A stretch of 49,962 bases of DNA from Candidatus Aenigmatarchaeota archaeon (GTDB lineage: Archaea > Aenigmatarchaeota > Aenigmatarchaeia > GW2011-AR5 > JACRMX01), in assembly GCA_018304635.1 (NCBI GenBank), contig JAGVVW010000003.1, positions 1 to 49,962 of the forward strand, written 5' to 3'. The position numbers and the translations under genes are program-made. Below, in pieces: positions 1-49,962 of the stretch. Every line of letters starts with the position of its first letter. The first letter of the stretch is position 1. The notes below the pieces were generated by a model. It was given only the letters and a program-made list of their open reading frames with translations, was not told where the DNA came from and did no database searches.

Positions 1-55
1 CAATCGAAAAAAATTTAGCGAAGTCCCGCACAAAGTTGAGAAACTCGTTGCTGCG

Positions 56-427
56 TTAGAAGTTGATATATTCCCTAAAAGCTAGCGGAGTTAAGGATTT
101 GAATAATGATCCATCATCAAGTTGCTTTCCTCTGAGTTTCATAACTCTTTTGTGCCTGTCATTTATACATTCTAAATAATAATGAGAAAGCTCTTTAACA
201 TTACGACTAACATTTTCTAAATCTTCGATACCGAAGGCGTAGCTCATTGACTCATCCATGTCTATTAATTTATTGGACCATAATGTATCGCTTCCATTCT
301 CAACTAAATCAGTAGCAGCATAACCCATTTTTTTTCCTTCTGATATAGTCCGATTTGTATCTAATAGAACGAGAGCTGATGCATAATCTGCTTTCTCTTC
401 AATTGTCAGTTGTTTTCTATATGTCAT
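56..427 (-). CDS. hypothetical protein (123 aa)
   Basis: Intact ORF with normal soluble-protein composition; no family recognised. Confidence 0.55.
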   Translation of the reverse strand: MTYRKQLTIEEKADYASALVLLDTNRTISEGKKMGYAATDLVENGSDTLWSNKLIDMDESMSYAFGIEDLENVSRNVKELSHYYLECINDRHKRVMKLRGKQLDDGSLFKSLTPLAFREYINF

Positions 428-511
428 CTATATTCCACCATATTTTATCGATAAATATAAAAATAAAAAGAAAAAACTCAGACTTTAGAAGTCGTCACAT
501 TTTCGCTGCTC

Positions 512-805
512 TTAAGCTTTTACAAGCTTATAAGCAGCCCAAACACCACCAACAAGGATAGCTATGAAACCCAGTATAGCTAACAATGGGCTTAGAAAAC
601 TTATAATGCCCAATGTGTAACCGCCCAGGTTTGTGCCAGTGCCAACTGCTGTTACATCAGCTGCAACAAACAGCAAAGCACCTGCTGTTATCCAAGCGAG
701 TGGCTTTTCCAATTTCCTGATACCTGCATAGGTTAACAAAGCTGTTACCAGCAAAGCTCCTATTGCAATATCAAGACCGGTACCAAATACCACTTGTATC
801 ACCAT
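512..805 (-). CDS. small membrane protein, about 3 TM segments
   Basis: Hydrophobic stretches (IAIGALLVTALLTYAGI, ITAGALLFVAADVTAV, LLAILGFIAILVGGVWAAY); intact ORF. Confidence 0.65.
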   Translation of the reverse strand: MVIQVVFGTGLDIAIGALLVTALLTYAGIRKLEKPLAWITAGALLFVAADVTAVGTGTNLGGYTLGIISFLSPLLAILGFIAILVGGVWAAYKLVKA

Positions 806-1215
806 GACGTAGTATAAACGAAAAGTATTTAAAGCTTTTGAAATAAGTATTTGAATGCTGTATGTATACGATGCAGAACAAGATGCAACAGATGTATTTA
901 TTAAAATACAAAAATATCTGGCAGCGGAGCTTCAGGTAATGATGAAGGTGCTAAAATAGAGTTCAGAAGACGTGAAAAATCTTTTTCAGAATTATATTTA
1001 AGTAAGGTAGCTGATGAGCTCTGGAGATTAGGTAATTTTCCTCGGCCGGAAGATGGTTCATTCTATGAAGACGTTGGAGAATGTTTGCACGATCTAAGTA
1101 TGGAAATAAGAGCGTATAAAAATCATCTGATGCAGAATATCTATCAATGAGAAATTTGCTCCTTCATCAGCAGGTCATTATACTGTTATCAATATCTTCA
1201 AGAATCATACTTGAT

Positions 1216-1545
1216 TCATTTCCTTTTTCTGCACCGTTCCTCGCACTTGGCTTCAATTCTCGTGAGCCTTTCAAGTATCTGAGGTATCTGCTCCACGGAT
1301 TTCATCATATGTTTCTGATCAGTTGATAATTTTGCCTGATTGTATGTTAATTTAGAATATGCTACCGTGGCTGTTATAGCTAATGCTATATAAGGATACA
1401 TTTCAACCAAAGCTGGAGAATTTATTAAACCAAATGCTTTAGCCAAAACCCATACTATAATACTAAAAAGAAATGCATAAACAATGATGTCCGCTATATT
1501 CCTCATAGTATTATTTCTCATGAAAATATTTAAATATTTTCCCAT
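1216..1545 (-). CDS. small membrane protein with C-terminal coiled region
   Basis: Two hydrophobic helices followed by a charged tail (EQIPQILERLTRIEAKCEERCRKRK). Confidence 0.55.
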   Translation of the reverse strand: MGKYLNIFMRNNTMRNIADIIVYAFLFSIIVWVLAKAFGLINSPALVEMYPYIALAITATVAYSKLTYNQAKLSTDQKHMMKSVEQIPQILERLTRIEAKCEERCRKRK

Positions 1546-1579
1546 GGGGTGTGTTTTTGGTTTCTTTCACTTCAAGCAT

Positions 1580-1765
1580 GATTTTTCAGCCTCCATTTTT
1601 GGATGGAGAGCCTGAAAAATCTTCTACATCTTATGTTGTGTCCAGTTTTCTTTGCCTCCAAAACCATGACGCACTTGGAAAATTTTCATAGGTGCGTCTT
1701 ACGTCTTGAAAATGGGCAAAGAAAACCTTTATCATGCACATTTTAGAAATGCCAAAGGCATTTCT
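1580..1765. repeat. nested palindromic element A
   Basis: Inverted arms: ATTTTTCAGCCTCCAT/ATGGAG..CCTGAAAAAT; TTTTCTTTGCC/GGGCAAAGAAAA enclosing GACGCAC..GTGCGTC; AGAAATGCC-aaa-GGCATTTCT. Confidence 0.75.
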
Positions 1766-2064
1766 GAATGTGAAAAAGCCCCGTTTTTCTGATCATTTTT
1801 CTTCATCTCCAACGCTTCAAAAAAATAAAGTATAATCTTTAAAAACACAAATCACCAAATATTTAACTATGTTAAATTCACATCTTTGGACATTCTGTAA
1901 CAGAAATTGCACATTTACATTTATCTCCAAATTTGTGAAACAGTTCAAGCAGTAAGGTTTCATAAAACCCGTTGCTTGTCTTGTTCTGGCTTTTAATCAA
2001 AAAGATAATAGCGGGGATGAACCCATGGCTTTGGAAAATAAGGAGGTAGAATAGAAAATGTCAA

Positions 2065-2301
2065 ATGGACATTATTGTAATCGCCCTAAAAAAACAGAAC
2101 ATCACGGACACAGACATTATCATAGAGGAAGTTGTAGAGCAGGTGAAAATAGAAAAAGGCAATCCTCTGGCATTGACCTAAATCCCGATTATCATCAAAC
2201 AAGTAGCAGTGATAATAATAGACCAGAAAAGCGTTATGACAGAAGAGAGAGTGAATTATATAGAAGTACAAAGGAATGTCTTAACCGGGCAGTTGGTTTA
2301 G
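2065..2301 (+). pseudogene. small ORF interrupted by an in-frame TAA (MDIIVIALKKQNITDTDIIIEEVVEQVKIEKGNPLALT*IPIIIKQVAVIIIDQKSVMTEERVNYIEVQRNVLTGQLV*)
   Basis: This frame has protein-like composition across 78 codons, broken only by TAA at 2179-2181. GGAGG lies at about 2042. Confidence 0.4.
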
Positions 2302-2330
2302 ATCCCAGACACAGTCTTGAATAAAATCAC

Positions 2331-2480
2331 TTATTTCTTTATTTTTACAACTTCTTTAATTTTTTCTAGTTTTGACTTTCTTGATTTACCTTGCTTACAC
2401 GCAAAGCAAATAGAACCGGATGTTTTGTCAACTAATCGTATGTGTTTGCATTTTGAACAGCGTGAAATCGAAACCTTCAT
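2331..2480 (-). CDS. 49-aa zinc-ribbon protein (MKVSISRCSKCKHIRLVDKTSGSICFACKQGKSRKSKLEKIKEVVKIKK)
   Basis: CxxC...CxxC. Start overlaps the stop of the upstream minus-strand ORF (ATGA at 2477-2480). Not in the supplied ORF track because it is under 60 aa. Confidence 0.6.
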   Translation of the reverse strand: MKVSISRCSKCKHIRLVDKTSGSICFACKQGKSRKSKLEKIKEVVKIKK

Positions 2481-2740
2481 TTTAAAACCTCTTTTCTAGC
2501 ATGCAGCATATCGCCTATATTTCCAATGCCTGTATTCAAATACCTTATCATCCGCCTTTTTTCCATTAAAGAAACAGGCTGCTCTTCTATCATCAGCAAT
2601 GTTGGCTCCATCTGATCAAGAGCACGCAAAAGATATATTTTTTTATTTTTATCGCGCATTTTATCTACAGCTTCTCTCAGTCTGTCATATCTCCGCCTGA
2701 TTACATATGCATCATTACGCATGAAAAGCCCAAAGAACAT
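2477..2740 (-). CDS. hypothetical helical protein (87 aa)
   Basis: Intact ORF, charged and helical; ATGA overlap with the downstream zinc-ribbon ORF. Confidence 0.55.
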   Translation of the reverse strand: MFFGLFMRNDAYVIRRRYDRLREAVDKMRDKNKKIYLLRALDQMEPTLLMIEEQPVSLMEKRRMIRYLNTGIGNIGDMLHARKEVLK

Positions 2741-2812
2741 AAAAATATTATGTCACGCTCATATAAATAGTCTGGTTGCATTATTCAAATATAATAGTTT
2801 TGGGGGTTTATC

Positions 2813-3211
2813 ATGAATAAACTGACAAAAGATATTGTTGAATTTGTAATATTTGTTGCATTGGCGTGGATATTTTATCAGGTGCTTGCAATGGCTGTTA
2901 ATACACCAATGCCTCTTGTTTCTGTTGTATCTGAATCAATGGAACCTGTCCTGCATCGCGGGGATTTATTATTTGTAACTGGTGGAAATTATAGTGTAAG
3001 AGATGTTGTAATATATCAGCGATATGATGTTGATTATACAATTGTTCACAGAATAATTGAAGAAGATGAAAATGGCTTGACTATAAAAGGCGATAACAAT
3101 CCTATGCCTGATCCTGGTTATGTCGAGCGTTCCCAGATTTTAGGAAAAGTCCGTTTTGCAATGCCGATGCTCGGGTATCCGAGGCTGGCGCTGCATTGGG
3201 TCGGGATATAA
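2813..3211 (+). CDS. archaeal signal peptidase I (S26B, Sec11-like)
   Basis: N-terminal TM helix; SVVSESMEPVLHRGDLLFV catalytic Ser motif; VHRI and GDNN motifs. Confidence 0.9.
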   Translation: MNKLTKDIVEFVIFVALAWIFYQVLAMAVNTPMPLVSVVSESMEPVLHRGDLLFVTGGNYSVRDVVIYQRYDVDYTIVHRIIEEDENGLTIKGDNNPMPDPGYVERSQILGKVRFAMPMLGYPRLALHWVGI

Positions 3212-3288
3212 ATATTGGTATATATAACGAAAAAAGATGGCGATTTTAACTATAAATACTACCAAGTAATAATTAAATTATTATAGAC

Positions 3289-4134
3289 GTGTCCCGAGCT
3301 ATTGTAACATTTGGCAGAACAGCTAGCGTAGATGCATTTTCCTACATTAAAAATTCCAGATATCTTGACAAAATTGAAGAATTAAATGAAGATTTTCTAA
3401 TACAAAATTTACCAGAAATTCTTAAAGGAGACGATACCAGACCTTCGATATATGATATTGACAGGGAACACTTTACACTGCCTGTTTTACAATTTGATGA
3501 AAATGGAAATCATGAGCTTCATTATCTTAAACCAGAGTTTTACATGCCATTTATAGGTTGTCGTAATGGTGAATCTGTTTTGTACATACCTTTGAAAGCA
3601 GGTGCTAGAGATTGTGTTGATAGAATAGATGTATACTTTCTATATTTCAGCATTAAGCAGGTGATTGGTATTGGATATTTCGGCCAGTTTTCGCGTAATG
3701 TAAACAAGCCCGGATTTACAGTGGTTCCATCTGATTCTGTTAATTACGACTTGCCTTTTGAAATTCCTGAATCAATGCCTTCAGAAAAATTGCAGAAAAT
3801 AATACATGAATCATATGGCAGATATGGAATAGAAGTTAGAGATGGTATAATTATGTCAAAAAGGAATATGTCAGATATTCCACAAAATGAGATTGATTGT
3901 TTCGAGTCAAGAGGCGTAATTGGCGTTGACATGGAAACTGCAGCATTTTTGGATTACTGCAACAGGCATAACATAGCAGCAGGTTCCATACTGATTGCCG
4001 GAGACCCGGTTCAAGGAACTATTTTTGACAGAGAAATGAAAATGTATTGCAGGGACAAGACAGCAATAAAGCCAATGCAAAATGCTGTAGAGATCGCAAC
4101 TGAAATTCTCTCATGTTATAAAAATATTATATGA
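3289..4134 (+). CDS. nucleoside phosphorylase superfamily protein
   Basis: GVDMETAAFLDYC motif of the PNP/UDP family plus C-terminal SILIAGDP; GTG start. Confidence 0.75.
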   Translation: MSRAIVTFGRTASVDAFSYIKNSRYLDKIEELNEDFLIQNLPEILKGDDTRPSIYDIDREHFTLPVLQFDENGNHELHYLKPEFYMPFIGCRNGESVLYIPLKAGARDCVDRIDVYFLYFSIKQVIGIGYFGQFSRNVNKPGFTVVPSDSVNYDLPFEIPESMPSEKLQKIIHESYGRYGIEVRDGIIMSKRNMSDIPQNEIDCFESRGVIGVDMETAAFLDYCNRHNIAAGSILIAGDPVQGTIFDREMKMYCRDKTAIKPMQNAVEIATEILSCYKNII

Positions 4135-4210
4135 AAAGACTTCTTTCCCCTGAAGTTTCCAAGTATTGCTCGTAGATATAATATTTTTCTCCATAAATAT
4201 TGATGCATTT

Positions 4211-4594
4211 TCAAAACGTCAGATCAAAATCACTGATCCCATTGATTTTTGTAATCTCTCTTGCCAGAGTTCTACCCCGATCTTTGTCGCAGTTAATAAA
4301 TGCTGACCACTCCAAACCAGAGCCATTGTACTTATGATAACTTGCCAGTACACCTGCCCCGTGCTTTGACAGAATTCTCATAACACTTTTCAGATTTCTG
4401 TCATCGCGCATTGTCATTTTTATCTGCGGTATTTTTTTCTCCATGGGCGTAAGGCTTATGTGACCATTGTCAGAAGTCATTATAAGTTCAGTAGAGTCAT
4501 CTATGTTAAGCATTCTTCGCAAATAGAACGGTATCTGCAATCTTCCCTTTGAATCAAGATGAACAGGTTTGTAATTCACACAAACTCCCTCCAT
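4211..4594 (-). CDS. SpoVT-AbrB N-terminal domain fused to an ACT-like domain, regulator
   Basis: VHLDSKGRLQIPFYLRRML swapped-hairpin motif plus a C-terminal ACT-like region; paralogous to 6927-7319. Confidence 0.7.
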   Translation of the reverse strand: MEGVCVNYKPVHLDSKGRLQIPFYLRRMLNIDDSTELIMTSDNGHISLTPMEKKIPQIKMTMRDDRNLKSVMRILSKHGAGVLASYHKYNGSGLEWSAFINCDKDRGRTLAREITKINGISDFDLTF

Positions 4595-4815
4595 TCCACT
4601 GGTTTGTAATTCACAAACATCACTTATGATTACGTTATGTAGTGTGCGGTTCAGTATCGTGGTTTGGCATTATGATCTTTTTCTTACACCCACCGTGTGT
4701 ACTTAATACTACTATTAAATGATTATACTCCTATCTATTTAACGTTATACCAAATTTTAAGGTAAAAATTACATTTTATTTAACTTTTTAAGCTTTTAAT
4801 GGAAATATTTTCCAT

Positions 4816-5265
4816 ATGATACTTGAAAAAGATAAAAAAATTCTTGAAATTTTGAAGAAGAACAGCAGAAAGCCAATCAAAGCTATTGCTTTAGTGCTTG
4901 GTTTGCCTGTTACCACAGTTTATAATCGGGTGAAATATATGGAAGAGCAAGGTATTATCAAACAGTATACACTGTATCTTGATAAAAAGAAATTGGGATA
5001 TAATATTGAAGCTCTGGTTGAGGTGAAAATAACCTATAAGAGTGGAAAAGAAAGCAGGATAAATGAGACGGAAATAAGCAAAAAGGTTTTAAACATACCT
5101 GGAGTGGAAAGGGTTTATGTCACCACAGGTGATACTGACATGCTTGTTAAAATTTCTGTCAGGGATATTGATGAACTTAATAATATAGTATTAGAGCGCC
5201 TCAAAATAATTCCAGGAATAATAGGCACGAACACTTCAGTGATTCTGGCGAACTTCAGGAACTGA
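4816..5265 (+). CDS. Lrp/AsnC family transcriptional regulator
   Basis: N-terminal HTH (LEILKKNSRKPIKAIALVLGLPVTTVYNRVKYMEEQGII) plus AsnC ligand domain. Confidence 0.9.
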   Translation: MILEKDKKILEILKKNSRKPIKAIALVLGLPVTTVYNRVKYMEEQGIIKQYTLYLDKKKLGYNIEALVEVKITYKSGKESRINETEISKKVLNIPGVERVYVTTGDTDMLVKISVRDIDELNNIVLERLKIIPGIIGTNTSVILANFRN

Positions 5266-5330
5266 TTTTGGTTGTTATGGTGTCTGGCATTGTGTAAAAT
5301 ACTTTATGGCTTCTCCCCATCATGTTCTTT

Positions 5331-5801
5331 TTAAAGAACATATTCCCATGCCTGCTCATCGCAGTTGCTATAATGTGGACATTCATTGCAAAATGCCATA
5401 ATTTTTTCAGGAAAACGCTCACGCTTTGTCATCTCAAAACCCAACTTTTCAAGCATTGGTCCTGCACGTGTAAATGCAAATATTAATTCAACATCAGGAT
5501 TTGTTTCCAGGTCAGCTAATACATTTCCCACAAGTGCTGATCCTATACCATGCCCCTGATATTCTTCCCTTACACACAGAGAACATATTTCAGCTTTTTG
5601 GGAACCATTTTCATATATTCTTTGTCCGCAACATCCCACAACCTGTTCTCCATCGTGTGCAACCCAGAAACTTTCATAATTTTGTTCAACATCTTTCCGT
5701 TGCAGAATTAGGCCATTTTCGGCAAAATAATCAAGTAATTCCTGTAATTGCGAAACATCTTCTTTGACAGCCTGTCGATAATCAATTGATGTCATAAGCA
5801 T
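5331..5801 (-). CDS. GNAT family N-acetyltransferase
   Basis: AEICSLCVREEYQGHGIGSALVGNVL acetyl-CoA binding motif; C-terminal CNECPHYSNC. Confidence 0.85.
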   Translation of the reverse strand: MLMTSIDYRQAVKEDVSQLQELLDYFAENGLILQRKDVEQNYESFWVAHDGEQVVGCCGQRIYENGSQKAEICSLCVREEYQGHGIGSALVGNVLADLETNPDVELIFAFTRAGPMLEKLGFEMTKRERFPEKIMAFCNECPHYSNCDEQAWEYVL

Positions 5802-5848
5802 TAAGAGTCTTTTATAATAGGGGTGATGTAGTTATTTGTTCTTTGAAC

Positions 5849-6862
5849 TTATTCAGGGGCATATTTTCTGACTCTTGTCGCACCAGAAAACTTATTTTCA
5901 CCCGGAGTCATGCACATATAAAGCATGTCAGGATATCTTGAAATATCCACATACGGAGGAGAATTTTGAGAATGTAATAGCTCGCCAAGCGTAACAACTT
6001 TATTGTACATACCGCCTTCTATGACACCTTCAGGCACAGGCTGATATAATCCGTTTTTAAATACATAACATTTACCCGTTTGGTCTACATAAAGTGTTTC
6101 TATAATTATTTTTTCATCATCAAGAACAGGTGTATCGACTATGCAGAGAGCATAAAGAGCTTCTGTCATCGATTTGGCAAATATATCATCTGCATTTACA
6201 TTGAAGTGTAAGTGATTATCGCAACCTAAAAACGAGATAATATATATTTTATTCGGGTCTTTGACTGTTTTCCTTAATTCTAATGCATGATAATCTGTAA
6301 ATTTGCCTGTGCGTAACATATCTACTCTTCTTCCATCCCTCGTTGTTTTGGTACCCATTCTCTCTGCAGGAACATGAAATATTTGTTCTATAGAAACTTC
6401 TCCACCGAGAGCTCTTCTGATTTTTGATGCTAACATATTATTAATTCCATCAGCGACCGGATGGACAAATTCCAAACACTCTTCTGGTGTCACTCTTACA
6501 CCGTCAACTTTTTTATTAAATATTTCATATGAATACGGATATTTTTCTTTATAGCTTTCCATTTTTCTTTCAAGTACTTTTCCGCCTCCGTGAAAAACTC
6601 CAACAAGGCAGCCTGCAGGAAGCATCCAGTATATTGCTGCAACACCCTCACAGAATTCCTCTAAAGCGGGTGGTTTATTATCGATTTGTTCATCTAAGTT
6701 GTTTAACATTTGTGAACCACTTATCTTAAGACCAAAATGGTGCGGACCTTCTTTTTCATCAGCTTTTTCATACCAGTATCTTTTTCCAGCATCAAAAATT
6801 TCATTGCCTACTTTATATCTCAAATATTCTTCTGCTTCTCTTTCATTTGAAATGCTTTGCAT
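5849..6862 (-). CDS. conserved-looking hypothetical protein (337 aa)
   Basis: Long intact ORF with good coding composition; no domain recognised. Confidence 0.6.
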   Translation of the reverse strand: MQSISNEREAEEYLRYKVGNEIFDAGKRYWYEKADEKEGPHHFGLKISGSQMLNNLDEQIDNKPPALEEFCEGVAAIYWMLPAGCLVGVFHGGGKVLERKMESYKEKYPYSYEIFNKKVDGVRVTPEECLEFVHPVADGINNMLASKIRRALGGEVSIEQIFHVPAERMGTKTTRDGRRVDMLRTGKFTDYHALELRKTVKDPNKIYIISFLGCDNHLHFNVNADDIFAKSMTEALYALCIVDTPVLDDEKIIIETLYVDQTGKCYVFKNGLYQPVPEGVIEGGMYNKVVTLGELLHSQNSPPYVDISRYPDMLYMCMTPGENKFSGATRVRKYAPE

Positions 6863-6926
6863 AATATCATCTTAACCAATTAAATCCGTACTAAAAATTC
6901 CTCTACATATAAAGTTTTTAAATACG

Positions 6927-7319
6927 TCATGGTTTTGTCAGTTCAACAAATGAAACAGCATCCAATGATTCCAAAGCTTTTCTGGATGCATTTATATTCT
7001 GGCATTTGCTTACATCCAAAAGAGCTAACCAGTGTGCTGTCTTGCCCTTTTCAATAACCTTTATTTCGCTCATTAGTATTTCCAATTTATGCTCAGCCAA
7101 CGTTCTTGCAGCAACTGAAACGCTGCCAGGGCTGTCCTTAAGAACAAGCTTCAACTTCATTGCAGAATTATTCAACAATGGAAATACCCGTATTTCTTTC
7201 ATCTCGTTGTTAATAATCATCATTTCTGTCCGGTTATTCAAAGACATCATTTCGCGAATATGATAAGGTATTAATAACCTTCCCTTCGAATCCAAACGCA
7301 CAACATTTATTGTTTTCAT
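6927..7319 (-). CDS. SpoVT-AbrB plus ACT-like domain regulator, paralog of 4211-4594
   Basis: VRLDSKGRLLIPYHIREMM; ACT-like LKLVLKDSPGSVSVAARTLAEHKLEIL. Confidence 0.75.
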   Translation of the reverse strand: MKTINVVRLDSKGRLLIPYHIREMMSLNNRTEMMIINNEMKEIRVFPLLNNSAMKLKLVLKDSPGSVSVAARTLAEHKLEILMSEIKVIEKGKTAHWLALLDVSKCQNINASRKALESLDAVSFVELTKP

Positions 7320-7469
7320 CTAAATTACCACCCCACTTATTTCCCACCAAAACTTTAAAAAGTTATCATGGCTGTATAGAGAGAAATGGTGAATAAAATA
7401 TTTATAGTTTTCTATTAAACTATTTATTCTTGCAAAACCAAGAAAAGCAAGAAAACAGTGGTGTGAAAA

Positions 7470-7793
7470 ATGGATTTTTGTAAAAAATGCGGCTCAATAA
7501 TGATTCCAATTAAGCAGGATGATGGTGGAAGCTTTCTTAAATGCCGTTCTTGCGGAGCAAAAATCAACAAGCCTGCTATAAATTACAAAATAAAAGAATC
7601 TGTAAAAAAATCAAAAGACATAGCAGTAATTGAAAAGGATACTATAGTACTTCCTACAACTGAAAAAGACTGTCCGAAATGTGATCACGGCCGTGCATAT
7701 TGGTGGCTTCAGCAGACAAGAAGCGCTGATGAGCCTCCGACACAATTTTTCAGATGCGTTAAATGCAATTATACATGGCGCGAATACAAATAA
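7470..7793 (+). CDS. transcription factor S (TFS; RPB9/TFIIS-like)
   Basis: N-terminal FCKKCGSIMIP zinc ribbon; C-terminal CPKCDHGRAYWWLQQTRSADEPPTQFFRCVKCNYTWREY. Confidence 0.93.
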   Translation: MDFCKKCGSIMIPIKQDDGGSFLKCRSCGAKINKPAINYKIKESVKKSKDIAVIEKDTIVLPTTEKDCPKCDHGRAYWWLQQTRSADEPPTQFFRCVKCNYTWREYK

Positions 7794-7798
7794 ACCCT

Positions 7799-7836
7799 TC
7801 TTTCTTTTTCTAAGAAATTTATAAAAAAGAAAGATA
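7799..7836. repeat. hairpin leader, CTTTCTTTTTC..AAAAAGAAAG
   Basis: Inverted repeat cttctttctttttc-taagaaatttata-aaaaagaaag upstream of the 7856 ORF; resembles the D/E leaders. Confidence 0.5.
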
Positions 7837-7855
7837 TCCTTTTAAATTTTTTCCT

Positions 7856-8956
7856 GTGTTAAATATTCTAATGAAAGTCCTGGCTGTTGATATTGGTGCG
7901 ACGAAAACAAGCATAGCTCCTATAAATGTTGAAAATAATTATCATGTCTACAGGATATTCACGTATCACACAATTAATATAGCTGATATGTACGACTATA
8001 TACAGATGCATGCTGGAGGTAATGATGGAATAAGTGTAGGTATTCCAGGAGTGCCTTATAACGGTAGAATTAAATTAACTAATCTTCCAGGGCAAATCTT
8101 TGATTCAGCTGATTTAAATCAACAAACAGGGATAGATGTTCTTGCGTTGAATGATGTTGAAAGTGCTGCACATTACATGCCATTGTTAAATAGAAGTGGT
8201 GTCAGAACAGTGTATGGAAATGAAGAACCACCGCAACAGGAAACAAAAATTTTATTATTGCCTGGAACAGGTCTTGGCGGAGCACGGGCATTATGGACCG
8301 ATGATGGATATTTCATTGAAAGAGCAGAACCAGGACATTTCCCATATATACCTGAAAACTGGCGGGAAAGAGGGTGGCTTGAATATTTAGAAAAAAAATT
8401 TGAAAGAAAGCTGGTCATGGAAGATTTATGTGCAAGATATGGACCCATATATCTGGATTTATTATATGAAAGAGTAATGAGAAGACCGGAAACAATGGAA
8501 GAAATGGCAGAATCATGGAACATTGGACAAAATATTGATGTTTTCAAGAAATGGTGCAGTTTGCTGGCACACGATACCCAGATATTCGCATTTGGCGGAG
8601 ATATGCCTTTTGGCGGTGTTTATCTCGGAGCAAATGTAACAAAAAACCAGAATGTTTTTATGGAATATGGTTCAAAAGTTTTTGTTGATGAATTTCAATC
8701 ACATCCAAAAATGTCGGAAAGTTTAAGACGGATTCCGATTTATGTTATAACAGATCCATACTTTTCATTAAAAGGCAATGCAGCAGCGTATATGAAACAT
8801 TTCGGTGATAAGGAAGAACAAAGAAATAATCTTCCCGAACTTTTGGCTGAAGTGAAAGAATTTTTACAGCAGCCATGCCAAAGGCCAACTCCTGATGAAG
8901 TGTTACAATCTGCGCGGGAAAGATGGCGGGAATATATTGAGCAACATACAACATAA
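7856..8956 (+). CDS. glucokinase-like (Glk/ROK, ASKHA fold) kinase
   Basis: MKVLAVDIGATKTSIAPI phosphate-1 motif, ALNDVESAA, LLPGTGLGGARAL. Confidence 0.75.
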   Translation: MLNILMKVLAVDIGATKTSIAPINVENNYHVYRIFTYHTINIADMYDYIQMHAGGNDGISVGIPGVPYNGRIKLTNLPGQIFDSADLNQQTGIDVLALNDVESAAHYMPLLNRSGVRTVYGNEEPPQQETKILLLPGTGLGGARALWTDDGYFIERAEPGHFPYIPENWRERGWLEYLEKKFERKLVMEDLCARYGPIYLDLLYERVMRRPETMEEMAESWNIGQNIDVFKKWCSLLAHDTQIFAFGGDMPFGGVYLGANVTKNQNVFMEYGSKVFVDEFQSHPKMSESLRRIPIYVITDPYFSLKGNAAAYMKHFGDKEEQRNNLPELLAEVKEFLQQPCQRPTPDEVLQSARERWREYIEQHTT

Positions 8957-9307
8957 GATAGTGAAAATTATATAAATTAAAAAATATGAAAGGGGGAATT
9001 GAATGGATTATGAAAGAATAGAAAGGATGAATATTGGTAAATACAAACCGATAGAAATGAGGGTGATCGGCGACTAATATGTTGATATTCTTAGGGTTGG
9101 TTATTATTTAGGATTGGATAATTCTCACCACGATAATCCGGAATTGTTATTTTCTACAAGCTTATTATTTAATACAAAATTGACATGTGCAGGTAATACA
9201 CCTAACGGAGACTTATCAAAAATCAGATAATAAGAAACTTGTGGAGTTTCAGCAAAAATCGTTACACTCTCAATTGGTATATAATTCTGTCAGTTATTTC
9301 AAATTCA

Positions 9308-9616
9308 TTATTCACTATTAGCCTTCTTCTCAGCTTTCATTTCCCGTTTCATCTGCTCGCGCAATTTTGGAACGCTGATTTTAACACCGCATTTTTCACA
9401 CTTTATAGAAAAAGGCCTTTTCCATTTTTCTTCTGTATATGATATGTGTGCACATTCAGGACACGTATATTCCACCATAGCTACACCATTCATATGAACA
9501 AGAACCCGCATCTTTCCGATTCCTTTTTTTCCTTTAACTGTCCTGTTTGTATGATACTGACAATCGCTTGACTTTATTTTATGCTTCTCTATATATTCCT
9601 GAATTTTACTTGTCAT
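9308..9616 (-). CDS. zinc-ribbon hypothetical protein
   Basis: YTCPECAHI...IKCEKCGV motifs. Confidence 0.6.
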   Translation of the reverse strand: MTSKIQEYIEKHKIKSSDCQYHTNRTVKGKKGIGKMRVLVHMNGVAMVEYTCPECAHISYTEEKWKRPFSIKCEKCGVKISVPKLREQMKREMKAEKKANSE

Positions 9617-9793
9617 CTGATATCCATCCTTCAGCTAAACACATAGCTTTATGTTCATTTAATATCGGACCCCCGAATTGTTGATAGAAACCATATAATT
9701 GAGCTCTTGTAAAATTATCTTCTACGAAACTTCCACACTTTTCTTGCATTATATCATAAAAATTTTTAAAATCCACTACAATCACCGAAATAA

Positions 9794-9979
9794 CTACTTT
9801 TTCTGTCCCCTGCTTTCCTTTGCCTTGAGCCTAAGAGCCCGCCTTCCGCATTTTCTGCATTTTATCTTGCCACGAATAACACGCATTCTGTCTGAACGAA
9901 TTTTTGCATTGCATTTCATGCATATAAAAATATTAGTAAATAATCGCGATGTTGCAACCGGATGAATTTTCTTTGACAT
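9794..9979 (-). CDS. rpl40e: ribosomal protein L40e-like
   Basis: RLFTNIFICMKCNAKIR...IKCRKCGRRALRLKAKE matches the archaeal L40e pattern. Confidence 0.8.
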   Translation of the reverse strand: MSKKIHPVATSRLFTNIFICMKCNAKIRSDRMRVIRGKIKCRKCGRRALRLKAKESRGQKK

Positions 9980-10026
9980 AAGAGTTATTTCGTATAGTTA
10001 TCTTTTTATAGGTTTTTTAAGTTATT

Positions 10027-10683
10027 GTGCAGGATAATATTGCTTATATGACATCAGAAATCGATTTCAATATAGCTATTTCAGGCACTCCAGGCACAGG
10101 CAAAACAACAGTTGCAAATTCGTTGCAGAGAATGTTAAAAACGAAATTAGTGATAATAACCGAATTAGTTAAACAGGGAAAGGTAAAATTTAAACTGGAT
10201 GAAAAAAGAAATTGCAAAATCATTGATGCGGATGAGCTGGATAAAGTAATAAATGAAAAAGGTGTTATTATAGAAGGCCTGATTTCTCATATGCTGGATT
10301 GTAAATTTGTTTTCATCCTAAGATGCAATCCAATTGTGCTCAGAAGCAGGCTTAGGAAAAGACGGTGGCAGGAAAAAAAAATAAGAGAAAATGTTGACGC
10401 GGAAATTTTAGACAGCATTGCCATAAGTGCCAGCCAATATCACAAGAGAAGCAACATATTTGAAATTGATACGACACATCAGAAACCTGAACAAATAGCC
10501 AGAATTATCAGAAAAATTATTCAGGCATACATTAGAAGAAGGCATAAAAAGTTTTCTGAAGAATATAAATTCGGAAAGATTAATTGGACAAAAGATTATG
10601 GAAAAATGCTGATAAGAAATATCAATCAAAATTCACATAAAGTGATGCTAAAAGGTGGAGAAAGTAACAGAAAAGAAAATTAA
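10027..10683 (+). CDS. Fap7/AK6-like adenylate kinase
   Basis: IAISGTPGTGKTTVANSL P-loop; IIEGLISHML; FILRCNPIVLRSRLRKRRWQEKKIREN. Confidence 0.85.
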   Translation: MQDNIAYMTSEIDFNIAISGTPGTGKTTVANSLQRMLKTKLVIITELVKQGKVKFKLDEKRNCKIIDADELDKVINEKGVIIEGLISHMLDCKFVFILRCNPIVLRSRLRKRRWQEKKIRENVDAEILDSIAISASQYHKRSNIFEIDTTHQKPEQIARIIRKIIQAYIRRRHKKFSEEYKFGKINWTKDYGKMLIRNINQNSHKVMLKGGESNRKEN

Positions 10684-10707
10684 TAATAAGCGAAGATTGC
10701 CAAAATC

Positions 10708-10750
10708 TTTCTTTCCGTACACGAGTCTTTCTTTTTTGAAAAAAGAAAAA
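10708..10750. repeat. leader element E (tttctttccgtacacgagtctttcttttttgaaaaaagaaaa)
   Basis: Near-match to leader D at 44642; CTTTCTTTTTT/AAAAAGAAA inverted repeat; 17 nt before the likely htpX ATG (10768). Confidence 0.7.
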
Positions 10751-10767
10751 GCTTGAGGTGTTTGTCT

Positions 10768-11565
10768 ATGTCAAGTATTAGGGTTGTATTGCTGTTTGGG
10801 TTGCTCATAGGCATATTCTTAGCCATAGGCTTTTATTTTGCTGGTATTTTTGGCGCTATTACAGGCCTTGTTATAGCAACTTTTCTGAATATTATAATGT
10901 ATTGGTTTTCTGACAAATGGGTCCTCGCAATGTATAAGGCAAAACCCTGTGATGACAAGGAGATTAAAAGTATTATAAAAGGCCTGAGTGACAAAGCAAA
11001 AATACCTGTTCCTGCATTGTACATTATTGACACAGATATGCCAAATGCATTTGCAACTGGCAGATCACCAAAGCGTTCTGCAGTTGCTGTGACCAGAGGA
11101 CTGGTTGAAAAGCTTAATAAAAATGAATTAAAAGGGGTCTTAGCTCATGAAATATCCCATATTAAAAATCGCGATACACTCGTGAGCGTGGTTGCAGCGA
11201 CACTCGCTGGTGCAATTTCATGGATAGGATACGTATTCATGTTTGATGATGACAGAAATATTGTAGGATCAATTTTAATTTTCATTTTGGCTCCGATCGC
11301 AGCTATGTTGATTCAGATGGCAATTTCTCGAAGCAGGGAATTTGGAGCTGATAAAACAGGAGCAGATCTTAGTAATCCGTTTGATCTGGCATCAGCACTT
11401 GAAAAAATTTCAGAAGCACCTAAAATCAAAGCCAGCAATCCATCTGCAGCTCATTTATTTATTGTGAATCCATTCTCTGGCGGAGCTGTACTGGAATTAT
11501 TTTCAACACACCCGCGAATTGAAGAAAGAATTCGCAGGCTGAATAACATGAAAGTGAAGTTCTGA
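10768..11565 (+). CDS. htpX: HtpX-like membrane zinc metalloprotease (M48)
   Basis: GVLAHEISHIKNRD HExxH motif; FGADKTGADL; ATG start preferred over TTG at 10753. Confidence 0.92.
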   Translation: MSSIRVVLLFGLLIGIFLAIGFYFAGIFGAITGLVIATFLNIIMYWFSDKWVLAMYKAKPCDDKEIKSIIKGLSDKAKIPVPALYIIDTDMPNAFATGRSPKRSAVAVTRGLVEKLNKNELKGVLAHEISHIKNRDTLVSVVAATLAGAISWIGYVFMFDDDRNIVGSILIFILAPIAAMLIQMAISRSREFGADKTGADLSNPFDLASALEKISEAPKIKASNPSAAHLFIVNPFSGGAVLELFSTHPRIEERIRRLNNMKVKF

Positions 11566-11678
11566 ATAACTAATGAGAGAAAAGAAATTTTAAAGCTGGA
11601 AAAATAAAACGGAATTGGTTTTTGGAAGAGGCAGTGAAAACAGGCAAGATAAAATTGTGGGAAAATTTAAAGCATTGA

Positions 11679-11942
11679 TTATTCCTTTTTCAGTCTTTTC
11701 TTATAGATTTTATCTCGATGATCAAAATCAAGAAGATAAATTTTATTATTCCGATAGACATAAAGCAGTCTGAAGGGTGGAATATATATTTTTCTCACAC
11801 TTTTTTCATGACTTAAAAAATCCCCTATTTCAGGATTCTCGATTATTTTCGTAAGTTGCTTAAGTATTCTTTCCTTTAATTGCCGGTCTTTTATCTTTTT
11901 TGTTTGTTTATCGAATTCATCTGATTTTATGACTTTCATCAA
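11679..11942 (-). CDS. RelE/ParE-type toxin
   Basis: VRKIYIPPFRLLYVYRNNKIYLLDFDHRDKIYK RelE-like core; follows an AbrB antitoxin. Confidence 0.8.
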   Translation of the reverse strand: MMKVIKSDEFDKQTKKIKDRQLKERILKQLTKIIENPEIGDFLSHEKSVRKIYIPPFRLLYVYRNNKIYLLDFDHRDKIYKKRLKKE

Positions 11943-11950
11943 GGCACCTG

Positions 11951-12244
11951 CTATATTTTAACCCATTTCTTCATATCCCTGAGAAATTCGTCCTTTGTCT
12001 GAACAATTAATTGACCTTTTTCAATTTCCTTTAGTCTCCTTTCAGCTATTTTAACATCTACCATGTCTTCCTTAAGTTGCTCAATGATTTTAGCTTTCAA
12101 TCTTTTCATCTGCTGAAAAATCAGCTTATCCTCACTCCTGAAAACAATAAATTTTTCACCTTTCTTTATCTGTAGCTCCTCTCTGAATTCCTGAGGTATT
12201 ACTACCTGACCTCTTTCTCCAACTTTGGATATCTCTATCTCCAT
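11951..12244 (-). CDS. AbrB-family antitoxin
   Basis: KVGERGQVVIPQEFREELQIKKGEKFIVF. Confidence 0.85.
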   Translation of the reverse strand: MEIEISKVGERGQVVIPQEFREELQIKKGEKFIVFRSEDKLIFQQMKRLKAKIIEQLKEDMVDVKIAERRLKEIEKGQLIVQTKDEFLRDMKKWVKI

Positions 12245-12331
12245 TTTTAATCACCTATATGATAAATATGACTAATCATATTTAAAGCTATCGAGCAAAT
12301 AATACTGAGACAAATTAATTACAAGACAAAA

Positions 12332-12847
12332 TTATTTTCTGCTATAAATTAGAGACATCAAAGCCAGTAAACAGCCACGTTTATTAGGTGCATTTCCTGT
12401 TTCTATATCGCTTTCTGCTGGGTTTTCCGCTGGTGCTGCTGAAGTAATAACTGGCTCTATTATTCTTTCTGTCATCGGAATACGCTCACCATTAATTATT
12501 GCATTTACTTTATTCGGGTTCCCGAGGAAATATGATTTTTGCATATATTCATAACCGAACTCTGCCCATCTTTCACGCTCAATTATTTCAATCCCGTGCG
12601 ACATACCTATTAGTCTGCCCTGATAGCTTCTATCATGCAAGGTTTTGGCTATGTCAGGACCCTGTGTCAATCCTCTTTCATTGTTCATGTCGCAGAAAAT
12701 CATATCATATTCGAATAAACTGTCAAAGTTATACGGAAAATCCATAGTTTCATACTCTATATCCGATCTCGATCTTTGCAAGTCCTGAAAATATATTTCT
12801 ATGATTTTTCTCGTACTCACATTATCGTCTATTGTACATATCCTCAT
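12332..12847 (-). CDS. divergent CheY-like receiver-domain protein with C-terminal extension
   Basis: MRICTIDDNVSTRKIIEIYF, YDMIFCDMN; no kinase nearby. Confidence 0.55.
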   Translation of the reverse strand: MRICTIDDNVSTRKIIEIYFQDLQRSRSDIEYETMDFPYNFDSLFEYDMIFCDMNNERGLTQGPDIAKTLHDRSYQGRLIGMSHGIEIIERERWAEFGYEYMQKSYFLGNPNKVNAIINGERIPMTERIIEPVITSAAPAENPAESDIETGNAPNKRGCLLALMSLIYSRK

Positions 12848-12883
12848 TTTTCACTGCCCCATAATTAACAGTAAATGAAAAAC

Positions 12884-13831
12884 TTAAATAATTAATTTCC
12901 TAACCTTTGCCACGAAAAATCCATTGGTTCCATTGTGCTGCGGATAAATTCGCAGGCATTTTTTAATGTCTTTATGAAACTGCTTTCCATTCCATGACGT
13001 TAGGCTGTGTGATGATGCAAGGCCTTTGATTTTTATTTCTTCAAGCCCGGCGTTGTTGTTTTTCATCAGCCCGCTGATTACAGCTTCATTTTCTTCCGGT
13101 GAAAATGTGCAGGTTGAATAAACCAAAATACCTCCAGGCTTGAGCAAAGACCATGCATTTGTTAAAATCTGATGCTGCATTCTGGATAACCGCTGGATTC
13201 TTTTCAATGACCAGAGTTTCATTGTTTTTTCTATTTTATTTATAATTCCTTCACCACTGCATGGCGCATCAACCAGAATCCGGTCAAAATTCATGTTATG
13301 TTTAAACTTCAGAAATCTGGCATCTTTGTTTGTTATTGTAATATTTCTTATGTTGTATCTTTTTACATTTTCTCTCAATCGCTTAATTCTGTTTCTGTCT
13401 ATATCATTTGCCACAACCCATTCTGCCTTCTGGCAAATATCTATTGTTTTGGATCCGGGTGCAGCACAGATATCCAGAACTTCTTTTTCTCCTGGTTCAA
13501 GAGCAATAACAGGCACACATGATATCGGGTCTTTGATAAAAACTTTATCAGGATATTCCCTGAAAATTTCATTTGCCTGCTCTGTAAAGTAGCATTCACT
13601 GGACCACGGAACAGGATATACACCAAATGCTGTTTTTAATTGTTCTTCAATACTGCTGTCAAAAATCTGAACAGCTTTTTGTGTGCGTTTGGAATAAATA
13701 TCAGGGTTTATGCCAAGCTTTTCGAGCCTTTTAATAAATTCAGATGAGAATTGCATTATATTTCTTGGTACAGAATGTTTTTGAGGTTGAGTTCGTTTTG
13801 TGTATGATTTTTTCAGCCTCCAACGAACCAT
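12884..13831 (-). CDS. NOL1/NOP2/Sun family RNA m5C methyltransferase
   Basis: LDICAAPGSKT, ILVDAPCSGEG, LVYSTCTFSPEENE. The extreme N-terminus may be encoded within element B. Confidence 0.93.
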   Translation of the reverse strand: MVRWRLKKSYTKRTQPQKHSVPRNIMQFSSEFIKRLEKLGINPDIYSKRTQKAVQIFDSSIEEQLKTAFGVYPVPWSSECYFTEQANEIFREYPDKVFIKDPISCVPVIALEPGEKEVLDICAAPGSKTIDICQKAEWVVANDIDRNRIKRLRENVKRYNIRNITITNKDARFLKFKHNMNFDRILVDAPCSGEGIINKIEKTMKLWSLKRIQRLSRMQHQILTNAWSLLKPGGILVYSTCTFSPEENEAVISGLMKNNNAGLEEIKIKGLASSHSLTSWNGKQFHKDIKKCLRIYPQHNGTNGFFVAKVRKLII

Positions 13832-14052
13832 GACGCATTTGATAGATTTTTATAGATGCGTCTCGTGGGAACCATGACGCATCGAAGATGCGTCTTTCGT
13901 TCGTGATGGAGAGACTGGAATGTTGTAAACATGAGATGTTTACGACACATGTAATTCCAAAGGAATTATAATGAATCTTTTATATGATTTTACATCTCAA
14001 ACCACATCAATTTTCTTTGCCGCCATTGAAAATTGGGTAAAGAAAATCTTCA
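13806..14052. repeat. nested palindromic element B
   Basis: Two GACGCAT..ATGCGTC palindromes in tandem, GTAAACAT-gag-ATGTTTAC, TAATTCC-aaa-GGAATTA, ATTTTCTTTGCC../..GGGTAAAGAAAAT. Confidence 0.8.
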
Positions 14053-14063
14053 TCATATACAAA

Positions 14064-15659
14064 TCAAATCTGTTTCCTGATTCTTCTTTCCTGTCTTGTT
14101 GCTATTGTTGTGCCATATGCCCGCTTAGAAAGAATTGTTCTAATCAAATCTAGATTGTTTCCAGGAAGTATAACTTCTTTTTCATGAATTATATTATTCA
14201 TATAAGGCCCCACAGCCATGTCCCATATATCCATTATCATTGACAATCCATATCTGGTTGCAGGGTTTGATTTTTTTAGGATGTCGTTGCCAAGCACTCT
14301 TATCCATTTGATGCTGTGATTATTGCACACAGCCAGAAGTTCCCAGTGAGCATAGCTCATTTTTTCTTTTGTAAAGCCCTCCTCTTTTTGCAATTGGGTA
14401 GCTTCCATCGGAACAAAAAACAATGGAATTATCAGGCTTTTATAATTTCTTAAATCTTCAATCAGTTCAATTGTTTCAACCATGTCCTGCTCTTTTTCTC
14501 CAGGCAGGCCCATGATTAATGTTGCGCATGGCACCCAATTGTTGTCATGGAGCAGCTGGAAGCTGTCATGAACAACATTTTTCCATTGTTCTGGCTTGAA
14601 TGGTGAGGTTTTTCCCTGCATATGTTTTTTGATTAAATCAATACTGGCTGTTTCAATTCCTGTCTGGCCTGATATCCATGGCGAATCTTTGGAACCAAGC
14701 TCTAATATTTCTGACAACTGCTCAATTAATTTTGGCTCCTGCAAAGCTGAAGAAAGTGCGAGATGGCTTATGCTGACGTTTTTGGGTTCAGTAATTTTTG
14801 TCACAGCTCTGAAGAGTTTTATAACTTCTTCCGGATTAACATTAATTTTATTTGCTTTATACCTGATTACATCTTCAGCATGCAAAATTACATGTTGTTC
14901 ACCTGATGCCTGATTTACCTGAATCTCGCTTATTATTTTCTTTATTGGATAACACCTGAAATTCCTCATTGTCGGGCTGCAGAACTTACATCCCCTACCG
15001 CAGCCGCGTGCTATTTCCACCAGACCGCATATAGATGGTTTCCTGATCAGTGGTATTTTATCAACGTCAACAACTCTGCCTTCAATAATTCTCGGCAAAG
15101 GCTCGCCTTTTATGGCTTTTTCAAAAAGTTCGCCAACAACCAGTTCACCTTCACCTAACACTATTGTATCTGCATTTACTTTTTCATTAATCAACTGCCA
15201 CGAACCCGGGCCTCCTACAATTTTTTTCAGGTGCTTGTAATTTTCTAAGGAGTTTATCAACTCTCTGAATTTACTGGCTGAAAATGCCTGTGTTTGCGGA
15301 GCTTCAATAAGCTGTGTCAATATTCGTGTTGTCGGGCCTTTGCCCATAATATCATTTCCACAAATACCAACAACTTTGGCGTCTTTAGCAAATCTGTGAA
15401 TTTCTGTTGGCTGGACAACAGCTATATCCTCTTCATTAAATCCGTATTCAATCAAAGCTGCCTCAATTTTTCTCAGGCCATAAGGTGACTGTTTTACAAT
15501 GCCGTCTTTTTCATACTCGACAGAAGGTGCAAACATCCTGTAAAATACAAAATCAGGAATATATTTTCTTGGAAAACAAGTAGCAAAACCAGTAAATATA
15601 ATATCATTATAGCTGCTCATCCACGAACGGTCAGCTGTTAATATAATTTTGGGTGGCAT
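14064..15659 (-). CDS. B12-binding-domain-type radical SAM protein
   Basis: EIARGCGRGCKFCSPTMRNF (CxxxCxxC-type cluster motif); N-terminal Rossmann-like region. Confidence 0.85.
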   Translation of the reverse strand: MPPKIILTADRSWMSSYNDIIFTGFATCFPRKYIPDFVFYRMFAPSVEYEKDGIVKQSPYGLRKIEAALIEYGFNEEDIAVVQPTEIHRFAKDAKVVGICGNDIMGKGPTTRILTQLIEAPQTQAFSASKFRELINSLENYKHLKKIVGGPGSWQLINEKVNADTIVLGEGELVVGELFEKAIKGEPLPRIIEGRVVDVDKIPLIRKPSICGLVEIARGCGRGCKFCSPTMRNFRCYPIKKIISEIQVNQASGEQHVILHAEDVIRYKANKINVNPEEVIKLFRAVTKITEPKNVSISHLALSSALQEPKLIEQLSEILELGSKDSPWISGQTGIETASIDLIKKHMQGKTSPFKPEQWKNVVHDSFQLLHDNNWVPCATLIMGLPGEKEQDMVETIELIEDLRNYKSLIIPLFFVPMEATQLQKEEGFTKEKMSYAHWELLAVCNNHSIKWIRVLGNDILKKSNPATRYGLSMIMDIWDMAVGPYMNNIIHEKEVILPGNNLDLIRTILSKRAYGTTIATRQERRIRKQI

Positions 15660-15997
15660 TGGTGAAATCTATATTTATTACTCTTTTAATACTTGTGTTC
15701 GAAAATGAGTCGTGGGAAATTTTTCCTACTCATGGGAAAAAGAATAAAAAGGCGAACGCTACATAACACCCTGACGAATCGCCACTATGTGTTAAGAAAA
15801 GGAAAGGTTTCACCTGTATCTGTCTCTGTCACTCTTTTTACAACATTCAAATCTTTCTTATTATGAATTCCGTAGTAATGTACTGAACATACTTCAACAA
15901 TTTTCATATAATTACCTCCAACCTGTCGTGTAAAACAACGAAATATTTTCTCTGTTCTTTTGTAAATCCATTATTGTAAATCCATTACTCATCTTAC

Positions 15998-16105
15998 TCA
16001 CTTCCTGCTTGCAAATTCTTTACCACAAAATCCGCAGAATACAAGACCCCGAGCTTCCACTATGCGGCCTTCTTTACAGCTTCTACAATGTTTTATTCCT
16101 GACAT
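15998..16105 (-). CDS. 35-aa zinc-ribbon microprotein (MSGIKHCRSCKEGRIVEARGLVFCGFCGKEFASRK)
   Basis: CxxC...CxxC; not in the supplied ORF track. Confidence 0.45.
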   Translation of the reverse strand: MSGIKHCRSCKEGRIVEARGLVFCGFCGKEFASRK

Positions 16106-16527
16106 AAAAATCGCCTTAATCATCACCCAAAACACCTAATGTCTTTTCTGCAATTCTTTCACACTATGGTCATGGGCCGGGGTGAATCGTATAATCTGAT
16201 ATTGTGTTCACTTATTTCATATGCACTGGTTAATTGAATCATATACTATTCACCTTTTTTAATCAGATATTACTACTACCGAAAAGTATTAAAAGGTTTT
16301 TCGCTTCTTAAAGGTAGTTATTTCATTAGTTCAAACTCGGATATTCTTATAACATATGTATTTATCGTAAAAATGACATCAAATTCCTTTCAGTATAACC
16401 CGATCACGACACACGCAACCAGAATCCGGTGGGATTGTGTTCCCACTAACATATCTATATATCTCCAAAGAATAAAAGCTTTGCGTAAATCCTACCTAAT
16501 TTTCGTAACGTGTATTTTCAAAAATAT

Positions 16528-16582
16528 ATTCAGCAAACTGAATGCAAAATACTTTCACATTCAGCAAACTGAATGCAAAATA
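16528..16582. promoter_or_regulatory. tandem operator-like inverted repeats (2 x ATTCAGcaaaCTGAATGCAAAATA)
   Basis: Two identical 24-nt copies (16528-16551 and 16559-16582), period 31 bp, each with a 6-bp inverted repeat; followed by a TATA-like TTTAAATA. Confidence 0.6.
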
Positions 16583-16640
16583 AAACTTTAAATATTCTAA
16601 ATATACAAAATCAAATACATTTGAAAAGAGAGGTATCCTT

Positions 16641-16739
16641 ATGAAAAAATTCGAAGATGATTATGAAAGTGATCCATTCGACGATGATGATTTTGATGAA
16701 GAAGAAGATGACGACTCTTTCCCCGAGGATGAAGAATGA
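16641..16739 (+). CDS. 32-aa ultra-acidic microprotein (MKKFEDDYESDPFDDDDFDEEEDDDSFPEDEE)
   Basis: GAGAGGT just upstream of ATG; TGA overlaps the ATG of the Trm5-like gene (ATGA at 16736-16739). Confidence 0.6.
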   Translation: MKKFEDDYESDPFDDDDFDEEEDDDSFPEDEE

Positions 16740-17560
16740 AGTTAAAACAAAAACTGAAAAGCATTGTTCCGGAATGCTTGTTTGATTTTATTCCGAATTC
16801 TTTTGACATTCTGGGAAGCGGGGAAAGGGCAATAATTATTATTGATCTTCCCAGCGAACTAAAGAAGTACAAAAAACAGGTTGCTGAAGCTCTTCTTGAA
16901 TTGTATAAAAACGCTGTTTGCATTCTGAATAGAACACACAGCCGCGAGGGTATGTTCAGAAATTATAAATATGAAATTCTTACTGGTTCAAATGACACAG
17001 AAGTCATACATAAGGAACATGGATTAAGGTTTTTAGTTGATCCGCGAAAAGCTTATTTTTCCTGCCGGGAATCAACAGAACGCAGCAGATTGCAGCAGCT
17101 TGTGAAAACTACAGATAATGTAATGGTATTTTTTGCTGGTATCGGGCCAATACCTGTCTATCTGGCAAAAAAATGCCGCAGGGTTGTTGGTATAGAAACC
17201 AACCCAAAAGCTGTGGAATATTTTAAGGAAAATATAAGGTTAAACAAGCTGAACAATGTTGAAGCTGTATCAGGTGATGTCAGGGTAAAAATTGAAAAAT
17301 TCTCCGGCAAGTTTGACCGTGTTTTTATGCCACTGCCGCATGAAGCTTTGAATTATCTGGATGAAGCTGTCAGCTGCCTGAAGCACAGAGGAATTATCCA
17401 TATTTATTTCTTTTCAGGCGAGGATGAATTGAAAGAAAAGCAGAAAGAAATCAGGAAACTGATTCGCGGTAAAGTAAGTTTCAGAAAGCCCCAGAAAGTT
17501 TTGCCATGGGGACCCGGAATATATAAATATAGGCTGGATATTGAGGTGGAGAAATCCTGA
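16736..17560 (+). CDS. Trm5/TYW2-family tRNA (guanine37-N1)-methyltransferase-like
   Basis: FLVDPRKAYFSCRESTERSRLQQL, VMVFFAGIGPIPVYLAKKC, GIETNPKAVEYFKENIRLN, MPLPHEAL. Confidence 0.88.
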   Translation: MKLKQKLKSIVPECLFDFIPNSFDILGSGERAIIIIDLPSELKKYKKQVAEALLELYKNAVCILNRTHSREGMFRNYKYEILTGSNDTEVIHKEHGLRFLVDPRKAYFSCRESTERSRLQQLVKTTDNVMVFFAGIGPIPVYLAKKCRRVVGIETNPKAVEYFKENIRLNKLNNVEAVSGDVRVKIEKFSGKFDRVFMPLPHEALNYLDEAVSCLKHRGIIHIYFFSGEDELKEKQKEIRKLIRGKVSFRKPQKVLPWGPGIYKYRLDIEVEKS

Positions 17561-17605
17561 AAACATTTCCTATTGTTCATCCTTGTGGTAAAGTTCCAGG
17601 AATAA

Positions 17606-17797
17606 TTAGCATGTCTTTAACTCCTTGAGGAAATTATTTTTAGTTTTAGTCTCAAATCTACCTTTATCACGTTCCTGCCAGGCTTTTTCAGTTCTATCTG
17701 CAAATTCGAAATCTTTTTTCAAGTCATTTGCTATGCTTCTCATATTTCTCATTATAATTCTTCCACGGTCCTTTACCATTAAAAACTCATCTCCCAC
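17606..17797 (-). CDS. small antitoxin-like orphan protein
   Basis: Short charged ORF with a helical C-terminus resembling antitoxin tails; weak. Confidence 0.35.
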   Translation of the reverse strand: MGDEFLMVKDRGRIIMRNMRSIANDLKKDFEFADRTEKAWQERDKGRFETKTKNNFLKELKTC

Positions 17798-17826
17798 ATT
17801 TAAAGGTTTAGGACTATTTAATATCC

Positions 17827-18285
17827 ATGGAAGAATGTCTTTTCTGCAAAATTGCAGCTGGAAAAATTCCCATTAAAAGAGTCTACGAAGATGAACATAC
17901 CGTGGCTTTTTTGGATATTAATCCTGCCAGCGAAGGCCATACTCTGGTAATTCCAAAAAAACATGCTGCGACAATCATGGAAATGGACGAGGATGACCTG
18001 AAACATCTTAGTTCAACTGTCAGGAAACTGAGCAGTCATATCATGAGTGTATTGAAGCCGGAAGGAATAAATATTCTTCAGAATAATGGCAAAGCTGCTG
18101 GCCAGCTTGTGCATCATGTTCATTTTCATATAATTCCGAGAAATGAGGGCGATAAAATCACAATAGCATTTCCGCGCGGGCAGACAGATGAAACTGGACT
18201 GGAAACGACGAAACTAAAGATTGCCATTACTTCTTCTGGGAATAAACAACAAAGCCATTCTGTAAAAGGGGCATTTGGTTTTTAA
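17827..18285 (+). CDS. HIT family protein
   Basis: CLFCKIAAGKIPIKRVYEDE...GQLVHHVHFHIIPR. Confidence 0.95.
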   Translation: MEECLFCKIAAGKIPIKRVYEDEHTVAFLDINPASEGHTLVIPKKHAATIMEMDEDDLKHLSSTVRKLSSHIMSVLKPEGINILQNNGKAAGQLVHHVHFHIIPRNEGDKITIAFPRGQTDETGLETTKLKIAITSSGNKQQSHSVKGAFGF

Positions 18286-18333
18286 TTCAGGAATTTCAAG
18301 TTTTTTATAAGAAACAGTGCGTATGAATTAATT

Positions 18334-19848
18334 ATGGTAAAAAAGAATATAGAACTGCTGCCAGAAAGACTAAAAATGGAGCCATGTCCTATCGGAAAAA
18401 ATGGATTTTGCTGCAAAACATGTTTAATGGGACCATGCAGAATTATGAGTCATAATCAAAAAGGTGTATGCGGCGCATCACAGGATCTGGTTGCAGCACG
18501 TAACATTCTAAGATTTACTGCTGGCGGAACAGCTGCGCATTGCGGTCATAGTTATCATTTACTAAAATATCTTGGGAAAAAATACTCTAAGAATTATATA
18601 AAACACAAAGCTCCTCCATATCTTTACAAGCTTTGGAAAGAGCTTGATATTGTTCCGGAAATAACACTTGAGCATTTCAAAGATATATCCGAAGCAATGC
18701 ATGTTTCAACAATGGGTGTTAATGCAGATTATCAGGATGTTCTCAAGTGGTGCATGAGACTCGGTATAATAGACGGTTATTATGGTTTATATCTTGCGAC
18801 AGAACTGGAAGATAAAAAGTTCGGAAAACCGAAAATCAGGAAAGGTGAAATGGACCTTTCGTGTATTGATCCAAAAAAAATTAATATAGCTGTTCACGGA
18901 CATGAGCCAATGCTTGCTGAGGCGCTTGTGATTGAGGTGAAAAAACATAATAATATTAATTTAGTTGGAGTTTGCTGCACTGGTGCTGCGCTTCTTAGCC
19001 GTCATGGTATACCAATTGCAGCACATTTTGTATTACAGGAAAATGTTATTACTACAGGCATAATAGATGCAATGGTAGTTGATACCCAGTGTATTATGCC
19101 ATCACTCTCAGACTTATGTGATTGTTATCATACAAAGCTTATCACTACCAATGAGATCGCAAGAATACCCAATGCATTGCATATGCCAGTAACAAACCTG
19201 CACAGTGCACGGGTTGCTGCCAGGAATATTATCAAGGAGGCTGTGGCTAATAAAAATCATAGAGGAAAGAATATAAATATTCAGAGTGAAAGAAAGCGTG
19301 TTGTAATAGGTTTTACTGAAGATAATATCGATACAAACAAGCTTGCAGACATGATACAGTCCAAAAATATAAAAGGTATTATAGCTGTGATAGGATGCGT
19401 AAATCCAAGAGTTGATTGTGATGCATGGATAAAAACATTTGAGCGCCTGAGTAAAGATTATATCATTTTTACAACGGGGTGTGTGGCATTTGAATTTGGC
19501 AGTCGTGGTTTACTGGATGGTGAACGATTTTTTCATTTAGGATCATGTGTCAACAACGCACGAATCGCAGAGATATTCAAGCGCATTGCTGATAAATTTA
19601 ACAAGAAAATCACTGATATGCTGTTTCTGGTTTCGTGTCCTATGCCTATGAGCGAGAAATCGATCGCCATAGGATTTTTCTTCGCAAGCCTTGGAGTTGA
19701 TGTACATTATGGCTATCCGTTTCTTATAAGCTCGGATACACACGTATCTGGTTTTTTGGAAAATGTACTAAAGAATAAATTCAAAAGCAGGGTGTTTATG
19801 GATGTTGACCCGGAATCATTTTATAGAAAAATTGCTTTCGTTATTTAA
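18334..19848 (+). CDS. compact Ni-dependent carbon-monoxide dehydrogenase (CooS-like)
   Basis: FeS motif CPIGKNGFCCKTCLMGPCRI...GVCGA; AAHCGHSYH; HGHEP; GVCCTGAALLSRHG; VDTQCIMP; VIGCVNPR; FTTGC; HLGSCVNNARIAEI; MPMSEKSIAIG. Confidence 0.85.
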   Translation: MVKKNIELLPERLKMEPCPIGKNGFCCKTCLMGPCRIMSHNQKGVCGASQDLVAARNILRFTAGGTAAHCGHSYHLLKYLGKKYSKNYIKHKAPPYLYKLWKELDIVPEITLEHFKDISEAMHVSTMGVNADYQDVLKWCMRLGIIDGYYGLYLATELEDKKFGKPKIRKGEMDLSCIDPKKINIAVHGHEPMLAEALVIEVKKHNNINLVGVCCTGAALLSRHGIPIAAHFVLQENVITTGIIDAMVVDTQCIMPSLSDLCDCYHTKLITTNEIARIPNALHMPVTNLHSARVAARNIIKEAVANKNHRGKNINIQSERKRVVIGFTEDNIDTNKLADMIQSKNIKGIIAVIGCVNPRVDCDAWIKTFERLSKDYIIFTTGCVAFEFGSRGLLDGERFFHLGSCVNNARIAEIFKRIADKFNKKITDMLFLVSCPMPMSEKSIAIGFFFASLGVDVHYGYPFLISSDTHVSGFLENVLKNKFKSRVFMDVDPESFYRKIAFVI

Positions 19849-19886
19849 ATCTTCAGCACATTATTTTATCACAGTAATCCATAGTT

Positions 19887-21293
19887 ATGGTGATTCGTAT
19901 GAAAGAAAAACTTCAGAAAATAAATAATTATGAATGGATCATTCCGAAATCAGCGCGAACAGGAATGAATGCTGATGCCAAAATTATAGCTTCTGAAACA
20001 ATGCTGAAATCTATTGAAGATGAAGCTGTGCAGCAGCTGACAAATGTAGCTATGCTGCCGGGTGTTATTAATCCTGTTGTCGGTTTGCCTGACATGCACT
20101 GGGGTTATGGCCTGCCAATGGGTGCTGTTGGTGCATTTGATGCTGAAAAAGGAATAATATCGTCTGGTTTGTGCGGTTTTGACATCAACTGCGGCATTAA
20201 TCTTATACGGACAAACCTCACTGTTAAAGATATTGAACAGAAAAAAAAGGAACTGATAGATGCATTGTACAATAAGGTTCCTGTTGGAGTCGGAAGCAAG
20301 GGGAAATTGAGATTATCTTCTTCAGAATTAGATGAAGTTTTAATAAAAGGTTCTGCATGGGCTGTTAAAAATGGTTATGGTACTGCTGAAGACCTGAAAG
20401 CTACAGAAGAAGGTGGCTATATGGAAGGTGCTGACCCTTCCAAAGTTTCAGATACAGCAAAACAGAGAGGGGTTCCACAACTTGGAACATTAGGTGCTGG
20501 AAATCATTTTTTAGAGGTTCAGGGTGTTACTGATATATTTGATGCAAGTTGGGGTGTTGAAAAAAAAGACCAGATTATGATAATGATTCACTGCGGCTCC
20601 CGCGGTCTGGGCCATCAGGTTGCCACGGATTATCTGAAAATTCAGGAACAGGCTGTCAGAAAATATAACATCAAAATACCCGACAGACAATTAGCATGTG
20701 CACCTGCAACATCAAAAGAAGGACAGGATTTCTTTGCTGCAATGAAATGTGCTGTAAATTATTCTTTTGCGAACCGCCAGGTTATGACACATTGGGTAAG
20801 AGAGGTTTTTGAAAATGTTTTTAAGAAAACATGGAAGGATATGAATATGCACACTGTTTATGGTATATGCCATAATATTGTAAAATTAGAAGAGCATACA
20901 ATTAACGGAGAAAAAAAGAAAGTTTATGTTCATAGGAAAGGAGCTACAAGAAGTTTTCCTGATTTGCCTGTATTAATAGCAGGTTCAATGGGTACATCTT
21001 CGTATTTATTGAAAGGAACTGAAAAAGCTCTTCAACTCTCTTTTGGTAGCTCAGCGCACGGAGCTGGAAGAACAATGTCCCGTGAGCGTGCGATCAAAGA
21101 GCACAAAGGCGAGCATGTCCAAAGAGATCTTGCACAAAAAGGAATATTAGCAAAAGCACCTAAATTTATAAGCCTGGCAGAAGAAGCACCAAGAGCATAC
21201 AAAGACATAGAAACTGTTATTGAAACTGTGCATAATTCAGGAATTTCAACAAAGGTTGCGAGAATGAGGCCACTTGGTGTTATTAAGGGATAG
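19887..21293 (+). CDS. rtcB: RtcB RNA-splicing ligase, no intein
   Basis: LPDMHWGYGLPMGAV, GFDINCGINL, LGAGNHFLEVQ, IHCGSRGLGHQ, SSAHGAGR. Confidence 0.95.
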   Translation: MVIRMKEKLQKINNYEWIIPKSARTGMNADAKIIASETMLKSIEDEAVQQLTNVAMLPGVINPVVGLPDMHWGYGLPMGAVGAFDAEKGIISSGLCGFDINCGINLIRTNLTVKDIEQKKKELIDALYNKVPVGVGSKGKLRLSSSELDEVLIKGSAWAVKNGYGTAEDLKATEEGGYMEGADPSKVSDTAKQRGVPQLGTLGAGNHFLEVQGVTDIFDASWGVEKKDQIMIMIHCGSRGLGHQVATDYLKIQEQAVRKYNIKIPDRQLACAPATSKEGQDFFAAMKCAVNYSFANRQVMTHWVREVFENVFKKTWKDMNMHTVYGICHNIVKLEEHTINGEKKKVYVHRKGATRSFPDLPVLIAGSMGTSSYLLKGTEKALQLSFGSSAHGAGRTMSRERAIKEHKGEHVQRDLAQKGILAKAPKFISLAEEAPRAYKDIETVIETVHNSGISTKVARMRPLGVIKG

Positions 21294-21725
21294 ACAGGGA
21301 ATAAAACTAAATGGGAATATGTGGGAAATAAGTGGAGATCGTCGGGTGTTATTAAAGGAATAAATAATTTTGTGCTGTAAATAATTAAGGTGATGCATAT
21401 GAGTATTTTTGATGAGTTTAGAGAAGGAGCAGAACAAAATAATACAGATTCAGGATTTGGAAAATGAACATCCGGAAGCTGCTACAATCATAGCCAATAA
21501 AATTAGATCGGGTTATGGTGAATTGATTAGATATCTAAAAGGTGCTGGCTATATGTGAAAATAAGTCTTGTGGATTTTTTCATCTTTTTTATTCATTGAA
21601 AATAGGGTAATATGCGAATCGAAGATTTGCCAAAGTCTATAAAAAAGAATAATATGCTATGAAATCGCTATATGTTTTTTCTTTTGGCAACTTACATTTT
21701 CTTTTTTACAAAAAATAAAAGGCAG

Positions 21726-23132
21726 CTAGCGCCAGAAAGGACGTGGTGTTGCTATTCCTAAAACATCAGCACCCAGATTAGAACTTATCTGCCCGGCATA
21801 TTCAAATGTTCCATTACCTAAACCACGAGCCCAATATGCACTGTTTCTGTTATATGTTACATAAACCATGTCAAGCTTTCCATCCATATTAAAATCAAAA
21901 ACATCAAGTGCATTCACCCTACTCAGACTGCTATCTGAATAAACAATCACAGGCTGGTCAAAATCATTGTCTGTATTCTTAAAAAACAATATCTGCGGAT
22001 TATCAGTATTGGAAGGGTTTGTGATTATATCAAAAAACCCGTCATTGTTGAAATCTCCCGTAGCAACACCATATGATTCTGCACTTGAAACAGCAATTAT
22101 ATGGCCGCTGTTATCAAAGTTTCCATGACAATCTCCTTCAAACCATCCGATTCTGCCATCATTGTAAGCATCAGCTACAATATCTTTGCAGCCATCATTA
22201 TTAAAATCAGCTGCATCTTTACCCATTCCAGTAACACCACCTGCAGGAGAAAATATCTTTTGTTCGAATGTCCTGTTCTTATTGTTCAGAAATACATTAT
22301 AAATATTATTGTTTCCGGAAACAACAAAATCCATATATCCGTTATTGTCAAAATCAGCTGTTGCCATATCCATTATTCTCGGAAGAATTGTCTTTCCCGG
22401 AACTGATGGAACAGAAACATCTATGTTTCCTATTAAAACACCGGGTTCATACGGTATTCCGTTGCTGTAAAATATATAAATTTTTCCAATACCATCTTGT
22501 ATATCTCCTCCGACAAAATCATTGTCCCCATCATTATCAAAATCAGCCATTGAGTTTCCCCATGAACCTGTTCCGGATTTATCTTCAACAAATATTGGCG
22601 AACCAAATGTTCCATTGGCAAGCTCAATAACATACCATTTGGCAAGCCTGTCAGATGTTACAACAAAAAACCTTTCTTTTTTGTAAATACTGGCAGACCC
22701 GCTGATACTTGGGTCTGAAGCACTGAAAACACGCAATCCACCGGGAGTGCTGACTGATACTTCATTTACAAAACGTATTCCTCCATATGGATTATTCATG
22801 GATATTGGAGCACTAAATCCTCCAACACCCGGTGATAGTGTCAGATTAAAGCCGTTCGTTTCATTAGTGAAAGAAATGAGTTTATTATCCAGATAAAAAT
22901 AGATATCTGTCAGGTTCGTTGAACCACAATTACGGAGATAAATTTTATTTCCATTCATGCCTTCAATCCTGACACATTCTGTGATTTTCTCAATTTCTGA
23001 AACCATAGCTGTTTTGGATTTTGTTCCAAGTATATCCATTACATCAGTCATAAACCTGAATGATAATGCTGCCAGAACGCAAACTAAAACTATGATAAGT
23101 ATAAGTGATATCACAGGAGTAATGCCTTTCAT
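21726..23132 (-). CDS. pilin-like N-terminus fused to FG-GAP/VCBS beta-propeller repeats (surface or secreted)
   Basis: Internal start MKGITPVISLILIIVLV; repeated FDNDGDNDFVGG/DFNNDGCKDIVA/DFNNDGFFDIIT/DFNMDGKLDMVY motifs. Confidence 0.85.
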   Translation of the reverse strand: MKGITPVISLILIIVLVCVLAALSFRFMTDVMDILGTKSKTAMVSEIEKITECVRIEGMNGNKIYLRNCGSTNLTDIYFYLDNKLISFTNETNGFNLTLSPGVGGFSAPISMNNPYGGIRFVNEVSVSTPGGLRVFSASDPSISGSASIYKKERFFVVTSDRLAKWYVIELANGTFGSPIFVEDKSGTGSWGNSMADFDNDGDNDFVGGDIQDGIGKIYIFYSNGIPYEPGVLIGNIDVSVPSVPGKTILPRIMDMATADFDNNGYMDFVVSGNNNIYNVFLNNKNRTFEQKIFSPAGGVTGMGKDAADFNNDGCKDIVADAYNDGRIGWFEGDCHGNFDNSGHIIAVSSAESYGVATGDFNNDGFFDIITNPSNTDNPQILFFKNTDNDFDQPVIVYSDSSLSRVNALDVFDFNMDGKLDMVYVTYNRNSAYWARGLGNGTFEYAGQISSNLGADVLGIATPRPFWR

Positions 23133-23226
23133 GATAAATATATCGCCGGTGGGGGTATATAATATATTTTTCGTCAACATTTTTGCATAGTTATTGATTT
23201 CAAATCTTGCAAAAAGGTTGTTTGGC

Positions 23227-23412
23227 AGCTTTAAATTTTAATTTTTTCGAAATCTCTGACAAGATTTCGAGATTTCGGAAATTTAGAAATTTATCAAAAA
23301 TTTCCAAAACTCCAAAAAGGATTACACTTTTTTTCTTTTAATTTCGGCAATTTCATTGCATATATGATAATATTTTTCCGTTAACGCTTTTTGGTAGCTT
23401 TAAATTTTAATT
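23227..23412. repeat. direct repeat AGCTTTAAATTTTAATT...CTCCAAAAAGG; first copy interrupted by a 66-nt palindromic insert
   Basis: 23227-23243 plus 23310-23320 are contiguous in the second copy (23396-23423). Insert 23244-23309 contains CGAAATC..GATTTCG and GGAAATTT..AAATTTCC. Confidence 0.65.
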
Positions 23413-23428
23413 CTCCAAAAAGGGTTAT

Positions 23429-24652
23429 ATGGAGCTCACAGAAAAACTCGAGAAATTAATGGAATACCCCATATGCGATCACTGTCTCGGTCGCCAGTTT
23501 GGTCAGCTGCTTCATGGCTATACAAATAAAGAAAGGGGGAAAATACTAAGAGCAGTAGCTGCAATGATTCTGGATACAGGTGAAAAGGAATTGAAAATGT
23601 ATAATTTTCCTGATTTCAAATTCCACCACCAGGAACTAAGCCAAAACACAGAAAAATCAGACACGCAAGAAAAATGCAGTGTATGTGATGACATATTTGA
23701 TAATCTCAGCATTTGGATAGATAAAATTAAAAAAATTGATCTTGAATACAAAACATTCCTGATCGGCACAAAACTTTCTTTTGATCTGATTCGAAAAGAA
23801 GAAAATACATGGGATCGTGTTGGAATTGACTGGTGTGAACCACTCAAGGCAGAAATAAACCGTGAGGTAGGAAAGCTGGTTGAGAAAACAACAGGCAAGA
23901 AATTCGAACTCAAAAATCCCGATATTAATTTCATTCTTGATATGAAAAATAACAAGCTGGAAGTTATAATAAATCCGCTTTTCATTTACGGCGAATATCA
24001 GAAACTGAAGCGTGGAATTCCCCAGACAAAATGGCCTGAAAACAGGGATGGGATTAAGCTCTATAAAACCAGTGTTGAAGAAATTATTGCAAAGCCTATA
24101 ATGAAATTTACAAAAGGAAAAGGCCATAAATTCCACGGTCTCGGCAGAGAAGATATTGATGCCCGGTGCTTTGGATGGCGGCCTTTTGTTCTTGAAATCC
24201 TTGAGCCGAAAAAAAGACTCATTAATTTAAAAAACGTCAAAATCCCAAAATCTGTACATGTAAGAAATATGAGGTTCAGTGATACAAATGAAGTTACCCG
24301 GATAAAAGAAAAGCGTTCAGAAAAAACATATGAAGCTGAAGTTATACTTGACAAGCCAATTGAAAAAAAGGATCTGGAAAAGCTTAAGCTTCTAATCGGT
24401 GAAATTTATCAGCGCACACCAAATCGGGTGCTTCATCGACGCGGTGATCTGAAAAGAAAGAGAAAACTCATTTCCCTGAAAACCATATTTATCAACAGCA
24501 AAAAATTCAGGTTTATTGTGCGCGGCGAAGCCGGGCTTTATATCAAGGAACTGATAAATGGCGATAATGGAAGAACAAGGCCGAGTGTTTCGGAAATCTT
24601 AAACAGGAAAGCAATATGTAAAAATCTGGATGTCGTCGGGATACATGTGTAA
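23429..24652 (+). CDS. pus10: tRNA pseudouridine synthase Pus10
   Basis: N-terminal CDHCLGRQFGQLLHG; EDIDARCFGWRPFVLEI catalytic D motif; C-terminal GLYIKELINGDNGRTRPSVSEI. Confidence 0.95.
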   Translation: MELTEKLEKLMEYPICDHCLGRQFGQLLHGYTNKERGKILRAVAAMILDTGEKELKMYNFPDFKFHHQELSQNTEKSDTQEKCSVCDDIFDNLSIWIDKIKKIDLEYKTFLIGTKLSFDLIRKEENTWDRVGIDWCEPLKAEINREVGKLVEKTTGKKFELKNPDINFILDMKNNKLEVIINPLFIYGEYQKLKRGIPQTKWPENRDGIKLYKTSVEEIIAKPIMKFTKGKGHKFHGLGREDIDARCFGWRPFVLEILEPKKRLINLKNVKIPKSVHVRNMRFSDTNEVTRIKEKRSEKTYEAEVILDKPIEKKDLEKLKLLIGEIYQRTPNRVLHRRGDLKRKRKLISLKTIFINSKKFRFIVRGEAGLYIKELINGDNGRTRPSVSEILNRKAICKNLDVVGIHV

Positions 24653-24692
24653 AAAAATGTTTTGAAATCTTTATTAATAATATACTTAACTA

Positions 24693-24915
24693 ATGAAAAA
24701 GAGGATAACACCCGTAATCGCAATAATACTGCTTCTTGTGATTACAGGAATTTTCCAAAACAGGTGTTGTTTCAAATGAAGATGGCTCATTGATAGGTCG
24801 TGATAGAACATTGGGATCATATAGATTCAAGGGAATTATAGATGAAGTTGCTATATATAATCGGGATCTGCAATCAGATGAAATAACAAATCACTATAAT
24901 ATAAATAAATGTTAA
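24693..24915 (+). pseudogene. pilin-signal/LamG deletion pseudogene
   Basis: MKKRITPVIAIILLLVITGIF then stop. The other frame continues GVVSNEDGSLIGRDRTLGSYRFKGIIDEVAIYNRDLQSDEITNHYNINKC*, a LamG-type C-terminus. Confidence 0.7.
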
Positions 24916-24949
24916 TTTTATGATGAGATAATTATAAATATTGAAGCTG

Positions 24950-25207
24950 TCACTTCTCTTCCTTTCTCAGCCCGTAAACAAATAATTTTATCAGTACAAA
25001 CCCAATAATGGTGCCGAACAAAGTGAAAATATAATACGGTGCACGCGAAGTAAAGATAAATTTCAGATGAATCGGCCACGTATAGAAACTCTGATGTATG
25101 TCAAAAAAGAACACTATAAAAAATGATAAAACAAGGGAGATAAAAATAAAAATAACATCTGCTGCAAGCTCGTCTTTCGTAATACGAGACTTTCTCATAT
25201 GTTTCAT
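24950..25207 (-). CDS. small membrane protein (2 TM)
   Basis: Hydrophobic segments VIFIFISLVLSFFIVFFF and YIFTLFGTIIGFVLIKLFVYGL. Confidence 0.55.
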   Translation of the reverse strand: MKHMRKSRITKDELAADVIFIFISLVLSFFIVFFFDIHQSFYTWPIHLKFIFTSRAPYYIFTLFGTIIGFVLIKLFVYGLRKEEK

Positions 25208-25251
25208 ATTTTCAATTTAATTTTGCTGAATATAAAACTTTTGCAAAAGGG

Positions 25252-25407
25252 CTACTTTGAGGAAAGCTTTTTCTCTTTTACATATTTCCACAAAAGTTTT
25301 GTCATCTGACTTGGTGGAATTGGCTTACTCCCGAAAACCTGTTCCACTGTTTCTTTTCTTCCTGCAAAATTTATTGTATAACCGCCAAAAGCTGGTTTAC
25401 CTGCCAT
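25252..25407 (-). CDS. 51-aa SWIB-like small protein (MAGKPAFGGYTINFAGRKETVEQVFGSKPIPPSQMTKLLWKYVKEKKLSSK)
   Basis: VFGSKPIPPSQMTKLLWKYVKEKKL resembles the SWIB helix motif (LWxYIKxxxLQ); not in the ORF track. Confidence 0.55.
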   Translation of the reverse strand: MAGKPAFGGYTINFAGRKETVEQVFGSKPIPPSQMTKLLWKYVKEKKLSSK

Positions 25408-25529
25408 ATATACACCTCCATATGATATTTAGCATAATTATTAGTTGATATTGCCTATTTAAAGAAGAGGTGTTTTTTGGTTGCTTTTAAATATATTAAA
25501 GTTTTAAATTACATATCACATCAATATTT

Positions 25530-25790
25530 GTGGTTTATATGGAACGAAAAACAATAATACTTTTTTCAGTAATAGGCGCCTTGATAGGTTACATCAGCGC
25601 TTTGATAAATAATCCGCCTATTTCTGCATTGTTAGCAATTATAATAGTTGTAGTTTTATATATAGGTATAAAAAGTATCATGAAAATAAAACAAGATTGG
25701 AAATGGTGGATTGGAAACGGAATATTCACATATTTCGTGGTATGGTTCGTTGTCTGGACTATATTTTATAACTTGCGTCTTTTCGGGTGA
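25530..25790 (+). CDS. small membrane protein
   Basis: About 3 hydrophobic helices; ends 4 nt before aspS. Confidence 0.5.
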   Translation: MVYMERKTIILFSVIGALIGYISALINNPPISALLAIIIVVVLYIGIKSIMKIKQDWKWWIGNGIFTYFVVWFVVWTIFYNLRLFG

Positions 25791-25794
25791 TTGA

Positions 25795-27087
25795 ATGCTG
25801 AAAAGCCACAGCACTAATGAAATAAAGCCCGGTGAAAACACCAAGCTGGCTGGCTGGGTTGAAGATGTGCGCGATTTAGGGAAGATCGCATTCATAATAT
25901 TGCGAGATTCATACGGTAGCAGTCAGATCCTGCTGAAAAAAGACAATAAACTTATTGAAAAAGCCCGCGAGCTTCGAAGGGGTTTTGTTATAACTGTTTC
26001 TGGCATTGCGGTGGAAAACAAACAAGCACCTAATGGCATTGAAATAATGCCTGATAAAATTGAAATATTATCACGTGCGGAACCTTTGCCAATTGATGCT
26101 TCACCAAAAGTCAAAACAAGCCTTGACAAAAGACTGGATTTTCGGCCAGTTGATTTAAGAACGCCAAAAAATGCGGCAATATTTAAAATTCAATCTGAGT
26201 TGTTGCGTGGATTTCAGAAGTATCTTGATAAAAACAATTTTGTTCAGGTATTTACTCCATCTATAATGGGTGTTGCTTCTGAAAGCGGTTCAGATGTTTT
26301 TCCAATTGTTTACTATGACAAGGAAGCATTTTTGCGACAGGACCCACAACTACACAGGCAACTAACAATTCTTGGTGGATTTGAAAAAATATATGATATT
26401 GGCCCTTCATGGCGTGCTGAACCATCACATACAGTACGACATCTTTGTGAGCATAGAGTTTGTGCAGCTGAAATAGCTTTTATTGAAGATGAAACAGACA
26501 TTATAAAATTAGAGGAGCAAATGGTAATTTCAATGATGAAACATATAAACAAAGAATGCAAAAAAGAACTGGATATTTTCAATATTAAGATCAATATTCC
26601 TGATAAGTTTCCTGTTCTGGAATTCCCGAAAATTTATGATATTCTGAAAAAAATGGGCAAGCCTGTACAATTCGGTGAAGAATGCGACACAGAAGCTGAA
26701 AAGCTTTTGACTGAATATACGAAAAAGAAATATAATAGTGACTTTTTTTTCATAAACAGGTTTCCTTTTGGTGTCAAGCCATTCTATGTTATGCGATTTG
26801 ACAATGATCCGATATGGGCACGAAGCACTGACCTGATATACAAAGGAACTGAAATGAGTTCAGGCGGCCAGAGGGAGCACAGGCATGACAAGCTTATCGC
26901 ACAGGCAAAAGAAAAAAACATGAGCCAATCAAGCGTGGAGTGGTTCACTAAATTCTTCAGATACGGAGCACCGCCTCATGGAGGATTTGCAATTGGTATC
27001 GAGCGGTTGACAATGAAAATACTCGAACTGGAAAATATCAGGGAAGCAGTATTGTTCCCGAGGGATGTGGAAAGAATTGTGCCGTAA
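25795..27087 (+). CDS. aspS: aspartyl-tRNA synthetase (archaeal type)
   Basis: OB-fold N-terminus GWVEDVRDLGKIAFIILRD; FLRQDPQLHRQ; IGPSWRAEPSHTVRHL; GFAIGIERLTMKIL. Confidence 0.96.
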   Translation: MLKSHSTNEIKPGENTKLAGWVEDVRDLGKIAFIILRDSYGSSQILLKKDNKLIEKARELRRGFVITVSGIAVENKQAPNGIEIMPDKIEILSRAEPLPIDASPKVKTSLDKRLDFRPVDLRTPKNAAIFKIQSELLRGFQKYLDKNNFVQVFTPSIMGVASESGSDVFPIVYYDKEAFLRQDPQLHRQLTILGGFEKIYDIGPSWRAEPSHTVRHLCEHRVCAAEIAFIEDETDIIKLEEQMVISMMKHINKECKKELDIFNIKINIPDKFPVLEFPKIYDILKKMGKPVQFGEECDTEAEKLLTEYTKKKYNSDFFFINRFPFGVKPFYVMRFDNDPIWARSTDLIYKGTEMSSGGQREHRHDKLIAQAKEKNMSQSSVEWFTKFFRYGAPPHGGFAIGIERLTMKILELENIREAVLFPRDVERIVP

Positions 27088-27196
27088 AGCCCTTTTCTTT
27101 TTTAGAAGGTGTCGGAAAAAAGTTACATGATATTTTGCTGTTGGCGAGCCTCCTGAATTTACAAATTGTATAAAAAAGCAGGCAGGGTATCATCAT

Positions 27197-27223
27197 TTTG
27201 GAAATTTCCGATAAATTTCCAAA
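27197..27223. terminator. perfect 11-bp hairpin TTTGGAAATTT-ccgat-AAATTTCCAAA between convergent aspS and argS
   Basis: Exact inverted repeat in the convergent intergenic gap. Confidence 0.55.
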
Positions 27224-28825
27224 TTACATTCTTTCCAGCTCTTCAATTCCGAGCATATTCATTCCACTTTTAAGAACATTGCATACAGCCTCTACCATTA
27301 ACAGCAATCCAGCCTCGTTTTCATCTTCGATTATTTGTTTTTTATGATAATAATTGTTCATCATTGATGCCAGCTCAAAAAGATAGTGAGTTATGTAATG
27401 CGGCCTAAAGCTTCTTCCTGCATTATCAACAACATCAGGGAACATTGAAAGCTGTTTTATAATTTCTTTTTCATCTTCACCCAATGCTTGTAATTTCGGA
27501 TTCTTTTTACTTTTTCTCAAAATCGACTGCAACCGGGCATAAGTATATTGAATGTAAGGACCTGTGTGGCCTTCAAGTTGCGTGGCCTCATCCAAATCAA
27601 AAACATTCACTTTGTTATTATCTGCTTTTAGCATTGTGTACTTCAATGCTCCCATAGAAATTTTCATCAGATCTTTTTTGTTTTTTGCATTCGGCCTTAA
27701 TTTCTTAACAAGCTCATTTTTCAGATCATCATAAGTAACAATGTTGCCTTCTCTGGATGACATTTTCCCGGTTTTCAAGGTTACAAGCTCATAAGGCACG
27801 TGAACATTTTTCTCTTTATATTCCGGTCTTATCATTCCTAAAACTTCAAATAATTGCTGAAAATAGAATTTCTGTTCTGAACCGACAATATGAATCAGCT
27901 TGTCAAATTTGAATTCCCTGAACTGAAGCTCGGCTAAGCCGATATCCTTTGTAGAGTAAAGCGGAGCTTCATCACTTCTCAAAAGAATAAAAACCCCGAG
28001 ATTTTTGTCTTTCATATCAACTATTATAGCGCCCTCACTTTCTTTTGCAATGTGATTTTTCAGAAGTTTCTTCACATTTTTTATGCCGCTGCCATAAACT
28101 TCACTTTCAAAATAAAGCCTGTCAAATTTTAAACCAAATTCTTTATAAATTCTGTCATAATATTCCAGACTCCATTTCCTGGTTTTTTTCCATTCATTCA
28201 TTACATTTTTATCCTGATCATACATTGATTTTGTTATATTCCTTATTTCATTTTCCAGCTTTTCGTTTCCTTTAATGAAATTATTCGTTTTAGCATAAAC
28301 TTTTCCAAGCCATTCACCTTTTCCGGTTTTTGGCTCTTTCAAACCTAGGTGCTTATATCCCCACATAACCTTTGCAACATGCGGCCCTATATCACCCTGA
28401 TAATTTGCTCTTATCACTTTATTACCTAAAAATTCCTGAATTCTGCAGACAGCATTGCCAATGCATGCATTTCGCACATGACCAATATGCATTTCCTTAT
28501 GCGTATTAGCATGAAAGAATTCGATCATGTAAATCTTATCCTGTTTCTGCGCGCCATAATTTTTGCTGCATTCTGACAAAACCATTTTTGAGAATTCAGG
28601 AGAATTTATGTAAAAATTAATATAGCGGCCGACTGTGTTAATTTCTTTTATAAAGTTGAATTTTGCTTTGCGCATCTTTTCAACAAGCGTGTTGAATTTT
28701 TCTTCATCAAGTTCAAAACACGGCAGGCATAGATCAGCATCTATGTTTTTTGGCGGCTTGATAAGTCTATTGCTGTATTCACCAGCTACTACTTCGCATT
28801 CTCTTACGAATTTATTCCATGGCAT
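27224..28825 (-). CDS. argS: arginyl-tRNA synthetase
   Basis: FHANTHKEMHIGHVRNACIGNAVCRI HIGH motif; TLKTGKMSSREGNIVTYDDL; DALR-like C-terminus. Confidence 0.96.
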   Translation of the reverse strand: MPWNKFVRECEVVAGEYSNRLIKPPKNIDADLCLPCFELDEEKFNTLVEKMRKAKFNFIKEINTVGRYINFYINSPEFSKMVLSECSKNYGAQKQDKIYMIEFFHANTHKEMHIGHVRNACIGNAVCRIQEFLGNKVIRANYQGDIGPHVAKVMWGYKHLGLKEPKTGKGEWLGKVYAKTNNFIKGNEKLENEIRNITKSMYDQDKNVMNEWKKTRKWSLEYYDRIYKEFGLKFDRLYFESEVYGSGIKNVKKLLKNHIAKESEGAIIVDMKDKNLGVFILLRSDEAPLYSTKDIGLAELQFREFKFDKLIHIVGSEQKFYFQQLFEVLGMIRPEYKEKNVHVPYELVTLKTGKMSSREGNIVTYDDLKNELVKKLRPNAKNKKDLMKISMGALKYTMLKADNNKVNVFDLDEATQLEGHTGPYIQYTYARLQSILRKSKKNPKLQALGEDEKEIIKQLSMFPDVVDNAGRSFRPHYITHYLFELASMMNNYYHKKQIIEDENEAGLLLMVEAVCNVLKSGMNMLGIEELERM

Positions 28826-28887
28826 GGTATTGTCTTGTTTCCAAACCTTTTTATACTTGATTATATCAATATAATCATGGTGGTACT

Positions 28888-29112
28888 ATGATAGAATTTA
28901 AATCAAAAGTCAGGACATGGGGAAGATCTTTGGGTATAGTTATACCCAGAGAGGGTATAATTAAAGAAAAAATACAGCCGAATGATATAGTTGAAATTAT
29001 AGTCAAAAAAAATATGAATTCTATAGAAAAAACATTCGGCACATTGAAATTTTCTAAATCTACTACTGAGATATTGAAGGAAGTTGACGAGGAGTTATGG
29101 AATGAAGACTAA
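28888..29112 (+). CDS. AbrB/VapB antitoxin
   Basis: KVRTWGRSLGIVIPREGI swapped-hairpin motif. Confidence 0.85.
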   Translation: MIEFKSKVRTWGRSLGIVIPREGIIKEKIQPNDIVEIIVKKNMNSIEKTFGTLKFSKSTTEILKEVDEELWNED

Positions 29113-29467
29113 TGTAATTTTTTTTGACACGTATGCGTTTTTCGAGATCATTCGCGGTAATCCTTCTTATGAAAAATATAAACACATGACGATTTTAACT
29201 ACAGTTTTTAATCTGGTTGAATTGAATTATGGACTAAAAAGGCAAAAAGGCAGACAAATAGCTGACAGATATCTGGATTTGTATGAATCTCACACAGTTC
29301 CGATTACTTCTGGTGACATCAAACAGGCTACCGAATTAAAACTCAGAAAAAAAGTTATGTCATTTGCTGATGTCATAGGTTATGTCATGGCCAGAAAATA
29401 TGGTGTTAAGTTCCTGACAGGTGACGAAGATTTCAGAGGCATGAAAAATGTAGAATTTGTAAAATAA
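29102..29467 (+). CDS. VapC PIN-domain toxin
   Basis: VIFFDTYAFFEII, FNLVELNYGL, SFADVIGYVMARKYGVKFLTGDEDF; overlaps the antitoxin end. Confidence 0.88.
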   Translation: MKTNVIFFDTYAFFEIIRGNPSYEKYKHMTILTTVFNLVELNYGLKRQKGRQIADRYLDLYESHTVPITSGDIKQATELKLRKKVMSFADVIGYVMARKYGVKFLTGDEDFRGMKNVEFVK

Positions 29468-29526
29468 TTTGTGTTTTTGCGGGTTTATTATAGATATTAA
29501 AATGTTTTTGTATGATATTTTAAAGT

Positions 29527-29808
29527 ATGGTATATGTTTATGCACTGACAGCAACAACAGAAGAAGTTCCCCAACACCTTAGGTGTTATGATCAACACCG
29601 GGTGGCATTGGGAGATCTTAGGATTTATCCAAGGTATTGCTGGATGCCAAGGGCGTGCCCGCTAACGGTTTGCTTTCAGACAGATCGTGAATTGTCTGAT
29701 GAAGATTTGGAACGAATAGAAAGAACTTACAGAGAACATGGTTTTACTTTAACATTCGACGAGACAATGACGAAAATGAGGCAAAAGCAAGAAAATGTTC
29801 ATTTATAA
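29527..29808 (+). CDS. hypothetical protein (93 aa)
   Basis: Intact ORF only. Confidence 0.45.
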   Translation: MVYVYALTATTEEVPQHLRCYDQHRVALGDLRIYPRYCWMPRACPLTVCFQTDRELSDEDLERIERTYREHGFTLTFDETMTKMRQKQENVHL

Positions 29809-29846
29809 TGAAAGACCGGTTCTGGCTACAAAGACAAGTTTCATAA

Positions 29847-30326
29847 TCATATCATTCTTCCAATCATAAACACACTTTTCTCCTGACCTTCCAAAATTTC
29901 AACATGCTCAATTTTAAAGCCGGCGAGTTTATCACGAATTTGCTTTACTGTTTCAATTTCAGAAAATCGGACAAACTGCAGTACTAAAATCAATCCATTA
30001 TCTTTCATTACGATTTTGAGATCAGTTCCTTTGATTACATGCAAGACATCAAAACAGGTAATAATATCAAAAACAGGCCTGAATGGCAGAAAATCGCCAT
30101 GCGCCCTGATTATATCAGGATTTTTATTTTGCTTTAACATTTCAGAACTGATATCAATGCCAATGATTTTTAATTCTGGTTTTGTTATACGGACAAAATC
30201 CTGAAAGTATCCATTGCCAGTTCCAACATCCAATACAAAACCGCGAGATGGAATGTAAGCTTCTATCTGCAAATATTTTTCATACTGTACAGGCTTCCAT
30301 GAATCATAGATATGGTCAAATAACAT
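29847..30326 (-). CDS. class I SAM-dependent methyltransferase
   Basis: GFVLDVGTGNGYFQDF, IIGIDISSEMLKQ, FDIITCFDVLHVI. Confidence 0.88.
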   Translation of the reverse strand: MLFDHIYDSWKPVQYEKYLQIEAYIPSRGFVLDVGTGNGYFQDFVRITKPELKIIGIDISSEMLKQNKNPDIIRAHGDFLPFRPVFDIITCFDVLHVIKGTDLKIVMKDNGLILVLQFVRFSEIETVKQIRDKLAGFKIEHVEILEGQEKSVFMIGRMI

Positions 30327-30381
30327 ATAATAATTATATCTAAAAAATATAAGAATCTAAAAATCAGAAAATGAAATTTAT

Positions 30382-30645
30382 TTACTTCTTTTTCTCAACT
30401 TCCAGTTCTATACCGCCTGTCCAGCTTGCAACACAATTATATAGAATTGCAATTACAGCACCTGACAAAAAACCGAATATTGCATAGATCAAAGGCAATG
30501 CTATTATCGATGCCATGCCGAATCCAGCACCAAATAATGTTTTTTCAAATACAGGCCCGGCAATTCCGCCAAATGTAGCTATAAGCAGACCAAATATGAA
30601 ACCTATTATAGCGTACAGTATGCAGGATAATTTTGCCATGGACAT
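30382..30645 (-). CDS. small glycine-rich membrane protein
   Basis: Three hydrophobic Gly-rich helices. Confidence 0.55.
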   Translation of the reverse strand: MSMAKLSCILYAIIGFIFGLLIATFGGIAGPVFEKTLFGAGFGMASIIALPLIYAIFGFLSGAVIAILYNCVASWTGGIELEVEKKK

Positions 30646-30742
30646 GACTCCAATTTTACTAATGACTTTTTTTTCTGCTATATCTCATCACCTGTCAATA
30701 TTTTTATGATATTAATTGTAGCATGATGTATATAAGATTTTC

Positions 30743-31687
30743 ATGCTTTTTAAATTCTACTCCATAGTAATTTTCATGGTTGATGAAAAATATCTGAAAG
30801 CTGGGAAGATCGCTGCTGAAGTCCGCGAAGAAAGCAAAAAGCTTATTGAACCTGGTGCACGGCTGTTGGATATTGCTGAAGCAATTGAAAAACTGATAAA
30901 TAACAAAGGTGCTGACATGGCTTTTCCTGTTAATCTCTCTATAAATGAAATTGCTGCACATTATACACCATTAAAAAATGATACAGTCTTTTTGAAAGAA
31001 ACTGATATAATAAAAGTTGACATTGGCGTTCATATAGACGGCTATATCGGTGATACAGCTTATTCCATATCGCTGGACAAATCCAAAGAAGATCTGGTAA
31101 AAGCCAGTGAACTTGCATTGGAAAATGCTATAAAACTTTGCAAACCAGAAACAAAAGTTTCTGAAATAGGCCATGTTATCAGAGATACAATTGAATCCAG
31201 GGGCTTTAATCCAATAACTAACTTAACAGGTCATGGACTTGAAAGATTTGATTTACATGCAAAGCCCAGTATACCTAATATCCCGGTTGGCACAGAAATC
31301 CTGAAACAGGATCAGGTTATTGCAATTGAACCGTTTGCAACTGATGGCAAAGGCTTTGTAAAAGATTCCGGCAGTATAATGATTTACACTTTAGTTGCTC
31401 CAGCACCTGTCAGAAGCGAAACAGCCCGTGAAGTAATTAAATTAGTTGCAGACAGGCAGCGACTGCCTTTTACTGAGCGCTGGTTTAATTTTACACCAAT
31501 CAAATTAAGACTTGGCCTGCATGAATTGCGGCAGCGCGGAGTGCTTTATGACTATCCTATGCTGAGAGAGGAATCCGGGAAATTTGTATCGCAGGCAGAA
31601 CATACTGTAATTGTTGGAGAAGAGCCGATTGTTACTACGGAATTTGTGAAGAAAATAGATGAAGAACAGAATGAAAAACATAAATAG
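30743..31687 (+). CDS. map: methionine aminopeptidase type II
   Basis: VKVDIGVHIDGYIGDTAYS, LTGHGLERFDLHA, AIEPFATDG; the start at VDEKYLKAG may be slightly downstream. Confidence 0.95.
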   Translation: MLFKFYSIVIFMVDEKYLKAGKIAAEVREESKKLIEPGARLLDIAEAIEKLINNKGADMAFPVNLSINEIAAHYTPLKNDTVFLKETDIIKVDIGVHIDGYIGDTAYSISLDKSKEDLVKASELALENAIKLCKPETKVSEIGHVIRDTIESRGFNPITNLTGHGLERFDLHAKPSIPNIPVGTEILKQDQVIAIEPFATDGKGFVKDSGSIMIYTLVAPAPVRSETAREVIKLVADRQRLPFTERWFNFTPIKLRLGLHELRQRGVLYDYPMLREESGKFVSQAEHTVIVGEEPIVTTEFVKKIDEEQNEKHK

Positions 31688-31710
31688 ATTAGATTTGATT
31701 TGATCAAGTA

Positions 31711-31735
31711 AGCTGACTCGCTCCGCTCGTCAGCT
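31711..31735. terminator. hairpin AGCTGACtcgctccgctcGTCAGCT plus T-rich tail
   Basis: 7-bp perfect arms followed by TAATTTTTT, downstream of map. Confidence 0.55.
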
Positions 31736-31790
31736 AATTTTTTAACTGACTTTAATCAGAAACAGCCGCAGCCTAAAAAGGCGGCGGTTT

Positions 31791-32230
31791 TATACTTTAT
31801 TTACAGTTAATAAATGCTGATAGTGGAAATGCTAAAGTTATAATCTCTTCTCTTACGCTTTCAGAGATATTTTATATTTTTGCCAGATGGAAAAGTACTT
31901 CATCTGCAAAAGCTATGTTGAAATATTTGATAACATCTGATGTTGAAGTAATACCTGTTTCTCCGGAAATAGCAGAAAAATCAGGAGAATTTAAATTTTA
32001 TTATGGCAGTAGCATGTCATTGGCAGATGCTGTTATAGGAGCAACAGCATGGAAAGAACAGGCTGTAGTTGTCACAAGTGACAGGCATTTTCTACGTATC
32101 AAGGAAATTAAAGTAAGGTTTGTATAAAATATTTTGAATGTAAAATATCAGAAAATGGCTTCGCCATAAATCCTAAAATATCCAGGCCATTTTAGACTGC
32201 AAATAGGGTGTGTTCTATACTTTATTTACA
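31791..32230. repeat. 15-bp direct repeat TATACTTTATTTACA flanking the vapC remnant
   Basis: Exact copies at 31791-31805 and 32216-32230. Confidence 0.6.
31806..32127 (+). pseudogene. N-terminally truncated VapC-like PIN toxin
   Basis: Frame reads ..LINADSGNAKVIISSLTLSEIFYIFARWKSTSSAKAMLKYLITSDVEVIPVSPEIAEKSGEFKFYYGSSMSLADAVIGATAWKEQAVVVTSDRHFLRIKEIKVRFV*; the first catalytic-Asp strand is missing. Confidence 0.65.
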
Positions 32231-32316
32231 ATAAAAAATCAAATACCCACGATATCCTTCAGTGTAAATCATGGGGTATGTTTTTGAAATCCCTCTAACT
32301 CCAAGACTGATAATCT

Positions 32317-32580
32317 TTACTTTGTCGCTGTTGTGATGTCCTTGACTGTTGCAGCTTCTTTCTTTTCACGCCTTGACCATTTAATGTCTTCGTATTCTAT
32401 CCATGTGATTATTAGTCCGATGAATACAAGGAACAGTCCGAACAGGCCTGTGAAAACTGTGGCAAGCGCAGCTCTTGTGCTTTCAATTCCGATTATTTTC
32501 ATAACACTTGGGCTGGCATACCAGTATATACCGGCTATCAGAATTATCAGTCCGATAATAAGTTTAGCACCTGCATTCAT
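32317..32580 (-). CDS. small membrane protein (2-3 TM)
   Basis: MNAGAKLIIGLIILIAGIYWYAS...TGLFGLFLVFIGLIITWIEY; internal ATG preferred over the long ORF start. Confidence 0.6.
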   Translation of the reverse strand: MNAGAKLIIGLIILIAGIYWYASPSVMKIIGIESTRAALATVFTGLFGLFLVFIGLIITWIEYEDIKWSRREKKEAATVKDITTATK

Positions 32581-32660
32581 GCTATATTCTGTGTCTTTTA
32601 ATTTTAAATACTTTATTTTTATAATGGTTGTAGGTTGTATAAAGAAAAGAGTGTGCATAT

Positions 32661-33164
32661 ATGTCATTTTATAAATATTTTCGTGAAGCCTGGAAAAAAC
32701 CAAAAGAAATCGAGAACTATAAAACTTATGTCCGAAAATGGAGAACACAGGATTCTGTAAATCGGGTTGAAAAACCAACCAAAATTATAAGAGCCCATTC
32801 TTTGGGATATAAGTCCAAGCAAGGAATGGTTATTGTGAGAAGCAGGATTCCTAAAGGCGGGAGAAACAGACCCAGAACAACCAAGGCAAGAAAGCAGACA
32901 AAATATGGTCAGACAAGATATACAACCCACCAAAGCCTACAGTCACTTGCAGAAAAAAGAGCTATAAGAAAATTTCCTAATCTAGAAGTTCTTAACAGCT
33001 ATTATGCTGGCGAAGATGGACAATACAAATATTATGAAATCATTATGTATGACAAATACCATCCTGTTATAAAATCAGACAAAAACATGAAGCCACTCCT
33101 GAACCAGAGAAGAAGAGTTTTCAGGGGGCTGACAAGTGCAGGAAAGAAAAGCAGAGAGAAATGA
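32661..33164 (+). CDS. rpl15e: ribosomal protein L15e
   Basis: MSFYKYFREAWKKPKE, RAHSLGYKSKQGMVIVRSRIPKGGRNRPR, LEVLNSYYAGEDGQYKYYEIIM. Confidence 0.95.
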   Translation: MSFYKYFREAWKKPKEIENYKTYVRKWRTQDSVNRVEKPTKIIRAHSLGYKSKQGMVIVRSRIPKGGRNRPRTTKARKQTKYGQTRYTTHQSLQSLAEKRAIRKFPNLEVLNSYYAGEDGQYKYYEIIMYDKYHPVIKSDKNMKPLLNQRRRVFRGLTSAGKKSREK

Positions 33165-33266
33165 AAAAAATACTTTTAGGACAAATGCTGTTATATTTAC
33201 ATTTATCGCAAATTATATTTTCAGCCATTTTCATGCTTTTAATCTATTCTAAGCCAATAATAATTA

Positions 33267-33974
33267 ATGGAGTTTTACGATTTAGTAGTGCACAGTACCC
33301 AGTCTGTAGGTGAAAACAGCACTGAAGATATGATAAATATGGCTGAACGTTTGGGCTTTTCAGGCATCGGAATATCTAAATTCTTTACAACCCGATCTGA
33401 TTTAAACTGGGAGTTGCCTGAAACCAAACTAGATATGATAAAGACGATTATTTTAAAATCGAAAACACCCGACGAATTAAAAACCATGGCAAATGAAGCG
33501 AGAAAAAAGGCAGAAATCATTTGCGTACACGGTGGTGATTATGAAATAAACAGGGCAGCATGCGAAGAAAGCATGATTGATATTCTGCTTCATCCAGAGC
33601 TTGGAAGAACAGATTCCGGTATTGATCATATATGCGCTAAAGCCGCTGCTGAAAATAATGTTGCAGTAGAAGTTGATTTTCGTGAAATAATGGAATCTTC
33701 ATATAAGCACAGGGTATCAGCTTTGGCATATATAAAACAAAATATTGAAATATGCAATAAATACGGAGTGCCCATAATAATTTCATCCAATGCGCACTCT
33801 AAATGGAATTTAAGAACCGGTCGGGATATGGCTGCAATAGGTTACTTGCTTGGTATGGAACTGGCTAATGCTATTGATTCTGTTTCTTCAGTACCTTTAA
33901 AAATAATAACTGAAAACAGAAAAAAATTAGCGGGATTAAAATGGCAAGGAGTTGAAATAATTGACAAACCCTAA
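33267..33974 (+). CDS. rnp3: RNase P protein Rpp30 (component 3)
   Basis: PHP/Rpp30-like barrel: VHGGDYEINRAACEESMIDILLHPE, VAVEVDFREIM, PIIISSNAHS; upstream of a Pop5-like gene. Confidence 0.88.
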   Translation: MEFYDLVVHSTQSVGENSTEDMINMAERLGFSGIGISKFFTTRSDLNWELPETKLDMIKTIILKSKTPDELKTMANEARKKAEIICVHGGDYEINRAACEESMIDILLHPELGRTDSGIDHICAKAAAENNVAVEVDFREIMESSYKHRVSALAYIKQNIEICNKYGVPIIISSNAHSKWNLRTGRDMAAIGYLLGMELANAIDSVSSVPLKIITENRKKLAGLKWQGVEIIDKP

Positions 33975-34341
33975 AATTCTTCCGCCTGTGATGAGAGATG
34001 TTAGAAGATATTTAATCTTTGAAATAATATCTGATAATCCTGTTAATTATGGTGATTTTGTAAAAGCTGTATGGGAATCGTTAATATCTTTTTTAGGAGA
34101 GCTAGGAACCTCTGAATGTAAAATCTGGATAATCAGAAACATGTACAATGAAAATTATCAAAGAGGTATAATAAAATGCAGCCATACACGAATTGAGCAT
34201 TTAAGAATTGCTTTAAGCATGATACACAACATTTCCGAACTTCCTGTAATTATTCGCGTATTAGGCGTAACTGGTACTATTAAAAGTGCAAGAAGTAAGT
34301 ATTTTTCTGGTGAAGAAAATGAATTACAAGGAAATGCTTGA
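33961..34341 (+). CDS. rnp2: RNase P protein Pop5 (component 2)
   Basis: RDVRRYLIFEIISDNPVNYGDFVKAVWESLISFLGELG...NENYQRGIIKCSH. Confidence 0.85.
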   Translation: MTNPKILPPVMRDVRRYLIFEIISDNPVNYGDFVKAVWESLISFLGELGTSECKIWIIRNMYNENYQRGIIKCSHTRIEHLRIALSMIHNISELPVIIRVLGVTGTIKSARSKYFSGEENELQGNA

Positions 34342-34714
34342 AAAGGCAAAACGAAGCCTGCCTGAAAAAACAGAAAAACAGGACAGATTTGAAGTTCCTG
34401 AGCCTATGGTAGATTATCAGGGAAAGCAGGTAATAATAAAAAACTTCAGTGAAATAGCCAGAATCTTGAGACGGGATCCTAAACATATATCAAAATTCTT
34501 ATTCAAAGAACTTGCTGTGCCTGGCTCGCAGACAAATCAGGGCCTTTTGATATCCGGTAAGGTGGATAAGGTTATAATTTCCAAAAAAATAAATGATTAT
34601 GTCAGGGTTTATGTCAGATGTGACAAATGTGGCAAGCCGGACACAAATCTGGAAAAAAAAGACCGGATGTTTGTATTGAAATGCGAATCATGTGGAGCAA
34701 AGAAAATCATATAG
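34319..34714 (+). CDS. eif2b: translation initiation factor aIF2 beta
   Basis: IIKNFSEIARILRRDPKHISKFLFKELAVPG; VRCDKCGKPDTNL...LKCESCGAKK zinc ribbon; ATG at 34319. Confidence 0.93.
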   Translation: MNYKEMLEKAKRSLPEKTEKQDRFEVPEPMVDYQGKQVIIKNFSEIARILRRDPKHISKFLFKELAVPGSQTNQGLLISGKVDKVIISKKINDYVRVYVRCDKCGKPDTNLEKKDRMFVLKCESCGAKKII

Positions 34715-34775
34715 AAAGAGGAGGCGCGGTTCAACATAAAAATGGGAGGGTTACAAATATGGGAGGGTCACAAAT

Positions 34776-35069
34776 ATGTTCGTGTGTAAAGTTCATAAAA
34801 CCGATTCAGATGTCTTGCTGGCAGTTACGGATAAAGACCTGGCTGGAAAAAAACTATACCATGACGGTGTGGATATTTATCTTGATGCAAATTTCTATGG
34901 TACTGAAATCTGCGATGAAATGCAGATTATAGATAAAATAAAAAATGCAACTATAATAAATGCATTTGGAAGTAAAATTGTAAAACTGTTAACTGATATG
35001 GATGTGGTTGACAAAAATTCTGTAATATTAATAGATAAGATAAAGCATGCTCAGGTGATTAAAGTATGA
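34776..35069 (+). CDS. DUF424 family protein
   Basis: VLLAVTDKDLAGKKL...DANFYGTEI; adjacent to aIF2-beta, as expected for the family. Confidence 0.75.
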   Translation: MFVCKVHKTDSDVLLAVTDKDLAGKKLYHDGVDIYLDANFYGTEICDEMQIIDKIKNATIINAFGSKIVKLLTDMDVVDKNSVILIDKIKHAQVIKV

Positions 35070-35380
35070 AAGGACAGTGGTTTATCATAACAGCTGTTGT
35101 TTTGACTGGAATATTTTTTGTCATATCTGGATTTTACGCTACATACAGTAAAACCAAAGACACTGATATAATAGGCTCAGATACTGCGTACTATTTTAAA
35201 AATGTAAAAACAGCCATAGATAAACTTCGTGGATTTCAGTATGATGATAGGCATCTGAATGAATTTATCTATTTTTCCCGGAAAAATCTTGAAGAACGTG
35301 GGATAAATTTTAAATTAGACGGTGATGTTATCTATATGTATGCAGAAGATACAGTAATTGAATACAAGTTGCCGCAGTAA
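35066..35380 (+). CDS. hypothetical single-TM protein (MKGQWFIITAVVLTGIFFVISGFY)
   Basis: N-terminal membrane anchor; ATGA overlap with the upstream gene. Confidence 0.65.
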   Translation: MKGQWFIITAVVLTGIFFVISGFYATYSKTKDTDIIGSDTAYYFKNVKTAIDKLRGFQYDDRHLNEFIYFSRKNLEERGINFKLDGDVIYMYAEDTVIEYKLPQ

Positions 35381-35466
35381 AGAAAACTTTTGGGAAAAGA
35401 AAATAATATGCGACGGAGTTAAGGACGTAATACTATATGTATCATGGTATTATATCAATTGGGTGT

Positions 35467-35672
35467 TTTTTCTTTCCGTACAGGCTTTCTGTTTCAAAAG
35501 CGAAAAACTTGACGCATCGAAACGCATGATGCAGCGTACCTTGACGAGCTTCGCTCGTCTTTCAACGTTTGCATCTTTCGGTTTATGCGTCTTACGATTC
35601 GTTTTTGAAACTCCAAGACAGCCTTCGGCTGTCGTCAGATTTTTGGAAAATTTGACAAATAAAAAGAAAGGT
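35467..35672. repeat. nested palindromic element C inserted within a D-type leader
   Basis: Shares 24 nt TTTTTCTTTCCGTACAGGCTTTCT with 44642-44665. Then nested arms GTTTCAAAAGCGAA/TTCGTTTTTGAAAC, GACGCAT/ATGCGTC, GACGAGC-tt-GCTCGTC and GACAGCC-tt-GGCTGTC before AAAAAGAAAG. Confidence 0.8.
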
Positions 35673-35678
35673 TAGAGT

Positions 35679-36683
35679 ATGAAGATAACAAAAAAAGATG
35701 TTGAAGAAGCGGGCTTTGAAAAACCAAGAACAGGTATTATAGTGATTATTCTGATTATTATGATTCTGACAGCATCTGCAATATATTATTATTTTATGAT
35801 TGATGCGCCGAAAAGAGCTGTAAGCCAGTTTCAGTCTTCAGCCCAGTCATGGCTGAAAGATCAGGAAACCCTGCTGAACACATTATCAAAGAAACATGCA
35901 GAAGATTACAGTGCTAAAGTAAGCTTTATATCGCAAATATCAAATTTATGCAAAACAGATATAGAAGCTGTAAAGATTTTCAAAAGTGCATACCCAAATA
36001 CAACTAATTATACTACATCCTGTGGCGAATCCTGTATTATAACAATTGACGATAATATATTCACAATCAGACGCCCAAAATATGACTGGTCAAATCTCTA
36101 TACTTATAATTCAACGTTTGACGACTGCATAAAGAAAAATATACCACCTGCACTGTTAGAACAGGAGCTGCTCAAAACAAATCCATATGAAATAAAAAAA
36201 GAGATAATTGCATGGGCTAAAATCCAGATAAATGGCAAAGAACAAGGCTGTGAGAAATCAGGAAAAATTATTTCCACAATGAAAGCTGTCAATACATTGT
36301 ATAGTTATGTAAATATTGGACATGAACAATATAGAGAACAGATGAACAGGAGCATTTATCCGGTGATAATTAATCTCAACAATTCTTTGGATATTGCCAA
36401 AATATCCGACCAGGTCAGGGCAAATATATCCTATGCAAATAATAAGATATATTTTTCAATAACCCAGCAATTCATTGAAATCAAAAATGAAGACATAATA
36501 ACACTTGGATCTCCTCTACTACAGGAATCACTTGATTGCCAGACAATTGATCTGTCATCTATTTTCGTGAGTTCCTATATCAATGAAAAATATCAGCAGT
36601 TTATAGGACAGTATAGTGCAAAAAATTACCAAAAAATAGATTCATCAGTGATTTTGCTGCTGGGCGCGATTGAATCTATTTAA
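35679..36683 (+). CDS. hypothetical membrane-anchored extracytoplasmic protein
   Basis: One N-terminal TM helix (GIIVIILIIMILTASAIYYYFM) and a long Cys-containing exodomain. Confidence 0.65.
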   Translation: MKITKKDVEEAGFEKPRTGIIVIILIIMILTASAIYYYFMIDAPKRAVSQFQSSAQSWLKDQETLLNTLSKKHAEDYSAKVSFISQISNLCKTDIEAVKIFKSAYPNTTNYTTSCGESCIITIDDNIFTIRRPKYDWSNLYTYNSTFDDCIKKNIPPALLEQELLKTNPYEIKKEIIAWAKIQINGKEQGCEKSGKIISTMKAVNTLYSYVNIGHEQYREQMNRSIYPVIINLNNSLDIAKISDQVRANISYANNKIYFSITQQFIEIKNEDIITLGSPLLQESLDCQTIDLSSIFVSSYINEKYQQFIGQYSAKNYQKIDSSVILLLGAIESI

Positions 36684-36700
36684 GATTTTATTCTATACCT

Positions 36701-37645
36701 ATGTTTATGCACGTAGAAGATGTCCGCTGGAAGCCCGGCATAACTGTATCGTCATTAGTTGAATCCATGAAGCACTCAGGATTTCAGAGCATAGAGCTGG
36801 CACAGGCATCAAAAATTTTTTGTAAGATGAAACAATCTAATGCCAAAATATTTTTTACTTTTACATCGAACATGATTACCTCTGGCTTACGTGGATTTTT
36901 TGCCCAGCTCATTGAACTTGGCATAGCTGATGTTATAGTAACTACAGTTGGTGGGATTGAAGAGGATATAATGAAAGCTTCTGGTGAAAAGTTTTCCATA
37001 GGCAAATTTAATTCAGATGATGTGGAACTGAATGAGAAGGGTGTAAATCGTGTTGGAAATATTTTTATACCCAATGAAAGCTATGCAAAATTTGAGTCTT
37101 TGATGTCAGGAATGCTTGAGAAGATTTATGCAAAAAAATCCCGATGGTCTGTGAGCGAAATGCTGAAAGAATTCGGTTTGATGCTTAATGACAAAAATTC
37201 CATACTTTATCAGGCATCCAGAAAAGACGTGCCAATATTCTGCCCGGCAATAACAGACGGCGCATTTGGGTTTCACCTTTACATGTTTCAGCAGGATCAT
37301 CCGGATTTTATAGTGGATGTTGTAAAAGATTTTGAAAATATTCTGATGGTTACAAGCCCTGATGATATAAAAGGCATTATTGCACTCGGCGGTGGTGTAT
37401 CAAAACATCACGCGATCCTGTCATGCCTGCTAAATGATGGCCTGGATTATGCAGTTTATATGACAACATCCCATCAAACTTCCGGAAGCATGAGCGGTGC
37501 TACAACAAGTGAAGCAAAAAGCTGGGGAAAAATTAAAGATGATTCAGATGCTGTTACAGTTATCGGTGATGTTTCAATAACATTTCCTCTGGCAATGATG
37601 AATTCATTGGAAATTTTAAACAGAGAAGGCTTAATTAAAGTATAA
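36701..37645 (+). CDS. dys: deoxyhypusine synthase
   Basis: ALGGGVSKHH; SGSMSGATTSEAKSWGKI catalytic Lys region; DVSITFPLAMMN. Confidence 0.93.
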   Translation: MFMHVEDVRWKPGITVSSLVESMKHSGFQSIELAQASKIFCKMKQSNAKIFFTFTSNMITSGLRGFFAQLIELGIADVIVTTVGGIEEDIMKASGEKFSIGKFNSDDVELNEKGVNRVGNIFIPNESYAKFESLMSGMLEKIYAKKSRWSVSEMLKEFGLMLNDKNSILYQASRKDVPIFCPAITDGAFGFHLYMFQQDHPDFIVDVVKDFENILMVTSPDDIKGIIALGGGVSKHHAILSCLLNDGLDYAVYMTTSHQTSGSMSGATTSEAKSWGKIKDDSDAVTVIGDVSITFPLAMMNSLEILNREGLIKV

Positions 37646-37677
37646 TTGTAAGAACATAACTTATAGAAATAATTTTG

Positions 37678-37720
37678 GAAATTTCATTGCCTCCCTCTGA
37701 AAATGAGGTAATGAAATTTC
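37678..37720. repeat. hairpin GAAATTTCATTGCCTC..GAGGTAATGAAATTTC
   Basis: 10-bp perfect outer arms plus an inner 6-bp arm with one G.T-type mismatch; upstream of the decarboxylase. Confidence 0.65.
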
Positions 37721-37748
37721 TTCTAAATACAGAATCAGGTGACATATA

Positions 37749-38759
37749 ATGGCTCGTTTTGTTTTGGACACAGGAATTCTTCTGGACCAATATAAAATAA
37801 CCAAAGAGCTTGCTGATACAGTTTCATATAGCATGAAAACAAATCCAATCGCAGGGAAAATTCTTGAAGAAAAAACCAGTTCACTTTTCAGTGTCCATAC
37901 AATTTCTGAAATGAATTTAATCAAAAACAAGAAAAGAGTTGTTTTATTTGCACAGGGATGGGATCAAAAAACAGTTAAAAATATCCTGACAAGAAAGGTA
38001 AAAAAAATCGTTGTTGATAATGAGCGCGATCTTAATATGCTTCTTGAAAATCTTAATTCAGAAATAGATTTATATCTCAGAATGCGACTTAGAGAGAAAA
38101 CAGTACATACAGGAAAGCATTTTGTTTTCGGCATGTGCCCAGAACATATTAATAAACTGATTCCGCAACTGAAAAAAGACAAAAATATCAAAAACCTCGG
38201 CATTCATTTTCACAGAAAGACGCAGAACATAAGCGAATGGTCATTAAAAGATGATCTGAAAAATGCGTTGCTGCCCGAAACATTCAAATCAATAGATATG
38301 ATAAACATGGGCGGCGGATTGCCTGTAAAATACAAAAATTCAAACCCGAACATAAATGCAATAATGCCGGAAATCAGAAGCTTCAAAAAATGGCTGGACA
38401 GTAATAAGATAAAAATGGTAATTGAACCCGGCAGGTTTTTAGCTGCACCCTGCATAAAATTAGAAGCAAAAATAATCAACATTTATAATAATAACATTAT
38501 TTTAGACTGCTCTGTCTTCAACACAGCCATGGATACATTCATAGCGAATACACGATTGGAAATACAGGGTGAACTTGATTCAGGAACTGCTTATAGTGTC
38601 AAAGGCTGCACTCCGGATTCCATGGATATTTTTCGTTACAGAGTTTTTCTGGATAATCCAAAAATCGGCGATTCGATGGTTTTCCTGAATGCCGGAGCGT
38701 ATAATTTTCATTCAGATTTTTGCGGGCTGGAAAGAATTGAAACGATTGTTATATCTTAA
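37749..38759 (+). CDS. PLP-dependent fold-III decarboxylase (ornithine/carboxynorspermidine/DapDC-like)
   Basis: VSYSMKTNP PLP-Lys; FSVHTISEM; INMGGGLP; IEPGRFL; Cys loop CSVFNTAMD. Confidence 0.85.
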   Translation: MARFVLDTGILLDQYKITKELADTVSYSMKTNPIAGKILEEKTSSLFSVHTISEMNLIKNKKRVVLFAQGWDQKTVKNILTRKVKKIVVDNERDLNMLLENLNSEIDLYLRMRLREKTVHTGKHFVFGMCPEHINKLIPQLKKDKNIKNLGIHFHRKTQNISEWSLKDDLKNALLPETFKSIDMINMGGGLPVKYKNSNPNINAIMPEIRSFKKWLDSNKIKMVIEPGRFLAAPCIKLEAKIINIYNNNIILDCSVFNTAMDTFIANTRLEIQGELDSGTAYSVKGCTPDSMDIFRYRVFLDNPKIGDSMVFLNAGAYNFHSDFCGLERIETIVIS

Positions 38760-38808
38760 CTTCCTTGTGGGATTTTGCGAGATTTGAGATTAAGACGGAA
38801 CCCCTGCT

Positions 38809-39102
38809 TTAGTAGTTAAATGGCCAGTCATCGGTTCTCACATGATTATGACCGAAATATACGTAAAGTGTTTGCTCAGGTTCAATGTATTCAGTATTCT
38901 TCACATGAATTCCATGATAGCCTTTAACCATATTTACCAAACCCCTCAATTCGTTTCCATTCGGATTTCGAGTTAATCCTATTCTCAATGTCCAGATATT
39001 GTCGTCGTATTCTTGGCCAGAAGGTCTGACTATCTCAGTGCAGCTCACGTATTGAATTTCCTCAATTCGGTTCTGAAGATCAGCCTGATCACATCTATCC
39101 AT
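38809..39102 (-). CDS. hypothetical protein (97 aa)
   Basis: Intact ORF; no family recognised. Confidence 0.45.
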   Translation of the reverse strand: MDRCDQADLQNRIEEIQYVSCTEIVRPSGQEYDDNIWTLRIGLTRNPNGNELRGLVNMVKGYHGIHVKNTEYIEPEQTLYVYFGHNHVRTDDWPFNY

Positions 39103-39179
39103 AATACCATTTTAAACCGGAAAAATATTTAAGGGAAAAAATATTACAACAATAAAAACTTTTCTATCCATTAATTATC

Positions 39180-40088
39180 ATGTCAAAAGTTGTTGTAACA
39201 GGTGGTGCAGGATTTATAGGCTCAAACCTGTGCGAAGCGCTTGTGCAGAAGGGTTATGATGTTGTAGCATATGATAATTTTTTTCTAGGAAAGCCTGAAA
39301 ACCTGAAAGGCATTAATGTAAAAACGATTCGGGGAGATATTTTAGAATTTGATAAATTAAATAAAGCCTGTAAAGGAGCTGTGTGCATATTCAATCAGGC
39401 AGCTGCTTCATCCTCACCCATGTTCATTCAGGATCTGAAGCATGCATATGCCATTAATATAGAAGGATTTATAAATGTTCTTGAAGCAGCCAGAAAAAAC
39501 AATAGCAGTGTTGTCTATGCATCCACATCATCAGTCTATGGAAACAAAAATGAATTGCTCAGAGAAGACATGAGAATAATACCACCTAATTTTTATGCAG
39601 CATCTAAGCTTGCTAATGAGCATCTTGCTATGTTGTTTGCCAGCCAGTACAGCATCAGAATAACTGGCTTGCGATACATGAGTGTTTATGGGCCGCATGA
39701 AAAAACAAAAGGAATTTATGCAAACCTCGTATCCCAGTTTTTATGGGATATGCAAAAAGACAAAGCACCTGTAATCTATGGCAATGGTAAACAGACAAGA
39801 GACTTTACTTATGTCAAGGACGTTGCAAAAGCAAACATACTTGCAATGGAATCAGGTATAAAATCAGATATTTTTAATGTAGGCACCGGCATATCTCACA
39901 GCCTCGTAGATCTGATAAGAATTTTAAATAAAATTTTGGGTAAAAACATCAAACCGCAATTTATTGAAATTCCTGTAAAGAATTATATCAGCGAACAAAA
40001 TGCTGATACAAGAAAAGCTGGCAAAATTTTGGGATTCAAAGCACAGTATTCACTGGAGCAAGGGATACGCGAAATTCTGACAACATAG
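39180..40088 (+). CDS. NAD-dependent sugar epimerase/dehydratase
   Basis: VVVTGGAGFIGSNLCEAL; NQAAASSSP; YAASKLANEHLA; GLRYMSVYGPHEKTKGIYANLVSQF; TRDFTYVKDV. Confidence 0.93.
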   Translation: MSKVVVTGGAGFIGSNLCEALVQKGYDVVAYDNFFLGKPENLKGINVKTIRGDILEFDKLNKACKGAVCIFNQAAASSSPMFIQDLKHAYAINIEGFINVLEAARKNNSSVVYASTSSVYGNKNELLREDMRIIPPNFYAASKLANEHLAMLFASQYSIRITGLRYMSVYGPHEKTKGIYANLVSQFLWDMQKDKAPVIYGNGKQTRDFTYVKDVAKANILAMESGIKSDIFNVGTGISHSLVDLIRILNKILGKNIKPQFIEIPVKNYISEQNADTRKAGKILGFKAQYSLEQGIREILTT

Positions 40089-40195
40089 AGATTATCATCT
40101 GAAAATTATAGCCAAAATTTACTGGAACAGAGCATGGAACAACGAGGGGGATAAAAATGGAGAAAGCTGGGATACAAGTCACACTGTATTTGATG

Positions 40196-40567
40196 TCAGT
40201 ATCTCTCCAGTTGTATCCTTGAAATTCCGAACTTGTCAAATTTTTTATCCGAGCTGATCATTTCATCACTACCACAGAATGCTGCATGAAAAGCATCAAA
40301 AACTGTCATACCTTCCTCTATATATTGGGCTGCGACAAATACTGTATTGGCATCCACGCCCTTAATTATAGTCATTTGAATCAGGTCTCTTGCCACACGA
40401 TTTATATCAAGATTGTACTCTTCTGATAGCATGAATAGTTCAATAGCTGTAGTTAAAGATGTCCATAAATTGTTCTGATATTTTTTTGCCAGCAGACTGG
40501 CATTAGGCTTAAGCCAATCCTTTTCTTTGAACAATGCCAGAAAAAAGTCAGTGTCAACATATGGCAT
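40196..40567 (-). CDS. VapC-like PIN toxin
   Basis: MPYVDTDFFLALFKEKDW; TTAIELFML; TVFDAFHAAFCGSDEMISSDKKFDKFGI. Confidence 0.85.
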   Translation of the reverse strand: MPYVDTDFFLALFKEKDWLKPNASLLAKKYQNNLWTSLTTAIELFMLSEEYNLDINRVARDLIQMTIIKGVDANTVFVAAQYIEEGMTVFDAFHAAFCGSDEMISSDKKFDKFGISRIQLERY

Positions 40568-40571
40568 TTAT

Positions 40572-40847
40572 TCACCTCTTTTTTGCGGCACGGTTAATTC
40601 GTGCTGCGTTTTCCGCAGCTTCTTTCATTGCTCTCCTCATTATAGCCTTTTTCATATCTCCTATAGTTATGTTTTTAGGCAAGGTTTTACCTAATTCATG
40701 AAAATCTTTTATAGGGTCATCAACCAAAGGTCTTAGGATAATTCTATCCGGCATGAAAATCCCTATAAATCGTGTCCCATATGTTTCCCTTACACTTTCA
40801 TTCAAATATAATCTTCCGTGTGTATCGCACTTCAATTCGGTTTTCAT
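40572..40847 (-). CDS. AbrB/VapB-like antitoxin
   Basis: CDTHGRLYLNESVRETYG swapped-hairpin-like N-terminus; immediately upstream of the PIN toxin. Confidence 0.7.
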   Translation of the reverse strand: MKTELKCDTHGRLYLNESVRETYGTRFIGIFMPDRIILRPLVDDPIKDFHELGKTLPKNITIGDMKKAIMRRAMKEAAENAARINRAAKKR

Positions 40848-40924
40848 GGTATCACCCTATGATATATATCAATGGTAAAATATTTAAAGTTATGGTAAAA
40901 ATAGTACAAATTTCCCGTAGTCTT

Positions 40925-41917
40925 CTAATTCCTAACTTCGTCACTCTTTTCCGAGATATCCATTGAAAATATGTTTTGATTTGTTTTAGCTATGTGCAAA
41001 AACATTAAAACACCAATTCCAGCACCATACCAGAATGATATTAACCGTGAAACCAAAACACCTGCTGCAGCTGCGATCGGATCTGCACCAAGCATTGTCA
41101 ATAGAACAATCATGACAGCTTCTGTGCTTCCTATGCCACCAGGCAGAGAGCTGGCAATGCCAATAAGTGCGGAAAATGCAATAATTCCGATAATAAGCAA
41201 TGGATTTATTGTTATGCCAACAGCAATCAGGCAAAGATACAATATAATTGAATCTAGCATCCATGCCACAGTTGTTATCATAAAACAAGTTAGAAAACTT
41301 TTTTTACTGACTCTGGCATCCCTATAAAAACTATCCACGAAATTTTTATCCAATTTCTTCATAATCGGGAATCTGGTAAGAAACCTGAAAATCCTTCTTC
41401 CGAAATGTTCATGAGTAACCATCAGAACCAAGGCAGTGATCCCGGCTATAAATACTCCGATTGAAAGCAATCCGATATAAATCATTTCGAATTTCATGCT
41501 TATAACTAAAATAAGTCCGGTAGCCATTATTACCAGCAAAACCAGATCAGCTATTCTTTCCCATATTATTGATGACAAGCCTTCAGAAACAGGTGTGCCA
41601 TTATGTGAACGCAGCAGCAGTGCTTTTATTGGTTCTCCTACTTTTCCGGGTGTGAAATTACTCAATGTCATTCCGAATATCTGAACTGGGAAAAGCTTTT
41701 TGAAGCTTATTTTTCTTTTCAATAGAACCTTCCATTTGTATGTCCTGATTATCATGTTAATATTTACCAGAATAAAAGCCATCAAAATGTATTCCAGAGA
41801 ACTTTTTGCCAGAATATCAGCAACTTTAGCAGGATTTGAGAACCATATGACAAAGCTGAGTATGACAAGACCTACAAGTATCATGCCTGCTTTTAACAAC
41901 AATGACCTGTTTTTCAT
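40925..41917 (-). CDS. LPG synthase/YbhN-type (UPF0104) polytopic membrane protein
   Basis: NFTPGKVGEPIKALLLR...ISSLPGGIGSTEAVMIVLL motifs. Confidence 0.85.
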   Translation of the reverse strand: MKNRSLLLKAGMILVGLVILSFVIWFSNPAKVADILAKSSLEYILMAFILVNINMIIRTYKWKVLLKRKISFKKLFPVQIFGMTLSNFTPGKVGEPIKALLLRSHNGTPVSEGLSSIIWERIADLVLLVIMATGLILVISMKFEMIYIGLLSIGVFIAGITALVLMVTHEHFGRRIFRFLTRFPIMKKLDKNFVDSFYRDARVSKKSFLTCFMITTVAWMLDSIILYLCLIAVGITINPLLIIGIIAFSALIGIASSLPGGIGSTEAVMIVLLTMLGADPIAAAAGVLVSRLISFWYGAGIGVLMFLHIAKTNQNIFSMDISEKSDEVRN

Positions 41918-41960
41918 GTATTAAGGTTCTATTTTTAAATTTTTAAGGATTCATTATCTC

Positions 41961-43025
41961 ATGTATGATACAATAATTATAGGCGCTGGCGTAGCTGGTA
42001 CATGCCTGGCAAGGCAGATTACAGATGAAATGGATGTACTAGTTCTGGAAAAAGATTCTCAGCCGGGCGTAAAAGACTCAGGCATTGTCTCCAACACATT
42101 TTTGGATTACTTTCCCAAACACCTGGTAAAAGATTCAATTAAGGAAATGAATCTTGTTTCACCATCTGGCAAAAGAATACGGATTTTCAGCAATGAGCCA
42201 TTTGCCCTGATTATCAAAAGAAAGGAATTTTCAACATACCTTAAAAAGGGGCTTAATGTAAGGTATCAGACAGTAACAGACATTACTTATGAAAATGATT
42301 ATGTAAGCGTGTCAACTGATTCTAACACATATACAGCAAAGATATTGGTTGGAGCAGATGGTGCTTCGTCTATTGTACGAAACAAAGCTGGATTGAAGCC
42401 TCCTTTGATTTATTTTGGCATGATGTCTCAAGCAGAATCCTGTAAGGGCATAATAGAGGTTTTTTTGAATAAATATTATTCTCCTGATTTTTTTGCCTGG
42501 AAGATTCCCCAAAATGGCGAGCACGGGCTTATAACTAGTGTGCGGCCAAAATCATACATGGAATATTTCGAGAAGAAGGAGGATCTTCAGAGAAATAAAT
42601 TTTATTCATATCCTATTGCATCAGGCATTCAACACATGGTGTCAGAACGAACAGTTTTAATAGGAGATGCAGCATCTCAAACAAAACCATTGACAGGTGG
42701 AGGGATAATCTTTTCAATGAAAGCCTCTGAAATTGCAGCAGAAGTTATAAATGACGCTATCAACCTGAGGCGATATAATGAAATGTTTCTGAAATCGTAT
42801 CAGGACCAGTGGCTTAGCCAGTGGGGAGCTGAAATTCGGCGCCAGCTATTCCTGAGAAAAGCGTATAGAAAAATGACTAATCATTATCTTGAACTTTTAT
42901 TTAAAGATTTTGGTCCGGAAATTGAAATACACGATTATGACAGATTGTCAAAGAATTTAAAGTCTGTTCCCAAATTAAAAGTTATTAAACATATGTTAAG
43001 AATGGCACTGGGTATGGTACAGTAA
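41961..43025 (+). CDS. geranylgeranyl reductase family FAD protein
   Basis: TIIIGAGVAGTCLARQI; LVGADGASSIVRNKAG; VLIGDAASQTKPLTGGGIIFSMKA. Confidence 0.9.
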   Translation: MYDTIIIGAGVAGTCLARQITDEMDVLVLEKDSQPGVKDSGIVSNTFLDYFPKHLVKDSIKEMNLVSPSGKRIRIFSNEPFALIIKRKEFSTYLKKGLNVRYQTVTDITYENDYVSVSTDSNTYTAKILVGADGASSIVRNKAGLKPPLIYFGMMSQAESCKGIIEVFLNKYYSPDFFAWKIPQNGEHGLITSVRPKSYMEYFEKKEDLQRNKFYSYPIASGIQHMVSERTVLIGDAASQTKPLTGGGIIFSMKASEIAAEVINDAINLRRYNEMFLKSYQDQWLSQWGAEIRRQLFLRKAYRKMTNHYLELLFKDFGPEIEIHDYDRLSKNLKSVPKLKVIKHMLRMALGMVQ

Positions 43026-43337
43026 CAAATCACTCCTCTTTTTTTTGATTTCGGGAATAATCTGTTTAAGTTTTCCATCTACTGTATAAAGAGTGTATAA
43101 CAATGACTACGATAGATACTGAAGAATTTGTATTTTGAAATTCTTAATTTTGAAACTCAATTGGGGTTGATTAAAGTTCTCATATGATAAAATCCTTCGA
43201 ATTTAACAACATTGTTATTTAAGATTTTCTTCTATAATTTTCACATGGAGATGCAAACATCTGTAGTTGTTAAAGAATTTAAATGGTGCAATAGAAATAT
43301 TTGATGAAGCTACTAATATGCAATGAAATTGTAGAGG

Positions 43338-44585
43338 GTGGATAACTTGGTAAGAATCAGGAAAACTCATATAATATTCGCAATTCTTGTAATCATGTTT
43401 TTGTTTAGTATATACCTTCGCGTTTTTGGCTTCTTTACAAACAATTTTCAATATTTACGGAACATTGATTCATTCATGTTTTTAAGGAGAACAATAGATA
43501 TTGTTCAAACAGGTGGAACACCTTCGGTAGATTATTTAATGCTAGCTCCTGTTGGAAAAGCTGTTACATTCGGTCCTGTATTATACTCATACATTGCAGC
43601 TTATTCGTACATGTTCATTAATGTTGTAGCGCCCGTGCAGGTATGGCAGTGGCTTATATGGTTTCCGGTTATTTTAGCTTCTCTTGTTATATTCCCGATG
43701 TATTTTATTGGAAAAGCTCTTTATAGCAGAAAAGCTGGGTTGTTTGCAGGTTTTTTTGTAACGTTTTCAGCAGCCAATGTTGCCCGTTCATTGGGTGGTG
43801 ACCCTGACACTGATGCGATTGTTATTTTAATACCCATCATATGCATGGCATTTTTCTTTTTGTCTTACAAAGCACTAGAAAAGGGGTGTTTGTTTACTAA
43901 AAAATCCTTATTGTTTGCAGCACTCACAGGAATTTCCCTGGCAATATTTGCAAACATTTGGCCTGGCTACTGGTATGTTCTGTGGATAATTACTGGTTTT
44001 GTTATACTCTATCTGATATTAGATACGGGTTTGTCATATTTTCTGCATAAAGTACAGCCAAAAGAAATTGCAACAAAGCACAAGGCAATGCTGTTAAATT
44101 TAGCTATAATTATAATCTGCTTTGTGATACTGACAACAATAACAATGGGCTTTAATTATGCTGCATCTGCTGTAGCTGAGCCATTAAGCTTATCCGGTAT
44201 TTCACGCAGCGGTGATGCTGCACTGAAAAGTGAATCGGGTGAATTTCCAAATGTCTATGTCTCTGTACAGGAACTGATGGCAGGTGGTGAGTTAAAAGAT
44301 ATAATTACTAAAACCAGCAATATTGAATTGAGCGGCATTGCAATCTTAATATCTCCATTCATGCTTACAGTTTATGTGATTCTCTATACATTATACAGGT
44401 TCATCAGGCACAGAGACCATTTAGATACTTTTACACTTTTAGTAATATGGTTCGTTGGCGGGATTTTTGCGAGCATGGTTGCTGTAAGATTCACAATGTT
44501 TTTGGTTGGCGTTATCTCACTGGGTTCTGCAATATTCTTTGCAAGAATATGGGATTATGCATTTGAAAAAGCGAAGAGGAAATAA
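43338..44585 (+). CDS. oligosaccharyltransferase STT3/AglB, N-terminal transmembrane portion (split gene)
   Basis: RNIDSFMFLRR, LGGDPDTDAIVILIP (DxD), FPNVYVSVQELM (SVSE-like); ends at FARIWDYAFEKAKRK*. Confidence 0.85.
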   Translation: MDNLVRIRKTHIIFAILVIMFLFSIYLRVFGFFTNNFQYLRNIDSFMFLRRTIDIVQTGGTPSVDYLMLAPVGKAVTFGPVLYSYIAAYSYMFINVVAPVQVWQWLIWFPVILASLVIFPMYFIGKALYSRKAGLFAGFFVTFSAANVARSLGGDPDTDAIVILIPIICMAFFFLSYKALEKGCLFTKKSLLFAALTGISLAIFANIWPGYWYVLWIITGFVILYLILDTGLSYFLHKVQPKEIATKHKAMLLNLAIIIICFVILTTITMGFNYAASAVAEPLSLSGISRSGDAALKSESGEFPNVYVSVQELMAGGELKDIITKTSNIELSGIAILISPFMLTVYVILYTLYRFIRHRDHLDTFTLLVIWFVGGIFASMVAVRFTMFLVGVISLGSAIFFARIWDYAFEKAKRK

Positions 44586-44641
44586 AAGAAAAAGAAGGGG
44601 TGTAATAAAGAAAAATAACAGCGATTAAAACCGCCAAATTG

Positions 44642-44688
44642 TTTTTCTTTCCGTACAGGCTTTCTTTTTTGAAAAAGAAAGGGTGTCT
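44642..44688. repeat. leader element D between the split STT3 cistrons
   Basis: TTTTTCTTTCCGTACAGGCTTTCTTTTTTGAAAAAGAAAG; first 24 nt identical to 35467-35490. Confidence 0.8.
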
Positions 44689-45639
44689 ATGAGGATAAAT
44701 AAGTATCATATTATGATGGCTATAGTAGTAGTATTTACAATTAGTTATGCATATTTTTTATATTATGACCCGAGCTGGCAGATTTCCCGTTATTCAGGAA
44801 CTGTACTGAGCAATAACTGGTACGAAGCACTGAACTGGATCAAAGACAATACACCAGAATGCACTGTAATTGCAACTTATTGGGATCCTGGACATTTTAT
44901 AACAGGCATTGCAGACAGGCCTGTTGTTTTTGACGGGGCCACTCAGAATTCAGAATTATATATTGATAAAGATGGCCATTATCTTCTTGATTATGATCCT
45001 GAAAAAGTAGTTGCCAAACGCTCCCGTATTCAGGATATAGGAACCACACTTTATACGGATAATGAAACAGAAGCAATGGATATTTTGCGTTATTATAAAT
45101 TTGAAAACTGCTCTGACCCGATGTATTACATTGCTTCAAACGACTTGATATTCAAAAGCCAGTGGTGGAGCTATTTCTCCACATGGAATACTATTGACAA
45201 AGGAAAGAAGTCAACATATGCTATAATAAATGCTGGCGGCCAGAAACCATTGCTCGCATACAATGTAATAGCAACTGAATTTTCTGTTGGAGATAATCAG
45301 GCATTTCTATTATACCAGAATCAGACAAGCGGAGAAAAGAAAATGCTTTTCCAGGCAGGCAACCAGTTTCTAAAAATCCACAGGTTTATATATATTGACA
45401 GTCAGGGATACATGAAAATGCAGACTGAAGATGATTTTCAGGTACCAGGCACTGCAATGATACTACCGGGCGACAGTCAGCTGATTTACATGCCACCTGA
45501 ACTTGAAAATTCAATGTTCACACGGATGTTCATTTTCCGCGGACAGGGGCTTGAAAATTTTGAATACGTCAAAAACTGGGGCGGAGAAGTTATTTTGTAC
45601 AGGGTTAATTTCCCGGAAATGAAGAAGAGGCAACTCTGA
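44683..45639 (+). CDS. oligosaccharyltransferase STT3/AglB, last TM plus C-terminal soluble portion (split gene)
   Basis: NWYEALNWIKDNTPECTVIATYWDPGHFITGIADRPVVFDG aligns with the WWDYG-motif region; start GTG 44683 or ATG 44689. Confidence 0.85.
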   Translation: MSMRINKYHIMMAIVVVFTISYAYFLYYDPSWQISRYSGTVLSNNWYEALNWIKDNTPECTVIATYWDPGHFITGIADRPVVFDGATQNSELYIDKDGHYLLDYDPEKVVAKRSRIQDIGTTLYTDNETEAMDILRYYKFENCSDPMYYIASNDLIFKSQWWSYFSTWNTIDKGKKSTYAIINAGGQKPLLAYNVIATEFSVGDNQAFLLYQNQTSGEKKMLFQAGNQFLKIHRFIYIDSQGYMKMQTEDDFQVPGTAMILPGDSQLIYMPPELENSMFTRMFIFRGQGLENFEYVKNWGGEVILYRVNFPEMKKRQL

Positions 45640-45668
45640 CATGGAAAGAATTTCGATAGAATTTAATA

Positions 45669-46394
45669 TTACCTGTAACGTAACTCTGTTTGTTGAAAAT
45701 TTGCTTTCTGGCGTCCATGTCCCCGACCCTTGTACCAGTCAAACATATCTCTGCGAAGTTTTGCCATTTCTTTTGTGTCCTGCCTGTAAAATACAATCCC
45801 TTCTGCTGCCAGGCCCTCAAAGCCGGTGCTCTCATTAACATCTCCTTTGAGTCCTGTTTTTCTTTTATACAAGCTCCACAAACCTTTGAATACATTGCTG
45901 ACTTTTTCATAGACTTGGCTATCATCAAGATCTTCCAGCTCTTTTACAAATTCATCCCAGAACTTAAACCTGCATCTTTCAACCAATATTGACAACGGAA
46001 TCCACAAATGCCTTTTCAGCTGATAGGGATTTGCATTAACCTGAGGCCCGATCAGCTCGCCAAAATACTGGCCATCTTTCATCTTTGCCAAATTTATATA
46101 TTCAGTATCTATTGCCTCCAGTACACCTTCAGTAAATCTTTTGTTTCCTTTTTTCCAGATATCAATTCTGTTTTTCCTGTTATAAATCGCAGTTACTTGA
46201 TTATTTTCCACAATTATTGAAATATTTGAACCGTCCAATTTTTCAATTGCGATACTCTGCCCTGAAAATACCCATTCATACCCTTTTTCAATTTTCGGTA
46301 TGCAAATATATTCCCCATTAATTTCCTGCCGCTCAAACGGGCTTTGGAGCTTTGGCATGTCTGTTGGATTTTTAGTATCCTGATTAAGTTTCAT
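45669..46394 (-). CDS. RNA ligase family nucleotidyltransferase
   Basis: IAIEKLDGSNISIIV (KxDG), GELIGPQVNANPY, GLAAEGIVFY. Confidence 0.8.
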   Translation of the reverse strand: MKLNQDTKNPTDMPKLQSPFERQEINGEYICIPKIEKGYEWVFSGQSIAIEKLDGSNISIIVENNQVTAIYNRKNRIDIWKKGNKRFTEGVLEAIDTEYINLAKMKDGQYFGELIGPQVNANPYQLKRHLWIPLSILVERCRFKFWDEFVKELEDLDDSQVYEKVSNVFKGLWSLYKRKTGLKGDVNESTGFEGLAAEGIVFYRQDTKEMAKLRRDMFDWYKGRGHGRQKANFQQTELRYR

Positions 46395-46437
46395 AATGAT
46401 TATATTAATTTAATTACTTTTATAAGTTATTATAATT

Positions 46438-46608
46438 TCATCTTTTTCCATGAACAACCCAGTTTTCGTCAAAGCTTTCTCTGATTTTATTAATCTGTAT
46501 CATCGTTGCTTTATTTGGCGTTGCTCCTAATTCAGGCAGCCATAACACGGGTCCGAATTTATCATTCAAGTATTTGACAACACCGAGGCACTGTTCCCTG
46601 TAATTCAT
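46438..46608 (-). CDS. 56-aa hypothetical protein (MNYREQCLGVVKYLNDKFGPVLWLPELGATPNKATMIQINKIRESFDENWVVHGKR)
   Basis: Clean small ORF with protein-like composition; not in the ORF track. Confidence 0.5.
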   Translation of the reverse strand: MNYREQCLGVVKYLNDKFGPVLWLPELGATPNKATMIQINKIRESFDENWVVHGKR

Positions 46609-46658
46609 GCATCATAGAATCATATAAGATTTAAAAATCTTTTTGCTGACATTATATC

Positions 46659-48002
46659 ATGAAGCTAGAAGAATCCCACACAGTAGAATTAAAAAAGTCT
46701 GTGGCACAGATGAACGAAGCCCTGAAATCGGTATGCGCATTTCTTAATCACAGAGGCGGCGAGGTTTACTTCGGTGTGAATGATAAAGGAAAAATAACTG
46801 GCATACAAAGCTCTGATAAAACTCTCAGAAAAATTTCACAGATTATAAATACGAAAATAAAACCAGAATTTAATCCTGAAATAAAAGAAATTAAAAAGCA
46901 TAAAAATCAGATAATCTATGTAAAAGTTCCGGAAGGCAGCAATAAACCATACTTTTCTGACGGGATTGCATATATACGCATTGGAACTGAAAACAGGGTT
47001 ATTTCTCCGGATGAATTGAAAAGAGTTATTCTGTCTCAAAAAAAGATTAAATGGGATGAGGAAATTTGCAGGTCTGCAAAACTAAAAGATATTGATGAAG
47101 AAACAATAAAGCAATTTCTGAAAAAGGCAGGAATAGAGAGAAATCTGGGATATAAATTACTGTCATGGAAAGATGTTCTAAAAAGATCTGGTATGATAAA
47201 AAACAAAAGCCTGACCAATGCGTTAATTCTGCTTTTTGGAAAAACTCCGCAGAAATTTTTTCCTCATGCAGAAGTCAGGTGCGCAAGATTTAAGGGAACA
47301 GAACCTTTGGAATTTATTGACATGAAAGTATTTGGAAGCAACATCATAAGTCAGATAGAAAATTCAGTTGAATTCGTCAAAGAGCATATGCAATTACATG
47401 CTGAAATAAAAGGTATGGAAAGAGTGGAAAAATGGGAATACCCGATTGAAGCAGTACGAGAAGCAATAGTAAACGCAGTGTGCCACAGGAACTATGAAAT
47501 ATCTGGTAATGCACAAATTAGAATATTTGATGACAGACTCGAGATCTGGGGATGCGGAACCTTGCCTGAACCATTGATAGTAAATGACTTAATGAAGAAG
47601 CATGATTCGATCCTTAGGAACTCCTTGATTGGAAAATGTTTCTTTTTAATCAGGTTTATAGAGCAGTGGGGTACAGGCACAAACAGAATGATAGAGGAAT
47701 GCATAAGTCATGAACTGCCCGAACCTTTATTCGAAGAGATTGCTGGAAATCTTGTGGTTACTTTCAGAAAGAGCAGGCTTACAAATGAATATTTAGAAAA
47801 GCTAGAATTAAATGAAAGACAAAAAAAATCCGTGGAATATCTGGTAAAAAATAAAAAAATAACAACGAATATATATGCTGATATATTTAAAACATCACCC
47901 CGTATGGCAAGGAATGACCTGAAAAAACTAATTAACAAAGAAATTGTAAAAAAAATGGGAAATAGCAAAAAACAGAGTCATTATGTTTTAACGGAAATTT
48001 AA
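46659..48002 (+). CDS. AlbA_2/Schlafen-type DNA-binding, GHKL ATP-binding and HTH regulator
   Basis: ESHTVELKKSVAQMNEALKSVCAFLNHRGGEVYFGVND; PIEAVREAIVNAVCHRNYEISG; IEQWGTGTNRMIEEC. Confidence 0.88.
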   Translation: MKLEESHTVELKKSVAQMNEALKSVCAFLNHRGGEVYFGVNDKGKITGIQSSDKTLRKISQIINTKIKPEFNPEIKEIKKHKNQIIYVKVPEGSNKPYFSDGIAYIRIGTENRVISPDELKRVILSQKKIKWDEEICRSAKLKDIDEETIKQFLKKAGIERNLGYKLLSWKDVLKRSGMIKNKSLTNALILLFGKTPQKFFPHAEVRCARFKGTEPLEFIDMKVFGSNIISQIENSVEFVKEHMQLHAEIKGMERVEKWEYPIEAVREAIVNAVCHRNYEISGNAQIRIFDDRLEIWGCGTLPEPLIVNDLMKKHDSILRNSLIGKCFFLIRFIEQWGTGTNRMIEECISHELPEPLFEEIAGNLVVTFRKSRLTNEYLEKLELNERQKKSVEYLVKNKKITTNIYADIFKTSPRMARNDLKKLINKEIVKKMGNSKKQSHYVLTEI

Positions 48003-48036
48003 CGGAAATTTAACGGAAATTTTTTCCGTTAAAAAG
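47987..48036. repeat. 11-bp tandem repeat (TTAACGGAAAT x3) plus complement TTCCGTTAA
   Basis: ttaacggaaatttaacggaaatttaacggaaattttttccgttaaaa at the 3' end of the preceding CDS. Confidence 0.7.
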
Positions 48037-48043
48037 TATTACT

Positions 48044-49153
48044 GTGAAATCAAGATATATGAACATCTGTATTTTATCCGAGCTGTTTTATCCATATGTA
48101 CTTGGCGGAGCTGAGCGAAGGTATATGGAAATAGCAAAGCGGCTTTCCAAGAAACACGAAATTACAGTATACAGTCTTCGTTTGCATGGTTTTCCAAAAA
48201 CAGAAATCTGGGAAAACATTACAATAAAACGCGTTGGCATGGAGCATCCGTTGAATAAAAGATTTCTTCCAGCACTTGCAACCTATGCATCTCCACTGTT
48301 GAGATGCATGAAATCTGAGTATGATGTAATTGACATGAATCAGGGCATTGCAATGTATGCTTCTATATTTTCTCCAGCTACTCATCGCCCAATGATTGCA
48401 ACATTTCATGATATCTATGCTGATGCATGGAAAAAATATTATCCAGGATTCTACTCTTTTGTTGGCAAAGTAATGGAATATGGATGGTCTATGCTTGCTT
48501 TTGATTCAGTAATAGCAAATTCCTTTCAGACAAAAGAAAAATTAGAACAGCTGGGCATTAAAAATGCAACTGTTATTAACAGTGGCATTGACCTGAAGTT
48601 TATTAATAGCATTCGTTCAAAAAAGACAAACTCTATAGTTTATGTCGGCAGGTTAGTTGATTATAAGCATGTTGATGAGCTGATAATAGCATTCAAAGGA
48701 ATAGAGAAACAGTATCCAAATACTACACTAAAAATTATAGGCAGTGGTTATGATGAGCAAAGGCTGAAAAATATCGCAGCTAATGACAAGAGAATAAAAT
48801 TTTTTGGTTATGTTTCTGAAAAAGATAAGATAAGGCATATAAAATCAGCGTCCCTGCTTGTAAATCCTTCAGAAGTAGAAGGTCTTGGATTAATATTATT
48901 AGAAGCAATGGCCTGCAGAACGCCGGTTATGGCAAAAGCTCTTTCGTGTTATAAAGATTTTGCAATTGCTGGGAAAAATGCTTTTATAACAAATAAAATA
49001 ACAGCAAAATCTATACTCAAGATTCTGGACAACAAAAAACTTCAGAATAACCTATCTGCTGAAGGCCATGCCACAGCTAAAAATTTCACATGGGACAAAA
49101 CAGCTGAAAGGGTTGAGAGGATTTATCAGAATCGTAGCTTTAATACTGTCTAA
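48044..49153 (+). CDS. GT4-family glycosyltransferase
   Basis: FYPYVLGGAERRYMEIAKRL; IVYVGRLVDYKHVDELI; VNPSEVEGLGLILLEAMACRTPV. Confidence 0.95.
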   Translation: MKSRYMNICILSELFYPYVLGGAERRYMEIAKRLSKKHEITVYSLRLHGFPKTEIWENITIKRVGMEHPLNKRFLPALATYASPLLRCMKSEYDVIDMNQGIAMYASIFSPATHRPMIATFHDIYADAWKKYYPGFYSFVGKVMEYGWSMLAFDSVIANSFQTKEKLEQLGIKNATVINSGIDLKFINSIRSKKTNSIVYVGRLVDYKHVDELIIAFKGIEKQYPNTTLKIIGSGYDEQRLKNIAANDKRIKFFGYVSEKDKIRHIKSASLLVNPSEVEGLGLILLEAMACRTPVMAKALSCYKDFAIAGKNAFITNKITAKSILKILDNKKLQNNLSAEGHATAKNFTWDKTAERVERIYQNRSFNTV

Positions 49154-49168
49154 AAATAATTAATTTAT

Positions 49169-49558
49169 ATGAAGGGAATAACACCCGTGATTGCCATTGT
49201 GCTTCTTTTAATGATAACTATAACACTGGTTGGTTTTGCGTTTATCTGGTTCCAGTCTACTTTTCAACAAATTACTGCAACAGTAACTAGGCAGATAGAT
49301 CAACAGACAACTGCAATTGGAAAGATGGTAAGAATAGATTCTATTACAATAGATTCTATTGCCATCAGAAATGTGGGAAGTCAGAATATTGCTGCGAATG
49401 AAATTGCTGTTTTTGTGGATGATGAAAAGCAAACTTATATTTTACCGAATGATATTATTGTGGGTCAGGTTGCTTCGTATACGTTAAATACTCCATGTAC
49501 CTCTAGTAAGACTGTTAAAGTAACATCTCCTGGTGGATCAGATAAGACAACATGCTAA
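49169..49558 (+). CDS. archaeal type IV pilin-like protein
   Basis: MKGITPVIAIVLLLMITITLVGFAFIWFQ class III signal/hydrophobic helix; small beta-rich C-domain. Confidence 0.88.
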   Translation: MKGITPVIAIVLLLMITITLVGFAFIWFQSTFQQITATVTRQIDQQTTAIGKMVRIDSITIDSIAIRNVGSQNIAANEIAVFVDDEKQTYILPNDIIVGQVASYTLNTPCTSSKTVKVTSPGGSDKTTC

Positions 49559-49962
49559 ACCGAAATTGAATTTCAAGGACAGACAACTTGTTTAGAAACT
49601 GAATTTTTAAGCATTTTTTTATTTTATAGATAAACAGACAACTGCATTCGGGAAAACTGTTAGGATAGAAGCTGCTGCTGGAAATTCTGTTTCAATAAGA
49701 AATGTCGGAAGCCAAACTATCGCCGTGAATGAAATTGCTGTCTTTGTAGATGGTTCAAAGCAAGGTAATAATTTACCAAGTGATCTTATTGCGGGTCAGG
49801 TTCAACAATATACATTAACTAATGCATGCAGTGGCACTGGTGTAACTACTGTTAAAGTAACAGCTCCTGGTGGATCAGATAAGACAACATGCTAAACCGA
49901 AATTGAATTTCAAGGACAGACAACTTGTTTAGAAACTGAATTTTTAAGCATTTTTTTATTTT
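49511..49962. repeat. direct repeat, copies 49511-49625 and 49848-49962 (offset 337)
   Basis: 115 bp with one mismatch (49526 vs 49863), by direct letter comparison; reaches the window edge. Confidence 0.95.
49626..49895 (+). pseudogene. start-less C-terminal pilin cassette (silent-cassette candidate)
   Basis: Translates IDKQTTAFGKTVRIEAAAGNSVSIRNVGSQTIAVNEIAVFVDGSKQGNNLPSDLIAGQVQQYTLTNACSGTGVTTVKVTAPGGSDKTTC*. In-frame TAA at 49608, with no ATG/GTG/TTG between it and the cassette. Confidence 0.88.

What the first reader, a model, noticed from the sequence alone, without database searches (positions are those of the whole stretch)
49169..49962. Expressed pilin gene followed by a silent C-terminal cassette: candidate archaeal antigenic-variation locus
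The gene at 49169-49558 encodes a constant N-terminal pilin helix plus a C-terminal domain. Directly downstream, 49626-49895 encodes only a homologous C-terminal domain, starting at IDKQTT (gene: IDQQTT, 49295). It has no signal peptide, no start codon, and an in-frame stop just upstream. Homology is highest at both borders: a 21-nt block ATAGATnAACAGACAACTGCA at the 5' side and a 115-bp one-mismatch block across the stop codon and 3' flank. The interior is clearly diverged. Conserved borders around a variable core are the hallmark of gene-conversion cassettes such as Neisseria pilS. The last cassette unit ends at the window edge, so more cassettes may follow.
Basis: partly seen in the sequence, partly recalled or inferred. 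Interest (0 to 1): 0.9.

Follow-up and report, generated by a model that had tools for sequence, protein, structure and literature searches.

The report
Archaeal pilin with silent partial copy
In an uncultured DPANN archaeon, a gene for a surface-fibre subunit is followed at once by a silent second copy of its outer domain that must have exchanged DNA with another pilin sequence, which resembles the way gonorrhoea bacteria vary their pili, but only one such copy is visible before the assembly stops, so actual switching is unproven.

Summary
An intact type IV pilin gene (49169-49558) is followed head-to-tail, with no spacer, by an open but start-less copy of its C-terminal domain (49626-49895). 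The units share a 115-nt 3' block with one mismatch, while the coding cores are about 69-74% identical. A simple recent duplication cannot give this mosaic; some recombination or gene conversion must have occurred. The core divergence is in frame, with dN/dS about 0.43.

The antigenic-variation reading is possible but unproven. Only one cassette exists in the 1.08-Mb MAG. None was found in 156 genomes of the class or in 125 fetched loci, where pilins occur as full-length genes, singly or in tandem. The 5' border is not clearly more conserved than an internal stretch.

The window ends where the contig ends. 68 of 104 contig ends in this MAG carry terminal exact repeats of 96-99 nt (never more), so the assembler's k was evidently 99. 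The window's end is such a 99-mer, repeated internally. The break is explained by this repeat and does not tell whether more cassettes follow.

Best description: a recombining pilin locus with a pilS-like silent copy in a Candidatus Aenigmatarchaeota archaeon, not a demonstrated switching system.

The parts
49169..49558 (+). Full-length type IV pilin gene, 129 aa (MKGITPVIAIVLLLMITI...). Predicted as one N-terminal helix (residues 4-51) plus a beta-sandwich domain.
   Evidence: Pilin_N E=0.0016, below the curated cut-off; profile hit to solved filament subunit 8fk7, 'Flagellin', E=5.5e-10; pLDDT 88
49169..49294 (+). N-terminal part (42 codons: leader and most of the helix), present only in the first copy
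49295..49625 (+). Unit 1 (331 bp): C-domain of the intact gene plus 67-bp 3' flank
49626..49962 (+). Unit 2 (337 bp): start-less copy directly abutting unit 1
49626..49895 (+). Silent C-domain cassette, 89 open codons, 64% aa identity to the gene
49608..49610 (+). In-frame TAA upstream of the cassette
   Evidence: direct reading
49511..49625 (+). 3' block, copy 1: last codons, stop and 3' flank (last 99 nt 49527-49625 identical to copy 2)
49848..49962 (+). 3' block, copy 2 (last 99 nt 49864-49962 identical to copy 1); its end is the end of the contig
48044..49153 (+). Context: GT4-family glycosyltransferase gene ending 15 bp upstream of the pilin gene

Best explanation
This is a type IV pilin locus of a DPANN archaeon (Candidatus Aenigmatarchaeota) consisting of one expressible pilin gene and one adjacent, start-less copy of its C-terminal domain. 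SHOWN: the anatomy, the identical 3' border, the diverged in-frame core. INFERRED: homologous recombination (gene conversion) has acted here at least once. Either the 3' end of an old partial duplicate was recently overwritten, or one core of a recent duplicate was replaced from a third pilin sequence not in the assembly. The silent copy is therefore at least occasionally a donor or recipient of pilin sequence. Conversion bounded by the shared 5' segment and the 3' block would swap the whole beta-domain in frame under a constant N-terminal helix, as in pilE/pilS. NOT SHOWN: that this is frequent, programmed or adaptive.
For: Exact head-to-tail units with no spacer. 115 nt with 1 mismatch against 62 mismatches in the other 216 aligned columns. 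Core dS 0.60, dN 0.26; a neutral simulation gives both no stop and as many synonymous changes in only 0.35% of runs, so at least part of the divergence arose under selection on protein, not in a dead copy. The 6-nt indel keeps frame. The cassette starts inside the last turns of the N-terminal helix and contains the entire predicted beta domain. A RadA/Rad51-like recombinase gene and secretion ATPase genes are in the genome. No reverse transcriptase was detected, and substitutions are not A-specific, so this is not a diversity-generating retroelement.
Against: Only one cassette and one genome; no population data. No cassette-only copy in 156 genomes of the class or in the fetched loci with 147 pilin-like ORFs. 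Tandem pilin duplication is common in the group (L013, L015, L023), so a partial duplicate with a converted end could be an accident. Part of the protein-level constraint may come from the expressed copy's branch alone.
Confidence: 0.55

Rival explanations
1. A dedicated antigenic- or phase-variation system like Neisseria pilE/pilS: an array of several silent C-domain cassettes downstream feeds variants into the expressed gene by gene conversion, using the 3' block as homology anchor.
For: Anatomy matches point by point: constant N-terminus only in the expressed copy, start-less donor-like copy, shared 3' repeat spanning the stop and flank. The contig breaks exactly at the shared block.
Against: Only one cassette seen. 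The contig break is fully explained by the 99-nt repeat and an assembler k of 99. No cassettes in relatives. The 5' anchor is not clearly conserved beyond the core. No variant of the expressed copy is known.
Confidence: 0.2
2. Remnant: two full tandem pilin genes, as in relatives, of which the second lost its promoter and N-terminus by deletion; its 3' end was homogenised once, and it has no role.
For: Full-length tandem pilins are common in the order (G001, G022, G023, G025, G003). The cassette's protein-like divergence fits a recent life as a full gene. Pilins in archaea are prone to tandem duplication (PMC4858521).
Against: The junction falls exactly at the end of the shared 3' block, with no remnant of a promoter or N-terminal codons. 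In relatives' tandem pairs the 5' half is the better conserved part, the reverse of what is seen here.
Confidence: 0.2
3. Assembly or strain-mixture artefact: the second unit is another strain's C-domain joined through the repeat.
For: MAG assembled with k=99 and broken at repeats throughout.
Against: The junction TTTTATTTT|ATAGATAAACAG lies outside the shared repeat, so a false join at the repeat would still need a real molecule in which the 3' flank is followed directly by a start-less cassette. Nothing similar precedes the C-domain in the full gene.
Confidence: 0.05

Closest known systems
Neisseria pilE/pilS pilin antigenic variation (class I locus)
   Same: Type IV pilin; expressed gene with constant N-terminus; silent copies lacking the N-terminus; shared 3' repeat at the end of the gene (the 66-bp Sma/Cla repeat in Neisseria, PMC4023411; a 115-nt block here)
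   Different: Here one visible cassette instead of several (eight in closed class I meningococcal genomes); G4 element not sought; no demonstrated switching; different pilin family (archaeal, Ig-like domain)
VARTIG modules of Thermococcales (PMC8416519)
   Same: Archaeal surface protein whose C-terminal Ig domain is inferred to vary by recombination with smaller genes encoding only that region
   Different: Not a pilin; exchange there is between species and not detected within a locus; the small genes are genes, not start-less cassettes
Tandemly duplicated archaeal pilin/archaellin genes (PMC4858521)
   Same: Tandem pilin copies, also seen in the relatives here (L013, L015, L023, L091)
   Different: Relatives' copies are full length and most conserved at their 5' half; here the second copy lacks the start and N-terminus and is most conserved at the 3' end

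Membership tests
Archaeal type IV pilin (Pilin_N, PF07790 type) | Short positively charged leader and hydrophobic N-terminal helix followed by a beta-rich domain | tested here: met
   MKGITPVIAIVLLLMITI; helix 4-51 then strands, pLDDT 88; PF07790 hit is below the curated cut-off (19.7 vs 25.2 bits); profile match to solved filament subunit 8fk7, E=5.5e-10
pilE/pilS-type antigenic variation | Silent partial copies lacking the conserved N-terminus and a start | tested here: met
   49626-49895
pilE/pilS-type antigenic variation | Several silent cassettes | tested here: inconclusive
   One cassette; contig ends; none elsewhere in the 88%-complete MAG
pilE/pilS-type antigenic variation | Shared homology blocks at both ends of the variable region | tested here: inconclusive
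   3' block clear (P=3e-12), 5' block weak (P=0.004, equalled by an internal stretch)
pilE/pilS-type antigenic variation | Variant cores at the expressed locus within a population | not testable with these tools
pilE/pilS-type antigenic variation | Upstream G4 element needed for switching in Neisseria | not tested
   Specific to Neisseria; not sought systematically
Diversity-generating retroelement | Reverse transcriptase and adenine-specific differences between template and variable repeat | tested here: not met
   No RVT_1 match in the genome; 18 of 63 substitutions have A in unit 1 and 17 in unit 2

The most novel reading that the evidence does not exclude
A dedicated pilin-diversifying locus in a DPANN archaeon, in which start-less C-domain cassettes are fed by gene conversion into one expressed pilin, to vary contact with host cells or evade pilus-binding viruses. 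To my knowledge, and in my literature searches, no pilE/pilS-like system has been reported in Archaea.
Probability: 0.2. Interest if true: 0.85.

Novelty: new variant of a known kind. Interest (0 to 1): 0.45.

Why it matters
DPANN archaea are thought to live attached to host cells, and pili are obvious contact structures. A reservoir of silent pilin domains would be a first archaeal parallel to bacterial pilin antigenic variation and would raise the question of what drives surface variation without an adaptive immune system: host specificity, viruses, or kin recognition. Even as an evolutionary accident, the locus shows how such a system could start: a partial tandem copy kept homologous at its end by conversion.

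Tried and rejected
(1) Extending beyond 49962: impossible, the contig ends there. (2) Further copies in the MAG by DNA, pattern and protein: none. (3) Finding the downstream piece via a gene that follows pilins in relatives: it lies on C20 with no pilin or shared block next to it, so it cannot be joined. (4) Cassettes in relatives: apparent ones in L105 and L121 are frameshifted N-termini and those in L106 are full genes. (5) Viral contigs: none. First genome-contig scan: no relative. (6) DGR: rejected. (7) The 10-mer ACAGACAACT at both ends of each unit looked like a recombination signal, but a repeated 10-mer in 331 nt occurs by chance in 12-20% of cases. (8) Structured DNA or a known RNA in the 3' block: no. 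(9) Loop-biased variation of the domain: trend only, P=0.16.

Full report
Observation. The window is the complete contig C41 of a 1.08-Mb, 52-contig, 88%-complete genome. Its last 794 bases hold a pilin gene (49169-49558, 129 aa) and, immediately after the gene's 3' flank, a second copy that begins at codon 43 of the gene. The two units, 49295-49625 and 49626-49962, abut without spacer. The second has no start codon near its beginning (only an in-frame GTG at residue 34), and an in-frame TAA lies at 49608-49610. The last 115 nt of the units differ at one position and the last 99 nt are identical, although 67 of those are non-coding; the remaining 216 aligned columns carry 62 substitutions (Fisher P = 3e-12; permutation test). 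The 5' block (20/21) is less remarkable: another 21-nt stretch inside the core is as well conserved.

What the mosaic means. A recent tandem duplication would leave the core as similar as the flank; an old one would leave the flank as different as the core. The core has dS 0.60 and dN 0.26, while the non-coding 3' flank has no difference in 67 nt. So recombination has either overwritten the 3' end of an old copy or replaced the core of a recent one. The divergence is not that of a copy decaying freely: under neutral substitution only 1% of simulations give as many synonymous changes, 18% avoid stops, and 0.35% do both. Some of this constraint could come from the expressed copy's branch, so the result argues against a fully dead history but does not date the loss of the N-terminus.

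The protein. The gene belongs to a family of short pilins widespread in the order (matches in 75 of 97 genomes searched). The model shows a helix (4-51) and a beta-rich domain (54-128) at pLDDT 88. Profile search finds a solved filament subunit (8fk7, 'Flagellin', E = 5.5e-10), and the fold search puts a Haloferax type IV pilus and the FlaF soluble domain first, though weakly (no match at E <= 0.001). The cassette thus contains the end of the helix and the complete outer domain, and its frame matches the gene's, so a swap would produce an in-frame protein. Secretion ATPases and a RadA/Rad51 gene are present in the genome.

Relatives. Named relatives are Candidatus Aenigmatarchaeota. Tandem pilins occur there as full-length genes, most similar in their 5' half (L013, L015, L023). 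No start-less C-domain copy was found in 156 genomes of the class, where every other match lies in an open frame of at least 131 aa, nor around 147 pilin-like ORFs in the fetched loci. The nearest genome held is only a member of the same family, so close relatives could not be compared.

The contig end. The last and first 600 bases of all 52 contigs were compared: 68 of 104 ends carry an exact terminal repeat of 96-99 nt, 43 of exactly 99 and none longer, most of them in insertion-sequence-like repeats. The assembler's k was therefore evidently 99. The window's end is such a terminal 99-mer, its other copy being 49527-49625. The break is thus produced by the repeat itself. It is compatible with two units followed by unrelated sequence or with a longer array. 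The smallest contig in the bin is 5,870 bp, so a short downstream contig would have been left out. A false join does not easily explain the second unit, because the junction after TTTTATTTT lies outside the shared repeat.

Comparison. The layout is that of pilE and pilS in Neisseria, where silent partial copies convert the expressed gene and a 66-bp Sma/Cla repeat lies at the gene's 3' end (PMC4023411). Resemblance is in layout only: multiple cassettes, a clear 5' anchor and population variation are untested or inconclusive. In archaea, the VARTIG loci of Thermococcales vary a C-terminal Ig domain by recombination with smaller genes (PMC8416519), and the same paper cites the variable region of the pilin UpsA as determining self-recognition. 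Literature searches found no archaeal pilin cassette system, within an open-access library only.

Verdict. The feature is real and unusual within its group, and recombination has occurred. The step to antigenic variation rests on one cassette and one assembly. It merits a targeted look at the source reads.

Noticed in passing
G000, contig ends (L128-L231): Most contig ends of this small DPANN genome lie in about a dozen families of dispersed repeats that look like insertion-sequence ends (e.g. GGCTGTGGGACAAAACC, GCTGTGTTGCACAA, CCTGACTTCGCCACTTA), one cluster of 21 ends: apparently a high mobile-element load for a 1-Mb genome.
   Followed up: partly
L091 (JACPRW010000003.1) 1-646, same as L030: Two tandem pilin genes share an exactly identical 141-nt N-terminal segment starting at the ATG, and the contig stops at its end, again a k-mer-sized repeat in a pilin array, but with the N-terminus conserved.
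   Followed up: partly
G000 C14_L, C23_R, C40_L, C51_L: Contig ends made of long imperfect tandem repeats (about 82-95% alike), possibly repeat-rich surface proteins.
   Followed up: no
window 49303-49312, 49579-49588, 49634-49643, 49916-49925: 10-mer ACAGACAACT lies near the 5' start and in the 3' flank of each unit; a chance explanation is adequate (12-20%).
   Followed up: yes
window 43338-45639: AglB/STT3-like oligosaccharyltransferase appears split into two consecutive ORFs (43338-44585 and 44683-45639), possibly a broken or two-part gene.
   Followed up: no
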